Of a stretch of 64,000 nucleotides of DNA, positions 1 through 64,000 are shown piece after piece. This stretch comes from Beijerinckiaceae bacterium. GTDB taxonomy: Bacteria; Pseudomonadota; Alphaproteobacteria; Rhizobiales; Beijerinckiaceae. Positions within the stretch are counted from its first letter, which is position 1. Each line of letters begins with the position of its first letter. Under the pieces are notes generated by a model that was not told the DNA's origin, did no database searches, and saw nothing but the letters and a program-made list of their open reading frames with translations. The stretch spans positions 186,001 to 250,000 of the forward strand of contig CANGJJ010000001.1 of the NCBI GenBank assembly GCA_947454485.1. The letters are read 5' to 3'. The position numbers and the translations under genes are program-made.

Positions 1-41
1 CCGCTCTTTTTTATTGCCCGGATGACCGGGAGTGGAGCCAA

Positions 42-794
42 ATGACCGAGGATCAGCCCTCGACCCCTGCCGAAATTGATTCGGCTTTGCTCGACGAGCC
101 CCGTCTCACCCAAGAGACGGGCGTCGCCGCGCGCGTGGCCACCATTGCTGTGCCCGTGTTACGCGATCTGGGGATGCGCCTTGTGCGCGTGAAGGTTTCG
201 GGCCTGAATGGCATGACCGTGCAGATCATGGTCGAGCGCCCTGATGGGTCTGTGAATGTTCAGGACTGCGAAGAGGCCAGCATGGCCCTGTCGCCCGTTC
301 TTGATATCGAAGAGCCCATTACCGCCGCTTATCATCTGGAATTGTCCTCGCCCGGCATCGACCGCCCCTTGGTGCGCGTGTCCGATTTTGCCCGCGCCAT
401 TGGCCATGAAGTGCGTCTTGAGACGGTGGTTCTGGTGGGCGACCGCAAGCGCTTTCGCGGCTGGATCGAGGCGGTTGAGGGCGAGGGCCGTGAGGCCCAG
501 CTCAAGCTGCGCCGGATGGATGCGGCTGCCGACGAGGAGGCTGATGTCACCATTCCCTTGCGGGATGTGGCTGAAGCGCGCCTTGTGCTCACCGAAGCGC
601 TCATTCGCGAATCCCTCAAGGCTGGCAAGCAGGCCGAAAGCGAGCCTGAGAGCCAAGAGGATGGTGAAGACGGCGGTCCCCGCAAGGGCCCCGGCCGTTT
701 TCGTCGCAACAAGCCGCAATCCGTGCACCCCGCTGGGGGCGCGCGCAAATCATCGCCCGGCAAGCCGGGACCGCGCGGGGGCTCCCGCAGTTAA
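42..794 (+). CDS. rimP: Ribosome maturation factor RimP
   Basis: RimP binds the 30S subunit and assists late 16S/S12 assembly in the cytoplasm. The first ~185 residues match the family: an N-terminal alpha/beta domain with a segment like [10 protein letters not shown] and the conserved [12 protein letters not shown] stretch, followed by the Sm-like barrel (RFRGWIE...LKLR). At 250 residues it is ~100 longer than the enterobacterial protein; the excess is a Glu- then Lys/Arg/Gly-rich disordered tail, common in alphaproteobacteria. The ATG follows a GGAG-like site (gagtggagcc). First gene of the rimP-nusA-ylxR-infB run, 43 bp before nusA. Identification is firm from sequence and order. Confidence 0.95.
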
Positions 795-837
795 AAGTTT
801 CGATCCCCGCGAGATCTTCGCGACAAGGAGGTAGGCC

Positions 838-2415
838 ATGGCCGTCAGTGCCAACAGACTTGAACTCTTGCAGATTGCTGATGCGGTTGCCCGCGAGAAG
901 TCGATTCCGCGCGAAGTCGTGCTTGAGTCGATGGAAGATGCTCTGCAGAGGGCAGCGCGTTCGCGTTACGGTCAGGAGACCGAAGTGCGCGCTGAGATCA
1001 ATCCGAAGACCGGCGAGATCCGCTTCTCGCGTCTGCTTCTGGTGGTCGATCAGGTTGAGAACAATGCGACCCAGATCGCTATGGAAGATGCGCGCAAGAA
1101 GAACCCTGCCGCTCAGGTTGGCGACTGGATTGCTGAAACCCTGCCGCCCTTCGAATATGGCCGCATTCCCGCGCAGGCTGCCAAGCAGGTCATCGTGCAG
1201 AAAGTGCGCGAAGCCGAGCGTGATCGCCAGTACGAAGAATATAAGGACCGCATCGGCGAGGTCATCAATGGTCTCGTCAAGCGTGTCGAATATGGCAATG
1301 TGATCGTCGATCTTGGTCGCAGCGAAGCTATCATCCGCCGCGATGAATTGATCCCGCGCGAAATGTTCCGCCCCGGTGATCGCGTTCGCGCTTATGTCTA
1401 TGACGTGCGCCGCGAACAGCGTGGTCCGCAGATCTTCTTGTCGCGCACCCATCCGCAATTCATGGCCAAGCTCTTCGCGCAGGAAGTGCCGGAGATTTAC
1501 GACGGCATCATCGAGGTCAAGTCGGTGGCCCGTGATCCGGGCTCACGCGCCAAGATCGCGGTTGTCTCGCGTGACAGCTCGATTGATCCGGTCGGTGCTT
1601 GCGTGGGTATGCGTGGTTCGCGCGTTCAGGCGGTCGTCAACGAATTGCAGGGCGAAAAGATCGACATCATTCCCTGGTCGGTTGATGCTGCGACCTTCAT
1701 CGTCAATGCGCTGCAGCCTGCTGAAGTGGTCAAGGTCGTTCTCGACGAAGACAGTGCGCGTATTGAAGTTGTGGTCCCTGATGACCAACTCTCTCTTGCG
1801 ATTGGCCGTCGTGGCCAGAATGTTCGTTTGGCCTCGCAGCTGACGGGCTGGGATATCGACATTCTCACCGAGGCTGAAGAGTCCGAGCGTCGTCAGAAAG
1901 AGTTCCAGGAGCGCACCACTGCCTTCATGCAGGCATTGGATGTTGACGAGGTCGTGGGCCAGTTGCTCGCCTCCGAAGGCTTCCGCTCGGTGGAAGAACT
2001 CGCTTATGTCGAAACGGCTGAGCTTGCGAATATCGAAGGCTTTGACGAAGAGACCGCCGAAGAAATTCAAAACCGTGCCCGCGATCATCTTGCGCGCATT
2101 GAAGGCGAACTCGATGCCCGCCGCCTTGAACTTGGCGTGGCCGACGAGCTGAAGGAAATCCCCGGCATGACCTTGCCGATCATGGTCAAGCTTGGCGAGA
2201 ACGATGTGAAGAACATCGAAGATCTCGCTGGTTGTGCCACCGATGATCTGTCGGGCTGGACCGAGCGCAAGGATGGCGACACGGTGAAGCATTCTGGCTT
2301 CCTCGATGGCATTGAGATCTCGCGCGATGAAGCCGAGGCGCTTATCATGGCCTCGCGCGTCAAGGCGGGTTGGATCGAAGCGCCCGTGGAACCGGAGCAG
2401 GCGCCGGAGGCTTGA
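838..2415 (+). CDS. nusA: Transcription termination/antitermination factor NusA
   Basis: NusA binds RNA polymerase and nascent RNA and modulates pausing, termination and antitermination. Visible in order: the N-terminal RNAP-binding domain (~1-125), an S1 domain (~135-200, with VEYGNVIVDLGR), two KH domains (GACVGMRGSRVQAVV near 250 and LSLAIGRRGQNVRLASQ near 320) and C-terminal helix-hairpin-helix repeats (from ~365) ending in an acidic tail. The length of 525 residues is normal. The start has a strong AAGGAGG site 6-8 bases upstream. It is followed after 8 bases by the YlxR-like gene, as in most bacteria. Confidence 0.97.
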   Translation: MAVSANRLELLQIADAVAREKSIPREVVLESMEDALQRAARSRYGQETEVRAEINPKTGEIRFSRLLLVVDQVENNATQIAMEDARKKNPAAQVGDWIAETLPPFEYGRIPAQAAKQVIVQKVREAERDRQYEEYKDRIGEVINGLVKRVEYGNVIVDLGRSEAIIRRDELIPREMFRPGDRVRAYVYDVRREQRGPQIFLSRTHPQFMAKLFAQEVPEIYDGIIEVKSVARDPGSRAKIAVVSRDSSIDPVGACVGMRGSRVQAVVNELQGEKIDIIPWSVDAATFIVNALQPAEVVKVVLDEDSARIEVVVPDDQLSLAIGRRGQNVRLASQLTGWDIDILTEAEESERRQKEFQERTTAFMQALDVDEVVGQLLASEGFRSVEELAYVETAELANIEGFDEETAEEIQNRARDHLARIEGELDARRLELGVADELKEIPGMTLPIMVKLGENDVKNIEDLAGCATDDLSGWTERKDGDTVKHSGFLDGIEISRDEAEALIMASRVKAGWIEAPVEPEQAPEA

Positions 2416-2423
2416 GGGCAGGA

Positions 2424-3065
2424 ATGGTCGAGCTGAGCGAAGCGGATCTCGACGAAAGTGGGCCCGAGCGGACCTGCATCGTCACGCGGCGCAAAGCCTC
2501 GCCCGATGATATGATCCGCTTCGTGGCCGCCCCTGACGGGACGGTCACACCGGACCTCAGGCGCAAGCTGCCGGGCCGGGGCGTTTGGGTCAGCGCATCA
2601 GCCGATGCGGTGACAGAGGCAGGTAAGAAGGGGATCTTTGCCCGTGGTTTGAAGGGCAAGGTCCAGGTATCGCCCCAGCTCGCTCAAGAGGTGGCGGCGC
2701 TGCTGGAGCGTGATGCGCTGCAATCTCTCTCCCTCGCCAATAAGGCGGGGTTGGTCGTGACGGGCTTCTCCAAAGTGGAGAAAGTCTTGGCTGAAGAGGG
2801 GAAAGTGGCCGGTCTCGTCCACGCATCTGATGCGGGGGAGGATGGGATCCGCAAGGTGGGGCAGGCTCTGACGCGTGGCTTTGGCGACGCGGCCGGGCAG
2901 GTCCCGGTGATTGGGGTCTTTGCCTCGAGCCAATTGGATTTGGCATTGGGGCGGTCAAATGTGATACACGCAGCGCTCAAGACGGGCCCTGCGGCCAGCG
3001 CGTTCCTGTCACGCGCCCTCAAATATGCCCATTACAGGGGTGTTGGGGTCGTGGCAGAAGACTGA
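2424..3065 (+). CDS. YlxR/DUF448 domain fused to an L7Ae-like RNA-binding domain
   Basis: This is a predicted RNA-binding protein found between nusA and infB. The first ~85 residues carry the YlxR (DUF448) signature ERTCIVTRRK...MIRFV and the PGRGVWV motif; residues ~105-205 resemble the L7Ae/L30e fold (LANKAGLVVTGFSKVEKVL). The two-domain form is common in alphaproteobacteria. I chose the ATG at 2424, preceded by gagggcagg, rather than a longer frame that would overlap nusA by 46 bases. The molecular role is not settled; the small YlxR protein of other bacteria has been linked to RNase P and transcription, so a translation/RNA role is inferred only. Confidence 0.9.
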   Translation: MVELSEADLDESGPERTCIVTRRKASPDDMIRFVAAPDGTVTPDLRRKLPGRGVWVSASADAVTEAGKKGIFARGLKGKVQVSPQLAQEVAALLERDALQSLSLANKAGLVVTGFSKVEKVLAEEGKVAGLVHASDAGEDGIRKVGQALTRGFGDAAGQVPVIGVFASSQLDLALGRSNVIHAALKTGPAASAFLSRALKYAHYRGVGVVAED

Positions 3066-3133
3066 CTGGCGGATGAAGCGCCTTCCCTTCCGGAAGGCTT
3101 GGGTTGCGAGCGGGCTTGGCCCGGGGAAAGCGA

Positions 3134-5851
3134 ATGAACGATACGAAGAACACTGGCGACAAGACACTGACGGCCCCCAAGACGCTTTCGCTGAAGCGTC
3201 CGGTGGAGGCTGGTGTTGTGCGTCAGAGCTTCTCCCATGGCCGCACCAAGGCGGTAGTGGTCGAGAAGGTGAAGCGCCGTACCATCGGTCCCGGAGAGGT
3301 CGCCCCGGCTGCCCCTGCAGCCCCTGTCACGGCCAAAGCTCCGGCGGCAGCGCCCGCAGCTCCTGCAGCCCCTGCTGCTGCCCCTGTGGCGGCGCCCGTG
3401 GCTGCTGCAGCCGCGCCTGCTGCTGCTCCTGCACCTGCGCCTGCACCGCGTGGTCCGACATCGCGCGCGGCCAAGCCGACTGCGCCTGCGGGCGGCATGG
3501 TTTTGCGCACCCTCACCGAGGCAGAACGTGAGGCGCGTGAGCGCGCCCTGGCCGATGCCCGTGGCCGCGAAGAAGAAGATCGTCGTCGCGCTGAGATCGA
3601 AGCCAAGGCCCGCGCCGAGCGCGAAGCCCGCGAGAAGATCGAGCGTGATGCTGCAGAGGCCCGCAAGCGCGAGGAAGAAGCTCGCCGTGTGCAAGAGGCC
3701 GATGCCAAGAAGCGCTCTGAGCAAACCGCCCATGACCGCTTGGTCGAGGGCAAAGGCCCGCCGCCGCCGCCCGCTCCTGGTTCTGCGCCGCGCAAGCCCA
3801 CTCCCGCGCCCGGTTCTGTGCCGACGCCTTCGGCTGCACCTGTCGCCGCAGCTCCTGCCTCTGCAGAGCCGCGTCGCCCCAGCCTCGAGCCCGCCCGTAT
3901 TCCCGGCAAGATCATGTTGCCGACGCCCAAGCCCACGCGTGGCGCAGAGCCCAAGCGTGGTGGTGGCCGCCTGACGGTGACCAGCGTCACATCGGGTGAG
4001 GATGAAGAGCGGACCCGTTCGGTTGCCGCCTTCCGTCGCCGTCAGCAGCGCCTGACCGGTCGCGGCATGCAGCAGCAGAAAGAAAAGCTCGTTCGCGAAG
4101 TCATTCTGCCTGAGACGATCACGATTCAAGAACTCGCCAACCGCATGTCGGAACGCGCGGTCGATGTGATCAAGCTGCTCATGAAGCAAGGCCAGATGCA
4201 CAAGATCACCGATGTGATTGATGCAGATACGGCGGAGCTGATTGCAGCTGAGCTCGGCCATACTGTGAAGCGCGTGGCAGAGTCGGACGTTGAAGAAGGT
4301 CTGTTCGATACGCCCCATGCTGATGAGCATTTGGTGCCGCGTCCTCCGGTCGTGACCATCATGGGCCATGTCGATCACGGCAAGACCTCGCTGCTCGATG
4401 CAATCCGTCAGGCCAATGTGGTCTCTGGCGAAGCGGGCGGCATTACGCAGCATATCGGCGCCTATCAAGTGACCGCGCCCAACGGCCTGCCCGTGACCTT
4501 CATTGATACGCCCGGCCACGCCGCCTTTACGGCGATGCGCGCGCGCGGCGCGAAGGTCACTGACATCGTCGTGTTGGTGGTGGCCGCTGATGACGGCGTC
4601 ATGCCGCAGACGATCGAGGCGATCAATCACGCCAAGGCCGCGAATGTTCCGATGATCGTGGCGATCAACAAAATCGACAAGCCCGATGCTAAGCCCGAGC
4701 GCGTGCGCAGCGAATTGCTGCAGTATGAAGTGCAGGTCGAAAGCATGGGCGGCGATGTGCTCGAAGTCGAAGTCTCTGCGCTCAAGCGCATGAATCTCGA
4801 CAAGCTGCTTGAAGGCATCGCTCTGCAGACCGAATTGCTCGATCTGCGCGCCAATCCTGATCGTCCTGCTGAAGGAACGGTCATTGAAGCGCGTCTTGAT
4901 CGTGGTCGCGGTCCTGTGGCCACTGTGCTGGTGCAGCGTGGCACGCTCACTGTTGGCAATATTATCGTGGCTGGTTCGCAGTGGGGCCGCGTGCGCGCGC
5001 TCCTCGACGACAAGGGCCGCAACATCACTGCCGCTCCGCCCTCCATGCCGGTCGAAGTGCTCGGCTTCTCGGGTGCACCTGATGCGGGCGACCGCGTTGC
5101 GGTGGTGGATAGCGAAGCGCGTGCGCGTGAGATCACCGAATATCGTGAGCGCCAGAAGCGCGACAAGGCTGCCGCTCGCGGCGGTTCTGCGCGCGGTTCG
5201 CTCGCCGATATGATGACCCAGTTGAAGACCGCTGGTCGCAAAGAGTTCCCGCTCGTCATCAAGGGCGATGTGCAGGGCTCGGTCGAAGCGATCATCGCTG
5301 CGCTCGACAAGATGGGTACGGACGAAGTCTGTGCGCGTGTTGTTCATGCGGGCGTGGGCGGTATCAGCGAGTCGGATATTTCGCTGGCCGAGGCCTCCAA
5401 TGCCGCCGTCATCGGCTTCAATGTGCGCGCCTATAAGGAAGCGGCAGAAGCAGCTGAGCGTGGCGGTATCGAAATTCGCTACTACAACATCATCTACAAT
5501 CTCGTGGATGACGTGAAGGCAGCGATGTCGGGCCTGCTCTCGCCGACCCTGCGCGAAGATATGCTGGGCAATGCCGAGATTCTCGAAGTGTTCAACATCA
5601 CCAAGGTCGGCAAGGTCGCGGGTTGCCGCGTCACCGATGGCCGCGTGGAGCGTGGTGCCAGTGTGCGCCTCATCCGCGACAAGGTGGTTGTGCACGAGGG
5701 CAAGCTCTCGACGCTCAAGCGCTTCAAAGACGAGGTCAAGGAAGTCGTCGTTGGTCAGGAATGCGGTATGGCCTTCGAAGGCTATCAGGATATGCGCGCT
5801 GGCGACGTCATCGAATGCTATCGCGTTGTAGAGGTGAAGCGCAGCCTCTAA
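3134..5851 (+). CDS. infB: Translation initiation factor IF-2
   Basis: IF-2 is the GTPase that brings initiator tRNA to the 30S subunit and promotes subunit joining. The start [21 protein letters not shown] is the usual alphaproteobacterial N terminus. Then come an Ala/Pro-rich linker (~55-115), a charged Glu/Arg coiled-coil segment (~130-205), the IF2_N helix bundle (~320-370), the G domain with GHVDHGKT near 410, DTPGH near 457 and NKID near 511, and the beta-barrel domains with the C-terminal tRNA-binding region. The 905-residue length is typical. A very long antisense frame over this gene is a codon-bias artefact. Confidence 0.97.
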
Positions 5852-5971
5852 GCGCTTCTGACTTATGGTCCGGACAGTGCGGCCAAACCCGGCTGTCCGG
5901 CTTTGCCAAGAAGAACCAAACTGACGAGTCGTGCCGCGCCCTGCAGGGTGCGGCCATCTTTGGAGTCGGCT

Positions 5972-6388
5972 ATGTCGAGAGCCCATCACACACCGACGGG
6001 TGAACCCTCCCAGCGCATGTTGCGCGTGGGCGAATTGATCCGTCATGCCATGTCTGAATTGCTGTCGCGCGGCGAGATCAATGATCCCGTGCTCGAGACC
6101 CATGTGGTGACAGTGCCGGGTGTGCGCATGAGCCCTGATCTCAAGCTTGCCACTATTTTCGTCATGCCGCTGGGCGGCGAAGATGTGAAGCCGGTGATCG
6201 CCGCGCTCGAGCGCCACAAGAAATTTTTGCGCGGTGAAATTTCCCGCCGCATCAATCTCAAATTTGCACCCGATATTCGCTTCCGCATGGATGAGACTTT
6301 CGATCTGTCCGCGAAAATTGATGCGTTGCTGAATTCGGACAAGGTGCGCGCGGATCTGTCGGCCACCGACAAGACGGAAGAAGATTGA
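5972..6388 (+). CDS. rbfA: Ribosome-binding factor A
   Basis: RbfA is a KH-fold protein that binds 30S precursors and is needed for 16S 5'-end maturation and cold adaptation. The 138-residue product has the family N terminus ([27 protein letters not shown]), the central [19 protein letters not shown] strand-turn-strand and the [18 protein letters not shown] terminus. I use the ATG at 5972 because the family begins shortly before SQRMLRVGE; the frame stays open further upstream but is unconserved there. There are 120 bases after infB and 5 bases before truB. Confidence 0.95.
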
Positions 6389-6393
6389 TTGCC

Positions 6394-7299
6394 ATGAACC
6401 AGCGTCGTTCCACGCGCGTCGAAATCAATGGCTGGCTTATTCTCGACAAGCCGGTGGGGATGACCTCGACCCATGCCGTCTCGCGCTTGAAGCGCATCTA
6501 CAATGCCAAGAAGGCTGGCCATGCTGGCACGCTCGATCCTCTGGCCTCGGGCATTTTGCCGGTGGCTTTTGGCGAAGCGACCAAGACCGTGCCTTTCGTG
6601 CAAGATGGTGAGAAGGCCTATCGCTTCACTGTGCGCTTTGGCGCGGAGACCGACAGCGATGATTCTGATGGCACGGTGACGCGCACCAGTGAGGCGCGCC
6701 CCTCGCCCGATCAGGTTGCCCAGGCTCTGCCCTTTTTCATCGGCACGATCATGCAGGTGCCGCCCGCTTATTCCGCCATCAAGGTGAATGGCGAGCGCGC
6801 TTATGATCTGGCCCGCGATGGCGAGATTGTCGAACTCGCCGCGCGCCCCGTGACCATCAATGCGCTCGATCTGGTCAGCTGTTCGGATGATGAGGCGGTG
6901 ATCGAGGCCCAGTGCAGCAAGGGCACCTATGTGCGCGCCATCGCGCGGGATCTTGGCCGCCATCTGGGTTGCCTTGGCCATGTGACCGCACTTCGGCGCA
7001 CAAGGGTCGGCCCCTTCACCGAAGAAGATTGCGTCGATCTGGCCGAGCTTGAAGAGGCTGCCGCCAGCGCCGACCAATTCCTGCTCAGCGTTGAGGCAGG
7101 CCTCTCGCAGGTCCAGTGCATTGTCGTGGACCGGGATGGGGCGGCGCGCCTGCGCCGTGGCCAGTCCCTGATCCTGCGCGGCCGTGATGCCCCCATCGGC
7201 GGGTCGGCCTATGCGGCCTGTGGCGGCGTGCCGGTTGCCTTTGGCGAGGTCGAGGGTGGCGAATTGGTCCCCTCGCGCGTCTTCAATCTTCCCTTCTGA
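6394..7299 (+). CDS. truB: tRNA pseudouridine(55) synthase
   Basis: TruB isomerises U55 in the T-loop of tRNAs. The catalytic motif GHAGTLDPLASG is present with the nucleophilic aspartate at about residue 48; KPVGMTSTHAV lies upstream and the Y-containing motif (VPPAYSAIKVNGERAYDLAR) and the KGTYVRAIARDLG motif follow. The C-terminal ~60 residues form a PUA-like domain. Length is 301 residues, normal for the family. The ATG at 6394 sits 5 bases after the rbfA stop; an upstream TTG in frame at 6385 would overlap rbfA and has no advantage. Confidence 0.96.
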   Translation: MNQRRSTRVEINGWLILDKPVGMTSTHAVSRLKRIYNAKKAGHAGTLDPLASGILPVAFGEATKTVPFVQDGEKAYRFTVRFGAETDSDDSDGTVTRTSEARPSPDQVAQALPFFIGTIMQVPPAYSAIKVNGERAYDLARDGEIVELAARPVTINALDLVSCSDDEAVIEAQCSKGTYVRAIARDLGRHLGCLGHVTALRRTRVGPFTEEDCVDLAELEEAAASADQFLLSVEAGLSQVQCIVVDRDGAARLRRGQSLILRGRDAPIGGSAYAACGGVPVAFGEVEGGELVPSRVFNLPF

Positions 7300-7325
7300 A
7301 GGGGAGGGAGCTGCCAGCCCATAGT

Positions 7326-7342
7326 ATGACAGGATATGTCAT
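7326..7342. promoter_or_regulatory. Inverted repeat in the truB-rpsO gap
   Basis: The arms ATGACA and TGTCAT are perfect complements separated by GGATA. The repeat lies 27 bases after the truB stop and ~210 bases before rpsO. There is no T-run, so it is not a clear terminator; it could be an operator or an RNA stem. A TATAAG hexamer at 7425-7430 is a possible -10 element for rpsO. Confidence 0.3.
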
Positions 7343-7550
7343 GGCGATGGGTTAGGCTCTCTTCTGGCCAAGGCAGGTCAGGGGGGAGAGGCCGGGGCGG
7401 GCTGGCTTTCCGGGCTAGATCGTGTATAAGGCCCACAGCGCGGGGCTTGCCTCCGCGCTTATTGTGTTTGGACGTGGCTGGACGACATCCCGGCCGCGCC
7501 CGCGAGTGACCATGGTCCGATCTTCGGGCCTCATCAGAAAGGACTGACCG

Positions 7551-7820
7551 ATGTCGATTACTGCAGAGCGCAAGCAGGCGCTTATCAACGACTATGCCAC
7601 CAAGAAGGGCGACACGGGTTCGCCGGAAGTGCAGGTTGCGATCCTCACCGAGCGCATTGCCAACCTTACCGAGCACTTCAAGACCCACGCGAAGGACAAC
7701 CATTCCCGTCGCGGTCTGCTCAAGCTTGTTTCGCAGCGTCGCCAGCTTCTCGACTATGTGAAGCGCCATGACGAGGCCCGCTATAAGGGTCTTATCGAGC
7801 GCCTCGGCATCCGTCGCTAA
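7551..7820 (+). CDS. rpsO: 30S ribosomal protein S15
   Basis: S15 is a primary 16S-binding protein of the central domain. The 89-residue length is exact for the family, and the sequence holds [17 protein letters not shown], the [33 protein letters not shown] core and the [12 protein letters not shown] end. The start is preceded by AAAGGACTGACCG, a good ribosome-binding site. It has its own 250-base upstream gap, so a separate promoter is likely, and it is followed by pnp, the classical rpsO-pnp pair. Confidence 0.98.
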
Positions 7821-7873
7821 GGCGAGCCATCACTGGCACTGCACGGCCAAAGGCGAGGGCGCCTGCGGCCTTT

Positions 7874-7920
7874 CTGGAGCGCAAGCTCCAGTGGGAACGG
7901 CGACATGGGGTTGTCGTTCC
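7874..7920 (+). promoter_or_regulatory. Tandem hairpins in the rpsO-pnp leader
   Basis: Two stems lie back to back between rpsO and pnp. The first is CTGGAGC-GCAA-GCTCCAG (7874-7891), a 7-bp perfect stem with a GNRA tetraloop. The second runs from GGAAC (7894) to GTTCC (7920), with a second helix GACA/TGTC inside and a 3-base bulge. In enterobacteria a leader stem before pnp is cut by RNase III and drives PNPase autoregulation; the position here suggests the same use, which is an inference. Confidence 0.5.
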
Positions 7921-8052
7921 AAAAAGGGAAAGACCTTTGCGCCATGGCAGGATCGCCGGACGCTGTCACGCCTCGTAATGATGCGATTACGACAGCCTCT
8001 TGCCGTCTTGCTCATGGCGTTTTGTTTTCCCGCGTCATGAAAGAAGATCAAT

Positions 8053-10197
8053 ATGTTTGAAATCCATCGTGAAGAACTCGATTGGGCCGGCCGCAAGCTC
8101 GTGCTCGAAACCGGCCGCGTTGCACGCCAGGCTGATGGCGCCGTCTGGGCGACCTATGGCGAAACGACTGTGCTGGCGACCGTTGTCTCCGCCAAGGCTC
8201 CCAAGCCCGGCGTCGACTTCTTCCCCCTCACTGTGAACTATCAGGAAAAGGCTTTCGCAGCCGGTCGCATTCCCGGCGGCTATTTCAAGCGCGAAGGTCG
8301 TCCTTCTGAGCGTGAGACGTTGATCTCGCGCCTGATCGACCGTCCGATCCGCCCGCTCTTTCCTGAGGGCTATCGTCATGACACGCAGGTTGTCGTGACC
8401 GTGCTCAGCCATGATCTGGAAACTGATCCTGACATGCTGGCGATGGTGGCTGCTTCTGCCGCTCTGACCATCTCGGGCATTCCCTTCATGGGCCCGGTTG
8501 GCGCTGCGCGCGTTGGTCACATCAACGGCCAGTTGAAGGTCAATCCGACCATCGAAGAGATGAAGGAGTCGATCCTCGATCTCGTCGTCGCCGGCACTGC
8601 CGATGCCGTGTTGATGGTTGAATCGGAAGCCAAGGAGCTTTCCGAAGAAGTGATGCTCGAAGCCGTCATGGCTGGTCATCGCGGGTTCCAGCCTGTCATC
8701 GACGCGATTATTCGCCTCGCTGAAAAGGCTGCCAAGGAGCCGCGCGATCTCGTCACCATCGACAAGAGCGAAGTTGAGAAGGCCGTCTCCGCGATTGCCG
8801 AAGCCGAGCTGCGTGAAGCCTATAAGAAGACCGTCAAGCAGGAGCGTTACGCTGCTGTTGATGCCGTCAAGGCGAAGGTGACTGCAGCGCTTCTGGCGCC
8901 CGGCGCAGAGAAGTTCGACAAGCAGCTCGTGAACGAAGTGTTCCATGATCTGCAGGCGAAGGTTGTGCGTTGGAACATTCTCGACACCGGCATCCGCATC
9001 GATGGTCGTGACGTGCGCACTGTGCGCCCGATCCTCGCGCAGGTTGGCGTGCTTCCGCGCACCCATGGTTCGGCACTGTTCACCCGTGGTGAAACACAGG
9101 GCCTCGTGGTTGCCACACTCGGCACGGGTGAAGACGAGCAATATATCGACTCGCTGGAAGGCACCTATAAGGAGCGCTTCCTGCTTCACTACAACTTCCC
9201 TCCCTATTCAGTCGGTGAAACCGGCCGTATGGGTTCGCCCGGCCGCCGCGAAATCGGCCATGGCAAGCTCGCATGGCGCGCCATTCGTCCGATGTTGCCC
9301 ACGCAAGCCGAGTTCCCCTACACGATCCGCGTCGTGTCGGAGATCACGGAGTCGAATGGCTCATCCTCGATGGCAACCGTCTGCGGCGCCTCACTGTCCT
9401 TGATGGATGCTGGCGTTCCGCTGAAGCGCCCCACCGCTGGTATCGCCATGGGTCTCATCTTGGAAGGTGAGCGCTTTGCAGTGCTCTCCGACATTCTGGG
9501 TGACGAAGATCATCTCGGCGATATGGACTTCAAGGTTGCTGGTACCGATCAGGGCGTCACATCCTTGCAGATGGACATCAAGATTGCCGGCATCACCGAA
9601 GAGATCATGCGCGTTGCGCTGGGTCAGGCCAAAGACGGTCGCCTGCATATCCTGGGCGAAATGAGCAAGGCCCTCACCGGTGCACGTTCTGAACTCGGCG
9701 AGTTCGCACCGCGCATCGAGACGATGAAGATCCCCACCGACAAGATCCGCGAAGTGATCGGCACCGGCGGTAAGGTCATCCGCGAGATCGTGGAAAAGAC
9801 CGGCGCCAAGATCAATATCGAGGATGACGGCACGGTGAAGATTGCCTCGTCCGACGGTAACTCGATCAAGGCAGCGATCAACTGGATCAAGTCGATTGCG
9901 TCCGATCCGGAAGTCGGCCTCGTCTATGAAGGCACGGTTGTGAAGACAACGGACTTCGGCGCATTCGTGAACTTCTTTGGTTCACGCGATGGCCTCGTCC
10001 ATATCTCGCAGCTCGCCACGCAGCGCGTCGCCAAGACCACCGATGTCGTCAAGGAAGGCGACAAGGTGAAGGTGAAGCTGATGGGCTTTGATGATCGCGG
10101 CAAAGTGCGCCTGTCCATGAAGGTTGTGGATCAGGCGACCGGCGAAGATCTCGAAGCCAAGCAAAAGGCCGAGAGCGCCGAGCAGCAGCCTGAATAA
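8053..10197 (+). CDS. pnp: Polyribonucleotide nucleotidyltransferase (PNPase)
   Basis: PNPase degrades RNA 3' to 5' by phosphorolysis and is a degradosome component. The 714 residues contain two RNase PH-like domains (~10-225 and ~300-545), including [11 protein letters not shown] and the second-core [10 protein letters not shown] and [19 protein letters not shown] segments, then a KH domain ([19 protein letters not shown] near 570) and an S1 domain (~620-692, [18 protein letters not shown]). The start follows GAAAGAAG. A strong terminator lies 23 bases after the stop. Confidence 0.97.
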
Positions 10198-10220
10198 TTT
10201 TTCAGGCAAGCACAGATTGA

Positions 10221-10248
10221 AAGCGCCCCTTCGGGGGCGCTTTTTTTT
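10221..10248 (+). terminator. Intrinsic terminator of rpsO-pnp
   Basis: AAGCGCCCC pairs perfectly with GGGGCGCTT across a TTCG tetraloop, followed at once by a run of T residues to 10248. This is a textbook Rho-independent terminator. The last T residues overlap the stop codon of the convergent minus-strand gene. Confidence 0.95.
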
Positions 10249-10957
10249 AGCGCACCAATGAGCTCAGCGAATTGCCGACCGCATTCATTCCGTCTGCAAT
10301 ATTGGACAGTATGGGAATGCGCTTGTCTGGCGCTGGCTGTGGCAGGGCTGCGGGCTCGGGCGTGATGCTGGGGGCTGCGGGCAATTCCGTCACTTTCGCG
10401 CGCACGGGCGCTCTCAAAGCTGTTTGCACTTTGGGCTTCTGGCTTGCGCTGCGGGTCACTGACCCGTCGGGCTTGGCTTGTTGACGCTGCGATTGCTTGG
10501 CCGCGCGTGCGGGCTCTTGTTTGGTGGCTGCTTTGGCTTGCGGCGCCTTCGCGACAGCCTTTGGTGCCGCGACAGGTTGAGCTGCTTCTGCCACAACAGG
10601 TTCGGGTGTGGCTTCACGCGCTGGCCCAGCAACGCTCGGTGCAGTCTCCAGCAAGGCTTGCGCTTGTGGTGCGCTGACATTCAGTTCGCGCGCATCTTGC
10701 GGTGCAGGTGGCGGCGTCGGCAGGGCTTTGTTGGCGGGCGCATCACTCGCTGCGAGCGGGGCTGCGATTGCGGCGGTCAGAGAGGCTGGCGGTGGCGGCA
10801 GCGTCCAGCGCACATCTTCAACAAGGTCATCTGATGAGCCACGCGCGAGATGATGCGCGTAAAAAGCGCCAGCGCCGGAGATGCTCAAGAGGGCGAGCGC
10901 AGCCGCGCCAAGGCGATGCAGGTGACGTCGCTTTGTTGGAATTGCCACAAGCGCCAT
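10247..10957 (-). CDS. Proline/alanine-rich membrane-anchored protein of unknown function
   Basis: I do not recognise a family. The 236-residue product begins MALVAIPTKRRHLHRLG, then has one hydrophobic segment (~18-38) followed by a long low-complexity region rich in Ala, Pro, Lys and Gln. This fits a type II membrane protein with a periplasmic linker and a short C-terminal conserved-looking end (RIPILSNIADGMNAVGNSLSSLVR). I prefer the ATG at 10957 over one 27 bases upstream because a GGAGTGG site precedes it. Convergent with pnp. The low complexity means the frame is supported mainly by hydrophobicity and codon use. Confidence 0.6.
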   Translation of the reverse strand: MALVAIPTKRRHLHRLGAAALALLSISGAGAFYAHHLARGSSDDLVEDVRWTLPPPPASLTAAIAAPLAASDAPANKALPTPPPAPQDARELNVSAPQAQALLETAPSVAGPAREATPEPVVAEAAQPVAAPKAVAKAPQAKAATKQEPARAAKQSQRQQAKPDGSVTRSASQKPKVQTALRAPVRAKVTELPAAPSITPEPAALPQPAPDKRIPILSNIADGMNAVGNSLSSLVR

Positions 10958-11058
10958 AATCCACTCCCGTTGTAAGACGGGCACATTGAACAGGCGCTTG
11001 TGGTCCTCAGTTAGGCTGCGAGACGGCGAAGCTGTGGCGAATGGTCAAGCTTGCGCAT

Positions 11059-12009
11059 TTAGGAGAGCAGTCGCTTCGACACCATCTCGCGCAACGTCTG
11101 CAGGTCTTTGGCAAAGAGGCGAATGCCTTCTGCAAGCTTTTCTGTCGCCATTGCATCTTCATTCAGCATGAAGCGGAAGGCTTTTTCATCAAGGCTCATA
11201 CGCGCAGGCGTTTCAGCAAAACGCGCATCAGGGTCAAGCTTGCGCTGCAAAGGCTCTTGGCTTTTCGCAAGCTCATCGAGCAGCTGCGGCGAAATGGTGA
11301 GACGATCGCAACCAGCCAAAGCTTCGATCTCGCCGAGATTGCGGAAGCTCGCGCCCATCACAACCGTCTTGATGCCGTGAGCTTTGTAATAGGCATAGAT
11401 GCTGCGCACCGACAAAACACCCGGATCCGTTTCAGCGGTATAGGTCTGGCCCGTGCTCTTCATATGCCAATCAAGAATGCGCCCGACGAAAGGCGAGATC
11501 AAAAAGGCCTTCGCATCGGCGCAAGCAGCTGCCTGCGCGAGCGAGAAGATCAGCGTCATATTGCAGTCGATGCCTTCGGTCTGCAGAACCTCCGCAGCCC
11601 GAATGCCCTCCCATGTGGAGGCGAGCTTGATGAGGATGCGGTCGCGCGAAATGCCGCGCGATTCATAATCAGCAATCAGCGCGCGCGCCTTGGTCAGCGA
11701 GCCCTGCGTATCGAAGGAGAGATCCGCATCGACTTCGGTTGAGACGCGGCCGGGGACGATGCGCGTCAGTTCCGCACCGAAATTGACGGCGAGGCGATCT
11801 GTCACCTGGCTCGTCACCGCGCGATGGCTCTTGCCCCATTCAATCGCTTCATCGACGAGATGGCTATAGGCGGGCATCTGTGCCGCTTTGAGAATGAGGG
11901 TGGGGTTGGTCGTGCAATCAGTCGGCTTGAAAGCGCGAATGGCCTCCATGTCGCCAGTGTCGGCAACAACCGTGGTCATGGCTCTCAGCTGCTCAAGTTT
12001 CGATGTCAT
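11059..12009 (-). CDS. tal: Transaldolase
   Basis: Transaldolase moves a dihydroxyacetone unit between sugar phosphates in the non-oxidative pentose phosphate pathway. The 316-residue product has the TalA/B-type layout: [20 protein letters not shown], the signature [11 protein letters not shown] near 30-40, the Schiff-base lysine in [12 protein letters not shown] (Lys128) and [10 protein letters not shown] near 240. Length and motifs place it with the larger dimeric class rather than the short fructose-6-phosphate aldolase-like class. It stands alone, with a GGAG(C) site upstream of the ATG. Confidence 0.95.
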
Positions 12010-12112
12010 GCGAGGCTCCTTCGCTCAGCCCCAACTATAGGGTCGAGAGGCGCTCTCGCAAACCTCGCAGGGGCTTGGATGACAGCCCAGGCACAACAAT
12101 CCACGGCGAAAT

Positions 12113-12178
12113 GCCCCGCTGCCTGCTTGGGCGGCAGCGGGGCCTATCAACGAGGCTTGGGCGCGCCTTCAGGCGCGC
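12113..12178 (-). terminator. Two GC-rich hairpins downstream of the small membrane protein gene
   Basis: GCGCGCC-TTCA-GGCGCGC (12161-12178) spans the stop codon of the minus-strand gene. An 11-bp perfect stem, GCCCCGCTGCC/GGCAGCGGGGC (12113-12143), follows it in the direction of transcription. Only three T residues come next, so this is a hairpin-rich gene end rather than a canonical intrinsic terminator. Confidence 0.4.
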
Positions 12179-12543
12179 GCTGTTTCCTTGTAGACGATAA
12201 CAGTGAGAGTCAGAGCCGAGATCGCAACAATCACCTCGCCGACAGGGGCCAGCACGATGAATTGCGGATTGCCGAAATAGAGCAGCGCGACGGCAGTGTT
12301 CAAAATGATTGAACCAACAGTCCAGATAACCACCTGCCAGAAGGCAAGCTTGCTGCGATTGAGCCCATCGCGCCGCTCATAGAAAAGCCCGATCATGAAG
12401 AGTGAGACAAAGCCGATGAGATTGATATGGGCATGGGCCGGGGCTGGCGCATGATTCTGGCTGGCACCCATATACATGCCCAGAGCGATGCCGATGAGAA
12501 TGAAGATGAGACTGGCGCGAAAAGCCAAGTTTGATGCAGTCAT
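12169..12543 (-). CDS. Small four-helix membrane protein resembling a haem-copper oxidase subunit I fragment
   Basis: The 124-residue product has four predicted membrane spans (~5-24, 38-57, 70-92, 98-119). The segment APAHAHINLIGFVSLFMIGLFYE resembles the helix of cbb3/NO-reductase-type subunit I that carries paired histidines, and small proteins of this type occur alone in proteobacteria. No full oxidase is encoded nearby and only this helix is similar, so function is unknown. I chose the ATG at 12543 with AAGGACG upstream; an ATG at 12567 would add eight residues. Confidence 0.65.
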   Translation of the reverse strand: MTASNLAFRASLIFILIGIALGMYMGASQNHAPAPAHAHINLIGFVSLFMIGLFYERRDGLNRSKLAFWQVVIWTVGSIILNTAVALLYFGNPQFIVLAPVGEVIVAISALTLTVIVYKETARA

Positions 12544-12668
12544 GAAATCCGTCCTTGATCGATTCATAAAAGAAAAAAGCAGCACTCAAGAGCGGGCTCT
12601 CAACAGAGCCGCGCTGACAGAATGTCAGAGCTCATCCCATCAATCAAGATGGGCGGAAGGATAGAGCA

Positions 12669-13286
12669 TTAATCCAGCCCGCCCTTGGACTCGATGAACT
12701 GAATGATCGCCTCGACGCCTTCGCCCGTCTTCATATTGGCAAAGACAAAGGGGCGCTCCTTGCGCATCAATTTGGCATCCCGGCCCATCACCTCCAGCGA
12801 GGCGCCCACATAAGGGGCCAGATCGATCTTGTTGATGACAAGAAGATCAGAGCGCGTAATGCCGGGGCCACCCTTGCGCGGAATTTTCTCGCCGCCCGAC
12901 ACATCGATGACATAGACCGTCAGATCAGCCAGCTCAGGCGAGAAGGTCGCAGCCAGATTATCGCCGCCAGATTCCACCAAGATAAGATCGAGCTTGGGGA
13001 AGCGCTTGTTCATATCCGCAATGGCCGCAAGATTGATCGAAGCATCTTCGCGAATGGCGGTATGCGGGCAGCCGCCCGTTTCAACACCCATGATGCGCTC
13101 AGCCTCAAGCGCGCCCGTCTCTGTGAGAATACGCGCATCCTCCTTGGTGTAGATGTCATTGGTGATGGCAGCGAGGTCGTAACGCGCACGCAGGCTCTTG
13201 CACAATTGCTCCATCAAAGCCGTCTTGCCCGAGCCAACAGGCCCGCCAATACCAACGCGCAATGGGCCGTGAGATGATCTGGTCAT
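12669..13286 (-). CDS. ureG: Urease accessory GTPase UreG
   Basis: UreG is the SIMIBI-class GTPase that receives nickel from UreE and drives its delivery to apo-urease with UreD and UreF. The P-loop is [13 protein letters not shown] (~12-24); NDIYTKEDA, the nickel-binding [18 protein letters not shown] (Cys-Pro-His), [10 protein letters not shown] and the base-specificity motif [11 protein letters not shown] are all present. Length is 205 residues, standard. It is the last gene of the urt-ure operon and its start overlaps ureF by 4 bases (ATGA). Confidence 0.97.
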
Positions 13287-13957
13287 GAGCGAAACAGCCT
13301 CGAATATTGGGTTTCATGTTGCATCGCGGCGATGTCAGAGCGTAGCGCAACCGCGCCAAGATCATCAAGGCTCGCGCTTTGTGCAGCGTGAGCTATGTCA
13401 CGCAAACGCGCCAACACAGCAGCTGTGATTTTCTGCCCATCGGTCTGGCCAACAGGCCCAAGCCGCACCGCAGCCGAGATGAGATTGCCGACAAAGGCGA
13501 GCACATAGGCTTCGACAAGTGCAGGCAGTGGAATTTTGTGACCTGCAGCGCTGGCACCCACAGCGATGGGGTAAGCGATCGGCATATCCCAGCTGGCAAG
13601 TTCTGAAGCCGGCGCGCAGGCCCAAGCAGCTGTAATGGCGGTGATGAAAGCCGTGCCTTGCGCGCTTGTCTCCAAATAACGCTCACGCGAATTTGCCAAC
13701 GCCAAAGCCAGATCATTCAGCTCTTGCAGTGCCGCTTTATCCTGAGCAACTCGCCAGGCCTGAGCGGTCAATATGGCATCGGTGCGGATCGAGCCATGGT
13801 CGATGAGATCCATCAGCCAAGCCTGCAAGCTTGGTGCATCATGAATGTCGCCAGACTCAACGGCAGCTTCCAGCCCATGGCTATAGGCAAAGGCACCCAC
13901 GGGAAAAGCAGGTGACAGCCAGACAAGCAGGGGAAGAAAAGCGCCGCGTTCGCTCAT
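13283..13957 (-). CDS. ureF: Urease accessory protein UreF
   Basis: UreF is an all-helical chaperone that bridges UreD and UreG in the urease activation complex. The 224-residue product begins with the family-specific [27 protein letters not shown] and continues with [15 protein letters not shown] and [26 protein letters not shown], which are conserved. It lies 4 bases after ureE and overlaps ureG. Sequence and context agree. Confidence 0.95.
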
Positions 13958-13961
13958 TCAC

Positions 13962-14558
13962 TCAGTCGTGCTTATGCGCATGACCGTGGTCATGATGGTC
14001 ATGGCCGCAGCCGCAGTCATGATCGTGTTCATGCTTGGCGTGATCATGGCCGTGATGGTCATGCCCATGATGATCGTGCCCGTGGTGGTCGTGTCCATGA
14101 TGCGCGTGACCATGTGCGGCCTCAGGCTCTTGCGCATAAGCGCCGCCCTCTGGCTCGAAGGGGCCTTCGATCTGCGCGACCTTGCCGCCAAGTTGGCGCG
14201 CCATATCCTCAATCACCTCATCGCGACGAATGCGAATACGGTTTGCCAAAATCTGCACGGGCAAATGACGATTGCCCAGATGCCAGGCCATGCGCGCCAG
14301 ATCACGCGGCTCTGCGATGCGGATTTCGGCGAGTGGCTCGGGCGCCGCCACCACTTCCACTAAACGCCCATCTTCGAGCACAAGTGCATCGCCATGACGC
14401 AGCACGATGGCCTCGGGCAGATCGAGCAAGAAGGTGAGGCCCTTCACGCCGGTCATAGTGACCCTGCGGCGATGACGCTCTTCAAAATCGAGCACAACCG
14501 TATCGGCGGGCGTTGCCTGCCATGCGCCACGGGCGCTGATGAAATTCGCGCGGATCAT
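13962..14558 (-). CDS. ureE: Urease nickel metallochaperone UreE with a long His-rich tail
   Basis: UreE binds Ni2+ and hands it to UreG. The N-terminal peptide-binding domain (~1-70) and the ferredoxin-like metal-binding domain (~75-145; [13 protein letters not shown] holds the conserved His) are both present. Residues 149-198 form a nickel-binding tail: 25 of these 50 residues are histidine, built from GHDHH units and containing one CGCG. Such tails bind several extra nickel ions in other UreE proteins. The gene lies between the ABM-fold gene and ureF. Confidence 0.96.
13965..14114 (-). repeat. His-codon repeat encoding the UreE tail
   Basis: On the minus strand this stretch repeats short units coding Gly-His-Asp-His-His with third-base variation, so the repeat is stronger in protein than in DNA. 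It is a coding repeat within ureE and could change length by slippage or recombination. Confidence 0.8.
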
Positions 14559-14568
14559 ATCTGCCTCT

Positions 14569-14871
14569 TCAGCTCAGCATTTCAATCTTGGCGGGTGTGA
14601 TGGCTTCGATGCGCGGCATATCCGCGACACATTGGGCCATGGCGCGCAGAAAGGCCTGCGCATGGTCGCTTTGCAAATGGGCGCGGCTGTCGCCATGCGA
14701 TTTCCAGCGCTCCATCAGCACAAAATAGTTTGGCTCCGTCAGGCTCTCACAAATGTCATAGCCCATATTGCCCGCCTCCAAACGCGTGGGGGCCAGAACG
14801 GCCTCAATAGCGCTCAAGAAGATCTCACGCTGCTCAGCGCGAATACGGGCACGGGTGATGACAAGGATCAT
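14569..14871 (-). CDS. Antibiotic biosynthesis monooxygenase (ABM)-fold protein inside the urease operon
   Basis: The 100-residue product [20 protein letters not shown]... has the ABM (dimeric alpha-beta barrel) pattern: a first strand, a helix with an LxA-type [42 protein letters not shown] and a last strand. Members are cofactor-poor monooxygenases, quinol oxygenases or haem-degrading enzymes, but many have no known role. It lies between ureC and ureE, 10 bases from ureE and 25 from ureC, so it is cotranscribed. The start at 14871 is preceded by GGAGGCTCC. Confidence 0.8.
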
Positions 14872-14896
14872 GGAGCCTCCACTCTGGAGGTCCCTT

Positions 14897-16609
14897 TTAG
14901 AACATGAAATAGCGCTGCGCCATGGGCAGCACATCGGCAGGCTGGCAGGTTAGCAATACGCCGTCCGCGGTGACGGCATAGGTCTCAGGGTCCACATGGA
15001 TCTTCGGCGTCGCATGATTATGCACCATGCTCTTCTTGGAGATCTGACCGCGCACATTCTCCACCGCCACCATGGGCTTTGACACGCGCAGCTTGGCGGC
15101 TAGGCCTTTATTGATGGCGCTGGCGCTGACAAAGGTCAGGCAGGTGGAGGCAATCGCGCCACCATAAGCGCCAAACATCGGGCGATAGTGAACAGGTTGC
15201 GGTGTGGGGATCGAGGCATTGGGATCGCCCATCGGGGCTGCTGCAATCGCGCCGCCCTTGATGATGAGATCAGGCTTCACACCAAAGAAGGCAGGCGTCC
15301 ACAAGACAAGATCAGCCAGTTTGCCCGGTTCAATCGAGCCGATATGCCTCGACACGCCATGCGCAATGGCAGGATTGATCGTATATTTGGCGACATAGCG
15401 TTTGACGCGCGCATTGTCATTGTCGCCCGTCTCTTCAGCGAGTGGGCCGCGTTGCCGCTTCATTTTATCGGCTGTCTGCCATGTGCGGATGATGACTTCG
15501 CCCACGCGGCCCATGGCCTGCGAATCCGAACTCATCATCGACAGTGCGCCCAGATCATGCAGGATATCTTCAGCGGCAATCGTCTCCTTGCGGATGCGGC
15601 TTTCAGCGAAGGCAAGATCTTCGGGGATGGAACTGTCGAGATGGTGACAGACCATCAACATGTCGAGATGTTCATCCAGCGTATTCTTGGTGAAGGGACG
15701 CGTGGGATTGGTGGAGGAGGGCAGAACATTCTCCAACCCCGCCACGCTGATAATATCAGGCGCATGACCACCACCCGCGCCTTCTGTGTGAAAGGCATGA
15801 ATGGTGCGGCCTTTGAAAGCCTTGATCGTGTCTTCGACAAAGCCTGATTCATTCAGCGTGTCTGAATGGATCATCACCTGCACGTCATAATCATCGGCAA
15901 CCGACAGGCAGCAATCAATCGCTGCTGGCGTCGTGCCCCAATCCTCATGCAGCTTCATCGCGCAAGCACCAGCCTCAATCTGTTCGATCAAGCCCGCGGG
16001 GGTTGCTGCATTGCCTTTGCCTGCAAAGCCAAGATTCATCGGAAAGGAATCGGCAGCCTCAATCATACGCGCCAGATGCCAGGGGCCGGGCGTGCAGGTT
16101 GTTGCAAAAGTGCCTGTCGCAGGGCCGGTTCCGCCACCCAGCATGGAGGTGACGCCCGACATCAAAGCCTCTTCGATCTGCTGCGGGCAGATGAAATGAA
16201 TATGCGTATCAAAGCCGCCAGCGGTGAGGATCTTGCCTTCGCCGGCGATAATTTCCGTGCCGGGGCCGATCAGAATATCAACGCCGGGTTGGATTTCTGG
16301 ATTGCCTGCTTTGCCGATCTTGGCGATACGCCCATCGCGCAAGCCCACATCAGCTTTCACGATGCCCCAATGGTCGAGAACGACGACATTGGTGATTACC
16401 GTATCCATCGCGCCATCTGCGCGCGTGGCTTGTGACTGGCCCATACCGTCGCGAATGACCTTGCCGCCACCAAACTTCACCTCTTCACCATAGATGGTGA
16501 AGTCTTTCTCGATCTCGATTTGCAGCGCCGTGTCAGCCAGACGCACCTTGTCGCCTGTGGTTGGGCCAAACATGTCGGCATAGGCCGCGCGGGAGAGTTT
16601 GCTCACCAT
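14897..16609 (-). CDS. ureC: Urease catalytic subunit alpha
   Basis: UreC carries the dinuclear nickel site that hydrolyses urea to ammonia and carbamate. The 570-residue protein shows all key residues: HIH at 136-138, the carbamylated lysine Lys219 in [12 protein letters not shown], metal ligands in HSDTLNESG and [15 protein letters not shown], and the mobile-flap motif CHHLDSS (Cys321, His322, His323). The C terminus PMAQRYFMF is typical. It starts 15 bases after ureAB. Nothing suggests loss of activity. Confidence 0.98.
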
Positions 16610-16624
16610 GATGATTTCTCCCGC

Positions 16625-17245
16625 TCAGAGTTTGCCCATGACGTCCTGCCGGAAGCCATAGACTTCGCGGCGGCCGCTGAGTGGAATGAGTGTGACTTGA
16701 CGCGTCTGGCCGGGTTCAAAACGCACAGCTGTGCCAGCTGCAATATCAAGCCGCATCCCGCGCGTCTTCTCGCGCTCGAATGTGAGCGCAGGATTGGTCT
16801 CGTAGAAATGATAATGCGAGCCCACCTGAATGGGACGATCACCGCTATTGGCGACGCTGAGCGTCAGCGTCTCGCGCCCTTCATTCATGGTGATGTCACC
16901 CGGCGGCGTTGTCACAGCGCCCGGCACATCCTGCGCAGTCGAGCCGCGAATGGGATGATGCACGGTGACAAGCTTGGTGCCATCAGGAAAGGTTGCTTCG
17001 ATCTGGATGTCATGAATCATCTCGGCGATGCCCTCCATGACTTGATCGGCGGTGACGACATGCGCGCCAGCTTGCATCAGATCAGCCACGCTGCGTCCAT
17101 CGCGCGCGCCCTCGACAACGAAGTCGGTGATGAGCGCCACGGCTTCGGGATGATTGAGCTTCACGCCGCGCGCGAGGCGCGCCCGCGCAACCATCGCGGC
17201 CATGGCGATCAGCAATTTGTCTTTTTCACGCGGGGTGAGATTCAT
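16625..17245 (-). CDS. ureAB: Fused urease gamma/beta subunit (UreA-UreB)
   Basis: Residues 1-~100 ([20 protein letters not shown]...HHPIR) are the gamma subunit UreA and residues ~105-206 ([37 protein letters not shown]...) are the beta subunit UreB. Fusions of these two occur in several alphaproteobacteria and in Helicobacter (as UreA there). The 206-residue length equals the sum of the two. It lies between ureD (12 bases) and ureC (15 bases). The subunits are structural; catalysis is in UreC. Confidence 0.96.
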
Positions 17246-17257
17246 AGCGGGCCTTCG

Positions 17258-18073
17258 TCATTGCCATACGCGCGGCGCATCACGACCGCGAAAGTTTTGC
17301 AGGAGCGCAACAATAGCAGCTCGCACCTTTTCAGGCGAGGGCGACAAGAGTCGAACCAAAGCCATTCCATTAAAGGCAGAGGCCCCCCATTGGCAGGGCG
17401 CATCGCTCAGGCTGGCGCGAATGGCCTCAATCCGCGCCTCAGCATCAGGCGCAATATGAACAAACAGGGCGCTGGCACGCGCGCCTTGCCCAAGGGCAGG
17501 CCGATCAAGCAGGCCTGTGAGATCGCCATCAAGGCGCATCTCTTCGGCAAACAGCAAGCGCCGTCCGCGCCGGATGCGCCAACGATCACGCAGCGAGCCC
17601 TCCAGATGCGTTTCGCCCATAGCAATGCGTCCATAGATCACAGTTTCGAGCATGGTCAGACGGCTTGTGTCTTCCATATCGACATCAAGACGGCGTTGCA
17701 GTCGTGCGCCATCAAAGAGGATCGTTTCTTGCGGCAACCATTCCACATCCGCACCATCGCCCGCGCGCAAGGTCACATCGACCTGAGCGGGATTGGACTC
17801 GGCGCGATAGATTTTTTCCGCCGATTGGGTGGTGAGGGTCACTTGCGCGCCCGCGCCAATTTCAAAATCATAACTGGCGTGGTCGCCGCCTGCGATACCG
17901 CCGCCTGTATTGATGATGACCCCTTCGCAGCCGCGCGCCACATGGGGGCAACGCAGGCGCAAGCCCCCCGTTTCGAAAATACTCATCGCCTGCGTGCGTG
18001 ACCCTGCGAGCTGAAAGTCAGCGCGCAATTGCCCGGCAGCACGAATATAGGCAGGCATCTGTTGCAAGTTCAC
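17258..18073 (-). CDS. ureD: Urease accessory protein UreD
   Basis: UreD (UreH) binds apo-urease and forms the platform for UreF and UreG during nickel insertion. The 271-residue product has the family motifs RCPHVARGCEGVIINTGGGIAGGD, QVTLTTQSAEKIYRA, VEWLPQETILFDGARLQRRLDVD and ETVIYGRIAMGE. The start overlaps the urtE stop by 4 bases (ATGA), which physically links the transporter and urease halves of the operon. Confidence 0.95.
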   Translation of the reverse strand: MNLQQMPAYIRAAGQLRADFQLAGSRTQAMSIFETGGLRLRCPHVARGCEGVIINTGGGIAGGDHASYDFEIGAGAQVTLTTQSAEKIYRAESNPAQVDVTLRAGDGADVEWLPQETILFDGARLQRRLDVDMEDTSRLTMLETVIYGRIAMGETHLEGSLRDRWRIRRGRRLLFAEEMRLDGDLTGLLDRPALGQGARASALFVHIAPDAEARIEAIRASLSDAPCQWGASAFNGMALVRLLSPSPEKVRAAIVALLQNFRGRDAPRVWQ

Positions 18074-18765
18074 ACCGACATATAACCGCGAACATCAGCC
18101 TCGACCATCGAGGCCTTGTCGCCAGCCAGAACGACTGCGCCGCGATCCATGACGATGAAATCATCAGCCAGATCGCGCGCAAAGTCGAAATATTGTTCGA
18201 CCAGAACAATCGCCATATCGCCCTTGCCACGCAGATAGTCAATGGCGCGGCCAATGTCCTTGATGATGGAGGGTTGGATACCTTCGGTTGGCTCATCCAG
18301 CACCAAAAGACGCGGGCGTGTGACGAGCGCACGGCCAATCGCGAGTTGCTGCTGCTGACCACCCGACAGATCACCGCCGCGCCGCCACAACATATCTTTC
18401 AAGACGGGGAAGAGATCGAAAATCTCATCGGGAACGAATTGCTCCTTGCGCGGCAGGGGCGCAAAGCCTGTTTCAAGATTTTCCTGCACCGATAGAAGCG
18501 GAAAGATCTCACGGCCTTGCGGCACATAGGCAATGGCCTTGCGCGCCCGTTGATGCGGGCTGAGCCGCGCAATGTCGGCACCCTCCCAGATGATCTTGCC
18601 AGAACTGATCGGCTGATGGCCCATGATGGCGCGCATGAGCGAGCTCTTGCCCACGCCATTGCGGCCGAGCACACAAGTGACGCGTCCAGGCTTGGCCTCA
18701 AGGCTCACTTGCCGCAAGGCCTGCGCAGCGCCATAGAACAAATCGACAGATTGAACAGACAGCAT
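18070..18765 (-). CDS. urtE: Urea ABC transporter ATP-binding protein UrtE
   Basis: UrtE is one of two cytoplasmic ATPases of the branched-chain-type urea importer (LivF-like). Walker A GRNGVGKSS, the LSGGQQQQLAIGRAL signature, Walker B LLVLDEPTEGIQPS and the switch histidine region VLVEQYFDFA are present. The motif TEGIQPSIIKDI is typical of UrtE. I use MLSVQSVDLFYG at 18765 rather than an ATG 24 bases upstream inside urtD. Length is 231 residues. Confidence 0.95.
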   Translation of the reverse strand: MLSVQSVDLFYGAAQALRQVSLEAKPGRVTCVLGRNGVGKSSLMRAIMGHQPISSGKIIWEGADIARLSPHQRARKAIAYVPQGREIFPLLSVQENLETGFAPLPRKEQFVPDEIFDLFPVLKDMLWRRGGDLSGGQQQQLAIGRALVTRPRLLVLDEPTEGIQPSIIKDIGRAIDYLRGKGDMAIVLVEQYFDFARDLADDFIVMDRGAVVLAGDKASMVEADVRGYMSV

Positions 18766-18766
18766 C

Positions 18767-19534
18767 TCAGCGCCCCAGATAAACTTCAATCACACGCGGA
18801 TCAGCGCTGACCACATCAAGCGGGCCTTCCGCCAAGACAGCGCCTTCATGCAGAACCGTGACCTTGACGCCAAGATCGCGCACGAAGGTCATGTCATGCT
18901 CGACCACCACAACAGAATGGTCCTTGGCGATCTCGCGCAAGAGTTCCGCTGTTTGCGCCGTTTCAGCATCGGTCATGCCTGCAACGGGTTCGTCCACCAG
19001 CAAGAGCTTGGGATCTTGCGCGAGCAACATGCCAATCTCCAGCCACTGCTTTTGCCCATGGGAGAGATCGCCGGCCAGTCGTTGGCGATGCTCGCTGAGG
19101 CGTGTCGTGGCGAGAATGGAGTCGATCTTGTCATTTTGATCAGCAGCCGCTTTGCCAAACAGAGTTGCAAAAGCATGACGCGGCGCTTTGAGTGCCAGCA
19201 AAATATTGTCCTCAACCGTATGGCTTTCGAAGACCGTGGGCTTTTGGAATTTGCGGCCAATGCCCAATTCAGCAATCTCGGCCTCGTCCATTTTGGTGAG
19301 ATCTTGTACGCCGCCAAAATAGACATCGCCTTCATCAGGGCGTGTCTTGCCGGTGATAATATCCATCATGGTCGTTTTGCCAGCACCATTGGGGCCGATG
19401 ATGGCGCGCATTTCTCCCGGTGCCAGAACGAGGGAGAGGCCACGAAGAGCTTTGTAACCATCAAAGCTCACGCAGACGCCATCGAGATAGAGCAGCGATG
19501 AGGTGAGAGCGGGATTGTCTGTTGCAAGGGCCAT
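18767..19534 (-). CDS. urtD: Urea ABC transporter ATP-binding protein UrtD
   Basis: UrtD is the LivG-like ATPase of the urea importer. It shows Walker A GPNGAGKTT, the LSHGQKQWLEIGMLL signature (UrtD typically has SHGQKQWLEI), Walker B LLLVDEPVAGMTDAET and VVVVEHDMTFVRDLG. The length is 255 residues. It lies 5 bases after urtC and 1 base before urtE. Confidence 0.96.
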   Translation of the reverse strand: MALATDNPALTSSLLYLDGVCVSFDGYKALRGLSLVLAPGEMRAIIGPNGAGKTTMMDIITGKTRPDEGDVYFGGVQDLTKMDEAEIAELGIGRKFQKPTVFESHTVEDNILLALKAPRHAFATLFGKAAADQNDKIDSILATTRLSEHRQRLAGDLSHGQKQWLEIGMLLAQDPKLLLVDEPVAGMTDAETAQTAELLREIAKDHSVVVVEHDMTFVRDLGVKVTVLHEGAVLAEGPLDVVSADPRVIEVYLGR

Positions 19535-19539
19535 GGAGC

Positions 19540-20664
19540 TTACTCCGCTGCCGGAAGAGGTTTGGTCTGTGCTTTTGCTCTGCGCAATCGTGCAAGCGCA
19601 TCAGCGCCAGCTCCCAGCAGGCCTTTGGGCAGATAGAGCGTGACGAGAATGAAGAGCAGGCCAAGCGCAAAGAGCCACAGTTCAGGCAAGACGCCGGTGA
19701 ACCATGTCTTGGCAAAATTGACGAGCACAGCACCAAGGGCTGCGCCCACCAAAGTGCCGCGGCCACCAACAGCAACCCAGATCACCGCCTCAATCGAATT
19801 GGTTGGCGAGAATTCACCCGGATTGATGATTCCCACTTGTGGCACATAGAGCGCACCCGCCACACCCGCCATCATGGCCGAGATGGTGAAGACCGCGAGC
19901 TTATAGGTCTCGACACGATAGCCAATAAAGCGCGTGCGCGATTCTGCATCGCGAATGGCGATGAGCACTTTGCCGAATTTCGAAACAACGATGGCGCGCG
20001 AAATGAGATAGCCAAGGCCAAGGGCCAGCGCGGAGATGGAGAACAAAGCTGCGCGCGTTCCGTCTGACTGAACGGGGAAGCCTAGAATATCTTTGAAATC
20101 GGTCAGGCCATTGTTGCCGCCAAAGCCCATATCATTGCGGAAGAAGGCGAGCAGAAGGGCATAAGTTAGGGCCTGCGTGATGATGGAGAGATAAACCCCC
20201 GTGACACGCGAGCGAAAGGCAAACCAGCCGAAGACAAAGGCCAGAATCCCAGGTACCAGAAGAACCATCAGCATTGCATAAGAGATATGGTTGAAGCCCC
20301 ACCAGGTGACGGGCAGTTCCTTCCAGTTCAAAAAGACCATGAAATCGGGCAGATTCGCATTGGCATAGACGCCGCGCGTGCCAATCTGGCGCATCAGATA
20401 CATGCCCATCGCATAGCCGCCGAGCGCAAAGAAGGCGCCGTGCCCCAGCGAGAGAATGCCGCAATAGCCCCATACCAGATCCAGCGCGATGGCGAGCAGC
20501 GCATAGCACAAATATTTGCCGATCAGTGCGACAAGATAAGCGGGGACATGGAGCGCGCCATTGGCAGGCGTTGCGAGGAACAAGACCGGCACGAGAATGG
20601 CAGCTGCAGCGAGGAGCAGCAAAAACACAATGCCTTTAGTGTCGAGGAGAGGCGTCTTTTGCAT
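19540..20664 (-). CDS. urtC: Urea ABC transporter permease UrtC
   Basis: UrtC is a LivM-type inner-membrane permease. The 374-residue sequence has about ten hydrophobic segments and the LivM-family motifs YCGILSLGHGAFFALGGYAMGMYLMRQIG and GGRGTLVGAALGAVLVN. It begins 3 bases after the urtB stop. Together with UrtB it forms the urea channel. Confidence 0.95.
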   Translation of the reverse strand: MQKTPLLDTKGIVFLLLLAAAAILVPVLFLATPANGALHVPAYLVALIGKYLCYALLAIALDLVWGYCGILSLGHGAFFALGGYAMGMYLMRQIGTRGVYANANLPDFMVFLNWKELPVTWWGFNHISYAMLMVLLVPGILAFVFGWFAFRSRVTGVYLSIITQALTYALLLAFFRNDMGFGGNNGLTDFKDILGFPVQSDGTRAALFSISALALGLGYLISRAIVVSKFGKVLIAIRDAESRTRFIGYRVETYKLAVFTISAMMAGVAGALYVPQVGIINPGEFSPTNSIEAVIWVAVGGRGTLVGAALGAVLVNFAKTWFTGVLPELWLFALGLLFILVTLYLPKGLLGAGADALARLRRAKAQTKPLPAAE

Positions 20665-20667
20665 GGT

Positions 20668-22320
20668 TCAGGCCTCCACCGCACGGCCTTTGAGCGCGAA
20701 GAGTCCGCGCGGGCGCTTTTGAATGAATAGAATGATGAAGACGAGGAGCAGGATCTTGCCGAGCACAGCGCCAGCGAAAGGCTCGAGGAACTTGTTGGCG
20801 ATGCCGAGCGACAAGGCCGCCACCAGAGTGCCCCACAAATTCCCGACGCCCCCGAACACAACCACCATGAAGCTGTCGATTATGTAGCTCTGGCCAAGAT
20901 TGGGGGAGACATTGTCGATCTGCGACAAAGCCACACCCGCAATGCCCGCTATGCCAGAGCCAAGACCAAAGGCCAGCGCATCAATCCGGTTGGTGTCGAT
21001 GCCCATGGCAGAGGCCATACGGCGGTTCTGTGTGACGGCGCGCATGCGCAGACCAAAAGAGGTCATGCGCAGCACAGCGAGCAGCGAGGCAAAGACTGCA
21101 AGCGAGAAGACGATGATCCACATGCGACCAGATGTGATGGCAAGACCGCCCAGATCAAAAGAGCCCGACATGAAGCTAGGTGCGCCGACCTCCCGATTAT
21201 TCGCGCCGAACAGGCTACGCACCGCTTGCTGGAGAATGAGCGAGAGACCGAATGTCGCGAGCAAAGTCTCAAGTGGGCGACCATAGAGATGACGAATGAT
21301 GACGCGCTCAATCAGAATGCCGATGACGCCCGTGATGATGAAAGCCAGCGGGATTGCAATGAAGAGAGAATAATCAAAGAGCGCGGGACTATGGGCGCGG
21401 ATCCACTCTTGCACGACAAAGGTCGTATAAGCGCCCAGCATGACCATTTCGCCATGCGCCATATTGATGATGCCCATGACGCCAAAGGTGATGGCAAGGC
21501 CGATGGCCGCGAGCAAAAGCACAGAGCCGAGTGACAAGCCGTACCAGATATTCTGCACATTGCCCCAAAGTGCGAGGCGTGCCTGAATGGATTTGGCAGC
21601 CTCTTCGGCAGCGAGCTTCACGCGGCCTTCGCTGGCGCCTGCGATCGTGGCCAGCAATGATACGGCATCTTGATCGCCGCGTGCTTTGATAATGTCGATA
21701 GCACCAAGGCGCTTGATGTCGTCTTGCGCTTTGTCGGTGAGAAGAATGGCCGCGCGCGCTTGCTCAAAAGCCATGCGGATGCGGGGTTCTTTTTCAGCTG
21801 CAAGCGCCAATTCGACATTGGGCAAAGCGGTCAGGTCGCGCGATTTGAAGACAGCCTCTGCCCCTGACAGACGCTTGGCAGGATCTGGCGAGAGCAGGGT
21901 CAAGGCGCCCTGTGCAGCTTGCAAGACACTGCGCACACCATTGTTGAGACGAACACGCTTTAATTGGCTCTCACTGATGCCAGAGGCAGGCGCGCCCGTC
22001 TTGGCCTCAACAAGGCCGCTGGCTGCGGTGAGATAGAGCATCTTGGTGGCAGGATCGAAAGAGAGCTTGCTTGCAGCGAGTGCGTCCAGAATGGCCCCAG
22101 CGCGCGGTGTGGCTGTGGCTGCGAGCTCTTGAATAGCTGCCTGCGTATCGGGGAAGCGGTCCGTTGAAAATTTGGCGAGGGCATCATCAAGCGCGTCGGC
22201 GTGTGCATCTTGCACGCTCACACAGCAGAGCGTTATGGCGACCAGGCACAGTGCCATGCCACTGGTCATAGCTGCAGCGAGGCGGCGCAGCGCCGCGCCC
22301 ATCAAGCGCGTCTTCCTCAT
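20668..22320 (-). CDS. urtB: Urea ABC transporter permease UrtB with N-terminal extension
   Basis: UrtB is the LivH-type permease. The C-terminal ~290 residues hold the membrane domain (GVMGIINMAHGEMVMLGAYTTFVVQ and FGGVGNLWGTLVAALSLGIANKFLEP). As usual in this subfamily, a ~230-residue extracytoplasmic N-terminal region precedes it, led by a signal peptide (ALCLVAITLCCVSVQDAHA) and rich in short helical repeats of unknown function. Length is 550 residues. It lies between the 56-residue ORF and urtC. Confidence 0.95.
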   Translation of the reverse strand: MRKTRLMGAALRRLAAAMTSGMALCLVAITLCCVSVQDAHADALDDALAKFSTDRFPDTQAAIQELAATATPRAGAILDALAASKLSFDPATKMLYLTAASGLVEAKTGAPASGISESQLKRVRLNNGVRSVLQAAQGALTLLSPDPAKRLSGAEAVFKSRDLTALPNVELALAAEKEPRIRMAFEQARAAILLTDKAQDDIKRLGAIDIIKARGDQDAVSLLATIAGASEGRVKLAAEEAAKSIQARLALWGNVQNIWYGLSLGSVLLLAAIGLAITFGVMGIINMAHGEMVMLGAYTTFVVQEWIRAHSPALFDYSLFIAIPLAFIITGVIGILIERVIIRHLYGRPLETLLATFGLSLILQQAVRSLFGANNREVGAPSFMSGSFDLGGLAITSGRMWIIVFSLAVFASLLAVLRMTSFGLRMRAVTQNRRMASAMGIDTNRIDALAFGLGSGIAGIAGVALSQIDNVSPNLGQSYIIDSFMVVVFGGVGNLWGTLVAALSLGIANKFLEPFAGAVLGKILLLVFIILFIQKRPRGLFALKGRAVEA

Positions 22321-22357
22321 GATCTTGATCCTTGCCCGATGGGCCTATGGCTGTGTT

Positions 22358-22528
22358 TTAGAATTGCAAAAACATATTGGCCGCGAACCAGCATCCAGTG
22401 GCTAGTGCCAGACCGGTGAGTGTAGCGAGCGCTTCGAGACGACTGTGGGGCACCGCAGTTGCGCTTGTCTTTGTTGTGCTTGTCTTGGCTACGCGTGGCG
22501 AGATGTGGAGTGAAGCAGAGCGTTGCAT
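22358..22528 (-). CDS. Predicted 56-residue single-span membrane protein between urtA and urtB
   Basis: Reading the minus strand from 22528 gives a 56-residue frame: a basic, Ser/Thr-rich N terminus, then LEALATLTGLALATGCWFAA and a short NMFLQF tail. One transmembrane helix (~31-50) is predicted. AGGAG lies 6 bases before the ATG; another ATG 6 bases upstream is too close to it. It sits 54 bases after urtA and 37 before urtB, on the same strand, so it would be cotranscribed. The site, spacing and hydrophobic profile support translation; I know of no described family and assign no function. Confidence 0.55.
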   Translation of the reverse strand: MQRSASLHISPRVAKTSTTKTSATAVPHSRLEALATLTGLALATGCWFAANMFLQF

Positions 22529-22582
22529 GATCATCTCCTGGAGTGAGGGGAGGCGCGCGCAGCGCCTCCCGCCGGTATCAGA

Positions 22583-23884
22583 TTACGACTTGCCGCCGCA
22601 TTTGCCGGTCTTCACATTGAAGTTGCCGCAGTTGAGGGGCTTGCGCCAATCAGAGATGAGATCCTTCGAACCATCGAGATGGGGCGACCATTCTTCAGCC
22701 ACCACAGTGCCGGGCGTCTGCCACACAGTGTTGAACTGACCATCAGCCTGCACTTCGCCAATCAGCACGGGCTTGGTGATGTGGTGATTGGGCATCATGG
22801 TTGAATAGCCACCGGTCAGATTGGGAACACTGACGCCGATGAGCGCATCAATTACAGCATTGGTGTCGGTCGTGCCGGCCTTCTCAATCGCTTTGATCCA
22901 CATGCTGAAACCAATCACATGGGCTTCCATCGGATCATTGGTCACGCGCTTGGGATTCTTGGTGAAGGCCTTCCATTTGGCGATGAAGTCCTTGTTAGCT
23001 GCATCATCGACTGACTGGAAATAGTTCCAGGCTGCCAGATGGCCAACAAGCGGCTTGGTATCAATACCAGCCAGCTCTTCTTCACCCACAGAGAAGGCGA
23101 CAACCGGAATATCGGTGGCCTTCAGACCCTGATTGCCGAGTTCCTTATAGAAGGGGACATTCGCATCACCATTGATGGTGGACACGACGGCGGTCTTCTT
23201 GCCAGCCGATCCAAACTTCTTGATGTCGGCCACAATGGTCTGCCAATCGGAATGACCGAAGGGCGTATAGTTGATCATAATGTCCTCGGCCTTGACGCCC
23301 TTGGACTTCAGATAGGCTTCGAGAATCTTGTTGGTCGTGCGCGGATAGACATAGTCCGTGCCGGCCAGCACCCAGCGCTTCACTTCGCCGCCATCTTTCG
23401 ACATCAGATAGTCGACAGCGGGAATGGCTTGCTGGTTCGGTGCTGCGCCTGTGTAGAACACATTGCGCTGCGACTCTTCGCCCTCATATTGCACAGGATA
23501 GAAGAGAATGGAGTTCAGCTCTTCAAAGACGGGCAGAACGGATTTGCGCGACACAGAAGTCCAGCATCCAAAGACCGCAGCAACCTTATCTTTGGCGACA
23601 AGCTCGCGAGCCTTTTCAGCAAAGAGCGGCCAGTTGGACGCAGGGTCAACGACGACCGCTTCGAGCTTCTTGCCCAATACGCCGCCCTTCTTGTTCTGCT
23701 CTTCAATGAGCATCAGCATCACATCTTTCAGCGTCGTTTCGCTGATGGCCATGGTGCCGGACAGAGAGTGGAGAATACCAACCTTGATCGTATCAGCCGC
23801 CTGAGCGCCGACAGAAGCCAGCGCCATAGCGCCGCCGATCATCGCGCTGGTGGCGCGCAACATGGATCGCCGAGAGAAGAGCAT
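22583..23884 (-). CDS. urtA: Urea ABC transporter substrate-binding protein UrtA
   Basis: UrtA captures urea in the periplasm for the UrtBCDE importer. The mature part starts near ADTIKVGILHSLSGTMAISETTLKD, a UrtA hallmark, and VYPRTTNKILEAYLKSKGV, PFGHSDWQTIVADIKKFG and GGYSTMMPNHHITKPVLIGEV are conserved. The signal peptide contains SRRSMLRA, a possible Tat motif. I use the ATG at 23884 because GGGG lies six bases upstream; ATGs at 23890 and 23896 are alternatives. Length is then 433 residues. Expression is probably sigma-54/NtrC dependent. Confidence 0.95.
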   Translation of the reverse strand: MLFSRRSMLRATSAMIGGAMALASVGAQAADTIKVGILHSLSGTMAISETTLKDVMLMLIEEQNKKGGVLGKKLEAVVVDPASNWPLFAEKARELVAKDKVAAVFGCWTSVSRKSVLPVFEELNSILFYPVQYEGEESQRNVFYTGAAPNQQAIPAVDYLMSKDGGEVKRWVLAGTDYVYPRTTNKILEAYLKSKGVKAEDIMINYTPFGHSDWQTIVADIKKFGSAGKKTAVVSTINGDANVPFYKELGNQGLKATDIPVVAFSVGEEELAGIDTKPLVGHLAAWNYFQSVDDAANKDFIAKWKAFTKNPKRVTNDPMEAHVIGFSMWIKAIEKAGTTDTNAVIDALIGVSVPNLTGGYSTMMPNHHITKPVLIGEVQADGQFNTVWQTPGTVVAEEWSPHLDGSKDLISDWRKPLNCGNFNVKTGKCGGKS

Positions 23885-23954
23885 AAGCATCCCCATTTGT
23901 TGGCCGCGCCTCGAGCGGCGGCAGAACGTCCCCAAATCGGGACCAACAGATGAG

Positions 23955-23970
23955 TGCAACGGATGTGCCA
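23955..23970 (-). promoter_or_regulatory. Sigma-54 (-24/-12) promoter of the urt-ure operon
   Basis: On the minus strand the sequence is TGGCAC-ATCCG-TTGCA, a full match to the RpoN consensus TGGCAC-N5-TTGCA with correct GG-GC spacing. The predicted start of transcription is near 23944, about 60 bases before the urtA ATG. Confidence 0.85.
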
Positions 23971-24085
23971 GAGCCCGCTTACGCGCAAAGACGAGGCGCG
24001 CCTTATGGAAACGCTGCCCAATTTCGAGTCTGCTCATCAATTGAGCCGCAGGCGCGGGCAGGAGTTGGCCGAAACAACTGCATTT

Positions 24086-24102
24086 CGCTTAAAAATTGTG
24101 CA
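24086..24102. promoter_or_regulatory. NtrC-like enhancer site
   Basis: CGCTTAAAAATTGTGCA matches the classical 17-base NtrC site TGCACTAAAATGGTGCA at 12 positions, including GTGCA at one end and the central A-tract. It lies ~150 bases upstream of the predicted sigma-54 start, the usual enhancer distance. Confidence 0.55.
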
Positions 24103-24240
24103 ACGCGCTAGATTGGCGCGGTGATGACCATTAGCCTGAGTGATGAAGCCTCAGGCAGTCACGAGCGCAGCTCGGCTGGTCGTCTGACCGGCCTGCCTGA
24201 AAACCAAGCTGAAGCTGATGGCGAGCCAAATGAGGTGGCG

Positions 24241-25341
24241 CTAGTTCTTAGCCTCGCTGGATGCTTCAACAAGATATTCGGCGGGCATCTCCATGCGCCA
24301 GTGCACGCCCTGCGGTGTAAACTCAAGCTGCGCATGGCCCTCGAGTGCTTGCGCGGCGAGGCGCTCGAGCACGGCTTGACCAAAGCCGCGATGGGTGGGG
24401 GCAACCCCATTTGGCCCACCACTCTCACGCCAGCTCACGGTGAAATTCCCTTCAGCCGTTTTCTCCCATGAGATGAAGATGCGCCCTGAGGGCTGGCTGA
24501 GCGCGCCATATTTCGACGCATTGGTGGCAAGCTCATGCAAGGCAAGGCCGAGATTTTGCGCGGCTTTGGGGTCCACAATCACATCCGATCCATTGAGGAT
24601 CACCCGGCTCGTGTCGCCACCTATGAAAGGTTCGAGATGAGAATTGATCAGGGCGCGCAGCGGTGCGCCGCGCCAATTTTCTTGAATGAGCAGATCATGA
24701 GAATGGGCGAGACCGAGCAGTCGCTGTGTGAAGCGCGTGGTAAAGTCAGTGATATTTGCTGAATGGCGCGCTGTTTGTGTCGCCATAGAAATAATGATTG
24801 CGAGTAAATTTTTGGAGCGATGCGCAAGTTCGCGCATCACAAGACGTAATTGCTTTTCATGTTGGCGCTGTATGGCAATGTCACGATGGATTGAACAGAT
24901 GCCTACAATCAGGCCTTGGTTGTCGCGCAACGGCGCTCCGCTGATCGATACATCCACAAGGCTGCCATCACGGCGTTGGCGCAGAGTTTCAAAAACGACC
25001 ATTTCGCCCCGGATGACTTTGAGAAACATGCTGCGCGACTCCTCACGCCTGCTCTCTGGCACGATCATGCTCAAGGGCCGGCCAATCGCCTCATCGCGCG
25101 CATATCCATAGAGTTTCTCACAGGCGGGGTTCCAGGTCGAAATCAACCCTTCTGAAGTGATGCTTAAAATCGGATCGTAGGATTGCTGCACAACTGAGGC
25201 GAGCAACGCACTCTTGGTATCGGACACGTGATGCCGATGCAGATCACGCACGAGGAAGGAGAGGGCGGCCATCTCGCTGCGCTTGATACGCGAGCGTGAT
25301 CGTTGGGATGCTCCAGCCTGTGATGTGATGGGGTTGTACAT
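24241..25341 (-). CDS. PAS-domain HWE-family sensor histidine kinase
   Basis: The product has a PAS domain (about ILSITSEGLISTWNPACEKLYGYARDEAIGRPLSMIVPE to GICSIHRDI) then an HWE kinase core: the phosphoacceptor ELAHRSKNLLAIIISMATQTAR, the N box LALHELATNASKYGAL and the family-naming VSWRESGGP. No membrane span is visible, so it is a soluble sensor. HWE kinases are frequent in Hyphomicrobiales and often act in general stress or light responses. No response regulator is adjacent. The start is uncertain: ATG at 25341 is used, but an in-frame TTG at 25422 and internal ATGs are possible and none has a strong ribosome site. Confidence 0.85.
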   Translation of the reverse strand: MYNPITSQAGASQRSRSRIKRSEMAALSFLVRDLHRHHVSDTKSALLASVVQQSYDPILSITSEGLISTWNPACEKLYGYARDEAIGRPLSMIVPESRREESRSMFLKVIRGEMVVFETLRQRRDGSLVDVSISGAPLRDNQGLIVGICSIHRDIAIQRQHEKQLRLVMRELAHRSKNLLAIIISMATQTARHSANITDFTTRFTQRLLGLAHSHDLLIQENWRGAPLRALINSHLEPFIGGDTSRVILNGSDVIVDPKAAQNLGLALHELATNASKYGALSQPSGRIFISWEKTAEGNFTVSWRESGGPNGVAPTHRGFGQAVLERLAAQALEGHAQLEFTPQGVHWRMEMPAEYLVEASSEAKN

Positions 25342-25424
25342 CCGGTGCGCAATGCCTGCATGGGGGTGCATATATGGCGTCACCGCAAGATGGAGCGTCC
25401 GTACAATACAGCGACGGTCCAAAG

Positions 25425-25461
25425 AAAAGGCCGCGCCTGCAAGATTGCAAGCGCGGCCTTT
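25425..25461 (-). terminator. Intrinsic terminator of the MmgE/PrpD gene
   Basis: AAAGGCCGCGC (25426-25436) pairs with GCGCGGCCTTT (25451-25461); the loop itself can form a TGCA/TGCA stem. On the minus strand the stem is followed by TTTTCTTT. It lies 40 bases after the stop of the minus-strand gene. Confidence 0.85.
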
Positions 25462-25502
25462 GCCGTGTCGTTTAAAAATTTTTTGTCGCGTTACGCTTCA
25501 GA

Positions 25503-26843
25503 TTATTTCGCAGCCGCGCGTGCAAGCTCTGACGCATCCTTAAGTGTCTCGAGCTTCCAGCACAGTTCACGCAAGGCATCAGCCTGCGCAACCGGCAATG
25601 TCTCGCGCGCCAGATCATCGAATTTGGCAACGAGCTGCGCTTCGCTCATCGGGCGCTCAAGGCTACCGATTGCATGTTCAACATGCTTCTTGAGGACACG
25701 GCCATCATTCAATGTGACTGTGAGATAGGCCTCGTCTTCGCGGATATCGTCCTTGGCCACAGCCTCGACCTTGTCGCGAAGGGTGATGATGCGTTGATCG
25801 CGCACAACAGCGTCCGCATATTCCTTCTCGCCCGCTGCGCCATAGATGATGGCCGCTGCGCAAGAATGATAGACGCTGAACTTGCCTTCAAGGCCGGTCT
25901 GCGGTGTCTTCTTGCCGGTGAGTTCGAGCACCAGAGGATCGACCACAAGATCGATCTTCGCGATGTCTTCGGCTTTCAGATTGTGCTCATTGCGCAGCTG
26001 GATGCAGCCATCAATGGACGGATGGATAACGATGCCGCAAGCAAAGGGCTTGTAGGAGTTGAGCGCGGTCTCCCACACTTTGCCAAGCTCACCAGTGATC
26101 TCGTTGAAGTCGCGCTTGACCGACATGACATGGGCAAAACCACGCGGTGCTTCGAGCACGCGGTTCGAGCTGGTAAAGTTCTGCTTGGCGAGCATGGCAG
26201 AGGCGATGCCATTTTGTGCCGCACGGCCCGGATGGAAGCTCTTGCACATCGTGCCGAACATTTCGCGGAAGCCAGAGGACTGTGTGCCAGCAATGCCGAG
26301 CGCCCAGACCATCTGCTGCTCATCAAGGCCGAGCAGCTTGCCAGCGGCGGCCGCTGCACCAAAGACACCAGCCGTCCCGGTGATGTGCCAGCCGATGTCG
26401 TAATGTGCAGGATAGACGGCATTGCCGATGCGGCATTCAACTTCAATGCCCAGAATGAACGCATGCAGCAGTTCTGCGCCGGTCACAGGCATGAATTCAC
26501 TGAGCGCGAGAACGGCTGACGCAATCGGGCCAGCAGGATGAATGATGGTCTTGAGATGCGTGTCGTCGAAATCAAAAACATGGCTGGAGATGCCATTGAG
26601 CAATGCCGCATGCAGCACGTCAAAGCGTTCGTTGCGACCCAGAATGGTGGCCTGACCCGGGCCAGAGAAGGGTGCGAGCGCTGCGATGGCGCGATCCAGC
26701 GTCTCATGCTGCGAGCCGCCCACTGCGCAGCCCATCCAGTTCAGGAAAGAGCAGACGCCCGAATGGCGAACATTGGCGGGAATGTCAGCGAGTTTGGAGC
26801 CAACGACCCAGCGGGCCAGCGTGCGGGTGACTTCGGTGGTCAT
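25503..26843 (-). CDS. MmgE/PrpD family protein
   Basis: The 446-residue product belongs to the MmgE/PrpD family (2-methylcitrate dehydratase, cis-aconitate decarboxylase and iminodisuccinate epimerase relatives). Motifs seen: GQATILGRNERFDVLHAALLNGISSHVFDFDDTH, HPAGPIASAVLALSE, YDIGWHITGTAGVFGAAAAAGKLLGLD and KSFHPGRAAQNGIASAMLA. There is no prpB/prpC or citrate-type neighbour, so the methylcitrate cycle is not supported and the substrate is open. I take the ATG at 26843, preceded by GAAGGAAGCACC; the longer frame adds 40 unconserved residues. Confidence 0.88.
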   Translation of the reverse strand: MTTEVTRTLARWVVGSKLADIPANVRHSGVCSFLNWMGCAVGGSQHETLDRAIAALAPFSGPGQATILGRNERFDVLHAALLNGISSHVFDFDDTHLKTIIHPAGPIASAVLALSEFMPVTGAELLHAFILGIEVECRIGNAVYPAHYDIGWHITGTAGVFGAAAAAGKLLGLDEQQMVWALGIAGTQSSGFREMFGTMCKSFHPGRAAQNGIASAMLAKQNFTSSNRVLEAPRGFAHVMSVKRDFNEITGELGKVWETALNSYKPFACGIVIHPSIDGCIQLRNEHNLKAEDIAKIDLVVDPLVLELTGKKTPQTGLEGKFSVYHSCAAAIIYGAAGEKEYADAVVRDQRIITLRDKVEAVAKDDIREDEAYLTVTLNDGRVLKKHVEHAIGSLERPMSEAQLVAKFDDLARETLPVAQADALRELCWKLETLKDASELARAAAK

Positions 26844-27018
26844 GGTGCTTCCTTCTCTGCAGTAAGGGGGCTTCTGGCGTGGGGCCCTTGCGGGGCACTG
26901 CCAACCAGCTTCGCGGCGGGCATAGCATAATGAGCCGCAGGAGCAAGAGCAGGAGCGTTGCAACGGCAGCTGGCATCTCTATGCTGGGGCAAATTCAATC
27001 CGCAGACGAGGACACCCC

Positions 27019-27576
27019 ATGGATAGCGCGCAGCCGCCCGTTTCGCTTGCAGCGCTCTGGAGCCTGTTTTTCCGCATCGGCCTCTTCAGTTTCGGCGGTC
27101 AGGTGACTAGCTGGATCCACCGCGAAGTTGTGCTCATGCGCGGCTGGATGAGCCATGAGGAGTTTCTCTCCGGTCTTGCCCTCGCGCAGATCCTGCCGGG
27201 GGTCAATTCCACCAATGCGGCCGTCTTTGTGGGCCAGCGCTTGCGTGGTGTGCCCGGAGCAACGGTGTGTATTGTGGGCATGCTCACTGGCCCATTGGCG
27301 GCGATCATTGTCGCGTGGATCTTTTACACCAAGCTGGTCGATTTGCCGGGCTTCTCTTCCATTATCGAAGGTGTGGCGGCGGTGGCTTTGGGCCTGCTCG
27401 CGCGCATGGGCATGACGGCGGGGCGCAGCGCTGCAACGGGCATTTTGCCAGCGCTGACCATGGCAGCGACCTTTGTCGCGGTGGGTATTCTCAAATGGCC
27501 GATGCTGGCCGTTGTCGCGGTCATTGCGCCCATCAGCGTTGCTGCTTGCTACTGGCAGGGGAAACGCGATGCGTGA
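27019..27576 (+). CDS. Chromate transporter ChrA, N-terminal-type half
   Basis: The 185-residue protein is a single CHR domain (short-chain ChrA): LFFRIGLFSFGG near the N terminus, LALAQILPGVNSTNAAVFVGQRLRGVPGA and several membrane segments. Members export chromate or move sulfate-like oxyanions. It overlaps a second CHR half by 8 bases; short-chain CHR proteins normally work as such pairs with opposite topology. The start ATG follows GAGGACACCCC. Confidence 0.9.
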   Translation: MDSAQPPVSLAALWSLFFRIGLFSFGGQVTSWIHREVVLMRGWMSHEEFLSGLALAQILPGVNSTNAAVFVGQRLRGVPGATVCIVGMLTGPLAAIIVAWIFYTKLVDLPGFSSIIEGVAAVALGLLARMGMTAGRSAATGILPALTMAATFVAVGILKWPMLAVVAVIAPISVAACYWQGKRDA

Positions 27577-28114
27577 TGAGGAGAATATCTATCTCGCGCT
27601 GATCACCATTCTCGCGCCTTTGTCGATTGCCGCTATTGGCGGGGCCACCGGCATCTATGCGCCGCTGCAATATGAAACAGTGGTGCTGCGCAATTGGGTC
27701 ACTCCGCGCGAATTCATTGATCTGTTCGCGGTTGCGCGTTTGTCGCCGGGGCCAGGCTCCATGCTCGCGCCTGTCATTGCGTGGAAAGTGGCAGGTGTGA
27801 GTGGGGCCATTGTCGCCACGATTGCGCTTTATCTGCCCTCATCCATTCTGTGCTATTTCGCCGCCGGCGTGTGGAACCGCCATCGCGGCAAGCCATGGCA
27901 TAAAGCGATTGAAGCTGGCCTCACGCCTGTGGCGGCGGGGCTGATCTTCGCGGGTATTCTTGCGCTCTTGCAAATGGAGCAGAGCGGATGGCTCAGCTGG
28001 ATTACCGTCGCGTTGGTCGCCGCGCTTTTGTTTTGGAAGCCGAAGCTCCACCCCTTGTCGCTGATCGGCTGCGGGGGGCTGGTATTCTTTGTTTTGCACT
28101 GGTTCGGCTTTTAA
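27569..28114 (+). CDS. Chromate transporter ChrA, C-terminal-type half
   Basis: The 181-residue second CHR domain has FIDLFAVARLSPGPGSMLAPVIAWKVAG and about six membrane spans. The ATG at 27569 overlaps the stop of the first half (gATGcgTGA), and GGGGAAACGCG precedes it, indicating coupled translation. Its last ~37 codons overlap the 3' end of prmB on the other strand. Confidence 0.9.
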   Translation: MRDEENIYLALITILAPLSIAAIGGATGIYAPLQYETVVLRNWVTPREFIDLFAVARLSPGPGSMLAPVIAWKVAGVSGAIVATIALYLPSSILCYFAAGVWNRHRGKPWHKAIEAGLTPVAAGLIFAGILALLQMEQSGWLSWITVALVAALLFWKPKLHPLSLIGCGGLVFFVLHWFGF

Positions 28115-29027
28115 CGCCAAGATCAGCAGCGGAGAGATAGAAGACTTCGCCCTCACTCTCGGCTGTGTCGAGCCACAAGAATGGCAGATCGGGGAAATCG
28201 CTTTCGAGAATCTCGCGATCCTCGCCGATCTCGCAAATGATGCCGCCTTTGGGATTGAGATGGTCAGGTGCGGTCAGCAAAATGCGGCGCACCAGATCAA
28301 GCCCATCGCCACCACCATCAAGCGCCATCGCAGGCTCAGCCGCAAATTCGGGTGGTAGTTCGCTCATCACCTCATCGCCCACATAGGGCGGATTGGTGAT
28401 GATGAGATCATAGCGGCGCTTTTCCAGCGGCTTGAACAAATCACCCTGATGCAGGCTGATGCGCTCAGACATGCCATGCATGTCAAGATTGATTGTGGCG
28501 ACTTCGAGCGCGGCAGGTGACAGATCAACCGCGTCAATCTCTGCAAAAGGAAAATGCCCGGCCGCCAAAATCGCAAGGCAACCAGAGCCGGTGCACAGAT
28601 CAAGCGCACTGCGCACCTGCATGGGATCAACCAATGCCCCTTCGCCGCCTTGGAAGAGTTCGCTGCGCAGCAATTCGCCGATGAAAGAGCGCGGCACGAT
28701 CACGCGCTCATCAACGAAGAAAGGCACGCCGCCAACATAGGCTTTGTTGAGCAGATAGGGCGCGGGCTTGCGTGTCGTCACGCGCGCTTCAACAAGTTCA
28801 GACAGGCGCTGGCGCTCTTCTTCGAGCAAGCGCGCATCAAGAAAGGGCTCCAGCTGATCGATGGGCAAATGCAGCCCTTCAAGGATCAAGAAGGCCGCCT
28901 CATCCAACGCAGTCGTTGTGCCATGGCCATAGACGAGCTCAGCCTGCGTGAAGCGGCTGATCGCATAGCGCAGCCAATCACGCAGAGTGATGAGATCGCG
29001 GGCGGGTGCAGATGACAGGCGAGCCAT
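28002..29027 (-). CDS. prmB: 50S ribosomal protein L3 glutamine methyltransferase PrmB
   Basis: PrmB N5-methylates a glutamine of ribosomal protein L3 using SAM. The 341-residue product has the PrmB N-terminal helical domain (RDWLRYAISRFTQAELVYGHGTTTALDEAAFLI), the SAM motif ALDLCTGSGCLAI and the catalytic NPPY (IITNPPYVGD), plus VPRSFIGELL typical of PrmB over PrmC. About 35 residues after YLSAADLG form an extra Lys/Arg/Ser tail that is antisense to chrA. The ATG at 29027 is used. Confidence 0.93.
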   Translation of the reverse strand: MARLSSAPARDLITLRDWLRYAISRFTQAELVYGHGTTTALDEAAFLILEGLHLPIDQLEPFLDARLLEEERQRLSELVEARVTTRKPAPYLLNKAYVGGVPFFVDERVIVPRSFIGELLRSELFQGGEGALVDPMQVRSALDLCTGSGCLAILAAGHFPFAEIDAVDLSPAALEVATINLDMHGMSERISLHQGDLFKPLEKRRYDLIITNPPYVGDEVMSELPPEFAAEPAMALDGGGDGLDLVRRILLTAPDHLNPKGGIICEIGEDREILESDFPDLPFLWLDTAESEGEVFYLSAADLGVKSRTSAKQRIPAPRSRSATRGGASASKTKARRPTRR

Positions 29028-29035
29028 GATGATCC

Positions 29036-29308
29036 TCAAACAGAGGCGCTCTTCTTGCCGACTTGCAGCTGTGCTGTCAAAGGCGGTGGAACCTCACGGT
29101 AGCGATGCGCGACCCATCGCCTCCAGTCAGCAGGCATAGCCTGTGAGGCAGGTTTGATGGGTTTTGGTTTTGCTTGCGTGATCGGTCTGTCTGGGTGCCA
29201 ACGGGTTTGGATCGAGCGCCCTGACGCCTTGGCCGCAGCTGTTCTTGGTGGGACTGGCAGAAGCGAGACAGTATAGCTCAAGTGAAACGCCAGACGTAAC
29301 ATTCGCAT
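29036..29308 (-). CDS. Possible small basic protein upstream of prmB
   Basis: A 90-residue frame, MRMLRLAFHLSYTVSLLPVPPRTAAAKAS..., ends 8 bases before prmB on the same strand. It has a short hydrophobic N terminus and a Pro/Lys-rich rest; no family is recognised. There is no clear ribosome site, and the frame stays open upstream into ahpF territory, so this may be chance. The alternative is that these bases are the prmB leader. Confidence 0.3.
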   Translation of the reverse strand: MRMLRLAFHLSYTVSLLPVPPRTAAAKASGRSIQTRWHPDRPITQAKPKPIKPASQAMPADWRRWVAHRYREVPPPLTAQLQVGKKSASV

Positions 29309-29378
29309 TGAGTCATTTTTAACGCGAATCGCGGACTTTGCCCTCCGGTTCGTTGCAGTCTCGCGTAGGACCGAAAGT

Positions 29379-29412
29379 AAAAACCCCGGCCGCAGCTGCG
29401 ACCGGGGTTTTT
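29379..29412 (-). terminator. Intrinsic terminator of ahpF
   Basis: AAAAACCCCGG (29379-29389) and CCGGGGTTTTT (29402-29412) form an 11-bp perfect stem with a GC-rich loop. It lies 20 bases past the ahpF stop. With T-runs on both strands it could act in either direction. Confidence 0.9.
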
Positions 29413-29432
29413 CTATTGCGGAGTTCTTTTGA

Positions 29433-31013
29433 TCAGGCGGCCGAAGACATTTCAGCCGGGGCCAGACGGATGAGATGGTCAAAGGCTGACAAAGCCGCTT
29501 TTGACCCCTCGCCCATGGCGATGATGATCTGCTTATAGGGCACGGTGGTGGCATCGCCCGCTGCAAAGACGCCCGGCAGCGAGGTCTCGCCGCGCGCATT
29601 CACCTCGATCTCACCACGCGGGCTGAGCGCCACAGTGCCCTTCAGCCATTCGGTATTGGGCACGAGGCCGATCTGCACGAAGATGCCTTCGAGTTCGAGC
29701 GTCTTCAGCTCACCCGTCGCGCGATCCTTATAGACAAGGCCATTCACCTTATTGCCATCGCCCTTCACCTCAGTGGTCTGGGCATTGGTCAGAATGGTGA
29801 CATTCTTCAGCGAGCGCAGCTTGGTCTGCAACACCGCATCAGCACGCAAAGCCGTGTCGAATTCGATCAAGGTCACATGCGCGACAATGCCCGCCAGATC
29901 GATGGCCGCTTCAACGCCTGAATTGCCGCCGCCGATCACCGACACGCGCTTGCCCTTGAAGAGCGGGCCATCGCAATGTGGGCAATAGGCAACGCCCTTG
30001 TTGCGATATTCGTCTTCGCCCGGAACATTCATCTGCCGCCAGCGTGCGCCGGTGGACAGAATGACAGTCTTGGACTTCAGCGATGCGCCATTGGCGAGTT
30101 TGATTTCGATAAGGCCATTGGCATGGCTCGCCGGCACCAGACCCACAGCGGTCTGCAGATTCATGATGTCGACTTCGTAGTCTTTCACATGCTGCTCAAG
30201 CGCGGCGACAAGCTTGGGCCCTTCGGTGTGAGAGACCGAGATGAAATTCTCAATGCCCATTGTGTCGAGCACCTGACCGCCAAAGCGCTCAGCGGCCACA
30301 CCTGTGCGAATGCCTTTGCGCGCCGCATAGACGGCAGCAGCGGCACCAGCGGGGCCACCGCCGATGACCAGCACATCAAAAGCCTCTTTGGTCTTGATGG
30401 CTTCAGCGGCGCGCGCCTCTGCATTGGTGTCGAGCTTGGCGAGGATCTGCTGGAGATCCATACGGCCCTGCGCAAAGGGTGCACCATTGAGATAGATGCT
30501 TGGCACGGCCATGACCTTGCGGGTCTCGACCTCTTGCTGGAACAAAGCACCATCAATGGCGACATGTTTGATGCGCGGATTGAGGACGCTCATCAGGTTG
30601 AGAGCCTGCACGACATCCGGGCAGTTCTGGCAGGAGAGCGAGAAATAGGTCTCGAAGGTGAAGTCGCCCTGCAGCGCCTGAATGGCCGCGATGGTCTCAG
30701 CGCTCTCTTTGGAGGGGTGGCCACCCACTTGCAGCAGCGCAAGAACGAGCGAGGTGAATTCATGGCCCATGGGCAGGCCAGCAAAGCGCACGCTGATATT
30801 GGTGCCAGTGCGCGTGATGGCGAAAGAGGGCTTGCGCGCATCATCATCCGCGCGGCGAGCACTGACTTTGTCGCTCAATGTGGCGATGTCTTCCAGCAAG
30901 GCCCAAAGCTCTTGCGATTTTGCGCTGTCATCGAGTGAAGCAACGAGTTCAACGGGCTGCGTCAGGCGCTCAAGATAGCCCTTGAGTTGCGTCTTCAGAT
31001 TGGCATCCAACAT
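29433..31013 (-). CDS. ahpF: Alkyl hydroperoxide reductase subunit F
   Basis: AhpF is the NAD(P)H-dependent flavoprotein that reduces the peroxiredoxin AhpC. The 526-residue product has the N-terminal double thioredoxin fold with the redox pair [11 protein letters not shown] (~128-132), the FAD-binding [21 protein letters not shown], the C-terminal thioredoxin-reductase centre [13 protein letters not shown], the NAD-binding [17 protein letters not shown] and [14 protein letters not shown]. It follows ahpC by 63 bases on the minus strand. Confidence 0.96.
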
Positions 31014-31076
31014 GACAAAGCTCCGAAAATCTCTGGGGCGCAGGGCGCGCCCCAGAGGATAGATAGGAGGAGAGAC

Positions 31077-31640
31077 TTAGATCTTGCCGACGAGGTCGAG
31101 CGAAGGCGCGAGGGTCTTCTCGCCTTCTTCCCACTTGGCCGGGCAGACTTCGCCGGGGTGAGATGCGACATACTGAGCAGCCTTCACCTTGCGCAGCAGC
31201 TCGGCGGCGCTACGGCCAACGCCGCCAGCGGTGATCTCGATGATCTGGATCTTGCCATCGGGATCGACGACGAAAGTGCCACGGTCAGCAAGGCCGACAG
31301 CTTCGATCATGACTTCGAAATTGCGGGTGATCTGGCCGGTCGGGTCGCCAACCATGGGATAGTTGATCTTGCCGATGGCGGGCGAGGTGTCGTGCCAGGC
31401 CTTGTGGCAGAAATGGGTATCGGTCGAGACGCTGTAGATCTCCACGCCGAGCTTCTGGAAGTCGCCATAATGGTCGGCAAGGTCTTCCAGCTCAGTGGGG
31501 CAAACGAAGGTGAAGTCGGCCGGGTAGAAGAACACCACAGACCACTTGCCCTTCAGGTCGGCATCGGTGACGTCGAAGAACTTGCCTGCCTTATAGGCGG
31601 TGGCTTTGAAGGGCTTGATCTGGGAATTAATGAGCGACAT
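31077..31640 (-). CDS. ahpC: Alkyl hydroperoxide reductase subunit C (peroxiredoxin)
   Basis: AhpC is a typical 2-Cys peroxiredoxin that reduces H2O2, organic peroxides and peroxynitrite. The peroxidatic cysteine is in [19 protein letters not shown] (~residue 47) and the resolving cysteine in [11 protein letters not shown] near the C terminus (~166). Length 187 equals the family value. AhpF is encoded next, and an OxyR-like dyad lies 166 bases upstream. Confidence 0.97.
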
Positions 31641-31805
31641 GAGCAGTTTCTCCGCGATGGACAGGCAATCTGTGCGCTCCGAAACGCTGCGTTCCGAATG
31701 ACAGGCTGTCCTGTGTGTTGGGCTTGGCCCCCCCCGAACTTCGGAGTGGACCCCCTCTCAATAGGACAAATTATCCATAGGCGGAAACTGGTAGATTCGA
31801 TGGAG

Positions 31806-31826
31806 GTCATAGTTTTTACCTATGAC
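31806..31826. promoter_or_regulatory. OxyR-like dyad upstream of ahpC
   Basis: The arms GTCATAG and CTATGAC are perfect complements around seven bases (TTTTTAC). The core ATAG-N7-CTAT equals one half of the OxyR recognition pattern (ATAG-N7-CTAT-N7-ATAG-N7-CTAT). At the next expected step (31798-31801) there is CGAT, a 3 of 4 match; the fourth block matches poorly. No oxyR gene is in the window. Confidence 0.5.
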
Positions 31827-31873
31827 AAAGGACAGAGGCCCCCATCCTTCGAGGCCCCCGATCTGGCGCCAGC

Positions 31874-32782
31874 TTAGCTGATGCGCACTTCACCCAGCAG
31901 CCCAGCATCAAAGGCGCCATAGAACATGCGCCCGCTGGAATGGGTCATGATGCAACGCGGACCACTTTTCGCTGTGGGAAGATCGCGCACAGCGACGGTC
32001 TCACCTTGGGTTGTCATGGCGCCAATCTGATTGCTGAAATTGGCGGTGAACCACAGCAAGCCATCTGGCCCGACAGTGACGCCGCGCAAAGACGCATTGT
32101 CGATCGGCACACGATGTTCAACCATGCGACCATCGGCAAAGACGCAGCCCAATGCATTGGCGCTCGTCTCCACGAACCACAAAGTCCCATCAGGATGGAT
32201 TGTGATCGCGCGTGGCTGCGCGCCCTCGCTGGGAATTTTGAAATCCGTGATGCGCCCTTGCATGTCAATGCGCCCGATACGGCTGCCACCAGCTTGCGAG
32301 AACCACAAAGCGCCATCGCGCTCAATCATTGCGAGCGGACGCGCGCCCGGGCGCAGCCCCTCGCTATATTCGCTGATCTGTCCATCCTGCGTGATGCGTC
32401 CGACTTTGTCGGCATCTGTCTCAGCAAACCAGATCGCACCATCTGGCCCCAGCGCAATGGCATCCGGCCCTGCATTCGCGGTGGGGACATGGAATTCGCG
32501 CATCTGCCCATCAAGGCTGATGTGGCCAATGCGATTGGCCTTCTTTTGTGTGAACCACAAAGAGCCATCGCGCGCAGCAATGATGCCAATGGGCGAGGCA
32601 TCGGGCGTACTCAGCGGATATTCGGTGAATGTCCCACGATGCGGGTCAAAGCGAGCGATTTTCGAGGCGCCACTTTCGCAGAACCATAAAGCGCCATCGC
32701 CACCTTCGCAGATAATGTAAGGGCCGCTGCCAGCTGTGGGGATGCGATGTTCGATGATCTCGATATTTTGCGGCGCGCCCAT
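31874..32782 (-). CDS. Vgb-like (virginiamycin B lyase family) beta-propeller protein
   Basis: The 302-residue protein consists of seven ~42-residue blades with the recurring pattern GPDGAIWFAETDADKVGRI (DG-x-LWF-x-x-x-x-x-x-IGRI), the hallmark of the streptogramin B lyase family. No signal peptide is seen, so it is probably cytoplasmic. Most environmental members are not proven antibiotic lyases; the fold is secure and the activity is not. It is divergent from the lipocalin-like gene by 92 bases. Confidence 0.82.
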   Translation of the reverse strand: MGAPQNIEIIEHRIPTAGSGPYIICEGGDGALWFCESGASKIARFDPHRGTFTEYPLSTPDASPIGIIAARDGSLWFTQKKANRIGHISLDGQMREFHVPTANAGPDAIALGPDGAIWFAETDADKVGRITQDGQISEYSEGLRPGARPLAMIERDGALWFSQAGGSRIGRIDMQGRITDFKIPSEGAQPRAITIHPDGTLWFVETSANALGCVFADGRMVEHRVPIDNASLRGVTVGPDGLLWFTANFSNQIGAMTTQGETVAVRDLPTAKSGPRCIMTHSSGRMFYGAFDAGLLGEVRIS

Positions 32783-32874
32783 ATTTCTGATCCCATGCTT
32801 CAGCTCTGCTTGAACATTAAATCGGTTCAGCTAGTCTCACAAGCAGCGCCGCAACAGGCGCGGGGGGAAACATA

Positions 32875-33297
32875 ATGATCGACCATCCGGTAGTTGGCGT
32901 TTGGACGCTTGTGGCGCAAGTCTATGAAGACGCGCAAAGCGGCGAGCGTGTGCCGATCTTTGGTGATCATCCACGCGGTCGTCAGATTGCAACGCGCGAT
33001 GGTCGCTGGATTGCCATCGCAACAGCAGGCGAGCGCATCATTCCCAAAAGCGATGAAGATCATGTGCGCGCGATGCGCAGCATGATTGCTTATACGGGCC
33101 GCTTCCGTGTCGAGGGCGACAAGGTCACGACCAAGGTTGAGGCGGCGTGGAATGAAGGCTGGGTCGGTGGTGAACAGACCCGCTTCTTGCGCTTCGAGAC
33201 CAATGATCTTTTGCATATTGTGAGCGCACCGATGCCGCATCCCAATGTGCCTGACAAACAAGTGCGTGTCGTTGTGACATGGCAGCGCGAAGAATAA
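32875..33297 (+). CDS. Lipocalin-like domain protein
   Basis: The 140-residue product begins IDHPVVGVWTLVAQVYEDAQSGERVPIFGDHPRGRQIATRDGRWIAI, the pattern of lipocalin-like family proteins (G-x-W-x-L near the N terminus, G-x-I, then alternating strands ending in VTWQRE). No signal peptide. Members are often linked to small hydrophobic ligands or polyketide pathways, but none is near. It precedes a Bug/TctC gene by 31 bases and may be cotranscribed with it. Confidence 0.7.
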   Translation: MIDHPVVGVWTLVAQVYEDAQSGERVPIFGDHPRGRQIATRDGRWIAIATAGERIIPKSDEDHVRAMRSMIAYTGRFRVEGDKVTTKVEAAWNEGWVGGEQTRFLRFETNDLLHIVSAPMPHPNVPDKQVRVVVTWQREE

Positions 33298-33328
33298 TCA
33301 CACCACATAACAAACAGGGATGAACGCC

Positions 33329-34285
33329 ATGAAGACTTGGACCATTGCAGCCTTGATGCTCGCTGGGTTGACCACATCAGCCACCGCACAAAATTGGCCG
33401 ACGCAGCCCATCAAAATGATTGTGCCGATCGCGCCGGGCTCTGTCACTGATGTTGCCGCGCGCTTCCTTGCGCAAGAATTGGCGCCGCGTTTGGGTCAGC
33501 CCGTCGTCGTCGTCAATCGCCCCGGCGCGAATATGGTTCTGGGCGCTCAAGAATGTGCGCGCTCTGATCCTGATGGCCATACGATCTGCGTCACCAGCGC
33601 AGATGCCATGTCTTACAATCCCTTCACCCTGACACAGATGACCTATGATCCGGACAAAGACTTCCGGCCCGTAGTGAATATGTATTTTGTTATGGAGGGT
33701 TTGCTCGCGAGCCAGAACACCACTGTGACGAGTGTCGCGCAATTGCGTGAGATGGCGGTCGCTTCGCCCGGCAAGCTCAATTTCGGCACACTCGGGCCGG
33801 GCTCCACCATCGACACATTCCGCAAATGGCTGAGCGATGATTGGAAGACGCAGTTCACCGCCGTGCCCTACAAAGGCGGCAGTGAGATTGTGAATGCCAT
33901 CGTCAACAAAGAGATTGATGTCGTGCGCATCGGCCTTGGCAATGTTGCGGGCCATCTTGAAAATCCGGCGGTGAAGATTCTCGCCGTGCGCAGCACCAAG
34001 CGCCTCGCCGCGCTTCCGCAGGTCCCCACGATGGATGAAGCGGGGATTGGCGCTTATCCGGGTCGTCCGTGGTGGGGCGTTGTCGTTCCGGCCAAGACGC
34101 CGGATGCTTTGGTGGATCGGCTCAATCGCGAGATCAATGAGGTCATGAATAGCGAGAAGAGCCGCGACTTTATGGCCAAGCAGTTCCTTGAGCCCGCCAA
34201 TGGCACTCGACAGGAGTTCGCAGATTTCTTGCAGCGTGACCGCAAGAATGCAGGCGAGATGATTACCCGCTACGGCAATCGCTAA
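33329..34285 (+). CDS. Bug/TctC-family periplasmic binding protein
   Basis: The 318-residue product has a Sec signal peptide (MKTWTIAALMLAGLTTSATAQ) and the Bug-family start WPTQPIKMIVPIAPGSVTDVAARFLAQELAPRLGQPVVVVNRPGAN, with the two-aspartate ligand loop region later. Bug proteins bind carboxylates or amides for tripartite tricarboxylate transporters; no tctA/tctB genes are here, so it is an orphan receptor. AGGGA lies eight bases before the ATG at 33329; an ATG 9 bases upstream is too close to it. Confidence 0.88.
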   Translation: MKTWTIAALMLAGLTTSATAQNWPTQPIKMIVPIAPGSVTDVAARFLAQELAPRLGQPVVVVNRPGANMVLGAQECARSDPDGHTICVTSADAMSYNPFTLTQMTYDPDKDFRPVVNMYFVMEGLLASQNTTVTSVAQLREMAVASPGKLNFGTLGPGSTIDTFRKWLSDDWKTQFTAVPYKGGSEIVNAIVNKEIDVVRIGLGNVAGHLENPAVKILAVRSTKRLAALPQVPTMDEAGIGAYPGRPWWGVVVPAKTPDALVDRLNREINEVMNSEKSRDFMAKQFLEPANGTRQEFADFLQRDRKNAGEMITRYGNR

Positions 34286-34292
34286 AACAAAA

Positions 34293-34316
34293 CGGCGAGG
34301 GCCACAGCCCTCGCCG
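34293..34316 (-). terminator. Hairpin terminator for the minus-strand lipoprotein gene
   Basis: CGGCGAGGGC pairs perfectly with GCCCTCGCCG across CACA. On the minus strand the stem is followed by TTTTGTTTT, which fits an intrinsic terminator for the lipoprotein gene. It also lies just after the stop of the plus-strand Bug gene and may stop both. Confidence 0.8.
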
Positions 34317-34337
34317 CATCAGTCCTGTGCGCGCTGA

Positions 34338-34892
34338 TTACCAGCGGCGGTAATAAGGATAGGGCTCGTAATAGGGCCGAGGATAGACATAGACGGGGCG
34401 CGGAGCAGGGCGCTCATACACGACGATGGTCTCGCGCGGGGCTTGGGGTGCGAGAACCTGATGGCCGCGCTGGCCCATGCACTGCGCATAGACACGGTCA
34501 TAACGCGCCTGAACACTGCCGCCAGCATCAGCGGCGCGGCTTGCACCCACAGCGCTACCGGCCAACAGACCTGTGCCGGCGCCAATCGCAGCACCCGCAC
34601 CAGCCTTGCCCGAAGCCGAGCCGATGGCAGCACCCGCCAGAGCGCCCAGAGCCGTACCCACGACGGCGCTCGACACGCCCGCATCATTGGCGGCCTGTCC
34701 GGGGGACTCATAGCCAGTGGCGCGCTGCGCTGCGCTTTCGCACAAATCTGAGTCGCGGTCGAAGGCGACCTGCGATTTGCCCTGTCCGGGCAGGACCGTC
34801 AGCGAGGGGCTGGCAGGGCGGGTGGAGGCGCAGCCCGCCAAAGCCAGAGCGAGAGCACCAACAGAAACAAAGGAGAACGATTTTTTCAGCAT
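34338..34892 (-). CDS. Glycine-zipper outer-membrane lipoprotein
   Basis: The 184-residue product has a lipoprotein signal with lipobox LALAGC (Cys ~20). Residues ~70-120 form a glycine-zipper pair (SSAVVGTALGALAGAAIGSASGKAGAGAAIGAGTGLLAGSAVGAS), as in 2TM/YMGG-like proteins, followed by YDRVYAQCMGQRGHQV and a Pro/Tyr-rich tail. Such proteins insert into or associate with the envelope; the exact role is unknown. The frame is open 60 codons upstream, but the lipoprotein start at 34892 is clearly the real one. Confidence 0.85.
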   Translation of the reverse strand: MLKKSFSFVSVGALALALAGCASTRPASPSLTVLPGQGKSQVAFDRDSDLCESAAQRATGYESPGQAANDAGVSSAVVGTALGALAGAAIGSASGKAGAGAAIGAGTGLLAGSAVGASRAADAGGSVQARYDRVYAQCMGQRGHQVLAPQAPRETIVVYERPAPRPVYVYPRPYYEPYPYYRRW

Positions 34893-35056
34893 GGAGCACC
34901 TGTGATTCGATCTCGGAAAGCTAAGCTTCATTTCTGGCTTTTCTTCGGCAGGGTCAATCATCGCCATCAATTTGGGCACCAGCTTGGCCTTATGGGTTGC
35001 CGCCCGGCAAGGCGACAGGCACAGTGCGCGACCATTGATTGAGGAACTGAATCGCC

Positions 35057-36391
35057 ATGGAGACAGATGCAAAGGTCGCCCCCCGCGCCGCCCTCACACT
35101 GACAGAGGGCATAGCCCTTGTGGTGGGCATCGTGATTGGCATTGGCATCTTCAAAACGCCCTCCATCGTCGCCTCCAATGTTGGCAGCGAGGCTGCCTTT
35201 GTCGGCGTCTGGGCGCTGGGCGGTCTCGTCACGCTGATCGGCGCGCTTTGCTATGCGGAGCTGGCGGCGGCCTATCCCCATAGCGGGGGCGAATATCACT
35301 TTCTCTCGCGCGCTTGGGGCCGGCCCATCGCCATTCTGTTTGGCTGGGCGCGTGGCACAGTCATTCAACCGGGCGCGATTGCTGCCATTGGTTTTGTGCT
35401 GGGCGATTATGCCCAGCAGCTCGTCTCTCTGGGTGAGCGCGGTCCGGCCATTTATGCGCTTCTCTCAGTATTGCTCTTCACGGGCCTCAATGTGGTGGGC
35501 ACCAGTGAGGGGCGCATCACGCAGCTCATTCTCACGGCGCTGACACTGGCGGCTATCTTCGCCGTCATCCTCACGCCACTGGCAGTCGGGCCAATGGCGC
35601 AGGCGAGCGTGCAGCCCGTGCAGGGCAGTCTTGGCCTTGCGATGATCCTTGTGCTTCTAACCTATGGCGGCTGGAACGAGGCGGCTTACATCTCGGCCGA
35701 GATGCGCGATGCGCGCGACACGGCGCGCACATTGATCATTGGCACGATCATTCTCACCGCTCTTTATGTTCTGGTGAATTTTGCCTTCGTCAGCTCCTTT
35801 GGTCTTGAGGGTCTGCGCCAATCGCAAGCCCCGGGCGCTGATCTGATGCGCCATGCATTCGGCGGCTATGGCGCACTTGTGTTGAGTGCGATTGTGGTGG
35901 CGACTGCCAGTTCCACGCTCAATGGAACCGTGTTCACAGGCGGGCGTATCTATTTTGCATTGGGGCAGGATCTGCCGATCTTGCGCAAGCTCGGCCGCTG
36001 GGATGAGCATGGACAAAATCCGCGCAATGGTATTTTGCTGCAGGGCTGTTTCGCGCTCATTCTGGTGCTCATTGGCAGTGTCACGCGCGACGGCTTTCAG
36101 GCGATGGTGGATTATACTGCGCCCGTCTTCTGGGGCTTCTTGCTCATGGTGGGTATCGGTCTCTTCGTGCTGCGCGCCAAGAATCCTGACCGCCATCTGC
36201 CCTTTCGTGTGCCGCTCTATCCTGTGACGCCTCTGCTGTTCTGCGCCACCTGTCTCTATATGCTCTATTCGAGCGTTGCTTATACGGGCTATGGCGCGTT
36301 GATGGGCATGGGCGTTGTGGTTCTGGGTGTGCCGCTTATTCTATTCCGTTCCAAAAGTGCTGATCATCAAGACGAGGAGAATGCGCAATGA
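35057..36391 (+). CDS. APC-superfamily amino acid permease
   Basis: The 444-residue protein has about 12 membrane helices. It begins LTLTEGIALVVGIVIGIGIFKTPS, the unwound helix-1 substrate motif (GIGIF) of APC transporters, and has ALCYAELAAAYPHSGGEYHFLSRAWG near 70-95, which is conserved. It lacks a recognisable specificity feature; it is most like the L-type/serine-threonine-exchanger-like bacterial APC proteins. The stop overlaps the next gene by 4 bases (ATGA), so the two are cotranscribed. Confidence 0.88.
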   Translation: METDAKVAPRAALTLTEGIALVVGIVIGIGIFKTPSIVASNVGSEAAFVGVWALGGLVTLIGALCYAELAAAYPHSGGEYHFLSRAWGRPIAILFGWARGTVIQPGAIAAIGFVLGDYAQQLVSLGERGPAIYALLSVLLFTGLNVVGTSEGRITQLILTALTLAAIFAVILTPLAVGPMAQASVQPVQGSLGLAMILVLLTYGGWNEAAYISAEMRDARDTARTLIIGTIILTALYVLVNFAFVSSFGLEGLRQSQAPGADLMRHAFGGYGALVLSAIVVATASSTLNGTVFTGGRIYFALGQDLPILRKLGRWDEHGQNPRNGILLQGCFALILVLIGSVTRDGFQAMVDYTAPVFWGFLLMVGIGLFVLRAKNPDRHLPFRVPLYPVTPLLFCATCLYMLYSSVAYTGYGALMGMGVVVLGVPLILFRSKSADHQDEENAQ

Positions 36392-37194
36392 AGAAGAAGC
36401 TCAGTGGGTTTCTCTGCGCGAGCGCCGTGGCGCTTGCTTTGTCTGCGACCCCCGCTCTGGCACAGACGACAGAGTTCACGCCTTCCGTCGGCCAGATGGG
36501 CAAGGATGTGATCTGGGTGCCTACAGCGCAGGGCCTTGTTGATCGCATGCTGGATATGGCAAAGGTGACGCCGAATGATTTTCTGATTGATCTGGGCTCG
36601 GGTGATGGACGCACCGTCATCACCGCTGCCAAGCGTGGCGTCAAAGCGCTCGGTGTCGAATTCAATCCCGACATGGTCGCTCTGTCGCGCAAAAATGCGC
36701 AGGCCGAAGGCGCGGCTTTGGCGGAATTCGTGCAGGGCGATATTTTCGAATATGATTTTTCAAAAGCAACCGTGCTCACGCTGTTCCTGCTGCCGCAGAT
36801 CAATCTGCGTTTGCGCCCGACCATTCTCAATATGAAGCCCGGGACACGCATCGTGTCCAACAGTTTTGATATGGGCGATTGGATGGCCGATGAGACAGCT
36901 GAAGCCAAGACCGAATGCACCGCCTATTGCCGTGCCATGCTCTGGATCGTTCCAGCCAAAGTGCAGGGTGAATGGAGCGTTCCAGGCGGGCGTATGAGCC
37001 TCAATCAAGCCTATCAGAATGTCTCAGGCTCGATGAATGTGAATGGCACACAAACCCCGATCAACAATGGCAAGCTTGTGGGCGATACTTTCACTTTCGA
37101 ATTTGGCGGCAAGACCTTTAGCGGCAAAGTTACCAGCGCGGGTCTTGAAGGCAAGCTTGGTGCAGAGCCTTTCAACGCCAAGCGCGCCAACTAA
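36388..37194 (+). CDS. Exported class I SAM-dependent methyltransferase-like protein
   Basis: The 268-residue product opens with a clear Sec signal peptide (MKKKLSGFLCASAVALALSATPALAQ). It then has a methyltransferase core with motif I FLIDLGSGDGRTVITAAKRG (~68-87), the acidic motif II VEFNPDMV and a motif III-like FVQGDIFEYDFS, and ends with a ~70-residue beta-rich domain (FTFEFGGKTFSGKV). SAM is not known to be plentiful in the periplasm, so an enzymatic role there is uncertain. It overlaps the APC permease gene by 4 bases. Substrate unknown. Confidence 0.8.
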   Translation: MKKKLSGFLCASAVALALSATPALAQTTEFTPSVGQMGKDVIWVPTAQGLVDRMLDMAKVTPNDFLIDLGSGDGRTVITAAKRGVKALGVEFNPDMVALSRKNAQAEGAALAEFVQGDIFEYDFSKATVLTLFLLPQINLRLRPTILNMKPGTRIVSNSFDMGDWMADETAEAKTECTAYCRAMLWIVPAKVQGEWSVPGGRMSLNQAYQNVSGSMNVNGTQTPINNGKLVGDTFTFEFGGKTFSGKVTSAGLEGKLGAEPFNAKRAN

Positions 37195-37202
37195 CAGTCA
37201 AA

Positions 37203-37225
37203 GGGGTGGGCCTCTGGCCCGCCCC
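37203..37225. terminator. Shared hairpin between convergent genes
   Basis: GGGGTGGGC pairs with GCCCGCCCC (one T-G wobble) across CTCTG. It lies between the stops of the methyltransferase gene and idi. No long T-run follows on either strand, so termination is probable but not certain. Confidence 0.55.
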
Positions 37226-37776
37226 TATTGCGACGAGCGCATCAGCTCCACAAGGCGCTCGTGATATTCCGCAACATATTTGCGGAACCAGACCGTATAG
37301 GCATCCGGTCGTGCCGCCATATCTTTCGTCAGATCATCAAGGCTGATCCAGCGCACAGCATCAACTTCGCTCGGCTCAGGCTTGGGCTCGCCGTCAAAAT
37401 GGCCGCCAAAGACATGCACAACCTCATCTTCAATCAAGTCGCCCACGGGCGCGCGATAATGCGCGACAAAGAGCGGGCGCAGAGCGGTGGTAAAGCCCAT
37501 CTCTTCCTGCAGGCGGCGCACAGCTGACTCTTGCGTCGGCTCGCCTGCGCGCGGATGGCTGCAGCATGTATTGGTCCACAGTCCACCTGAATGATATTTT
37601 CCCGCGTGGCGTTGTTGCAGCAGCATCTCGCCATGGTGGTTGAAAATGATGACCGAGATGGCACGGTGGCGCAGCCCATCGAGATGGGCTTGGAGTTTGG
37701 GGGCAAAACCAAGCTCGCGATCATTCTCATCAACGAGAATGACCTGTTCGGCGCGGTCGTCCATCACTGAGCTCAT
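37225..37776 (-). CDS. idi: Isopentenyl-diphosphate delta-isomerase, type I
   Basis: Idi interconverts isopentenyl and dimethylallyl diphosphate. The 183-residue Nudix-fold protein has the catalytic Cys in LWTNTCCSHPRAGE, the conserved RRLQEEMGF (Nudix-like Glu) and EDEVVHVFGG with the catalytic Glu. An idi gene beside the MEP pathway is optional but helps carotenoid or bacteriochlorophyll supply in alphaproteobacteria. The ATG lies 8 bases upstream of the Bug gene end in transcription order, so idi follows no obvious operon partner except that Bug gene on the same strand. Confidence 0.94.
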   Translation of the reverse strand: MSSVMDDRAEQVILVDENDRELGFAPKLQAHLDGLRHRAISVIIFNHHGEMLLQQRHAGKYHSGGLWTNTCCSHPRAGEPTQESAVRRLQEEMGFTTALRPLFVAHYRAPVGDLIEDEVVHVFGGHFDGEPKPEPSEVDAVRWISLDDLTKDMAARPDAYTVWFRKYVAEYHERLVELMRSSQ

Positions 37777-37783
37777 TGTGTCA

Positions 37784-38731
37784 TCACTCGGCTAGCAGCT
37801 TGCGGTATTTCTCAACTTCACGCGGCACAAGAGCACTGACATAGGCAGGGTCAAACTCTTGGCCACTCGCCACGACAGCAGACAGATCTGTGAGGCGCTG
37901 ACGATAGGTGGGGTTTTCTGAGGCTTGACGCAAGGCGGCATTCAGCTTTGCGATAATCGGTGCGGGCGTATCCTTGGGCGCGAAGATGGCATTCCAACCC
38001 TCGCCCTGAAAGTCAGGAATGCCGCCCTCGACCGAGGTCTGAACCCCCGGCAATGTTGGCAGGCGGCTCGCAGAGGCGACAACCAGACCCTTCACGCTCT
38101 TGGCTTCAATCGAGCCCGAGAGGGAGGTGGCCGTATCGCAGACACCATCAATATGGCCGCCCAGAAGATCATTGAGCGCAGGGCCTGCACCACGATAGCT
38201 CACCAAGGTGATGTCGAGCTTGGTGGCTGCGAGGAACTGTTTGCAGATAATGTAATTGGAGGAGCCCACACCCGCATGGCCAAAGGAGACCTTGCCGGGA
38301 TTGGCCTTGGCATAGGCCAGAAACTCTTGCGGGGTGGAGCCGGGGAAGTCTTTCTTGATCGCAATGGCGGGCATGGTCTTGGCCACAAGCCCGATCGGCG
38401 CGAATGAGTCAGGGCGATATTGCAGATCAGGATAGATCGAATAGGCCGCCGCATTGGTGCCGACATTGCCGATGGCGAGCACATAGCCATCCGGCCGCGC
38501 GCGCGCTGCACGCACAAGGCCGATGGAGCCGCCAGCACCCGCGACATTCTCCACCACGATGCGTTGGCCCAAAGCATCGCCCATGCGCTCGGCAATCAAT
38601 CGGGCGATAACATCAGATGTGCCACCTGCTGCGAAAGGCGCGATGAGGGTGATGGGCTGATTAGGATAGTCCTGCGCCATAGTGCCGCTGAGGGCTGCAA
38701 AAAATACAAGGCTGGCAAGTTTGATGCGCAT
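37784..38731 (-). CDS. Bug/TctC-family periplasmic binding protein
   Basis: The 315-residue product has a signal peptide (MRIKLASLVFFAALSGTMAQ) and the Bug pattern DYPNQPITLIAPFAAGGTSDVIARLIAERMGDALGQRIVVENVAGAGGSIG. There are no TctA/TctB membrane genes next to it. The ATG at 38731 has GGAGGGGC upstream; the longer frame is unconserved. It precedes idi by 7 bases, an unexpected pairing with no clear logic. Two palindromes lie 50-115 bases upstream. Confidence 0.88.
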   Translation of the reverse strand: MRIKLASLVFFAALSGTMAQDYPNQPITLIAPFAAGGTSDVIARLIAERMGDALGQRIVVENVAGAGGSIGLVRAARARPDGYVLAIGNVGTNAAAYSIYPDLQYRPDSFAPIGLVAKTMPAIAIKKDFPGSTPQEFLAYAKANPGKVSFGHAGVGSSNYIICKQFLAATKLDITLVSYRGAGPALNDLLGGHIDGVCDTATSLSGSIEAKSVKGLVVASASRLPTLPGVQTSVEGGIPDFQGEGWNAIFAPKDTPAPIIAKLNAALRQASENPTYRQRLTDLSAVVASGQEFDPAYVSALVPREVEKYRKLLAE

Positions 38732-38780
38732 GAGCCCCTCCGTTCGACAGATAATGTCGTCGTCACTGCAGCGTCTCAGC

Positions 38781-38795
38781 TGACCTGACAGGTCA
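38781..38795. promoter_or_regulatory. Perfect dyad TGACCT-GAC-AGGTCA
   Basis: Six-base arms around a 3-base centre, 50 bases upstream of the minus-strand Bug gene. The shape fits a dimeric repressor operator (GntR or TetR size), but no such gene is adjacent; the LysR gene at 42729 is the only nearby regulator. Confidence 0.4.
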
Positions 38796-38828
38796 TAGCA
38801 TGGCTGCTGCAGCTTTGTGCAGCGGGTC

Positions 38829-38845
38829 CATAAAAACTTTTTATG
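38829..38845. promoter_or_regulatory. Perfect 17-base palindrome CATAAAAA-C-TTTTTATG
   Basis: Eight-base arms around one central base in the divergent gap. AT-rich against a GC-rich background. It may be an operator or a promoter element; the regulator is unknown. Confidence 0.45.
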
Positions 38846-39066
38846 AGGGCGCAAAGCGCCTGCTATTGCGCCCTTTGCAGAAGGGCGCGTTCTTGCCCGC
38901 GCGCGCAAAATGCGTGCGCAAGAGGCACTGCGCCTCTCTGGGGTGGTTACTTTGAAGGCATTTGCTGCGCTGTTCTCTCTCTGGCCCGCGTAAAGACGCT
39001 GGCATGGAGTCTGCTTTGACCTTCCTGCCGGTCTTGCATGCGCAAGTCGGTTTGATGGAGGTGATG

Positions 39067-39855
39067 ATGAGTGGACCCATGTCCAAGCTTCTCCTGGACG
39101 ATCTCTCCATGGTGTTCAATACGGGCGGCACGGAGTTTGTCGCTCTGGCACCCGCTACGCTCTCAGTCCCGGCAGGGCGTTTTGTTTCCCTCATTGGGCC
39201 GTCAGGTTGCGGCAAGAGCACTTTGTTCAACATCATCGCTGGATTGGAAGCGCCAACCACTGGCCGCGTTCTGATCGATGGCGAAGACTATACCGGCTAT
39301 ATTGGTCAGGTTGGCTATATGCTGCAGAAAGATCTTCTGTTGCCATGGCGCACAGTGCTCGACAATGTTGCCCTTGGCATGGAGATCGCGGGGACGCCGA
39401 TCAAAGAAGCGCGCGCTCGCGCTCTGCCGCTCATCAAGCGCTATGGCTTGTCAGGCTTTGAGAACCAATATCCATCCTCTCTGTCTGGCGGCATGCGCCA
39501 GCGCGCGGCTTTGTTGCGCACATTGCTGGTCGAGCGCGATATCGTTTTGCTCGATGAACCTTTTGGTGCGCTTGATGCGCAAACCAAAGCGCAAATGCAG
39601 GAATGGTTGCTGCAGATTTTCGCGGATTTCGGCCGCACGGTGATTTTTGTCACCCATGATGTTGAAGAGGCAGTCTATCTCTCTGACGAGATCCATGTGA
39701 TGGCGACGCGCCCCGGCCGCATCATCGAAACTCTGCCTGTCGATCTTCCGCGTCCGCGTGATCGCTCCATCGTATCCACGCCGCGCTTTGTCGCGATGAA
39801 AAAATATTGCCTCGATCTGCTGCATCTGGGTGAGCAAGGCGCTTTAGCGGCTTGA
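39067..39855 (+). CDS. ABC transporter ATP-binding protein (SsuB/TauB/NrtD type)
   Basis: The 262-residue ATPase has Walker A GPSGCGKST, Q-loop MLQKDLLLPWRTVLDN (typical of nitrate/sulfonate/taurine importers), signature LSGGMRQRAALLRTLL, Walker B IVLLDEPFGALDAQT and VTHDVEEAVYLSDEI. I take the ATG at 39067, 5 bases after GGAGG; an ATG 3 bases earlier and one at 39079 are alternatives. It is the first gene of a four-gene operon ending with a cysteine hydrolase. Confidence 0.93.
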   Translation: MSGPMSKLLLDDLSMVFNTGGTEFVALAPATLSVPAGRFVSLIGPSGCGKSTLFNIIAGLEAPTTGRVLIDGEDYTGYIGQVGYMLQKDLLLPWRTVLDNVALGMEIAGTPIKEARARALPLIKRYGLSGFENQYPSSLSGGMRQRAALLRTLLVERDIVLLDEPFGALDAQTKAQMQEWLLQIFADFGRTVIFVTHDVEEAVYLSDEIHVMATRPGRIIETLPVDLPRPRDRSIVSTPRFVAMKKYCLDLLHLGEQGALAA

Positions 39856-39868
39856 GACGGAGACTGTT

Positions 39869-40735
39869 ATGAACAGCAAGACCTCATCTTTGCCAGCCTC
39901 CATGAGCGTCGCAGAGCCTGCGCCGCAGAGCAAAACCAAACTCAAGCGCTTCGCGCGGCGCTTGCCCAAACGCAAGATCTGGCCAACCTGGGCATTGGCC
40001 AGTGTGCAGGGCGTTATCCTCGCGGGCTTTGTGGCCCTGTGGGAAGTCGCGGCCTCGTCGGGCTGGATTGATGCTTTCTTTTGGTCGCAGCCCTCGGCCA
40101 TCGCTCACACGCTCGGCATCTTCTTTGCCGAAGGCAATGCCTATGTCGACATCGCCTATACATTCCGCTCCACCATCTTTGGGTTCATTCTGGGCACATC
40201 ACTGGGTGCGGTGCTTGGCATGTCGTTCTGGTGGTCGCGCAATTATGCGCTCATCATGCAGCCCTATATCATCTGCCTTGAATCAATCCCCAAACTTGCG
40301 CTTGCCCCGCTCATCATTCTTGTCTTCGGCATGGGGCTCGCCTCCAAAGTGGCGATTGCAACAGCGCTCACGCTGGTTGTTTCCACGCTCACAGCCTATT
40401 CGGGTGTGCAGGCGGTGGATCGCGACCAGGAGAAGCTTTTTTATTCGCTGGGTGCGAGCCGCTGGCAGGTCTTCACCAAATTGGTTGCGCCCTCTTGCGT
40501 GCCATGGGTGATCTCGATCCTGCGCGTCAATATCGGTCTTGCACTGACCGGCTCGATCGTTGGCGAATTCGTCGCTTCCCAACATGGTCTTGGCCGCACC
40601 ATTTTGTATGCCGGCCAGACTTATGAGATCGCACTTGTTTGGGTTGCGGTGCTCGTTCTCTCCGCTCTCTCCATCCTCATGTATATCGGCGTGTCTTGGC
40701 TCGAGCGCATTTTGCGCAAGGGTGTCGTGCGCTGA
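39869..40735 (+). CDS. ABC transporter permease (SsuC/TauC type)
   Basis: The 288-residue product has ~6 membrane spans and the BPD_transp_1 EAA-loop motif YSLGASRWQVFTKLVAPSCVPWVISILRVN. The N terminus has a ~45-residue basic cytoplasmic leader. It lies 13 bases after the ATPase gene and 25 before the binding-protein gene. Confidence 0.92.
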   Translation: MNSKTSSLPASMSVAEPAPQSKTKLKRFARRLPKRKIWPTWALASVQGVILAGFVALWEVAASSGWIDAFFWSQPSAIAHTLGIFFAEGNAYVDIAYTFRSTIFGFILGTSLGAVLGMSFWWSRNYALIMQPYIICLESIPKLALAPLIILVFGMGLASKVAIATALTLVVSTLTAYSGVQAVDRDQEKLFYSLGASRWQVFTKLVAPSCVPWVISILRVNIGLALTGSIVGEFVASQHGLGRTILYAGQTYEIALVWVAVLVLSALSILMYIGVSWLERILRKGVVR

Positions 40736-40760
40736 GTGGACTTGTCAAAAGGAGAATGCC

Positions 40761-41759
40761 ATGTCTCGCCTTGCTTCACGTCTTCTGCTGTCAGCCGCCC
40801 TTGCTTTGTCTCTCACCAGCTTTGCCAAAGCGCAGGAAAAAAAGACACTCATCATCGCTGAGCCCGTCCATAGCACTGGCTATCTGCCGCTCTATGTCGC
40901 CATCGCCAAAGGCTACTTCACCGATCTTGGTCTTGATGTGAAAGTCATGACGGTGGAGAGCGGGTCTGGTCATACCAATGCAGTGCTGACGGGCCAGGCC
41001 TTCGCCTTCATCGGCGGGCCTGAGCATAATGCTTTTGCAAAGCTCAAGGGCGCAGAATTGCGCGGTGTGGTGAATGTTGTTGATCGCGGCAATATCTATC
41101 TCACCGCACTCAAGGGCAAAGAGCCTGCGCCCGGTCAGGACATGAGCGCCTATTTCAAGGGCAAGACCATTGCCACGGGGCTTTTCGGCGGCACGCCCAA
41201 TTCCATCACGCGCTATTTGATCAAGAAGATGGGACTGGATGCCAAGGCCGATGTGACCTTGCAGGAAGTGCCGAACTCTGCTGTTCTGCCTGCACTGAAA
41301 ACCAACGCGGCGCAGATCGGCGTGACAACAGAACCATTCCTGACTCAAGGGATCAAGCAGAGCGTCTGGGGAGAGCCCTTCATGAATATCCCCAAAGAGC
41401 TCGGCCCCTATGCTTATTCGACGCTGAATATTCGTCAGGAGTCGATCCTGAAAGATCCCGACACGGTTCGCAAATTTGTTGAAGGTGTCATGAAGGGTCT
41501 GAAGTTCACCTATGCGCAGCGCGACGAGGCGGTGTTGATCGCCAAAAAAGAGTTCCCCACCATGTCGCCAGATGATTTGATGGCCACATTGGAGCGCTCA
41601 TTCAAGGATGAGGTCTGGAGCAAGGATGGCGTGATCTCGACCCAGTCATGGGACACGGGCTCGTCAGTGGTGCTGGCCGCTGGTATCTTGAAGCAGCCTG
41701 TGCCTTATGAGCAGATCATCGACATGCAATTTGTCAAAGCCGCTGCGGGCACCAACTAA
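40761..41759 (+). CDS. ABC transporter substrate-binding protein (NMT1/TauA-like)
   Basis: The 332-residue product has a Sec signal peptide (LLLSAALALSLTSFAKAQ) and the NMT1/SsuA-like fold: EPVHSTGYLPLYVAIAKGYFTDLGLDVKVMTVESG, then GGPEHNAFAKLKG. AAGGAGA precedes the ATG. Family members bind nitrate, sulfonates, taurine, thiamine precursors or small amides; the downstream hydrolase points to a nitrogen-containing ligand, which is inference. Confidence 0.9.
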   Translation: MSRLASRLLLSAALALSLTSFAKAQEKKTLIIAEPVHSTGYLPLYVAIAKGYFTDLGLDVKVMTVESGSGHTNAVLTGQAFAFIGGPEHNAFAKLKGAELRGVVNVVDRGNIYLTALKGKEPAPGQDMSAYFKGKTIATGLFGGTPNSITRYLIKKMGLDAKADVTLQEVPNSAVLPALKTNAAQIGVTTEPFLTQGIKQSVWGEPFMNIPKELGPYAYSTLNIRQESILKDPDTVRKFVEGVMKGLKFTYAQRDEAVLIAKKEFPTMSPDDLMATLERSFKDEVWSKDGVISTQSWDTGSSVVLAAGILKQPVPYEQIIDMQFVKAAAGTN

Positions 41760-41779
41760 AACAAAGCGAGGAGAACACT

Positions 41780-42538
41780 ATGTCTGAGCCCATCTGGAAC
41801 AAATTTCTCACCGAACGCGACAAGGCTGTTTTCGAAGCCTCTGGCTATGGCGCGCGCGGCGGTTTCGGTAAGCGTCCCGCTTTGCTGGTCATCGATGTGA
41901 ACTATGCGTTCTGCAGCGACAAGCCCGAGCCGATCCTCGAGTCGATCAAGCGTTGGCGCAATAGCTGTGGCGAAGATGCCTGGCCTGCGATTGCCTCGAT
42001 CAAGACGCTGATCAGCAAGTGCCACCAAAAGGGCCTGCCAGTTATCTATACGACCGGCGTGCGCCGTGAAGACAATTGGGATGCGGGCTCTTGGAGCTGG
42101 AAGAATGCGCGCGGCGATGAAGCGCCTCGCACTGTGGCCACCAATCTCGACGGCAATGACATTGTCGCGGAGATCGCGCCCTCGCCGCAAGACATCGTCA
42201 TCTACAAGCAAAAGCCCTCTGGTTTCTTCGGTACCAATATGGCGTCCTATCTGACGCTGCTGGGTGCTGACAGTGTGATCGTCACCGGCACGACAACTTC
42301 AGGCTGCGTGCGCGCCACAGTGCTTGATGCTTTCAGCCTCAATTACCGCGTCGCTTTGGCTGAAGAAGGCTGCTTTGATCGCTCTCAAGCCAGCCATGCA
42401 ATCAATCTGTGCGACATGAATGCCAAATATGCTGATGTGGTGAAGACGGCGGAGGTTCTCTCCTTCATCGACACTTTGCCCAATGGTCTGTTCGATCTGC
42501 CCAAGGGCGCTGCCCCGCAGATGGCCAAGGCCTCCTGA
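41780..42538 (+). CDS. Isochorismatase-fold cysteine amidohydrolase (N-carbamoylsarcosine amidase-like)
   Basis: The 252-residue enzyme has the triad expected for this superfamily: Asp39 in LLVIDVNYAF, Lys143 in DIVIYKQKPSGFFGT and Cys176 in VTGTTTSGCVRATVLDA. The ~30-residue leader GYGARGGFGKRP resembles N-carbamoylsarcosine amidase and biuret or maleamate amidohydrolases rather than true isochorismatases. It follows the binding-protein gene by 20 bases with AGGAG upstream. A small ureide or amide is the likely substrate; which one is not determinable here. Confidence 0.85.
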   Translation: MSEPIWNKFLTERDKAVFEASGYGARGGFGKRPALLVIDVNYAFCSDKPEPILESIKRWRNSCGEDAWPAIASIKTLISKCHQKGLPVIYTTGVRREDNWDAGSWSWKNARGDEAPRTVATNLDGNDIVAEIAPSPQDIVIYKQKPSGFFGTNMASYLTLLGADSVIVTGTTTSGCVRATVLDAFSLNYRVALAEEGCFDRSQASHAINLCDMNAKYADVVKTAEVLSFIDTLPNGLFDLPKGAAPQMAKAS

Positions 42539-42545
42539 TAAAGTG

Positions 42546-42575
42546 TTGCGAGCAATCCATGCGATCTGCTCGCAA
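42546..42575. terminator. Stem-loop after the hydrolase gene
   Basis: TTGCGAGCA and TGCTCGCAA form a 9-bp perfect stem with a 12-base loop, starting 8 bases after the hydrolase stop. No T-run follows, so it may be an end-protecting hairpin or a Rho-assisted stop rather than an intrinsic terminator. Confidence 0.45.
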
Positions 42576-42611
42576 ACTATGCATCTGCACCGATAGGTGC
42601 TGAATTGCTGA

Positions 42612-42642
42612 GCGCACAGGCTGGCCGTCATGGCCTGTGCGC
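42612..42642. terminator. Second stem-loop between hydrolase and LysR genes
   Basis: GCGCACAGGC and GCCTGTGCGC form a 10-bp perfect stem with an 11-base loop. Again no T-run. With the previous stem it insulates the ABC operon from the regulator gene. Confidence 0.4.
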
Positions 42643-42683
42643 CCCAGTTCTGAGCGAGGTCTCACGGCATAAGTTTTGCTGAT

Positions 42684-42714
42684 TGTATCAAGCGGGCGCT
42701 GTGCTCGCGATACA
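42684..42714. promoter_or_regulatory. Spaced inverted repeat before the LysR gene
   Basis: TGTATC and GATACA are separated by 19 bases, 15 bases upstream of the LysR ATG. The position suits an autoregulatory site, but the spacing is wider than a usual T-N11-A LysR box, so the call is weak. Confidence 0.25.
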
Positions 42715-42728
42715 GTGGCCTCTTGACT

Positions 42729-43679
42729 ATGCTCGATCTGCGCGGCCTCGAAATCTTCCTGGCAGTTTGTGATGAAGGCGGTCTGACCTCTGCCGCCCGC
42801 AAGCTTGATTTGACGCAAGCCGCCGTCTCTCAGCAATTGGCTAAAATTGAGCGAGATCTGGGTGTGCAGCTCGTCGATCGCTCAGTGCGCCCTCAACAGG
42901 TGACGCCAGCGGGTTATTATCTACGCCAGCGCGCGCGCAAATTATTTGGCGAGTTTGACGATATTCGCGCCGGCGTTGCCCGTTATCGCGAGCGCGACAT
43001 CCCCGAATTACATATTGGCCTGATTGAATCTGTCGCGGTGGCGCTGCTGCCCCATCTTGTCTCACGGCTCAAAGGCAAAGTGGGTTCACTCTCCATCACC
43101 AGCGGCACCACCCATCCGCTGATGCCTGAACTTGCGGCGGGTAGTTTTGATCTCATCGTCACAACGGAACAGCCAGACGGGATTGATGGCGCGCAGGCCA
43201 TGCCGCTGCTAACAGAGCCTTTGCTCATGGTTCTGCCCAAACATGAGCCCGCGCCGCGCCATTGGGATGATATTGCTGATCTTGCTGCGCGGATGGAATT
43301 GGTGCGCTTTGGAGAAAAGCGCCGCCTGTCGCGCATCATTCAACGCCATTTAAATAAATTTGGTGTTGAGCCACATGGCACGCTTGAATTTGATTCATCC
43401 TTCGCCATCATTGATGGTGTACGCAAAGGTTTGGGCTGGGCTGTCTCAACACCCCTCTGCTTGTTTGCAGCGGGTGTGAATGCGCAAGATGTCACGCTCG
43501 CGCCCTTCCCAACGAGTGCGCCGGTGCGCGGTGTTCAGCTTGTCTGGATGGGGGAGCGTGGCAGTGGGCCGGCGCGTCTGGTTGGCAAAGCCTGTCAGGA
43601 TATTTTCGCTGAACATATTATCCCCGAGCTGCGCCTATTGGCGCCGCAGCTCGAGGATCGCGTTTTGCTCGCTGCGTGA
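42729..43679 (+). CDS. LysR-family transcriptional regulator
   Basis: The 316-residue product has the N-terminal winged helix-turn-helix (LRGLEIFLAVCDEGGLTSAARKLDLTQAAVSQQLAKIERDLGVQLVDRS) and a C-terminal substrate-binding-like effector domain. It probably controls the upstream ABC/hydrolase operon or the convergent Bug gene; this is inferred from position. I use the ATG at 42729; an in-frame TTG lies 6 bases upstream. Its stop abuts the stop of the next gene on the opposite strand. Confidence 0.92.
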   Translation: MLDLRGLEIFLAVCDEGGLTSAARKLDLTQAAVSQQLAKIERDLGVQLVDRSVRPQQVTPAGYYLRQRARKLFGEFDDIRAGVARYRERDIPELHIGLIESVAVALLPHLVSRLKGKVGSLSITSGTTHPLMPELAAGSFDLIVTTEQPDGIDGAQAMPLLTEPLLMVLPKHEPAPRHWDDIADLAARMELVRFGEKRRLSRIIQRHLNKFGVEPHGTLEFDSSFAIIDGVRKGLGWAVSTPLCLFAAGVNAQDVTLAPFPTSAPVRGVQLVWMGERGSGPARLVGKACQDIFAEHIIPELRLLAPQLEDRVLLAA

Positions 43680-44702
43680 TTATTCGCGCACGGCTTTGGC
43701 GGCCGCCTGCACCAGATCGGGTGAGGCTGAATACATGCGTTCAATCGTATCTTGAACCTTCACACCACTGGCGGGCGTAATATCCGCATTCATCTTCGCC
43801 GCATCTGCGAGCAATTCAGGATCGGTGAAGGCCTTATCGAAGGCTGCGCGCAAAATATCGCCGCGTTCTTTCGGCACGCTCGGCGGTAGCATGAAGGGGC
43901 GACCGAAGAGCTGCTGGGAGACGATCAATTGCACAATGGCTGTGTTGCGCTCGCCCTTCGTATATTTCCAGATTTCGGGTACGCCCATGGCGGTGAGCTC
44001 AGGGAAGGGCTCAAGCCCCGCTTGCACGAGCACATTGATCTTCTTATCGCGGATGAAATTGGGTCTCTGCGCTTTCACACTCGCCCAATCAAAGCCGCAG
44101 ATCGTGTCCACCTCGCCGCGCTCAAGCGCGAGATAGAGATCGGCCATGCCGACATAACCGCCCACAAGCGTAAAATTCGCGCCCGATGTGTTCTTGTGCA
44201 AGAAGGCATAGTCACGCGAGGAAGAGCCTGTGCCAGCTGTGCCAGCGATCACTTTCTCGCGTTGCGCATCATCGAAAGTCTTGATGCGCGAATTTGCCAT
44301 GGTGATGCAGACGCGGTTGCTGGAATCTGCGCTACCCAAGTAGAAAAATTTGGTCGCGTCGTAATTGGGATCGGGCTTGCCTTCAATCAGCGGGCCGACC
44401 AAGGCGCCGGGCTGTACAATGCCCATCACTGTGCCGTCTTTGGCCGCAACACGCGATAGATGGCCAGCAGCGCGCGCACTGCCTGCGCCCGGCATATTCT
44501 GCACGACGACAGTTGGCTTGCCGGGAATGAGGCGCGGGAGGTGACGCGCGAAAAGTCGAGCATAAGTGTCATAGCCCCCGCCTGCATCACTGCCCACAAT
44601 GATGGTGATGGTTTTGCCTGCGTAGAAATCTTGTGCCTGTGCTGGTGCAGGGGCTGCCATGGTGAGCGCCGCAGCGACACTCAGGCCCATCATCGCTTTC
44701 AT
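43680..44702 (-). CDS. Bug/TctC-like periplasmic binding protein
   Basis: The 340-residue product has a signal peptide (GLSVAAALTMAAPAPAQAQ) and the TctC-like DFYAGKTITIIVGSDAGGGYDTYARLFARHLPRLIPGKPTVVVQNMPGAGS. The GGGYDTYAR variant marks a subgroup distinct from the two other Bug proteins here. GGAGGATCTG precedes the ATG at 44702. No transporter membrane genes are adjacent. Confidence 0.87.
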   Translation of the reverse strand: MKAMMGLSVAAALTMAAPAPAQAQDFYAGKTITIIVGSDAGGGYDTYARLFARHLPRLIPGKPTVVVQNMPGAGSARAAGHLSRVAAKDGTVMGIVQPGALVGPLIEGKPDPNYDATKFFYLGSADSSNRVCITMANSRIKTFDDAQREKVIAGTAGTGSSSRDYAFLHKNTSGANFTLVGGYVGMADLYLALERGEVDTICGFDWASVKAQRPNFIRDKKINVLVQAGLEPFPELTAMGVPEIWKYTKGERNTAIVQLIVSQQLFGRPFMLPPSVPKERGDILRAAFDKAFTDPELLADAAKMNADITPASGVKVQDTIERMYSASPDLVQAAAKAVRE

Positions 44703-44758
44703 CAGATCCTCCCCATTTTTTTGAGAGGATGGCATAGGCGCGCGCTGGGCTCAATGGC

Positions 44759-45664
44759 TTAGGGCGCCCAGCGCACCTGTCCTGCTGCGCTCACATCAAG
44801 CCCGCCCAGCTCAGCTGCCCGCGTTGCAAAGGCGGTGCTGTGCAGCAGTGATAAAAAGGTTTGCATAGGCGCGCGGTAGCTGTCGCGCTGTCGTATCAGA
44901 AGATCGAAATGCTCTGTGACCAAAGGCACGAATCCCAGGTCCGCCGCTTGGGCGACAGATTGCGTGGCTATGCCAATATCAGCCACGCCCGCGCGAATGG
45001 CTTGGCCGACATCAGGGCCCGTCGGTGCGGTGATTGTGGAGGGCCATTGCCGCGCGCTCAGCCCCTGTGCCTTCATCAAAGCATCGAGAAGTTGCTGCGC
45101 CCCAGCCCCTTTGGGGCGCGTGACGAGGCGCAGGCCTTTATCAGCCGCGTCCCGCACACTGCTAATTCCCGCTGGGTTTCCCTTGGCCACCACCAATCCT
45201 TGTTGGCGTGCTGCAAAATTAATCAGAACGGAATCATAGAGCGCTGGCTCGCGGGCACAGATCGCGACATTGGCATCTGCAGTTGGTTCATCGAGATTGT
45301 GAAAATGAATCGCGGCGGCGATCAGTTCGCCTTTGAGGAAGCGTTGATAGCCAGTCTCACTTCCCTCCGGCAGCATGGCGAGGCCCGCGCGGCTCTCGGC
45401 CAGCGCCCATTGCAGCAGCGGATCATGAGAGCCGCCGACAATCGGGGGCGGTGAAGCGGGAACAAAGCCGGGCGGCTGGGCAAGACCAGCCAACAGCCAG
45501 CGATCAAGATGGGCGCGGGGGAAGAGCCATTTGCCCGAGACCTTGGTGCAGGGAATGCCGCCCGCTGAGACCAGCTCATAAAGCTTGCGCTCGCCCATCC
45601 GCAGATATTCAGCCGCCTCCGCTGTGGTTAGCAGATCCATCCCCGCATTCGTCTGCATATCCAT
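44759..45664 (-). CDS. One-component regulator: excisionase-type HTH plus PBP-like sensor domain
   Basis: Residues ~10-55 (LLTTAEAAEYLRMGERKLYELVSAGGIPCTKVSGKWLFPRAHLDRWL) are an excisionase-type (MerR-like) helix-turn-helix. Residues ~75-301 form a cytoplasmic periplasmic-binding-protein-like domain of the type also fused to MoeA (GSH..., RPKGAGAQQLLDALM, AGVADIGIATQSVAQAADLGFVPLVTEHFDLL). It is divergent from tupBCA by 57 bases, so it very likely controls tungstate or molybdate uptake. The ATG at 45664 is used; ATG 45640 is possible. Confidence 0.85.
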   Translation of the reverse strand: MDMQTNAGMDLLTTAEAAEYLRMGERKLYELVSAGGIPCTKVSGKWLFPRAHLDRWLLAGLAQPPGFVPASPPPIVGGSHDPLLQWALAESRAGLAMLPEGSETGYQRFLKGELIAAAIHFHNLDEPTADANVAICAREPALYDSVLINFAARQQGLVVAKGNPAGISSVRDAADKGLRLVTRPKGAGAQQLLDALMKAQGLSARQWPSTITAPTGPDVGQAIRAGVADIGIATQSVAQAADLGFVPLVTEHFDLLIRQRDSYRAPMQTFLSLLHSTAFATRAAELGGLDVSAAGQVRWAP

Positions 45665-45696
45665 GCATTAATTCCATCTATTGACCTTTGAAGAGG

Positions 45697-45710
45697 AGAT
45701 ACAAATATCT
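45697..45710. promoter_or_regulatory. Dyad AGATA-CAAA-TATCT in the regulator-tupB gap
   Basis: A perfect 5-4-5 inverted repeat, with GAGG and CCTC as partial outer arms, centred in the 57-base divergent gap. TTGACC at 45681-45686 is a candidate -35 for tupB, so a bound regulator would sit at the promoter. Confidence 0.45.
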
Positions 45711-45721
45711 GCACCTCGTCA

Positions 45722-46423
45722 ATGGCGGAGCTGATGGACGCAACCAGTGCCTTTTCCCTGATTTTGGAACGCGATCCGGCCCTGTTTGCCATCGTGGGCC
45801 TGTCGCTATGGGTCAGTCTGAGTGCCACTTTGCTGGCAGGCGCACTGGGCGCGGGGCTTGGCTCTGCGGTGGCCCTGACCCGTTTTCCGGGCCGTCAGGG
45901 CGTGGTCGTGGTGCTCAATGCCCTTATGGGCCTGCCCCCTGTTGTCGTGGGCTTGCTGGTCTATCTGGCACTGTCGCGCTCGGGGCCTCTGGGCCAGTTC
46001 GGCATTCTCTTCACCCCCACCGCCATGATTATCGCGCAGACGATCCTCATCGTGCCGATCATCGCCGCCCTGACGCGTCAGGTGATGGAAGATTTGTGGG
46101 GTGAATATGCTGACGAGTTGAATGCCATGGGCGTCACGCCGTGGCGGCGCATGCGCGTTTTGTTGTGGGATGCCCGCTTTTCGCTCGTCACCATTTTGCT
46201 CGCTGGCTTTGGCCGCGCCGCTGCAGAAGTCGGCGCAGTGATGATTGTGGGCGGCAATATTGATGGCTTCACGCGCGTCATGACGACGACGATTGCTCTG
46301 GAGACCTCCAAAGGCAATCTCCCGCTCGCCATGGGGCTTGGCGTGATTTTGTTGACCATCGTTGTGGCGGTGAACAGTCTGGCTTGGGCTGTGCGTGCAT
46401 GGGCGGAACGTCATGCAGGCTGA
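45722..46423 (+). CDS. tupB: Tungstate ABC transporter permease TupB
   Basis: The 233-residue permease has about five or six spans and the EAA-type motif NAMGVTPWRRMRVLLWDARFSLVTILLAGFGRAAAEVGAVMIVGGNI, close to TupB/WtpB proteins. It is the first gene of tupBCA; the order differs from the usual tupABC. The ATG at 45722 has no good ribosome site, while an ATG at 45734 has GGAG 3 bases upstream, so the start is uncertain by four codons. Confidence 0.9.
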   Translation: MAELMDATSAFSLILERDPALFAIVGLSLWVSLSATLLAGALGAGLGSAVALTRFPGRQGVVVVLNALMGLPPVVVGLLVYLALSRSGPLGQFGILFTPTAMIIAQTILIVPIIAALTRQVMEDLWGEYADELNAMGVTPWRRMRVLLWDARFSLVTILLAGFGRAAAEVGAVMIVGGNIDGFTRVMTTTIALETSKGNLPLAMGLGVILLTIVVAVNSLAWAVRAWAERHAG

Positions 46424-47120
46424 ACCCGTTATCACTCTGTCGAAAGCGCGCCTCGTGATGGGCCAGCGCATGATCTTGCGCGATGTGACCGCCGTGATTG
46501 AGCGGGGCGGCCCAACTGTGTTGCTTGGCCCCAATGGATGCGGCAAGACCTCTTTGCTGAAAGCGATGATGGGGCTTGTATCGCTCACCTCTGGCACTGT
46601 TGATCGCCATGTCGGGCGCGCATCTTTCGTGCTGCAAAAGCCTGTGATGCTGCGTCGCTCTGTCTATGACAATCTTGCTTTTGCGCGGCAGACCGCAGGC
46701 TTGCCTCACAGTGAATCTGTGATGACAGATTTGCTCAATGACTTTAGCCTCACCCATCTGGCCCATGCGCCAGCGCGCCGTCTGTCGGGTGGCGAGCAAC
46801 AACGTTTGGCCATTGCGCGCGCCTTGGCACGCGAGCCAGCCTTGCTCTTTCTGGATGAGCCAACGGCCAGTCTTGATGTCGCCCAAACCCGTTTGGTGGA
46901 AGATCTGATCGCGCGCATCAGTGCGCGGGGTGTGAAGATCATTCTCTCCACTCATGATCTTGGCCAGGCCAAACGTATCGCCGATGACGTCCTGTTTCTG
47001 GTTGAGGGGCAACTTGCAGAACAAGCACCGATGGCCAGTTTTTTTCACGCAGCCCGCAGCTCGCAAGCACGAGCATTTCTTGCTGGTGAGCTTGTTTCAA
47101 TCGACGGAGAAAAGCCATGA
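46413..47120 (+). CDS. tupC: Tungstate ABC transporter ATP-binding protein TupC
   Basis: The 235-residue ATPase has Walker A GPNGCGKTS, signature LSGGEQQRLAIARALA, Walker B LLFLDEPTASLD and STHDLGQAKRIADDVLFL. It lacks the C-terminal TOBE/Mop domain of ModC, as expected for TupC. The start overlaps tupB by 11 bases and the end overlaps tupA by 4 bases. Confidence 0.92.
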   Translation: MQAEPVITLSKARLVMGQRMILRDVTAVIERGGPTVLLGPNGCGKTSLLKAMMGLVSLTSGTVDRHVGRASFVLQKPVMLRRSVYDNLAFARQTAGLPHSESVMTDLLNDFSLTHLAHAPARRLSGGEQQRLAIARALAREPALLFLDEPTASLDVAQTRLVEDLIARISARGVKIILSTHDLGQAKRIADDVLFLVEGQLAEQAPMASFFHAARSSQARAFLAGELVSIDGEKP

Positions 47121-47944
47121 AACTCGGGAAAGCTCTTCTTGTGTCCGCCTTTCTGACAGCGGTCGTTTTGCCTGCTTCAGCGCAGGATAACTTCATCACC
47201 GTGGCCTCGACAACATCGACGCAGGACTCGGGCCTCTTCGGCCATATTCTGCCGCTCTTCAAAGCGCGCACCGGCATTGATGTGAAAGTGATTGCGCAGG
47301 GCACGGGTCAAGCCCTCGACACAGCGCGTCGTGGTGATGCAGATGTGGTCTTTGTTCACGCGCGCGCCGCCGAAGAGAAATTCCTCGCAGAAGGCTTTGG
47401 CGTGAAGCGCTTCGATGTCATGTATAATGATTTCGTTCTCATTGGACCCAAGAACGATCCCGCGCAGCTCGCGGGCGGTCAGGATGTCGTTGCAGCTTTG
47501 CGTCGCCTTTATGAAAAGACGCAGCCCTTCGTCTCGCGTGGCGATAAATCAGGCACGCATCAGGCAGAACTTGATTTGTGGAAGGTCGCAGGTCTTGATC
47601 CTGCCGCGACCAAACCCTCTTGGTATCGCGAAATAGGTCAAGGCATGGGGGCGGCCTTGAACACGGCGAGTGCAATGGGCGCTTATGTTTTGGCAGATCG
47701 TGGCACATGGCTCGGCTTCAAAAACAAAGAGGCGCTGAAGATTGTCGTTGAAGGTGATCGCCGCATGTTCAACCAATATGGGATCATGCTGGTCAATCCG
47801 GCCAAACATTCCCATGTGAAGGCGCAGCTTGGACAAACTTTCGTGAACTGGATTGTGTCCCAAGAGGGCCAAGACGCTATTCGCTCTTACAAGATCATGG
47901 GCGAGCAGCTTTTCTTCCCCAACGCCACCGCCACGACGCTCTGA
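47117..47944 (+). CDS. tupA: Tungstate-binding periplasmic protein TupA
   Basis: TupA binds tungstate with very high selectivity over molybdate in characterised members. The 275-residue product has a signal peptide (KALLVSAFLTAVVLPASAQ) and the diagnostic oxyanion motif ASTTSTQDSGLF right after the cleavage site, followed by DADVVFVHA, FVSRGDKSGTHQAELDLW and AYVLADRGTW. These distinguish TupA from ModA and WtpA. Translational overlap with tupC. Confidence 0.94.
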   Translation: MKLGKALLVSAFLTAVVLPASAQDNFITVASTTSTQDSGLFGHILPLFKARTGIDVKVIAQGTGQALDTARRGDADVVFVHARAAEEKFLAEGFGVKRFDVMYNDFVLIGPKNDPAQLAGGQDVVAALRRLYEKTQPFVSRGDKSGTHQAELDLWKVAGLDPAATKPSWYREIGQGMGAALNTASAMGAYVLADRGTWLGFKNKEALKIVVEGDRRMFNQYGIMLVNPAKHSHVKAQLGQTFVNWIVSQEGQDAIRSYKIMGEQLFFPNATATTL

Positions 47945-47984
47945 GGCGCTTGCCTTTCACAAGGTCAAGCGGCACATAAGGCAC

Positions 47985-49109
47985 ATGGTAGATCATGTCG
48001 CCCAAGGTCCGCAGCAGATCGGCACATTGACCGCGCTGGATACAGCGCGGGATTGGCTGTTGTCTGGGCTCAAGCTGCCACAGGCGCGGCTCTGTTCGCT
48101 GAGCGAGGCGCAAGGCATGGTCACTGCAGCGCGCAGTCTCGCGCCCCATGTGCTTCCTGTAACAGATATCGCGCTGCGTGATGGATGGGCCCTTTCGTCT
48201 ATGTCCATTGCGGGTGCCTCTACTTATTCGCCCGTCGCATTGATACGTGCGCCTGTCGCGGTCTGCATTGGCGAGCCGATCCCTTTAGAGTGTGACTGCG
48301 TCGTTGAGCCCTCCAGCATCGAATGGATTGGATCCATAGCGCAGGCTGTCGCCGAAGCGCTTCCCGGTGAAGGTCTGCGGCGCAAGGGCGAGGATGCAAA
48401 AAGCGGCGATCTGTTGATCGAGCAAGGGCAGATGATTGGGCCTTTGCAGCAATTGGTCTTGCAGGCGGCGGGTCTGTTGGAGATCAATATCCGGCAACCG
48501 CGCATCCTTCTGTTGAATTCTGGTGCTGCCGATACAACAACGCAGATGCTCGCGCGCTTAATCAAAGAGCGCGGCGGCTTGCCCTTGATGGATGATTTTA
48601 GGGGTGAGCTTGCGCGGCTCATTACCAAACATGCAGCAGATCTTGTCCTGTTGATTGGTGGCACTGGGTCTGGGAAGAGCGATCACAGCGTGGATTGGCT
48701 GCGCGCACAGGGCGATGTCTTTTGTCATGGGCTGGCGTTGGAGCCGGGGCGCACCGCCGCTCTTGCTCGCATGTCCTCATGTCCTGTTGTTGCTGTTCCG
48801 GGCCTGCCTGCCCAGGCTTTGGGGCTGTGGTTTGGGCTGCTGGCCTGTGTTCATGATCATCTGACAGGTTTCAAAGCGCCGCGCACGACGGGGGCTTTGG
48901 CCGCGAAGATTGCCTCGCGCGTCGGCGTGACTGAAGTTGCTCTGCTTGAGCAACAAGGCACGCAATTTGTTCCTCTTGCCATTGGTGATATGCCGCTGCG
49001 ACATCTGTCGCGCGCCACGCATCTGTTGCTCATTGAGGCGCGTAGTGAAGGCTATGGCGCGGGCCAGACAATTGAGCCTGTCGCCTTGAGGCATTTTGCA
49101 GATGAATGA
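47985..49109 (+). CDS. Divergent MoeA-like protein
   Basis: The 374-residue product is MoeA-like in outline but degenerate: DIALRDGWALS replaces the NSAMDGYA-type motif, LECDCVVEPSS replaces GADAVV, EGLRRKGEDAKSGDLLI is well kept, LLNSGAADT replaces the TGNEL motif, GGTGSGKSDHSVDWL recalls GG-x-S-x-G-x-x-D, and EPGRTAALA and VPGLPAQAL replace PGKP and LPG-P-S. MoeA inserts Mo (or W) into adenylylated molybdopterin; loss of several residues suggests altered or regulatory function. ATG at 47985 follows AAGGC; the end overlaps the next gene by 8 bases. Confidence 0.75.
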   Translation: MVDHVAQGPQQIGTLTALDTARDWLLSGLKLPQARLCSLSEAQGMVTAARSLAPHVLPVTDIALRDGWALSSMSIAGASTYSPVALIRAPVAVCIGEPIPLECDCVVEPSSIEWIGSIAQAVAEALPGEGLRRKGEDAKSGDLLIEQGQMIGPLQQLVLQAAGLLEINIRQPRILLLNSGAADTTTQMLARLIKERGGLPLMDDFRGELARLITKHAADLVLLIGGTGSGKSDHSVDWLRAQGDVFCHGLALEPGRTAALARMSSCPVVAVPGLPAQALGLWFGLLACVHDHLTGFKAPRTTGALAAKIASRVGVTEVALLEQQGTQFVPLAIGDMPLRHLSRATHLLLIEARSEGYGAGQTIEPVALRHFADE

Positions 49110-51024
49110 TGCTCTGACCCAAGGCCAGTTTCTCTTGATCCTCTCGCGTGAAGAGGCGATGGCGCGTTTTGACGCGGCTTTGTTTCCGCGCGCAGTTGCA
49201 CAAGAGACCGTGTCCTTGGCCCAATCGCTGGGTCGCACCCTCGCGCAAAATCTACTCGCCCCGATTGATGTGCCCCCCTTTGATCGCTCGAATGTAGATG
49301 GGTTTGCCATTCGTGCAGCTGATGTTGCCAATGCGAGCGAAGCCAATCCCGTTCGCCTCTCCCTCAATGGCGAAGAGATTCATTGCGGCACAGCCCCTCA
49401 GCTGACAGTGGCGTCAGGCAGCGCAACCCCCATTGCAACAGGCGGCCCTCTGCCGCGCGGTGCTGATGCTGTAGTGATGATTGAACATACGCAGCCCCAA
49501 GAGGGCGCGATCCTCGTGCGCCGTGCGGCCAATGCCGGTCAGTTCATCGCCAATGCGGGCTCTGATATGGCGCGTGGTGAATTGGTGTTGCGGGCCGGCG
49601 TGCTCATGGGCGCGCGTGAGATTGGCATGCTGGCGGCTTGCGGCATCGCCTCAGTGACGGTGATGCGCACACCGCGTGTCGCCATTTTGTCGACGGGCAA
49701 TGAGTTGGTGCAAGCGGGTGGCACATTGGCGCCCGCGCAAATCTTTGATGCCAACGGACCGATTATTGCCGCCGCTGTCAGTGAGAATGGCGGTGCACCT
49801 GACTTTCTGGGTGCCATTGTGGACGATGAAGAAGCGCTGGAAGCTGCGATGCGCGACGCGCTGGCGCAAAGCGATATGTTGATCCTGTCTGGCGGCACAT
49901 CCAAAGGCGCGGGCGACCTCACCCATCGCATTCTCGCCCGTTTGGGCAAGCCCGGCATTATCGCCCATGGTGTCGCACTGAAGCCCGGCAAGCCGCTATG
50001 TCTGGCCGTATGTGACGGCAAGCCTGTCGTCATCCTGCCGGGTTTTCCCACATCAGCCATGTTCACTTTTCATGACATGATTGTGCCGGTACTGCGTCGC
50101 ATGGCAGGGCTCGCGCCACGTAGCGATGCGATTTTGCAAGCGCGTTTACCGGTTCGCGTCGCCTCTGAATTGGGCCGCACGGAATTTGTCATGGTCGCTT
50201 TGGTGCAAGGCGATGAGGGCCTGCTTGCCTATCCAACTGGCAAAGGCTCAGGCGCGATCACCTCTTTCACACAGGCCGACGGTTTCGTGCGGATCGAGGC
50301 TTTGGCTGATCATGCGGCAGCTGGCAGTACTGTCGATGTGACTTTGTTCACGCCGCATCTGCGTGTGCCAGATCTCACCATCATCGGTAGTCACTGCACA
50401 GGACTTGATATTGTGACCGCGGAAATATCGCGCGCCAATATCAGCGCGCGCACCATTGCGGTTGGTAGTCTGGGTGGTCTGGCTGCCGCCAAGCGCGGCG
50501 AATGTGATTTTGCGCCTATTCATCTGTTTGATGAAGCCAGCGAAACTTATAATCGCGCTGTCCTCAGCGATGAGATGGAGTTGGTGGAAGGTTGGCGGCG
50601 TATGCAGGGCATCGTCTATCGCAAAGACGATCAGCGTTTCGCGGGTCTTGATGCCAAAGCCGCTGTCGCCAAAGCGCTCAGCGATCCGCTGTGCCTCATG
50701 GTCAATCGCAATCAAGGCGCGGGCACGCGTATTTTGCTCGAGCGTTTACTCAACGGCGCGCGGCCTGATGGCTATTGGAATCAACCTAAATCACATAATG
50801 CTGTTGCAGCGGCGGTTGCGCAGAGGCGGGCCGATTGGGGCATGACGATTGCCCCTGTTGCGCAGGCCTATGATCTGGGCTTCTTGCCTTTTGCCGAAGA
50901 GCATTATGACTTTGCTCTGGTGCGTGCGCGCAAAGTAAGGCCCGCTGTGCAAGCTTTCTTGCAGGCTTTGGCCTCAGAGCCTGTCCGCACGGCTCTCACG
51001 CGCGCAGGCTTTCGTCCCGCTTAA
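49102..51024 (+). CDS. moeA: Molybdopterin molybdenumtransferase MoeA fused to a PBP-like domain
   Basis: Residues 1-~415 are a full Moe[61 protein letters not shown] and LPGFPTSAM. Residues ~430-640 are a PBP-like domain ([48 protein letters not shown]). This fusion is known in other bacteria and archaea and is thought to bind oxyanion or cofactor precursors. Total 640 residues. It overlaps the divergent MoeA by 8 bases and meets mobA tail to tail, sharing the TTAA stop bases. Confidence 0.92.
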
Positions 51025-51626
51025 GGGTGGAGCGCAGCTAAGCGCTCGGCTTCAGCCAAATCATCGGGCGTGTTGGCATTGAAGAAGGGGTCGACGGGCT
51101 TAAGCGGCCACTCAACCGAGGTCAGATTGTAGCGCGCTGTCCAGCGATCGATCTTGTGCAGATTTTCTTCACTCAAAGCGTGGCGCAGATCTTCGCGCAA
51201 AGCGACTTTCCAAAGACCAATGACGGGATGAGCTTGGCCCCCCGATGTTGCCACGACAAGATCAGCTGATTGGGCCAAGCGCGCATCATCAAAGCGCGCC
51301 ACAAGATCGCGCGGCAGAAAAGGGCAATCGCCCGGAACGCTCACGACCCATTCGATATTATGCTGCGCAGCCCAATCCAGTCCTGCCAATATGCCAGCCA
51401 GCGGGCCTGCAAAATCAGGGATACTGTCAGCGACGACGGGCAGATGAAAGTCTGCAAAGCGTCCTGCATCACCATTGGCATTGATGATGAGTGCATCACA
51501 TTGCGGGGTCAGGCGATCAATCACATGGGTGAGGATCGGCTTGCCCGCGATACTGCGCATGGTCTTGTCACCCCCGCCCATACGGCGGGCAAGGCCACCT
51601 GCCAGAATGGTGCAGAGCGCGCGCAT
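51021..51626 (-). CDS. mobA: Molybdenum cofactor guanylyltransferase MobA
   Basis: MobA links GMP to Mo-molybdopterin to make the bis-MGD cofactor used by formate dehydrogenases. The 201-residue product has the nucleotide-binding [16 protein letters not shown], the [18 protein letters not shown] segment, [13 protein letters not shown] and the [11 protein letters not shown]-terminal motif. The ATG at 51626 overlaps the stop of the polyferredoxin gene (TGATG), so the two are co-translated. Confidence 0.95.
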
Positions 51627-53659
51627 CAATTTTCCACCGGATCAGTGCCGCCTGCATCACGCGCGCGCAGATAATCTTCCGTTGTCATGACAGGCGGGCG
51701 TGTCTTGGCTTCATAAGGATCAAAGCCCTCATTCATCACGGCCTCAACGCGGCAATCTTCGCACATACGCACCACATCAATGCGCTTGGCATTGGTGCCG
51801 GTGAACATCCAATGTTTGTCAGACAATTTGCCAACAATTTTATTGATCATGCTCGTTGTGGCGAAGGGCTTGGCGCAGTTGATGCAGTGGAAAGGCTCCT
51901 CCTCTTTCAACGTGCGGATCGGTGCATTCCATGCGCGGAAGTCGATCTGCGGCTTCAGCGTAATGACTTTCTCCGGGCAAGTCGCAGCACATAGGCCGCA
52001 TTGCACACAGGCGCTCTCTGTAAAGCGCAGCATCGGATATTCAGGATTGTCGCTCATCGCGCCGGTGGGGCAGGCGGTCACACAAGAATGGCAGAGTGTG
52101 CAGCCATCCGTCTTGACCTCAACCGTGCCAAAAGGCGCGCCAGCTGCCAAAGGCACCACATCAACCGGTGTCGGTGCGGCATGATGCAATTCGCGGAAGG
52201 TGATCTCCAGCACCGAGCGCTTGGGACCGCGCGGCTCGAACTTTGCGGGCGCAGGCGAGGGCGTGCCTGGCACGAAGCTGTCCAAGGCATCGCGCAAAGC
52301 ATCAGGATCATCTGTCTCGACGCGTTGCACGAGATTGCTGCCAAAGCCCAGAGCGCTCACAACCTCATTGGTGAGGGCGCTGATATTGTGCAGGCCTGAA
52401 ATGTCGTGCTTGGGCTTGGCGCGCAGCAAAAGCACAAAGCCTGTCGCACCGAATGCAAAAGCACCGGCGAGAACTTCGGGGCCAATCTGTGTAACTTCAT
52501 TGACGCGCAGTGGCAGCACATGAGCGGGCAGGCCCTTGCCAAAACGGGCCAGCGCATCGAGCAGCGGCGTGCCATGTTCGCCATCATGCAGCAGGACGAC
52601 AGGCTTTTGTCCGCCAGCGGCCAGATAAGTGCTCAGCAGCGTTTGCAGGCGGCGCATCACAGCGTCAGCAGGCGGCAATGCATAGCTCGCAGCACCGGTG
52701 GGGCAGACAGAGGCGCAGGCACCGCAGCCCGCGCAGACCTCTGCATTGATCGCAACATGGTCGCCATTGGGCGTTATCGCGCCGGTGGGGCATAGATCGA
52801 GGCAACGCGTGCAGCCGGTGATCTTTGAGCGCGAATGGGCGCAGAGGGATTCGGTGAAGGTCACATAGCGCGGCTTGTCGAATGTGCCGACAAGTTGCGC
52901 CGCATCGGCCAAAGCGCGTTCAAAGCCCGCGCGGTCACGCGGATCAGCGCGCAGATAGCCCGGCCTCAGCTCATGCGCGGGGAACAAAGGCTGCCCGCCG
53001 GTCAGATCCAGAATAATATCGCAGTGAGACACAGCGCCATTGCTGGCGGCACCAAAGACCAATGTGTCGCGCGACGAAGGAGCGGCGAGTGCTGTCTCAT
53101 CAATGGTGAGTTCGAAAGCGCCCAGATGGCCTTTGGCATTGCGCGCATGGCCTTTGATGATGGGGAATTCGCGCACGGCTGGCGGCGTGACATCGCCGGG
53201 ACGCGATAGCATCACCGTCACATCGAGCCTGTCGGCCAAGAGGCGGCCAGCTTCAAGCGCGCTCTCATCGCGCCCATAGATCATGATGACGCCTTCGCTC
53301 TCCAGACTGACAACCGAGAGGGGGGGCATCTCCTGACGGGCGGCGGCAATGAGCGCCGCGCTCTTGGGGCCAGATTGCGCGGCCTGATCGGACCAGCCCG
53401 ACAATTCGCGGATATTGGCAAATGTGACCGACTCGGTGACGCCGAGATCTTCGGCAACTTCAGCGAAGAGCGCGCTCTCTTGCGTACACGCGATTGTGAT
53501 CGGCCCGCCAGCGTTCAGCGCCTCTTTGACGAGGTCGAGTTCGGTACCACAAAGCTGATCGGCCCGCGTGATCCGCCCACCGCAGCCCTTGGCGAGCGCG
53601 GCCTCGTCGAGCGGCATGGTCTTCTCGCAGGAACAAACAAGCAGCCGGGGCTCGCGCAT
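51626..53659 (-). CDS. Multi-cluster 4Fe-4S protein of the formate dehydrogenase locus
   Basis: The 677-residue protein carries four classic 4Fe-4S motifs: CTRCLDLCP and [12 protein letters not shown] (~290-330), [12 protein letters not shown] and [12 protein letters not shown] (~530-575). Extra Cys pairs are in [13 protein letters not shown]...[11 protein letters not shown] and CEDCRVEA. Between the pairs lies a ~150-residue domain that resembles the hydrogenase/CoxF-type FrhD region. It probably moves electrons or helps FDH maturation, since it is divergent from the FDH accessory genes; its exact role is not known to me. ATG at 53659 is used. Confidence 0.82.
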
Positions 53660-53808
53660 AGGTCTTCTCCGTGGGCATCTGGCCCAGAACAACTATATAG
53701 TGTCGCAGGCGATAGGTAGTCTCACTTGGGATCCTGCCGCGTAATTTTGATTTTCGTAAGGTGCCTCCCCATGTGAGGAGCCTGTGACGAGCGGAGTGCC
53801 ATCTGCCC

Positions 53809-54558
53809 ATGCCTTCTACGGCCGATACAACTGTGCTGGATTTGCCGCCGGGCTTTACGCTGGTGCAGTTGCGCGAGCTTGGCGACGCCTTTGCCCATGC
53901 CTGCGAGATTGCGCAGGAGCAGGGGGGCGGGACGCTCGTCTGGGTCCGGCGCTATGATCTGGTTGAATTTGCGGTTGTGCTCGAGCCCGATGAGGCTTTG
54001 GCCTCGGCGCGGCGGGCACATTTTGCCGGCATGAATGCGATAGGCGATGCGATTGCCGCCCATTGTCCGCCTGAACGTGAAGTCGCGTTCCGCTGGCCCG
54101 ATACGATTCTGTTTGAGGGTGGGCTGATTGGCGGTCTTCGTCTTGGCTGGCCGCAAGATTGTGCGGAAGGTCAGGTGCCCGACTGGCTTGTTCTGGGCGT
54201 GATGCTGCGTACGGCCGATCTCAGCCATGTCGAGACTGGCCTTGCGCCTGAGAGCACGGCCCTCTTTGCTGAAGGCTTCGAACTTGTTGACGCCAATGCG
54301 CTCATCGAGAGTTTCGCGCGCCATCTCATGACGACGTTCGATCGTTGGAAAGAGCGAGGCTTTCAGGCTGTGGCGCAGGATTTCTTTGAGCGTCTGCCCA
54401 AGGGCAAGGCGGGCGAGCGCCGCGCCATTGATGCCAATGGCGATCTCCTCGTCCATGCCCCGCTCGACAAAGGCCCGGCCATGCGCACTGAACTTGTGGC
54501 ACAGCTTCACAAAGCGCAGTGGTATGACCCTGCCTTTGGCGCACCAAAGCTGGTGTGA
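53809..54558 (+). CDS. Biotin/lipoate-protein ligase-like protein of the FDH locus
   Basis: The 249-residue product matches the biotin/lipoate A/B ligase-like family found beside formate dehydrogenase in alphaproteobacteria: LVWVRRYDLVEFAVVLEPDE, RWPDTILFEGGLIGGLRLGWP and a C-terminal DUF4444-like end (FFERLPKGKAGERRAIDANGDLLV). It lacks the usual lipoyl-adenylate GGG and lysine motif of true LplA, so ligase activity is doubtful. First of ten tightly packed plus-strand genes; 2 bases separate it from the next. Confidence 0.75.
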   Translation: MPSTADTTVLDLPPGFTLVQLRELGDAFAHACEIAQEQGGGTLVWVRRYDLVEFAVVLEPDEALASARRAHFAGMNAIGDAIAAHCPPEREVAFRWPDTILFEGGLIGGLRLGWPQDCAEGQVPDWLVLGVMLRTADLSHVETGLAPESTALFAEGFELVDANALIESFARHLMTTFDRWKERGFQAVAQDFFERLPKGKAGERRAIDANGDLLVHAPLDKGPAMRTELVAQLHKAQWYDPAFGAPKLV

Positions 54559-54560
54559 CG

Positions 54561-55115
54561 ATGACCAAATTGCCCCGCACCTTTCGCCTCGACCCATCCG
54601 ACAGCTTCGTATTTGAGCGTGCTGCAGAGCCCGGCGAATGGGCTGTTTCTGGTGCTTTCATGTTCATGGATCAGCCTGTTGAGCAGCTGACGCACAAGCA
54701 GCGCACGGCTTTTCGTGCGGGGCTTTTGGGGCTGGCGAGCGGTGGCTGGTCAACGCTCTGTGTGGTGAGTGAGGCGAGTGAGGATGAGCGCGCGCAGGCT
54801 GTCGAACAGCTTGCTGATTTGTTGATGCGGGATCTGGGTGCACCCTCGCGGGATGTCGCTGTTGCGGCTGCCCAAGAAGAGGTGGCGTTCGCAGAATCTC
54901 TGTGTCACCACCCGGTGCAGACGATCCTCGCCGTGCAGCGCGATATGGAAGAGGGTGAGATTCGCGAGCGCTTTCGCACCCTCCATGCGCGCGAGCCCGA
55001 CCCCCATGCTGATCCGTTGCACAGTCATGCGCGTGCATTCACTATGGTTGAAAGCACTGAGCCAGAGATCGAAGAGACCGTCGATCTCATGGGGCTGATG
55101 AAGGACCGCAAATGA
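54561..55115 (+). CDS. DUF6505-type protein of the FDH locus
   Basis: A 184-residue protein of unknown function, conserved in alphaproteobacterial formate dehydrogenase loci: MTKLPRTFRLDPSDSFVFERAAEPGEWAVSGAFMF..., then AFRAGLLGLASGGWSTLCVVSEASEDE. No signal peptide or membrane helix is visible. The ATG at 54561 is 2 bases after the previous stop; the end overlaps the next gene by 4 bases. Family name is assigned from memory of the order of genes, with moderate certainty. Confidence 0.7.
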   Translation: MTKLPRTFRLDPSDSFVFERAAEPGEWAVSGAFMFMDQPVEQLTHKQRTAFRAGLLGLASGGWSTLCVVSEASEDERAQAVEQLADLLMRDLGAPSRDVAVAAAQEEVAFAESLCHHPVQTILAVQRDMEEGEIRERFRTLHAREPDPHADPLHSHARAFTMVESTEPEIEETVDLMGLMKDRK

Positions 55116-56125
55116 GAGAGTTTTGGGTATCCTCCGGCCACCACCTCACCCGCCGTGGAGACCATGGCGGTCTTGTCGCGACGCCTGAATTGGTGATGGC
55201 CTATCTGGCGCGGCCAGAACTGATGCCGCCAGAGGAGGCCTGTGATGCCGAGCGCGCGCTTCACGCAGCGCTCATGGCTGACCCCTTTCGACCCGTGAGC
55301 GATGCAGAGCTTGGCGCCTTGGCCGATCCTGATGCACGCGAAAATTGGGCCTTTATGGTGCATTTCCGCGATCTGTTGCGCGATGCGCCCTCACTGGAGG
55401 CGGCCTATCTGGCCCTTGCGCGCGGAGGCGCCAGGGGCCTGCCGCCCATCATGCTCAACCAGCTCTGTCACCTTGTGCTGCGCAATGCGCTCGAGGGCTG
55501 CGAAGACCCCTATATGCTGCGCGCGGGTGAGCTGTTTTATCGTCCACAAAAGGCAACCTTCCACGATGGCACATTGCTCTTGGGTGATGCTGAAGTGGTT
55601 GAGGTGCAGCAAGCCCAAGCTCAATCTTCACACCAGACGCCACTGACCGCGCTCATCGATGATGTGCCGCAATTTGGCAATCTGGAAGTGATGAATGATG
55701 ACAATGGATGGACCTATTGGTCGCGCTCTGATGCGCATACGATGGTCATGAATATTGGAGCCAATGCCAAAGCGCGTGAAGGTTTGGCGCGCGTCATTGA
55801 GCGCTGGATCGGTCATTTGTTGGGGCTCACCGTTAAAGTCGAGCCTTTGGCCAAAGTGGAAGATAGTGATTGGCGCTGGTTTGTTGGTCTCGACAGTGAA
55901 GGAACCAAGATTGGCAATGCGCTGTGGAGCGGAAAATCCCCTGAGCGCAGTGACTCTATTGTCACTTTGATGCGCATGACATTTGCTGATGAGACAGCGG
56001 TAAAGCCCGACCTGCGCGGCAAACCCATCTATCTTATAGGCGCGATGGATCGCGACCAAATCTGGCGCCTGAAGCCGCAGAATTTAGTTGCAGGATTACC
56101 GCTGATCGAACAGGTGGCGTCATGA
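55112..56125 (+). CDS. DUF6352-type protein of the FDH locus
   Basis: The 337-residue protein begins MREFWVSSGHHLTRRGDHGGLVATPELVMAYLARPELMPPEEACDAER, typical of a family seen only in FDH loci. DNGWTYWSRSDAHTMVMNIG and FYRPQKATFHDGTLLLGDAEV are other distinctive segments. No known catalytic motif, signal or membrane segment. Overlaps both neighbours by 4 bases, so it is tightly co-translated. Function unknown; a FDH maturation role is inferred from context. Confidence 0.75.
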   Translation: MREFWVSSGHHLTRRGDHGGLVATPELVMAYLARPELMPPEEACDAERALHAALMADPFRPVSDAELGALADPDARENWAFMVHFRDLLRDAPSLEAAYLALARGGARGLPPIMLNQLCHLVLRNALEGCEDPYMLRAGELFYRPQKATFHDGTLLLGDAEVVEVQQAQAQSSHQTPLTALIDDVPQFGNLEVMNDDNGWTYWSRSDAHTMVMNIGANAKAREGLARVIERWIGHLLGLTVKVEPLAKVEDSDWRWFVGLDSEGTKIGNALWSGKSPERSDSIVTLMRMTFADETAVKPDLRGKPIYLIGAMDRDQIWRLKPQNLVAGLPLIEQVAS

Positions 56126-56634
56126 ACGAGCCTATGCATCAGAATGCGGTTGTGGGTGTGGTGCTGATGCGCCGTGCGGTTGATCATCCTTGGGTGGACC
56201 ATGTCTGGTCGCCGCATCAGATTTTGTGGCCTGCGCCACAAACTCCCGATGGCACAGTGCTATCGGATGAAGATGGGTCGCGTCTGGTCTATCTGGGCGC
56301 GGCGATTGTGGAGCTTTTTCCCGGCGAGACAGCCAATTACAAAGACAATCTGACCTCCGGCGAGGCGCGCTTGTGGGTGGCTGCGCGTAGCGATTCTGAG
56401 GGTGGCCTGCCCCAGTCCCTGCGCGTGACAGCCGATCCCACTGAAGGCGAAGCTTTGTTTGAAGCGGGCTCCGACATCGTTGGTTCGCTGCCCATGCCCG
56501 CTGATCTCATCGAATGGATCTCGGCCTTCGTGGAAACTTTTCATGTCGAGCGCGAGTTCTTGAAGCGCAAACGCGATCGCAAAGACCGACCCTTCGAGCG
56601 CGGTGCTGCTGGAGCACGCCATCGTGAGCAATGA
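56122..56634 (+). CDS. DUF3305 protein of the FDH locus
   Basis: The 170-residue product fits DUF3305: VVGVVLMRRAVDHPWVDHVWSPHQIL, YLGAAIVELFPGETANYKDNLTSGEARLWVAAR and LPMPADLIEWISAFVETFHVEREFLKRKRDR. It is cytoplasmic, with a basic C-terminal helix. It overlaps DUF6352 by 4 bases and the next gene by 11 bases. No biochemical role is known to me. Confidence 0.82.
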   Translation: MNEPMHQNAVVGVVLMRRAVDHPWVDHVWSPHQILWPAPQTPDGTVLSDEDGSRLVYLGAAIVELFPGETANYKDNLTSGEARLWVAARSDSEGGLPQSLRVTADPTEGEALFEAGSDIVGSLPMPADLIEWISAFVETFHVEREFLKRKRDRKDRPFERGAAGARHREQ

Positions 56635-57250
56635 CGATCATTTTCTTGCCCGCTGGTCACAGCGCAAACGAGAGGCCGCCAAGCTTCCCGAGCAGGAGGT
56701 TGCGCCTGAAGGTGAGGGGCCAGCCGCGCTGCCAGCTGTCGTCGATGAGGAAGAGCCCTTTGATCTTGAGTTGCTGCCCAAGCTCGAAGAGCTGACGCCG
56801 CAGACCGACATCACGCCCTTCATGCACAAGGCTGTGCCAGAGGCCTTGCGCAATGCTGCCTTGAAGAAGATGTGGGCTTTGGACCCCGCTATTCGCGACT
56901 ATGTCGGAGAGGCGCTGGATTATGCCTGGGACTGGAACGCCCCCGGCGGCGTGCCCGGATCCGGGGGCAGCTTGAGCCAGACGGCCTTGGATTTCACCCG
57001 ATCACTCTTTTCTGATCCCCCGGCACAAGAAAAAGTGAACACGCGCGCACCAGAGCACAATAGCGTTACAGCTGCCCCAAATCAGCCTTCACTTCAATGT
57101 GAAGAGACCTCAGCTGGCGACGATGAGGCCGTGCCACCCGTTGAAAATGCTGCACAAATAAGCACCTCACGGCAAGCGCAGGCAGAGCAAGAACCCGCTC
57201 ATCCTGTGCCCCCACAGCGCCGTCACGGGGGTGCATTGCCGCGCTTGTGA
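56624..57250 (+). CDS. DUF3306 protein of the FDH locus
   Basis: The 208-residue product fits DUF3306: MSNDDHFLARWSQRKREAAKL near the start, LPKLEELTPQTDITPFMHKAVPEALRNAALKKMWALDPAIRDYVGEALDYAWDWNAPGG in the middle, and a disordered tail. The start is GTG at 56624, because the family begins with an acidic run then FL-x-RWS-x-RK; GGAG lies 11 bases upstream. Always paired with DUF3305. Function unknown. Confidence 0.82.
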   Translation: MSNDDHFLARWSQRKREAAKLPEQEVAPEGEGPAALPAVVDEEEPFDLELLPKLEELTPQTDITPFMHKAVPEALRNAALKKMWALDPAIRDYVGEALDYAWDWNAPGGVPGSGGSLSQTALDFTRSLFSDPPAQEKVNTRAPEHNSVTAAPNQPSLQCEETSAGDDEAVPPVENAAQISTSRQAQAEQEPAHPVPPQRRHGGALPRL

Positions 57251-57338
57251 TTGTGACGAATGAGTGACTCGTTTAGAGTTTTTCGATAGTAAAGCTCGTA
57301 AGCGGCGCGATGAGTCTTGCGGCTGTGAGGAGTGTGGT

Positions 57339-57944
57339 TTGGGACAGGCGGAGGAATCTCCGGCACGGAATATCGACGAGATCGATGTCCTGCGCGGTGC
57401 AGAATATTCTCTACTGTCGGTATTACTTGGCGCTGCCCCCAGCGCTGAGCTGCTCGCGCGCGTAGCTGAGCTGCGTGGTGATGCGACCCCTCTTGGCATG
57501 GCCCATCTTGAATTGGCGGAGGCGGCCAGTCGCACCAATGAGGCCGCTGTCTCTCGCGAATTCTTCAATCTTTTTATCGGTGTGGGGCGTGGCGAGTTGC
57601 TGCCCTATGGTTCTTGGTACCAGACGGGCTTCCTGCATGAGCGCCCGCTTGCGCGCATTCGCGAGGATATGGCGCAGCTCGGCATTGAGCGCGAGGGCCC
57701 TTCCAAGGAGCCGGAAGACCATATCGCGATCCTCTGCGAAATCATGGCGGGCATGGCGCAGGGTCAGTTTGAGGCCGATGTGGATCAGCAGGCCCGTTTC
57801 TTCGACCGGCATGTGGCGCCTTGGGCTGCGAAGTTTTTCGCGGATCTCGAGATCAATCAGGCCGCGACTTTCTTCAAATCGGTCGGCCGCGTTGGCCGTA
57901 CCTTCATCGAACTCGAACAAGAGGCATTCAAGCTGCCGCATTGA
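57339..57944 (+). CDS. TorD-family chaperone for formate dehydrogenase
   Basis: TorD/DmsD-type chaperones bind Tat signal peptides and guard molybdoenzyme folding. The product has the all-helical pattern with IDVLRGAEYSLLSVLLGAAPSAELL, EFFNLFIGVGRGELLPYGSWYQTGFLHERPLARIREDM, EPEDHIAILCEIMAGM and FFDRHVAPWAAKFFADLE. I take a TTG start at 57339, six bases after GAGGAG, giving 201 residues. A GTG at 57264 would add 25 residues including CGCEEC but has no ribosome site. Confidence 0.85.
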   Translation: MGQAEESPARNIDEIDVLRGAEYSLLSVLLGAAPSAELLARVAELRGDATPLGMAHLELAEAASRTNEAAVSREFFNLFIGVGRGELLPYGSWYQTGFLHERPLARIREDMAQLGIEREGPSKEPEDHIAILCEIMAGMAQGQFEADVDQQARFFDRHVAPWAAKFFADLEINQAATFFKSVGRVGRTFIELEQEAFKLPH

Positions 57945-57983
57945 GGCAGCTGGGATGGCTCAGGCTTAACGGAGGCTCGTGTC

Positions 57984-58190
57984 ATGACGACAACGAACGA
58001 GAAAAGCGACAAGAGTGGGGTGGATCGCCGCACATTCTTCCGCGCTGGCAGCGGCGCGGCGATGGTGGCTGCTGCAACCGTGGTGGGCGCTGAGCCCGCA
58101 GCCGCATCAGAGACTCAAGAGGAGCGCCTGAAAGCGCGCTACCGCGAGAGCGACCATGTGAAAGCCTTTTATCGCGTCAATCGGTACTGA
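57984..58190 (+). CDS. Formate dehydrogenase-region Tat-target small protein
   Basis: The 68-residue protein has a twin-arginine motif DRRTFFRAG, a hydrophobic AAMVAAATVVGA stretch, an AxA-like cleavage site and a short charged end TQEERLKARYRESDHVKAFYRVNRY. This fits the small Tat-target family found just upstream of fdhA. It may be a small FDH subunit or an assembly factor; the role is unproven. It starts 39 bases after TorD and ends 11 bases before fdhA. Confidence 0.85.
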   Translation: MTTTNEKSDKSGVDRRTFFRAGSGAAMVAAATVVGAEPAAASETQEERLKARYRESDHVKAFYRVNRY

Positions 58191-58201
58191 GGGAGCTGTC
58201 C

Positions 58202-61168
58202 ATGCTGACGAAACGACGGGACTCTGTCTCCTCGCGTGCCCGGATGTCTGGCCTGGCCGCAGGCCTTGCCTCGGGTGTGCTTGATCGCCGTTCATTCCTG
58301 CGTCGCTCCGGCTTGACGGCAGGTGCTGTTGCCGCTGTTGGCAGCTTCTCGCTGGGCAGCGTGCGCAAGGCGCAGGCCGGCCCCGTGGCTGCAGGCGTCA
58401 AGATCGAAACCAAGAAGAACATCTGCACGCATTGCTCGGTGGGCTGTTCGGTCATCGCCGAAGTGCAGAATGGTGTTTGGGTGGGTCAGGAGCCCGCATG
58501 GGATAGCCCGATCAATCGCGGGTCCCATTGCGCCAAGGGCGCATCGGTGCGCGAACTCGTTCATGGAGATCGCCGCCTGAAATATCCTATGAAGCTGGTT
58601 GACGGTCAGTGGATCCGTATCAGCTGGGATCAGGCCCTCGACGAAGTCACCGCGAAGATGACCGAGATCCGCAACCGCTCGGGTGCAGACTCAGTCTATT
58701 TCCTCGGCTCAGCGAAATTCTCGAACGAAGGGGCTTACCTCTTCCGTAAGCTCGCTGCCTTCTGGGGCACCAACTCTGTCGACCATCAGGCGCGTATCTG
58801 CCACTCCACGACGGTGGCGGGCGTTGCCAATACTTGGGGTTATGGCGCGCAGACCAATAGCTATAACGATATTCGCAACTCCAAGACGATTGTCTTCATG
58901 GGTTCGAATGCGGCTGAAGCTCATCCTGTCTCGCTGCAGCATGTGCTGATCGGCAAAGAGCAGAACCGCGCGAATATGATCGTGCTCGATCCGCGCTTCA
59001 CGCGCACGGCCGCTCATGCGACCGAATATGTGCGCTTCCGGTCTGGCACCGATATCGCGGTGATCTGGGGCATGCTCTATCACATCTTCCAAAATGGTTG
59101 GGAGGATAAGAGCTTCATCCAGCAGCGCGTCTATGGCATGGATCAGGTGCGCGCTGAATGTATGAAATGGACGCCTGAAGAGGTTGAGCGCGTGACCGGC
59201 ATTCCCGGCGCGCAGCTCAAGAAGGTCGCAGAGACCTTCGCCAAAGAGCGTCCCTCGACCTTCATTTGGTGCATGGGCGGCACGCAGCACACGGTCGGTA
59301 CGGCCAATGTGCGCGCTTATTGCAACCTGCTGCTGGCCACCGGCAATGTCGGTGTCTTTGGTGGCGGCGCCAACATCTTCCGTGGCCATTGCAACGTGCA
59401 GGGCGCAACCGACTTTGGTTTGGATATCGGCAATCTGCCGCTCTATTACGGCCTCGTCGAAGGCGCTTGGCGTCATTGGGCGCGTGTGTGGGATGTTCCT
59501 TACGACTATTTCCAGTCGCGCTTCGACGAAGTGCCGGCCAAGGCGGGCCGTCCTGCGCGCACGCGCAAGGAGAGCATGGAACTGCCGGGCATTCCCTCGA
59601 CCCGTTGGTTCGATGCCACGACCTTCAATCCCGATGATGTCGATCAGCGTGATGCGCTGAAGGCGATGATCATCTTCGGTCACGGTGGCAACACGGTGCC
59701 GCGTATGCCCGACATGGTGAAGGCGCTGGAGAAGCTTGAGCTGCTGCTCGTGGCTGATCCCCATCCCACCACTTTTGCAGCCATCTCTGGCCGCAAGAAT
59801 GGCACTTATCTCTTGCCCATGTGCACACAGTTCGAAACCTCGGGTTCGCGCACAGCCTCCAATCGTTCGGTGCAGTGGGGCGAGAAGGTCGTCAATCCGA
59901 TCTTTGAGTCGAAGGACGACTATGAGGTCATCTTCCGCATGGCCGAGAAGCTTGGTTTCGCCGATCAGATGTTCAAGAACATCAAGGTCGAGGACAAGCG
60001 TCCGTTGCCTGAAGATGTGTTGCGTGAAATCAATCGCGGTGGTTGGTCGACCGGCTATTCGGGTCAAAGCCCGGAACGCCTGAAGGCGCATATGAAGAAC
60101 CAGGACAAGTTTGATCTGGTGACTTTGCGCGCCAAGGCCGATGTGCCGGAGGTGGGCGGTGACTATTACGGCCTGCCTTGGCCGTGCTGGGGTACGCCTG
60201 AGATCAAACATCCCGGCACACATACGCTCTACAACACCAATCTTCATGTGAAGGATGGTGGCGGCACATTCCGTGCGCGCTTCGGTGTCGTCTATCAGGA
60301 GAAGCAGGCCGACGGTTCTGTGAAGGACGTCAATCTGCTGGCGGAAGGCTCTTACAGTCTCGGCTCTGACATTAAGGACGGCTATCCCGAATTCACGCTC
60401 GGCGTGTTGAAGAAGCTGGGTTGGGACAGCGAGCTGACTGAGAGCGAGTTGGCCACGATCAACCGCATCGGCGGCGCCAATCCTGACACTGTCGGTTGGG
60501 CGATTGATCTGTCGGGCGGCATCATTCGCGTCTGTCTGGATCATGGCGTTCTGCCTTACGGCAATGCCAAGGCGCGTGCGGTTGCCTGGAACCTGCCCGA
60601 TCCTGTGCCGGTCCATCGCGAGCCGATCTATACGCCGCGCGCAGATCTGGTCGCGAAATATCCGACCCGGCCGGATGGCCGCCAGTTCCGCATGCCCAAT
60701 GTTGGCCTCGCCATTCAAAAGGCTGCGGTGGAGAAGGGTGTTGCGAAGCAATTCCCCATCATCCTCACCTCTGGCCGTCTTGTTGAATATGAAGGTGGTG
60801 GTGAAGAGACCCGCTCGAACAAATGGCTCGCGGAATTGCAGCAAGACATGTTCGTTGAGGTTAATCCTGCTGATGCGGCTGAGCGCGGCATCAAGGATGG
60901 TGGTTGGGTGTGGGTCTCTGGCCCCGAGAACAACGCCAAGACCCGCGTCAAGGCCTTGGTCACTGATCGCGTTGGCAAGGGCGTTGCCTTCATGCCGTTC
61001 CACTTCGGTGGTTGGTATCAAGGCGTCGACCAGCGCGCCAACTATCCCAAGGGCACCGATCCAATCGTGCTCGGTGAAAGCGTGAACACTGTCACGACCT
61101 ATGGCTATGACCCTGTGACGGGCATGCACGAAGGTAAAGTGACGCTTTGTCAGATCGCGGCTGCGTGA
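58202..61168 (+). CDS. fdhA: Formate dehydrogenase catalytic subunit alpha (Mo/W-bis-MGD)
   Basis: The 988-residue enzyme oxidises formate to CO2 at a Mo- or W-bis-MGD centre, in the periplasm after Tat export (LDRRSFLRRSG, Arg29-Arg30). A [4Fe-4S] cluster is bound by Cys75, Cys78, Cys82 and Cys110, followed by the Lys of CAKG. The metal ligand is Cys200 in DHQARICHSTTV where E. coli FdnG has selenocysteine. Lys/His partners and molydopterin-binding segments are all present to the C terminus. AGGGAG precedes the ATG. Length is typical. Confidence 0.95.
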   Translation: MLTKRRDSVSSRARMSGLAAGLASGVLDRRSFLRRSGLTAGAVAAVGSFSLGSVRKAQAGPVAAGVKIETKKNICTHCSVGCSVIAEVQNGVWVGQEPAWDSPINRGSHCAKGASVRELVHGDRRLKYPMKLVDGQWIRISWDQALDEVTAKMTEIRNRSGADSVYFLGSAKFSNEGAYLFRKLAAFWGTNSVDHQARICHSTTVAGVANTWGYGAQTNSYNDIRNSKTIVFMGSNAAEAHPVSLQHVLIGKEQNRANMIVLDPRFTRTAAHATEYVRFRSGTDIAVIWGMLYHIFQNGWEDKSFIQQRVYGMDQVRAECMKWTPEEVERVTGIPGAQLKKVAETFAKERPSTFIWCMGGTQHTVGTANVRAYCNLLLATGNVGVFGGGANIFRGHCNVQGATDFGLDIGNLPLYYGLVEGAWRHWARVWDVPYDYFQSRFDEVPAKAGRPARTRKESMELPGIPSTRWFDATTFNPDDVDQRDALKAMIIFGHGGNTVPRMPDMVKALEKLELLLVADPHPTTFAAISGRKNGTYLLPMCTQFETSGSRTASNRSVQWGEKVVNPIFESKDDYEVIFRMAEKLGFADQMFKNIKVEDKRPLPEDVLREINRGGWSTGYSGQSPERLKAHMKNQDKFDLVTLRAKADVPEVGGDYYGLPWPCWGTPEIKHPGTHTLYNTNLHVKDGGGTFRARFGVVYQEKQADGSVKDVNLLAEGSYSLGSDIKDGYPEFTLGVLKKLGWDSELTESELATINRIGGANPDTVGWAIDLSGGIIRVCLDHGVLPYGNAKARAVAWNLPDPVPVHREPIYTPRADLVAKYPTRPDGRQFRMPNVGLAIQKAAVEKGVAKQFPIILTSGRLVEYEGGGEETRSNKWLAELQQDMFVEVNPADAAERGIKDGGWVWVSGPENNAKTRVKALVTDRVGKGVAFMPFHFGGWYQGVDQRANYPKGTDPIVLGESVNTVTTYGYDPVTGMHEGKVTLCQIAAA

Positions 61169-61179
61169 GGGAGACACAC

Positions 61180-61776
61180 ATGGCTCGCATGAAATTCCTT
61201 TGTGACGCTGATCGCTGCATTGAATGCAACGCTTGCGTCACCGCCTGTAAGAACGAACATGAAGTGCCGTGGGGCATCAATCGCCGCCGCGTCGTGACCA
61301 TCAATGACGGCAAGCCGGGTGAGCGTTCAGTCTCCATGGCCTGCATGCATTGCACGGATGCGCCTTGCGCCGCCGTTTGCCCTGTCTCGTGTTTCTACAC
61401 GACGGTCGACAAGGTCGTGCTGCACTCCAAGGATCTGTGCATCGGCTGCGGCTATTGCTTCTATGCGTGCCCCTTCGGCGCGCCGCAATATCCAAAGGTC
61501 GGTAATTTTGGTTCGCGCGGCAAGATGGATAAGTGCACCTATTGCGCAGGCGGTCCCGAAGCAGACTTCTCGACCGTTGAATATGAGAAATATGGCCGCA
61601 ACCGTTTGGCTGAGGGCAAGCTGCCACTCTGCGCAGAAATGTGCTCCACCAAGTCGCTTCTGGCAGGTGACGGCGATATCATTGCCTCCATCTACAAAGA
61701 GCGCGTGATGAAGCGCGGCTATGGGTCGGGTGCTTGGGGCTGGAAGACAGCCTACAAAGAAACCGTCAACGTCTAA
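61180..61776 (+). CDS. fdhB: Formate dehydrogenase iron-sulfur subunit beta
   Basis: The 198-residue subunit moves electrons from FdhA to the cytochrome b subunit through four [4Fe-4S] clusters. The cysteine motifs are CIECNACVTACK, CMHCTDAPCAAVCP, CIGCGYCFYACPFGAPQYP and CTYC...LCAEMC. It lacks the C-terminal membrane anchor of E. coli FdnH. The ATG at 61180 is preceded by GAGGGAG; the gene starts 11 bases after fdhA. No signal peptide, so it is exported bound to FdhA. Confidence 0.95.
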   Translation: MARMKFLCDADRCIECNACVTACKNEHEVPWGINRRRVVTINDGKPGERSVSMACMHCTDAPCAAVCPVSCFYTTVDKVVLHSKDLCIGCGYCFYACPFGAPQYPKVGNFGSRGKMDKCTYCAGGPEADFSTVEYEKYGRNRLAEGKLPLCAEMCSTKSLLAGDGDIIASIYKERVMKRGYGSGAWGWKTAYKETVNV

Positions 61777-61801
61777 CGCAGCAACTTTGAAAGGTCGTGC
61801 G

Positions 61802-62800
61802 ATGAACGCATGGGTCAAATCCTTGGTTGCTGCTGCAGCTTTTGCTGTCGTCGCATCCATGCCTGCGCAAGCGCAGAACTACAATAACTTCAACCCGACC
61901 AAAGAGTCGGTGAAGGAAGAGCAACTGCTCAACGCCCTCAAGGGCGATGCGCATGTGGCTGGCCGCATCTCGATCCCCGATCAGAAGGCCGCCAATCTCA
62001 TTCAGCCGCAGGGTCAGCAGTGGCGTGCCTTCCACGAGCAGCGCTTGCCGCTGATCGGCGGCGCTGCCATTCTGGGCATGCTCGTTGCGCTTATCTTGTT
62101 CTATCTGGTACGCGGGCGTATCCGCATCGAAAATGGCTTCTCGGGCATCACCATCACGCGCTTTGCGACGCTGGATCGCTTTGCGCATTGGTTGACGGCG
62201 GGCTGCTTCATCGTGCTGGCTTTGTCGGGTCTCAACCTTTCCTTCGGGCGCATGTTGATCCTGCCTTACTTTGGGCCGGAGAGCTTTGCGACGCTCACCG
62301 CCTGGGGCAAGCTGGCGCATAATTATCTCGCCTTCCCCTTCATGCTGGGCTTGGCTTTGATGTTCGTTTTGTGGGTGAAGGACAATATCCCGAACCATAT
62401 CGACCTTGAGTGGATGAAGCAGGGCGGTGGTCTCTTCTCCAAGGGCCATCATCCCCCGGCCAAGCGCTTCAACGCGGGCCAGAAGGTCGTGTTCTGGATC
62501 GTCATGTGCGGTGGCATTGTGATGTCACTCTCGGGCTGGTTCCTGCTCTTCCCCTATCTCGCGGGTATCGCAGATTTGCAGCTCTACACGACCATCCATG
62601 CTGTTTTGGCTGTGGCCTTTGTCGCCGCCATGCTCGCCCATGCCTATATTGGTTCGGTGGGTATGGAGGGCGCTTTTGACGCCATGGGCAATGGTGAGGT
62701 CGACATCAACTGGGCGCGTGAGCATCACTCGCTCTGGGTCGAAGAGGAGCAGGCCAAGGCGCGCGCCTCTGCTGGCTCGAAGGCTGTGCCGGCTGAGTAA
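61802..62800 (+). CDS. fdhC: Formate dehydrogenase cytochrome b subunit gamma
   Basis: The 332-residue subunit anchors the enzyme in the membrane and passes electrons to quinone. It has a signal peptide (ASMPAQAQ) and an extracytoplasmic leader, then a single helix (~85-104), and a di-haem cytochrome b561-like domain of four helices with candidate haem histidines in RFAHWLTAG, WGKLAHNYLAFP and YTTIHAVLAVAFVAAMLAHAYIG. It starts 25 bases after fdhB and ends with a disordered tail. Confidence 0.93.
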   Translation: MNAWVKSLVAAAAFAVVASMPAQAQNYNNFNPTKESVKEEQLLNALKGDAHVAGRISIPDQKAANLIQPQGQQWRAFHEQRLPLIGGAAILGMLVALILFYLVRGRIRIENGFSGITITRFATLDRFAHWLTAGCFIVLALSGLNLSFGRMLILPYFGPESFATLTAWGKLAHNYLAFPFMLGLALMFVLWVKDNIPNHIDLEWMKQGGGLFSKGHHPPAKRFNAGQKVVFWIVMCGGIVMSLSGWFLLFPYLAGIADLQLYTTIHAVLAVAFVAAMLAHAYIGSVGMEGAFDAMGNGEVDINWAREHHSLWVEEEQAKARASAGSKAVPAE

Positions 62801-62823
62801 GCAATACCGCTTTTGCAATGATG

Positions 62824-62852
62824 AGGACTGTCTGGCACAACCAGGCAGTCCT
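62824..62852 (+). terminator. Strong stem-loop after fdhC
   Basis: AGGACTGTCTGG pairs with CCAGGCAGTCCT (one wobble) around CACAA, a 12-bp stem in the 75-base gap between fdhC and mobB. It is followed by TTGCGTTT, not a full T-run, so it may partly terminate the fdh transcript and lower mobB-moeA expression. Confidence 0.6.
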
Positions 62853-62875
62853 TTGCGTTTCGTGACGAGGGTTGG

Positions 62876-63400
62876 ATGAAGGTCATTGGCATTGCGGGCT
62901 GGAGCGGAGCGGGCAAGACGACCTTGCTGACGCGCCTCATTCCGCAGCTGACGGGTCAGGGCCTCAAGGTCTCGACCATCAAGCACGCGCACCACGCTTT
63001 TGATGTGGATGTGCCGGGCAAGGATTCCTGGCGCCATCGCGAGGCAGGGGCTAGCGAAGTGCTGGTCTCGTCGCGCAATCGCTTTGCCTTGATGCATGAA
63101 TTGCGCGGCGATGCGGAGCCCACTTTGCTTGAGCTTTTGGGCAAGCTTTCGTCGGTCGATCTCGTCATCATCGAGGGCTTCAAATTCGATGCCCATCCCA
63201 AGATCGAAGTGCATCGGCTGGCCAATGAGAAGCCTCTGCTCCATCCGCAAGATCCCCATATCGTCGCTATCGCCAGCGATGCTGTGACCCAGGCGCCGAT
63301 CCCTTGCGTTCATCTGGATGACGTGGCCGCCATTAGCGCTATGATCCTCGCCAAGGCAGCGCCGCTTGCGGCTCTGCGCGCTACTCTCAGCGGAGCCTGA
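62876..63400 (+). CDS. mobB: Molybdopterin-guanine dinucleotide biosynthesis protein MobB
   Basis: MobB is a GTP-binding partner of MobA in MGD synthesis. The 174-residue product has the P-loop GWSGAGKTTLL, VSTIKHAHHAFDVDVPGKDSWRHREAGA and LVIIEGFKFDAHPKIEVHR, all MobB signatures. Its start follows GAGGGTTGG. It ends 3 bases before moeA, as is common in alphaproteobacteria. Confidence 0.95.
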   Translation: MKVIGIAGWSGAGKTTLLTRLIPQLTGQGLKVSTIKHAHHAFDVDVPGKDSWRHREAGASEVLVSSRNRFALMHELRGDAEPTLLELLGKLSSVDLVIIEGFKFDAHPKIEVHRLANEKPLLHPQDPHIVAIASDAVTQAPIPCVHLDDVAAISAMILAKAAPLAALRATLSGA

Positions 63401-63403
63401 TCC

Positions 63404-64000
63404 ATGGTGCAGCTCTCCAACGACTGCTTTGCCTTTGGTGGAAAGCTCATGTCGGTCGATGAGGGCGTGGCATTGATCTCGGCGCGCCTGTCGGCGGTCG
63501 AGGGTGTTGAGCACTTGCCTTTGTCGAACTGCGACAACCGCATTCTTGCAGATAATCTCTTCGCCCCCGTTCCGTTGCCGCTCTTCGCCAATTCGGCTGT
63601 CGATGGCTATGCGCTGCGTGGTGCTGATCTGCCCGTGGATGCGCCCAAATCTGTCATCGTCTCCGCGCGTGTTCAGGCAGGTTCGGTGGCTGAGCCTATC
63701 GTGCCCAATACAGCCGTGCGCATTTTCACCGGCGCGCCCATGCCGCCGGGCGCTGACACGGTCTTCATGCAAGAAGATGTCGAGCTTGATGGTGAGCGCG
63801 TCATTCTGCCCGCAGGATTGAAGCCCGGCGCGAATATGCGGCCTGCGGGCGAAGATGTGGCCAAGGGCGCGCTGGCTCTTGCTGGCGGCACGCGCCTTCG
63901 TCCGCAACATATCGCATTGGCCGCAGCCCTCGGGCAGACGCATCTGAGCGTGCGGCGTCCCATTCGTGTGGCGATCTTCTCAACCGGCAATGAGCTTGTC
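63404..64000 (+). CDS. moeA: Molybdopterin molybdenumtransferase MoeA (cut by the window end)
   Basis: The first 199 residues are visible and the gene runs off the window. The canonical motifs are NSAVDGYALRG, PPGADTVFMQEDV, GANMRPAGEDVAKG and FSTGNELV at the edge. This looks like the regular housekeeping MoeA, the third MoeA-type protein in this window. It starts 3 bases after mobB. Confidence 0.9.
   Translation, partial: MVQLSNDCFAFGGKLMSVDEGVALISARLSAVEGVEHLPLSNCDNRILADNLFAPVPLPLFANSAVDGYALRGADLPVDAPKSVIVSARVQAGSVAEPIVPNTAVRIFTGAPMPPGADTVFMQEDVELDGERVILPAGLKPGANMRPAGEDVAKGALALAGGTRLRPQHIALAAALGQTHLSVRRPIRVAIFSTGNELV

Follow-up and report, generated by a model that had tools for sequence, protein, structure and literature searches.

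The locus described here raises the question of whether a regulator and a MoeA-type insertase, encoded on either side of tungstate-type transporter genes, make use of the same PBP-like domain, and whether a single intracellular metal signal could act through both. The window (the whole stretch of 64,000 nucleotides that was analysed) was found to encode both proteins at the coordinates and in the reading frames given by the original prediction:

44759-45664, minus strand: regulator of 301 aa, HTH_17 with PF12727 (Pfam; model mean pLDDT 93.3)
45491-45634, minus strand: HTH_17 (excisionase-like) DNA-binding domain of the regulator, residues 11-58 (PF12728, E 2.6e-15, 56.8 bits, cut-off 27)
44843-45394, minus strand: PF12727 PBP-like domain of the regulator, residues 91-274 (E 5.5e-43)
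49102-51024, plus strand: MoeA-PBP fusion of 640 aa (PRK14498 model, 769.4 bits, equivalog cut-off 534)
50434-50970, plus strand: PF12727 PBP-like domain of MoeA-PBP, residues 445-623 (E 7.5e-45)

Both proteins had been predicted to use one domain, and profile searches, which might have placed the two domains in unrelated families, assigned both to PF12727 (146.8 bits against a Pfam cut-off of 27 in the regulator; following MoeA_N, MoCF and MoeA_C in the fusion). The proteins match by BLASTP over 214 aa (30% identity, E 5e-11), and profile-profile comparison of the two domains gave an E value of 1.9e-24 (probability 99.6%). The predicted motifs GSH and GAG-x3-LL are present in both domains; the run VAQAADLGFxPLxEHxD is exact in the regulator but differs in the MoeA version. 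Inspection of 45 column pairs, with a threshold of at least 90% identity in both families, identified the following conserved positions (regulator/MoeA-PBP): G78/G429, S79/S430, G101-S102/G455-S456, G105/G459, H120/H474, N132/N484, R153/R500, G156/G503, R183/R536, G188/G541, D229/D578, A238/A587, L243/L592, F245/F594, P247/P596, E251/E600 and D254/D603. The domains are homologous, with most conserved residues common to both.

Comparison with TupA suggests that PF12727 columns align in part with its oxyanion site. R183/R536 align with R141 of the TupA of the window (the arginine of SRGDxSGT, invariant in 22/22 aligned sequences), H120/H474 with TupA H81, and MoeA-PBP T542 with TupA T147. Alignment with hhalign places the oxyanion-site motifs in the same register, but weakly, the two PF12727 profiles matching the TupA profile with probabilities of 20% and 17% (E ~1e-3). 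In the available text of PMC5517513, the equivalent arginine of D. alaskensis TupA is R118, mutation of which abolishes or alters binding.

Local duplication of the domain inside the locus was considered and rejected, because the regulator and MoeA domains sit in separate clades together with relatives from many genomes. FastTree local support was 0.96 for the regulator group (91 sequences and a broken copy) and 0.999 for the MoeA-PBP group (41 sequences and a fragment), with values of 0.51-0.82 at the nodes just outside these two groups and 0.60 for a LysR-type group. Sequence searches of the PDB identified no convincing solved relative of the PF12727 domain (1twy at E 0.0099). Using Foldseek, the regulator model matched type II periplasmic-binding and LysR-type regulator folds (E from ~1e-9), matches which would define the fold of the modelled protein and not its ligand, while the MoeA-PBP model matched only MoeA, gephyrin and Cnx1 chains among the 50 matches listed.

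The genes between and beyond these two proteins were identified as follows:

45722-46423, plus strand: tupB-like permease (ABC_perm1 244 bits, cut-off 100; TupB model 151.4 bits, below the cut-off of 320)
46395-47120, plus strand: tupC-like ATPase, with a later start inside the ORF possible (PF00005, E 8.6e-27)
47117-47944, plus strand: tupA-like binding protein, R of SRGDxSGT kept (TupA model 234.8 bits, below the cut-off of 400)
47985-49109, plus strand: degenerate MoeA paralogue (MoeA_S), overlapping the MoeA-PBP gene (MoeA_N and MoCF, no MoeA_C in Pfam)
51021-51629, minus strand: mobA (TIGR02665, 217.9 bits, cut-off 151.85)
58202-62800, plus strand: formate dehydrogenase FDH3 alpha (58202-61168), beta (61147-61776; FDH3_beta 335 bits, cut-off 240) and gamma (61721-62800; 149.6, cut-off 115.85)
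62876-63400, plus strand: mobB (TIGR00176, 158.9 bits, cut-off 76.2; sole MobB match in the genome)
63404-64000, plus strand: moeA1-like insertase, truncated at the window end (sequence; PF03453, 149.7 bits at genome C1:249449-249934)

These assignments support the locus being an island for tungstate-type uptake and formate dehydrogenase, with both tupA and tupB scoring below the NCBIfam cut-offs for TupABC membership. No AFOR_N match, as would mark an aldehyde:ferredoxin oxidoreductase as tungsten client, was found in the genome. The genome also encodes a separate ModA with an adjoining two-TOBE protein, and molybdate is therefore probably under its own control.

The regulator appears to be of the TaoR type, judged by its domain architecture (N-terminal HTH_17, C-terminal PF12727) and its link to Mo/W genes. 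It is divergent from tupB in the window and faces tupB in 19/19 loci whose regulator is at least 61% identical, while among the 75 family entries outside the genome of the window 39 face tupB and 36 do not. One of the latter (L233) faces a ModA-type binding protein gene, and so the regulator family is not tungsten-only. Pfam searches of 20 frames next to the regulator gene in ten PF12727-regulator loci lacking tupB found no family for 12/20, and only L233 was informative; several of these frames are probably spurious GC-rich frames. Two loci (L020 and L170) are apparently one genome region, so that the 22 "other large loci" are not all independent.

Two candidate sites lie between the regulator and tupB:

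45672-45683, plus strand: conserved element TTCCATCTATTG, candidate operator, overlapping a -35-like TTGACC at 45681-45686 (pattern counts)
45697-45710, plus strand: palindrome AGATACAAATATCT, not conserved in relatives (pattern counts)

The palindrome had been proposed as the regulator site; it is present in the window, yet AGATA-N4-TATCT occurred in 1/20 (the window itself), 0/36 and 0/12 unique intergenic regions, and it was discarded as an operator. For the other element, with patterns chosen after viewing the intergenic sequences, TTC[CT][AG]N2-5TTG was found in 15/20 (window included), 12/36 and 4/12 unique intergenic regions (shuffle means 0.48, 0.73 and 0.49), and a stricter pattern ending in TTGAC in 14/20, 0/36 and 0/12. 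By these counts the candidate operator is conserved strongly, and chiefly, in close relatives.

Among 199 genomes sampled from the family, MoeA-PBP was found in 46, and 34 of these also carried a PF12727 regulator (10 in one region, window included), against 15.7 expected for both (Fisher test p 4e-10, kinship among genomes ignored). One entry counted as a regulator (L250 of genome G423) is a contig-end piece of a MoeA-PBP, the corrected figures being 47, 67 and 34 (MoeA-PBP, regulator, both). In a hand-made table of 43 genera, 17 had MoeA-PBP, 21 the regulator and 14 both (p 5e-4). At most 8-15 first-look candidates were scored per genome, so that second copies may be missed; at least 3/34 PF12727 genomes of the class sample had two matches at E 1e-15. 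Although recurrent within the family, the pairing is not general. In Methylobacterium radiotolerans, Cetobacterium somerae and Variovorax, the stretches displayed around MoeA-PBP contained no annotated gene of the HTH_17-PF12727 type.

With E. coli MoeA numbering taken from PDB titles, save for D259 and K275, which we take to be active-site positions, the equivalents of D59, T100, D142, E188, D228, D259, K275 and K279 are kept in 43/43 aligned MoeA-PBP sequences. Arg 137 of E. coli MoeA is kept in the alignment neither in the MoeA-PBP of the window (A150) nor in P. horikoshii 1uz5. MoeA_S has I, A and E at the positions of T100, E188 and K275. Unexpectedly, in most of the loci examined the gene immediately upstream of MoeA-PBP encodes a degenerate MoeA. 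This association may bear on the presence of two moeA-like genes in many bacteria, the reason for which is stated as not understood in the consulted part of PMC10102598.

Built upon the observed homology, common conserved residues, separate clades, co-occurrence and gene order, the explanation that we moderately favour is that of an island for tungsten uptake and FDH3 maturation, in which regulator and MoeA-PBP read or capture tungstate via PF12727. The ligand of the regulator is most likely cytoplasmic tungstate, possibly with molybdate in addition; probably seated at the conserved element on the tupB -35 box, the regulator would control the divergent tupBCA operon. MoeA-PBP would be a MoeA with most known active-site residues kept and a PF12727 domain with a closely related oxyanion pocket. 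The probable role of this domain is to capture or concentrate tungstate ahead of insertion, a role of most importance when tungstate is scarce, with presumed delivery to the active site.

The original interpretation is supported in part, the two domains being homologous with most conserved residues in common. The prediction of one ligand for both is weakened: positions 189, 190 and 216 (regulator numbering) differ systematically between the two forms. T542, R543 and H565 of MoeA-PBP are mostly A/S, Q and E/G in regulators, with LysR-type regulators keeping the MoeA residues. Together with the separate clades, this would fit homologous domains that now have different ligands, the regulator reading free oxyanion and the MoeA domain reading a cofactor intermediate or serving as a structural lid, with no common signal. 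We regard this as unlikely, the rest of the core, with H120/H474, R153/R500, R183/R536, D229/D578 and E251/E600 among it, being invariant in both. Somewhat less doubtful is that PF12727 is a general molybdate/tungstate domain used for whichever metal is present, the locus then not being specifically a tungsten circuit. In its favour, many regulators of the HTH_17-PF12727 type are not placed opposite tupB, one facing the ModA-type gene, and B. subtilis was among the control genomes matching PF12727; however, a TupA-like transporter is encoded here, and ModA and the two-TOBE protein are present separately in the genome.

The predicted steering of metal insertion is weakened by genetics in Methylorubrum extorquens, where the FDH1 tungstate insertase is moeA1 with mobB (PMC13197769). 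Deletion of moeA3 had "minimal impact" (activity of 41 against 50 U/mg, W of 0.33 against 0.48), and moeA3 and moeA5 deletions caused only a modest drop in FDH1 W (PMC13197769). By synteny with the M. radiotolerans locus, moeA3 is probably the MoeA-PBP gene, and if so, MoeA-PBP would be dispensable for FDH1. These results, and the mobB-moeA1 pair in the genome of the window, are in line with MoeA-PBP being a redundant spare and its PBP domain a relic, moeA1-mobB being the real tungstate insertase. This we hold to be quite unlikely, as invariance of the eight active-site positions and of many PBP columns is unexpected in a relic. Furthermore, in D. vulgaris, inactivating either moeA (one with PF12727) gave chlorate resistance, as does loss of the tungsten enzyme (PMC10102598). 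Returning to tungstate capture by both proteins, its boldest form is one that we consider improbable, in which tungstate is the joint signal and a single domain family governs both tup transcription and loading of the insertase. The insertase would be a heterodimer of MoeA-PBP and degenerate MoeA, in which a single PBP domain supplies the only working active site, on a route distinct from mobB-moeA1.

The choice of tungsten over its near twin molybdenum in the cytoplasm is poorly understood. One domain in regulator and insertase of the same locus, cultivable rhizobia included, offers a direct test of whether uptake and cofactor loading both answer to a single intracellular metal signal. The literature examined, in part as excerpts, reported no ligand for any PF12727 domain and described no joint circuit built on the common domain.

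Neither protein is of a new kind, since the regulator has the architecture of TaoR and the co-occurrence of MoeA-PBP fusions with TupA has been published; the original prediction had rightly treated PBP-like fusions to HTH or MoeA as known. TaoR regulates tungsten genes and combines an HTH with a PBP-like domain (Rajeev et al. 2019 Environ Microbiol 21:784, as cited in the sections seen of PMC11980592 and PMC10102598). The TaoR-like proteins in the excerpts of PMC11980592 share with the regulator of the window an HTH of type 17, a PBP-like domain and a position beside tungstate-type transport genes; they carry a TOBE domain, whereas the regulator has none by Pfam and is likened to them by architecture. 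MoeA-PBP fusions co-occur with TupA in the available part of PMC11733289, and MoeA-PBP or archaeal MoeA1 (PRK14498) there has a C-terminal PBP-like domain and a tup locus, as in the window. The window departs from that account in that a degenerate MoeA precedes its MoeA-PBP and a regulator sharing the PF12727 domain lies in the locus; no regulator of this sort is mentioned in the part of the paper seen. Regarding TupA, the SRGDxSGT arginine and a histidine (PMC5517513, in excerpt) align with invariant PF12727 residues; TupA is periplasmic and its profile similarity to PF12727 weak, while the PF12727 domain of the regulator is taken as cytoplasmic. The moeA5-moeA3-mobB-moeA1 and tupBCA genes of M. 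extorquens (PMC13197769) are the same gene set, the window also having the mobB-moeA1 pair, but FDH1 was studied there, while the window has FDH3 and a different gene order. The parts are ordinary, and it is their arrangement that is informative.

Both proteins named in the original prediction were found at the positions that it gave. A PF12727 domain was identified by Pfam at the C-terminal end of each, following HTH_17 in the regulator and a complete MoeA in the fusion protein (MoeA-PBP). The features concerned are as follows.

44759-45664, minus strand: regulator
45672-45683: candidate element TTC[CT][AG]N2-5TTG, in the regulator-tupB intergenic region of the window
45722-47944, plus strand: tupBCA, divergent from the regulator
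47985-49109, plus strand: degenerate MoeA paralogue, directly upstream of MoeA-PBP and overlapping it in the window
49102-51024, plus strand: MoeA-PBP

The claim that the two share one domain was borne out by BLASTP (30% identity over 214 residues, E 5e-11) and by comparison of a profile of 75 regulators with one of 43 MoeA-PBP proteins (99.6% probability, E 1.9e-24), both well above chance, which places the domains in one family rather than in unrelated ones. The short motifs quoted for the pair also held, except that the VAQAADLGF run is exact in the regulator only. This relationship is specific, as a TupA profile (22 sequences) matched both families at only 17-20% probability.

Comparison of 45 aligned column pairs (regulator/MoeA-PBP residue) showed conservation of at least 90% in both families for glycine and serine columns (G78-S79/G429-S430, G101-S102/G455-S456, G105/G459, G156/G503 and G188/G541), polar or charged columns (H120/H474, N132/N484, R153/R500, R183/R536, D229/D578, E251/E600 and D254/D603) and the remaining A238/A587, L243/L592, F245/F594 and P247/P596. 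H80/H431 is histidine in 76% of regulators and 90% of MoeA-PBP proteins, and the GAG motif is weaker in regulators (first G 68%, A 86%). On alignment with the window TupA, R183/R536 corresponds to R141, the arginine of SRGDxSGT, H120/H474 to H81 and the GSH of the PF12727 domains to the TTS region, and these correspondences favour an oxyanion as the ligand. In the available portion of a study of Desulfovibrio alaskensis TupA (PMC5517513) this arginine is R118, where R118E abolished binding of both anions and R118K that of molybdate; H81 is probably His59 of that protein, matched by motif. At the positions of T542, R543 and H565 in MoeA-PBP, regulators mostly have A/S, Q and E/G, respectively, and these differences would count against identical pockets if the residues line one. 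LysR-type PF12727 regulators carry MoeA-PBP-like residues at these positions.

When 153 non-redundant PF12727 domains were placed in a tree, HTH_17 regulators (92 and a broken copy), MoeA-PBP (42 and one contig-end piece, with a Cetobacterium protein included) and LysR-HTH regulators (15) formed separate groups, suggesting that fusion of the domain to each partner is probably ancient and that the locus unites two old paralogues. L053, which has HTH_17, and L055 were placed near MoeA with weak support. The LysR-type arrangement was found in seven of ten proteins scanned (L118, L122, L128, L067, L085, L091 and L058), the first three of which face tupB.

Among 199 genomes of the family, with regions classified in the 80 having matches, MoeA-PBP was found in 46 and a PF12727 regulator in 68 (47 and 67 once a contig-end MoeA-PBP piece entered as a regulator is reassigned). 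Both occur in 34, against 15.7 expected (Fisher p 4e-10, relatedness ignored), with genus-level pairing in 14/17 (p 5e-4), and lie within one region in 10 of the 34 (nine and the window). The regulator faces tupB in 39/75 family entries, exclusive of the window's genome, and in 19/19 close relatives (regulator identity at least 61%). Beyond the family the pairing is thinner: PF12727 was found in 34/289 genomes of the class sample (E 1e-15), with two matches in at least three, in 140/397 of the order sample, with some further same-place pairs (e.g. L147-L149), and in 68/348 of the phylum sample. Many of the PF12727 frames outside the class match the LysR-type form in length (340-400 aa). The regulator and MoeA-PBP matches lie within approximately 6.5 kb of each other in Mesorhizobium sp. 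INR15 and on four Sinorhizobium plasmids besides pB of S. meliloti LMB1.

In the displayed stretch of the MoeA-PBP and transport loci of Methylobacterium radiotolerans, Cetobacterium somerae and Variovorax, none of the annotated genes was an HTH gene of the regulator type; in M. radiotolerans a small LysR-type HTH protein lacking a PBP domain directly follows MoeA-PBP (L179:11923-12411). L150 and L158 hold regulator, tupA, degenerate MoeA and MoeA-PBP, with no adjoining tblastn match to tupB or tupC. At L233:4092-5237 an HTH_17-PF12727 regulator lies opposite a ModA-type (SBP_bac_11) gene, so not every member adjoins tungstate genes. A PmbA/TldD-type gene lies near a PF12727 regulator at L226:2627-4231 and L239:2675-4960, tupB being absent from both loci.

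Across 68 unique regulator-tupB intergenic regions from 78 loci, the palindrome proposed as the regulator site was present in the window alone. TTC[CT][AG]N2-5TTG, a pattern defined, like its stricter form, after the sequences were inspected, occurred in 15/20 close (window included), 12/36 middle and 4/12 distant regions (shuffle means below 1 per set); the stricter form, which must end in TTGAC (-35-like), gave 14/20, 0/36 and 0/12.

The degenerate MoeA is an unexpected companion gene of MoeA-PBP. Its profile was matched in 35/45 family and 18/22 other large loci. Of the ten family loci missed, the eight that a tblastn search covered all showed the gene; of four misses elsewhere, L171 has a copy 2 kb away and three have an annotated MoeA or molybdopterin-binding gene at the usual place of the degenerate MoeA. 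Of 30 aligned copies (E. coli MoeA numbering), 25 retain D59 and 26 D142, but one has T100 and two have E188; none of the 27 residues listed at position 275 is lysine, and part of the MoCF domain is missing in several genomes. MoeA-PBP keeps eight checked active-site positions in 43/43 sequences, the arginine at 137 being A150 in the window protein. A heterodimer of the two is a speculative possibility. For the tungsten cofactor of D. vulgaris Aor, the available text of PMC10102598 has both moeA genes, one with PF12727, inferred as necessary by its authors.

The window gene set comprises tupBCA, two MoeA, mobA, FDH3 alpha/beta/gamma, mobB and a third MoeA; a fourth MoeA lies on a different contig, and a ModA gene with an adjoining two-TOBE protein elsewhere in the genome. 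Since the TupA and TupB proteins score below NCBIfam equivalog cut-offs, it is the motif and the gene context that point to tungstate as the likely substrate. A PLSDB call of CAE beta-lactamase at L181:5738-5989, a short hypothetical gene within a formate dehydrogenase cluster, is probably false.

The proposal that one signal could act on both proteins is a fair hypothesis put together out of known components, and genetics speak against the strongest version of it: in Methylorubrum extorquens, tungsten FDH1 needs moeA1 and mobB, not moeA3 or moeA5 (PMC13197769, as available in part), which from the gene order of the M. radiotolerans locus are likely MoeA-PBP and the degenerate MoeA, respectively. 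Confinement of the strict element to close relatives and the few two-match class-sample genomes slightly lower our confidence in the best explanation, which we hold at somewhat better than even. A single circuit based on a domain common to regulator and MoeA was not found in the parts of the literature searched, which did not include Rajeev 2019, to which tupABC regulation is credited in PMC10102598.

The mobB-moeA1 pair downstream of the FDH3 genes (62876-64000, moeA1 being cut off by the window edge) resembles the tungsten-specific pair of M. extorquens. The block of the window also occurs on plasmid pB of Sinorhizobium meliloti LMB1, with a regulator that faces tupBCA and with both the degenerate MoeA and MoeA-PBP; there it is inverted relative to the following 4Fe-4S protein, accessory genes and FDH3, and mobA is absent from the gene listing of that locus. 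In the accessible portions of the sources, MoeA-PBP co-occurs with TupA in 86% of cases, in the same locus in 28%, and is proposed to capture and channel metal (PMC11733289), while TaoR, an HTH protein with a PBP-like domain, regulates a tungsten enzyme (PMC11980592). The regulator and MoeA-PBP belong to known kinds, and their arrangement is testable.
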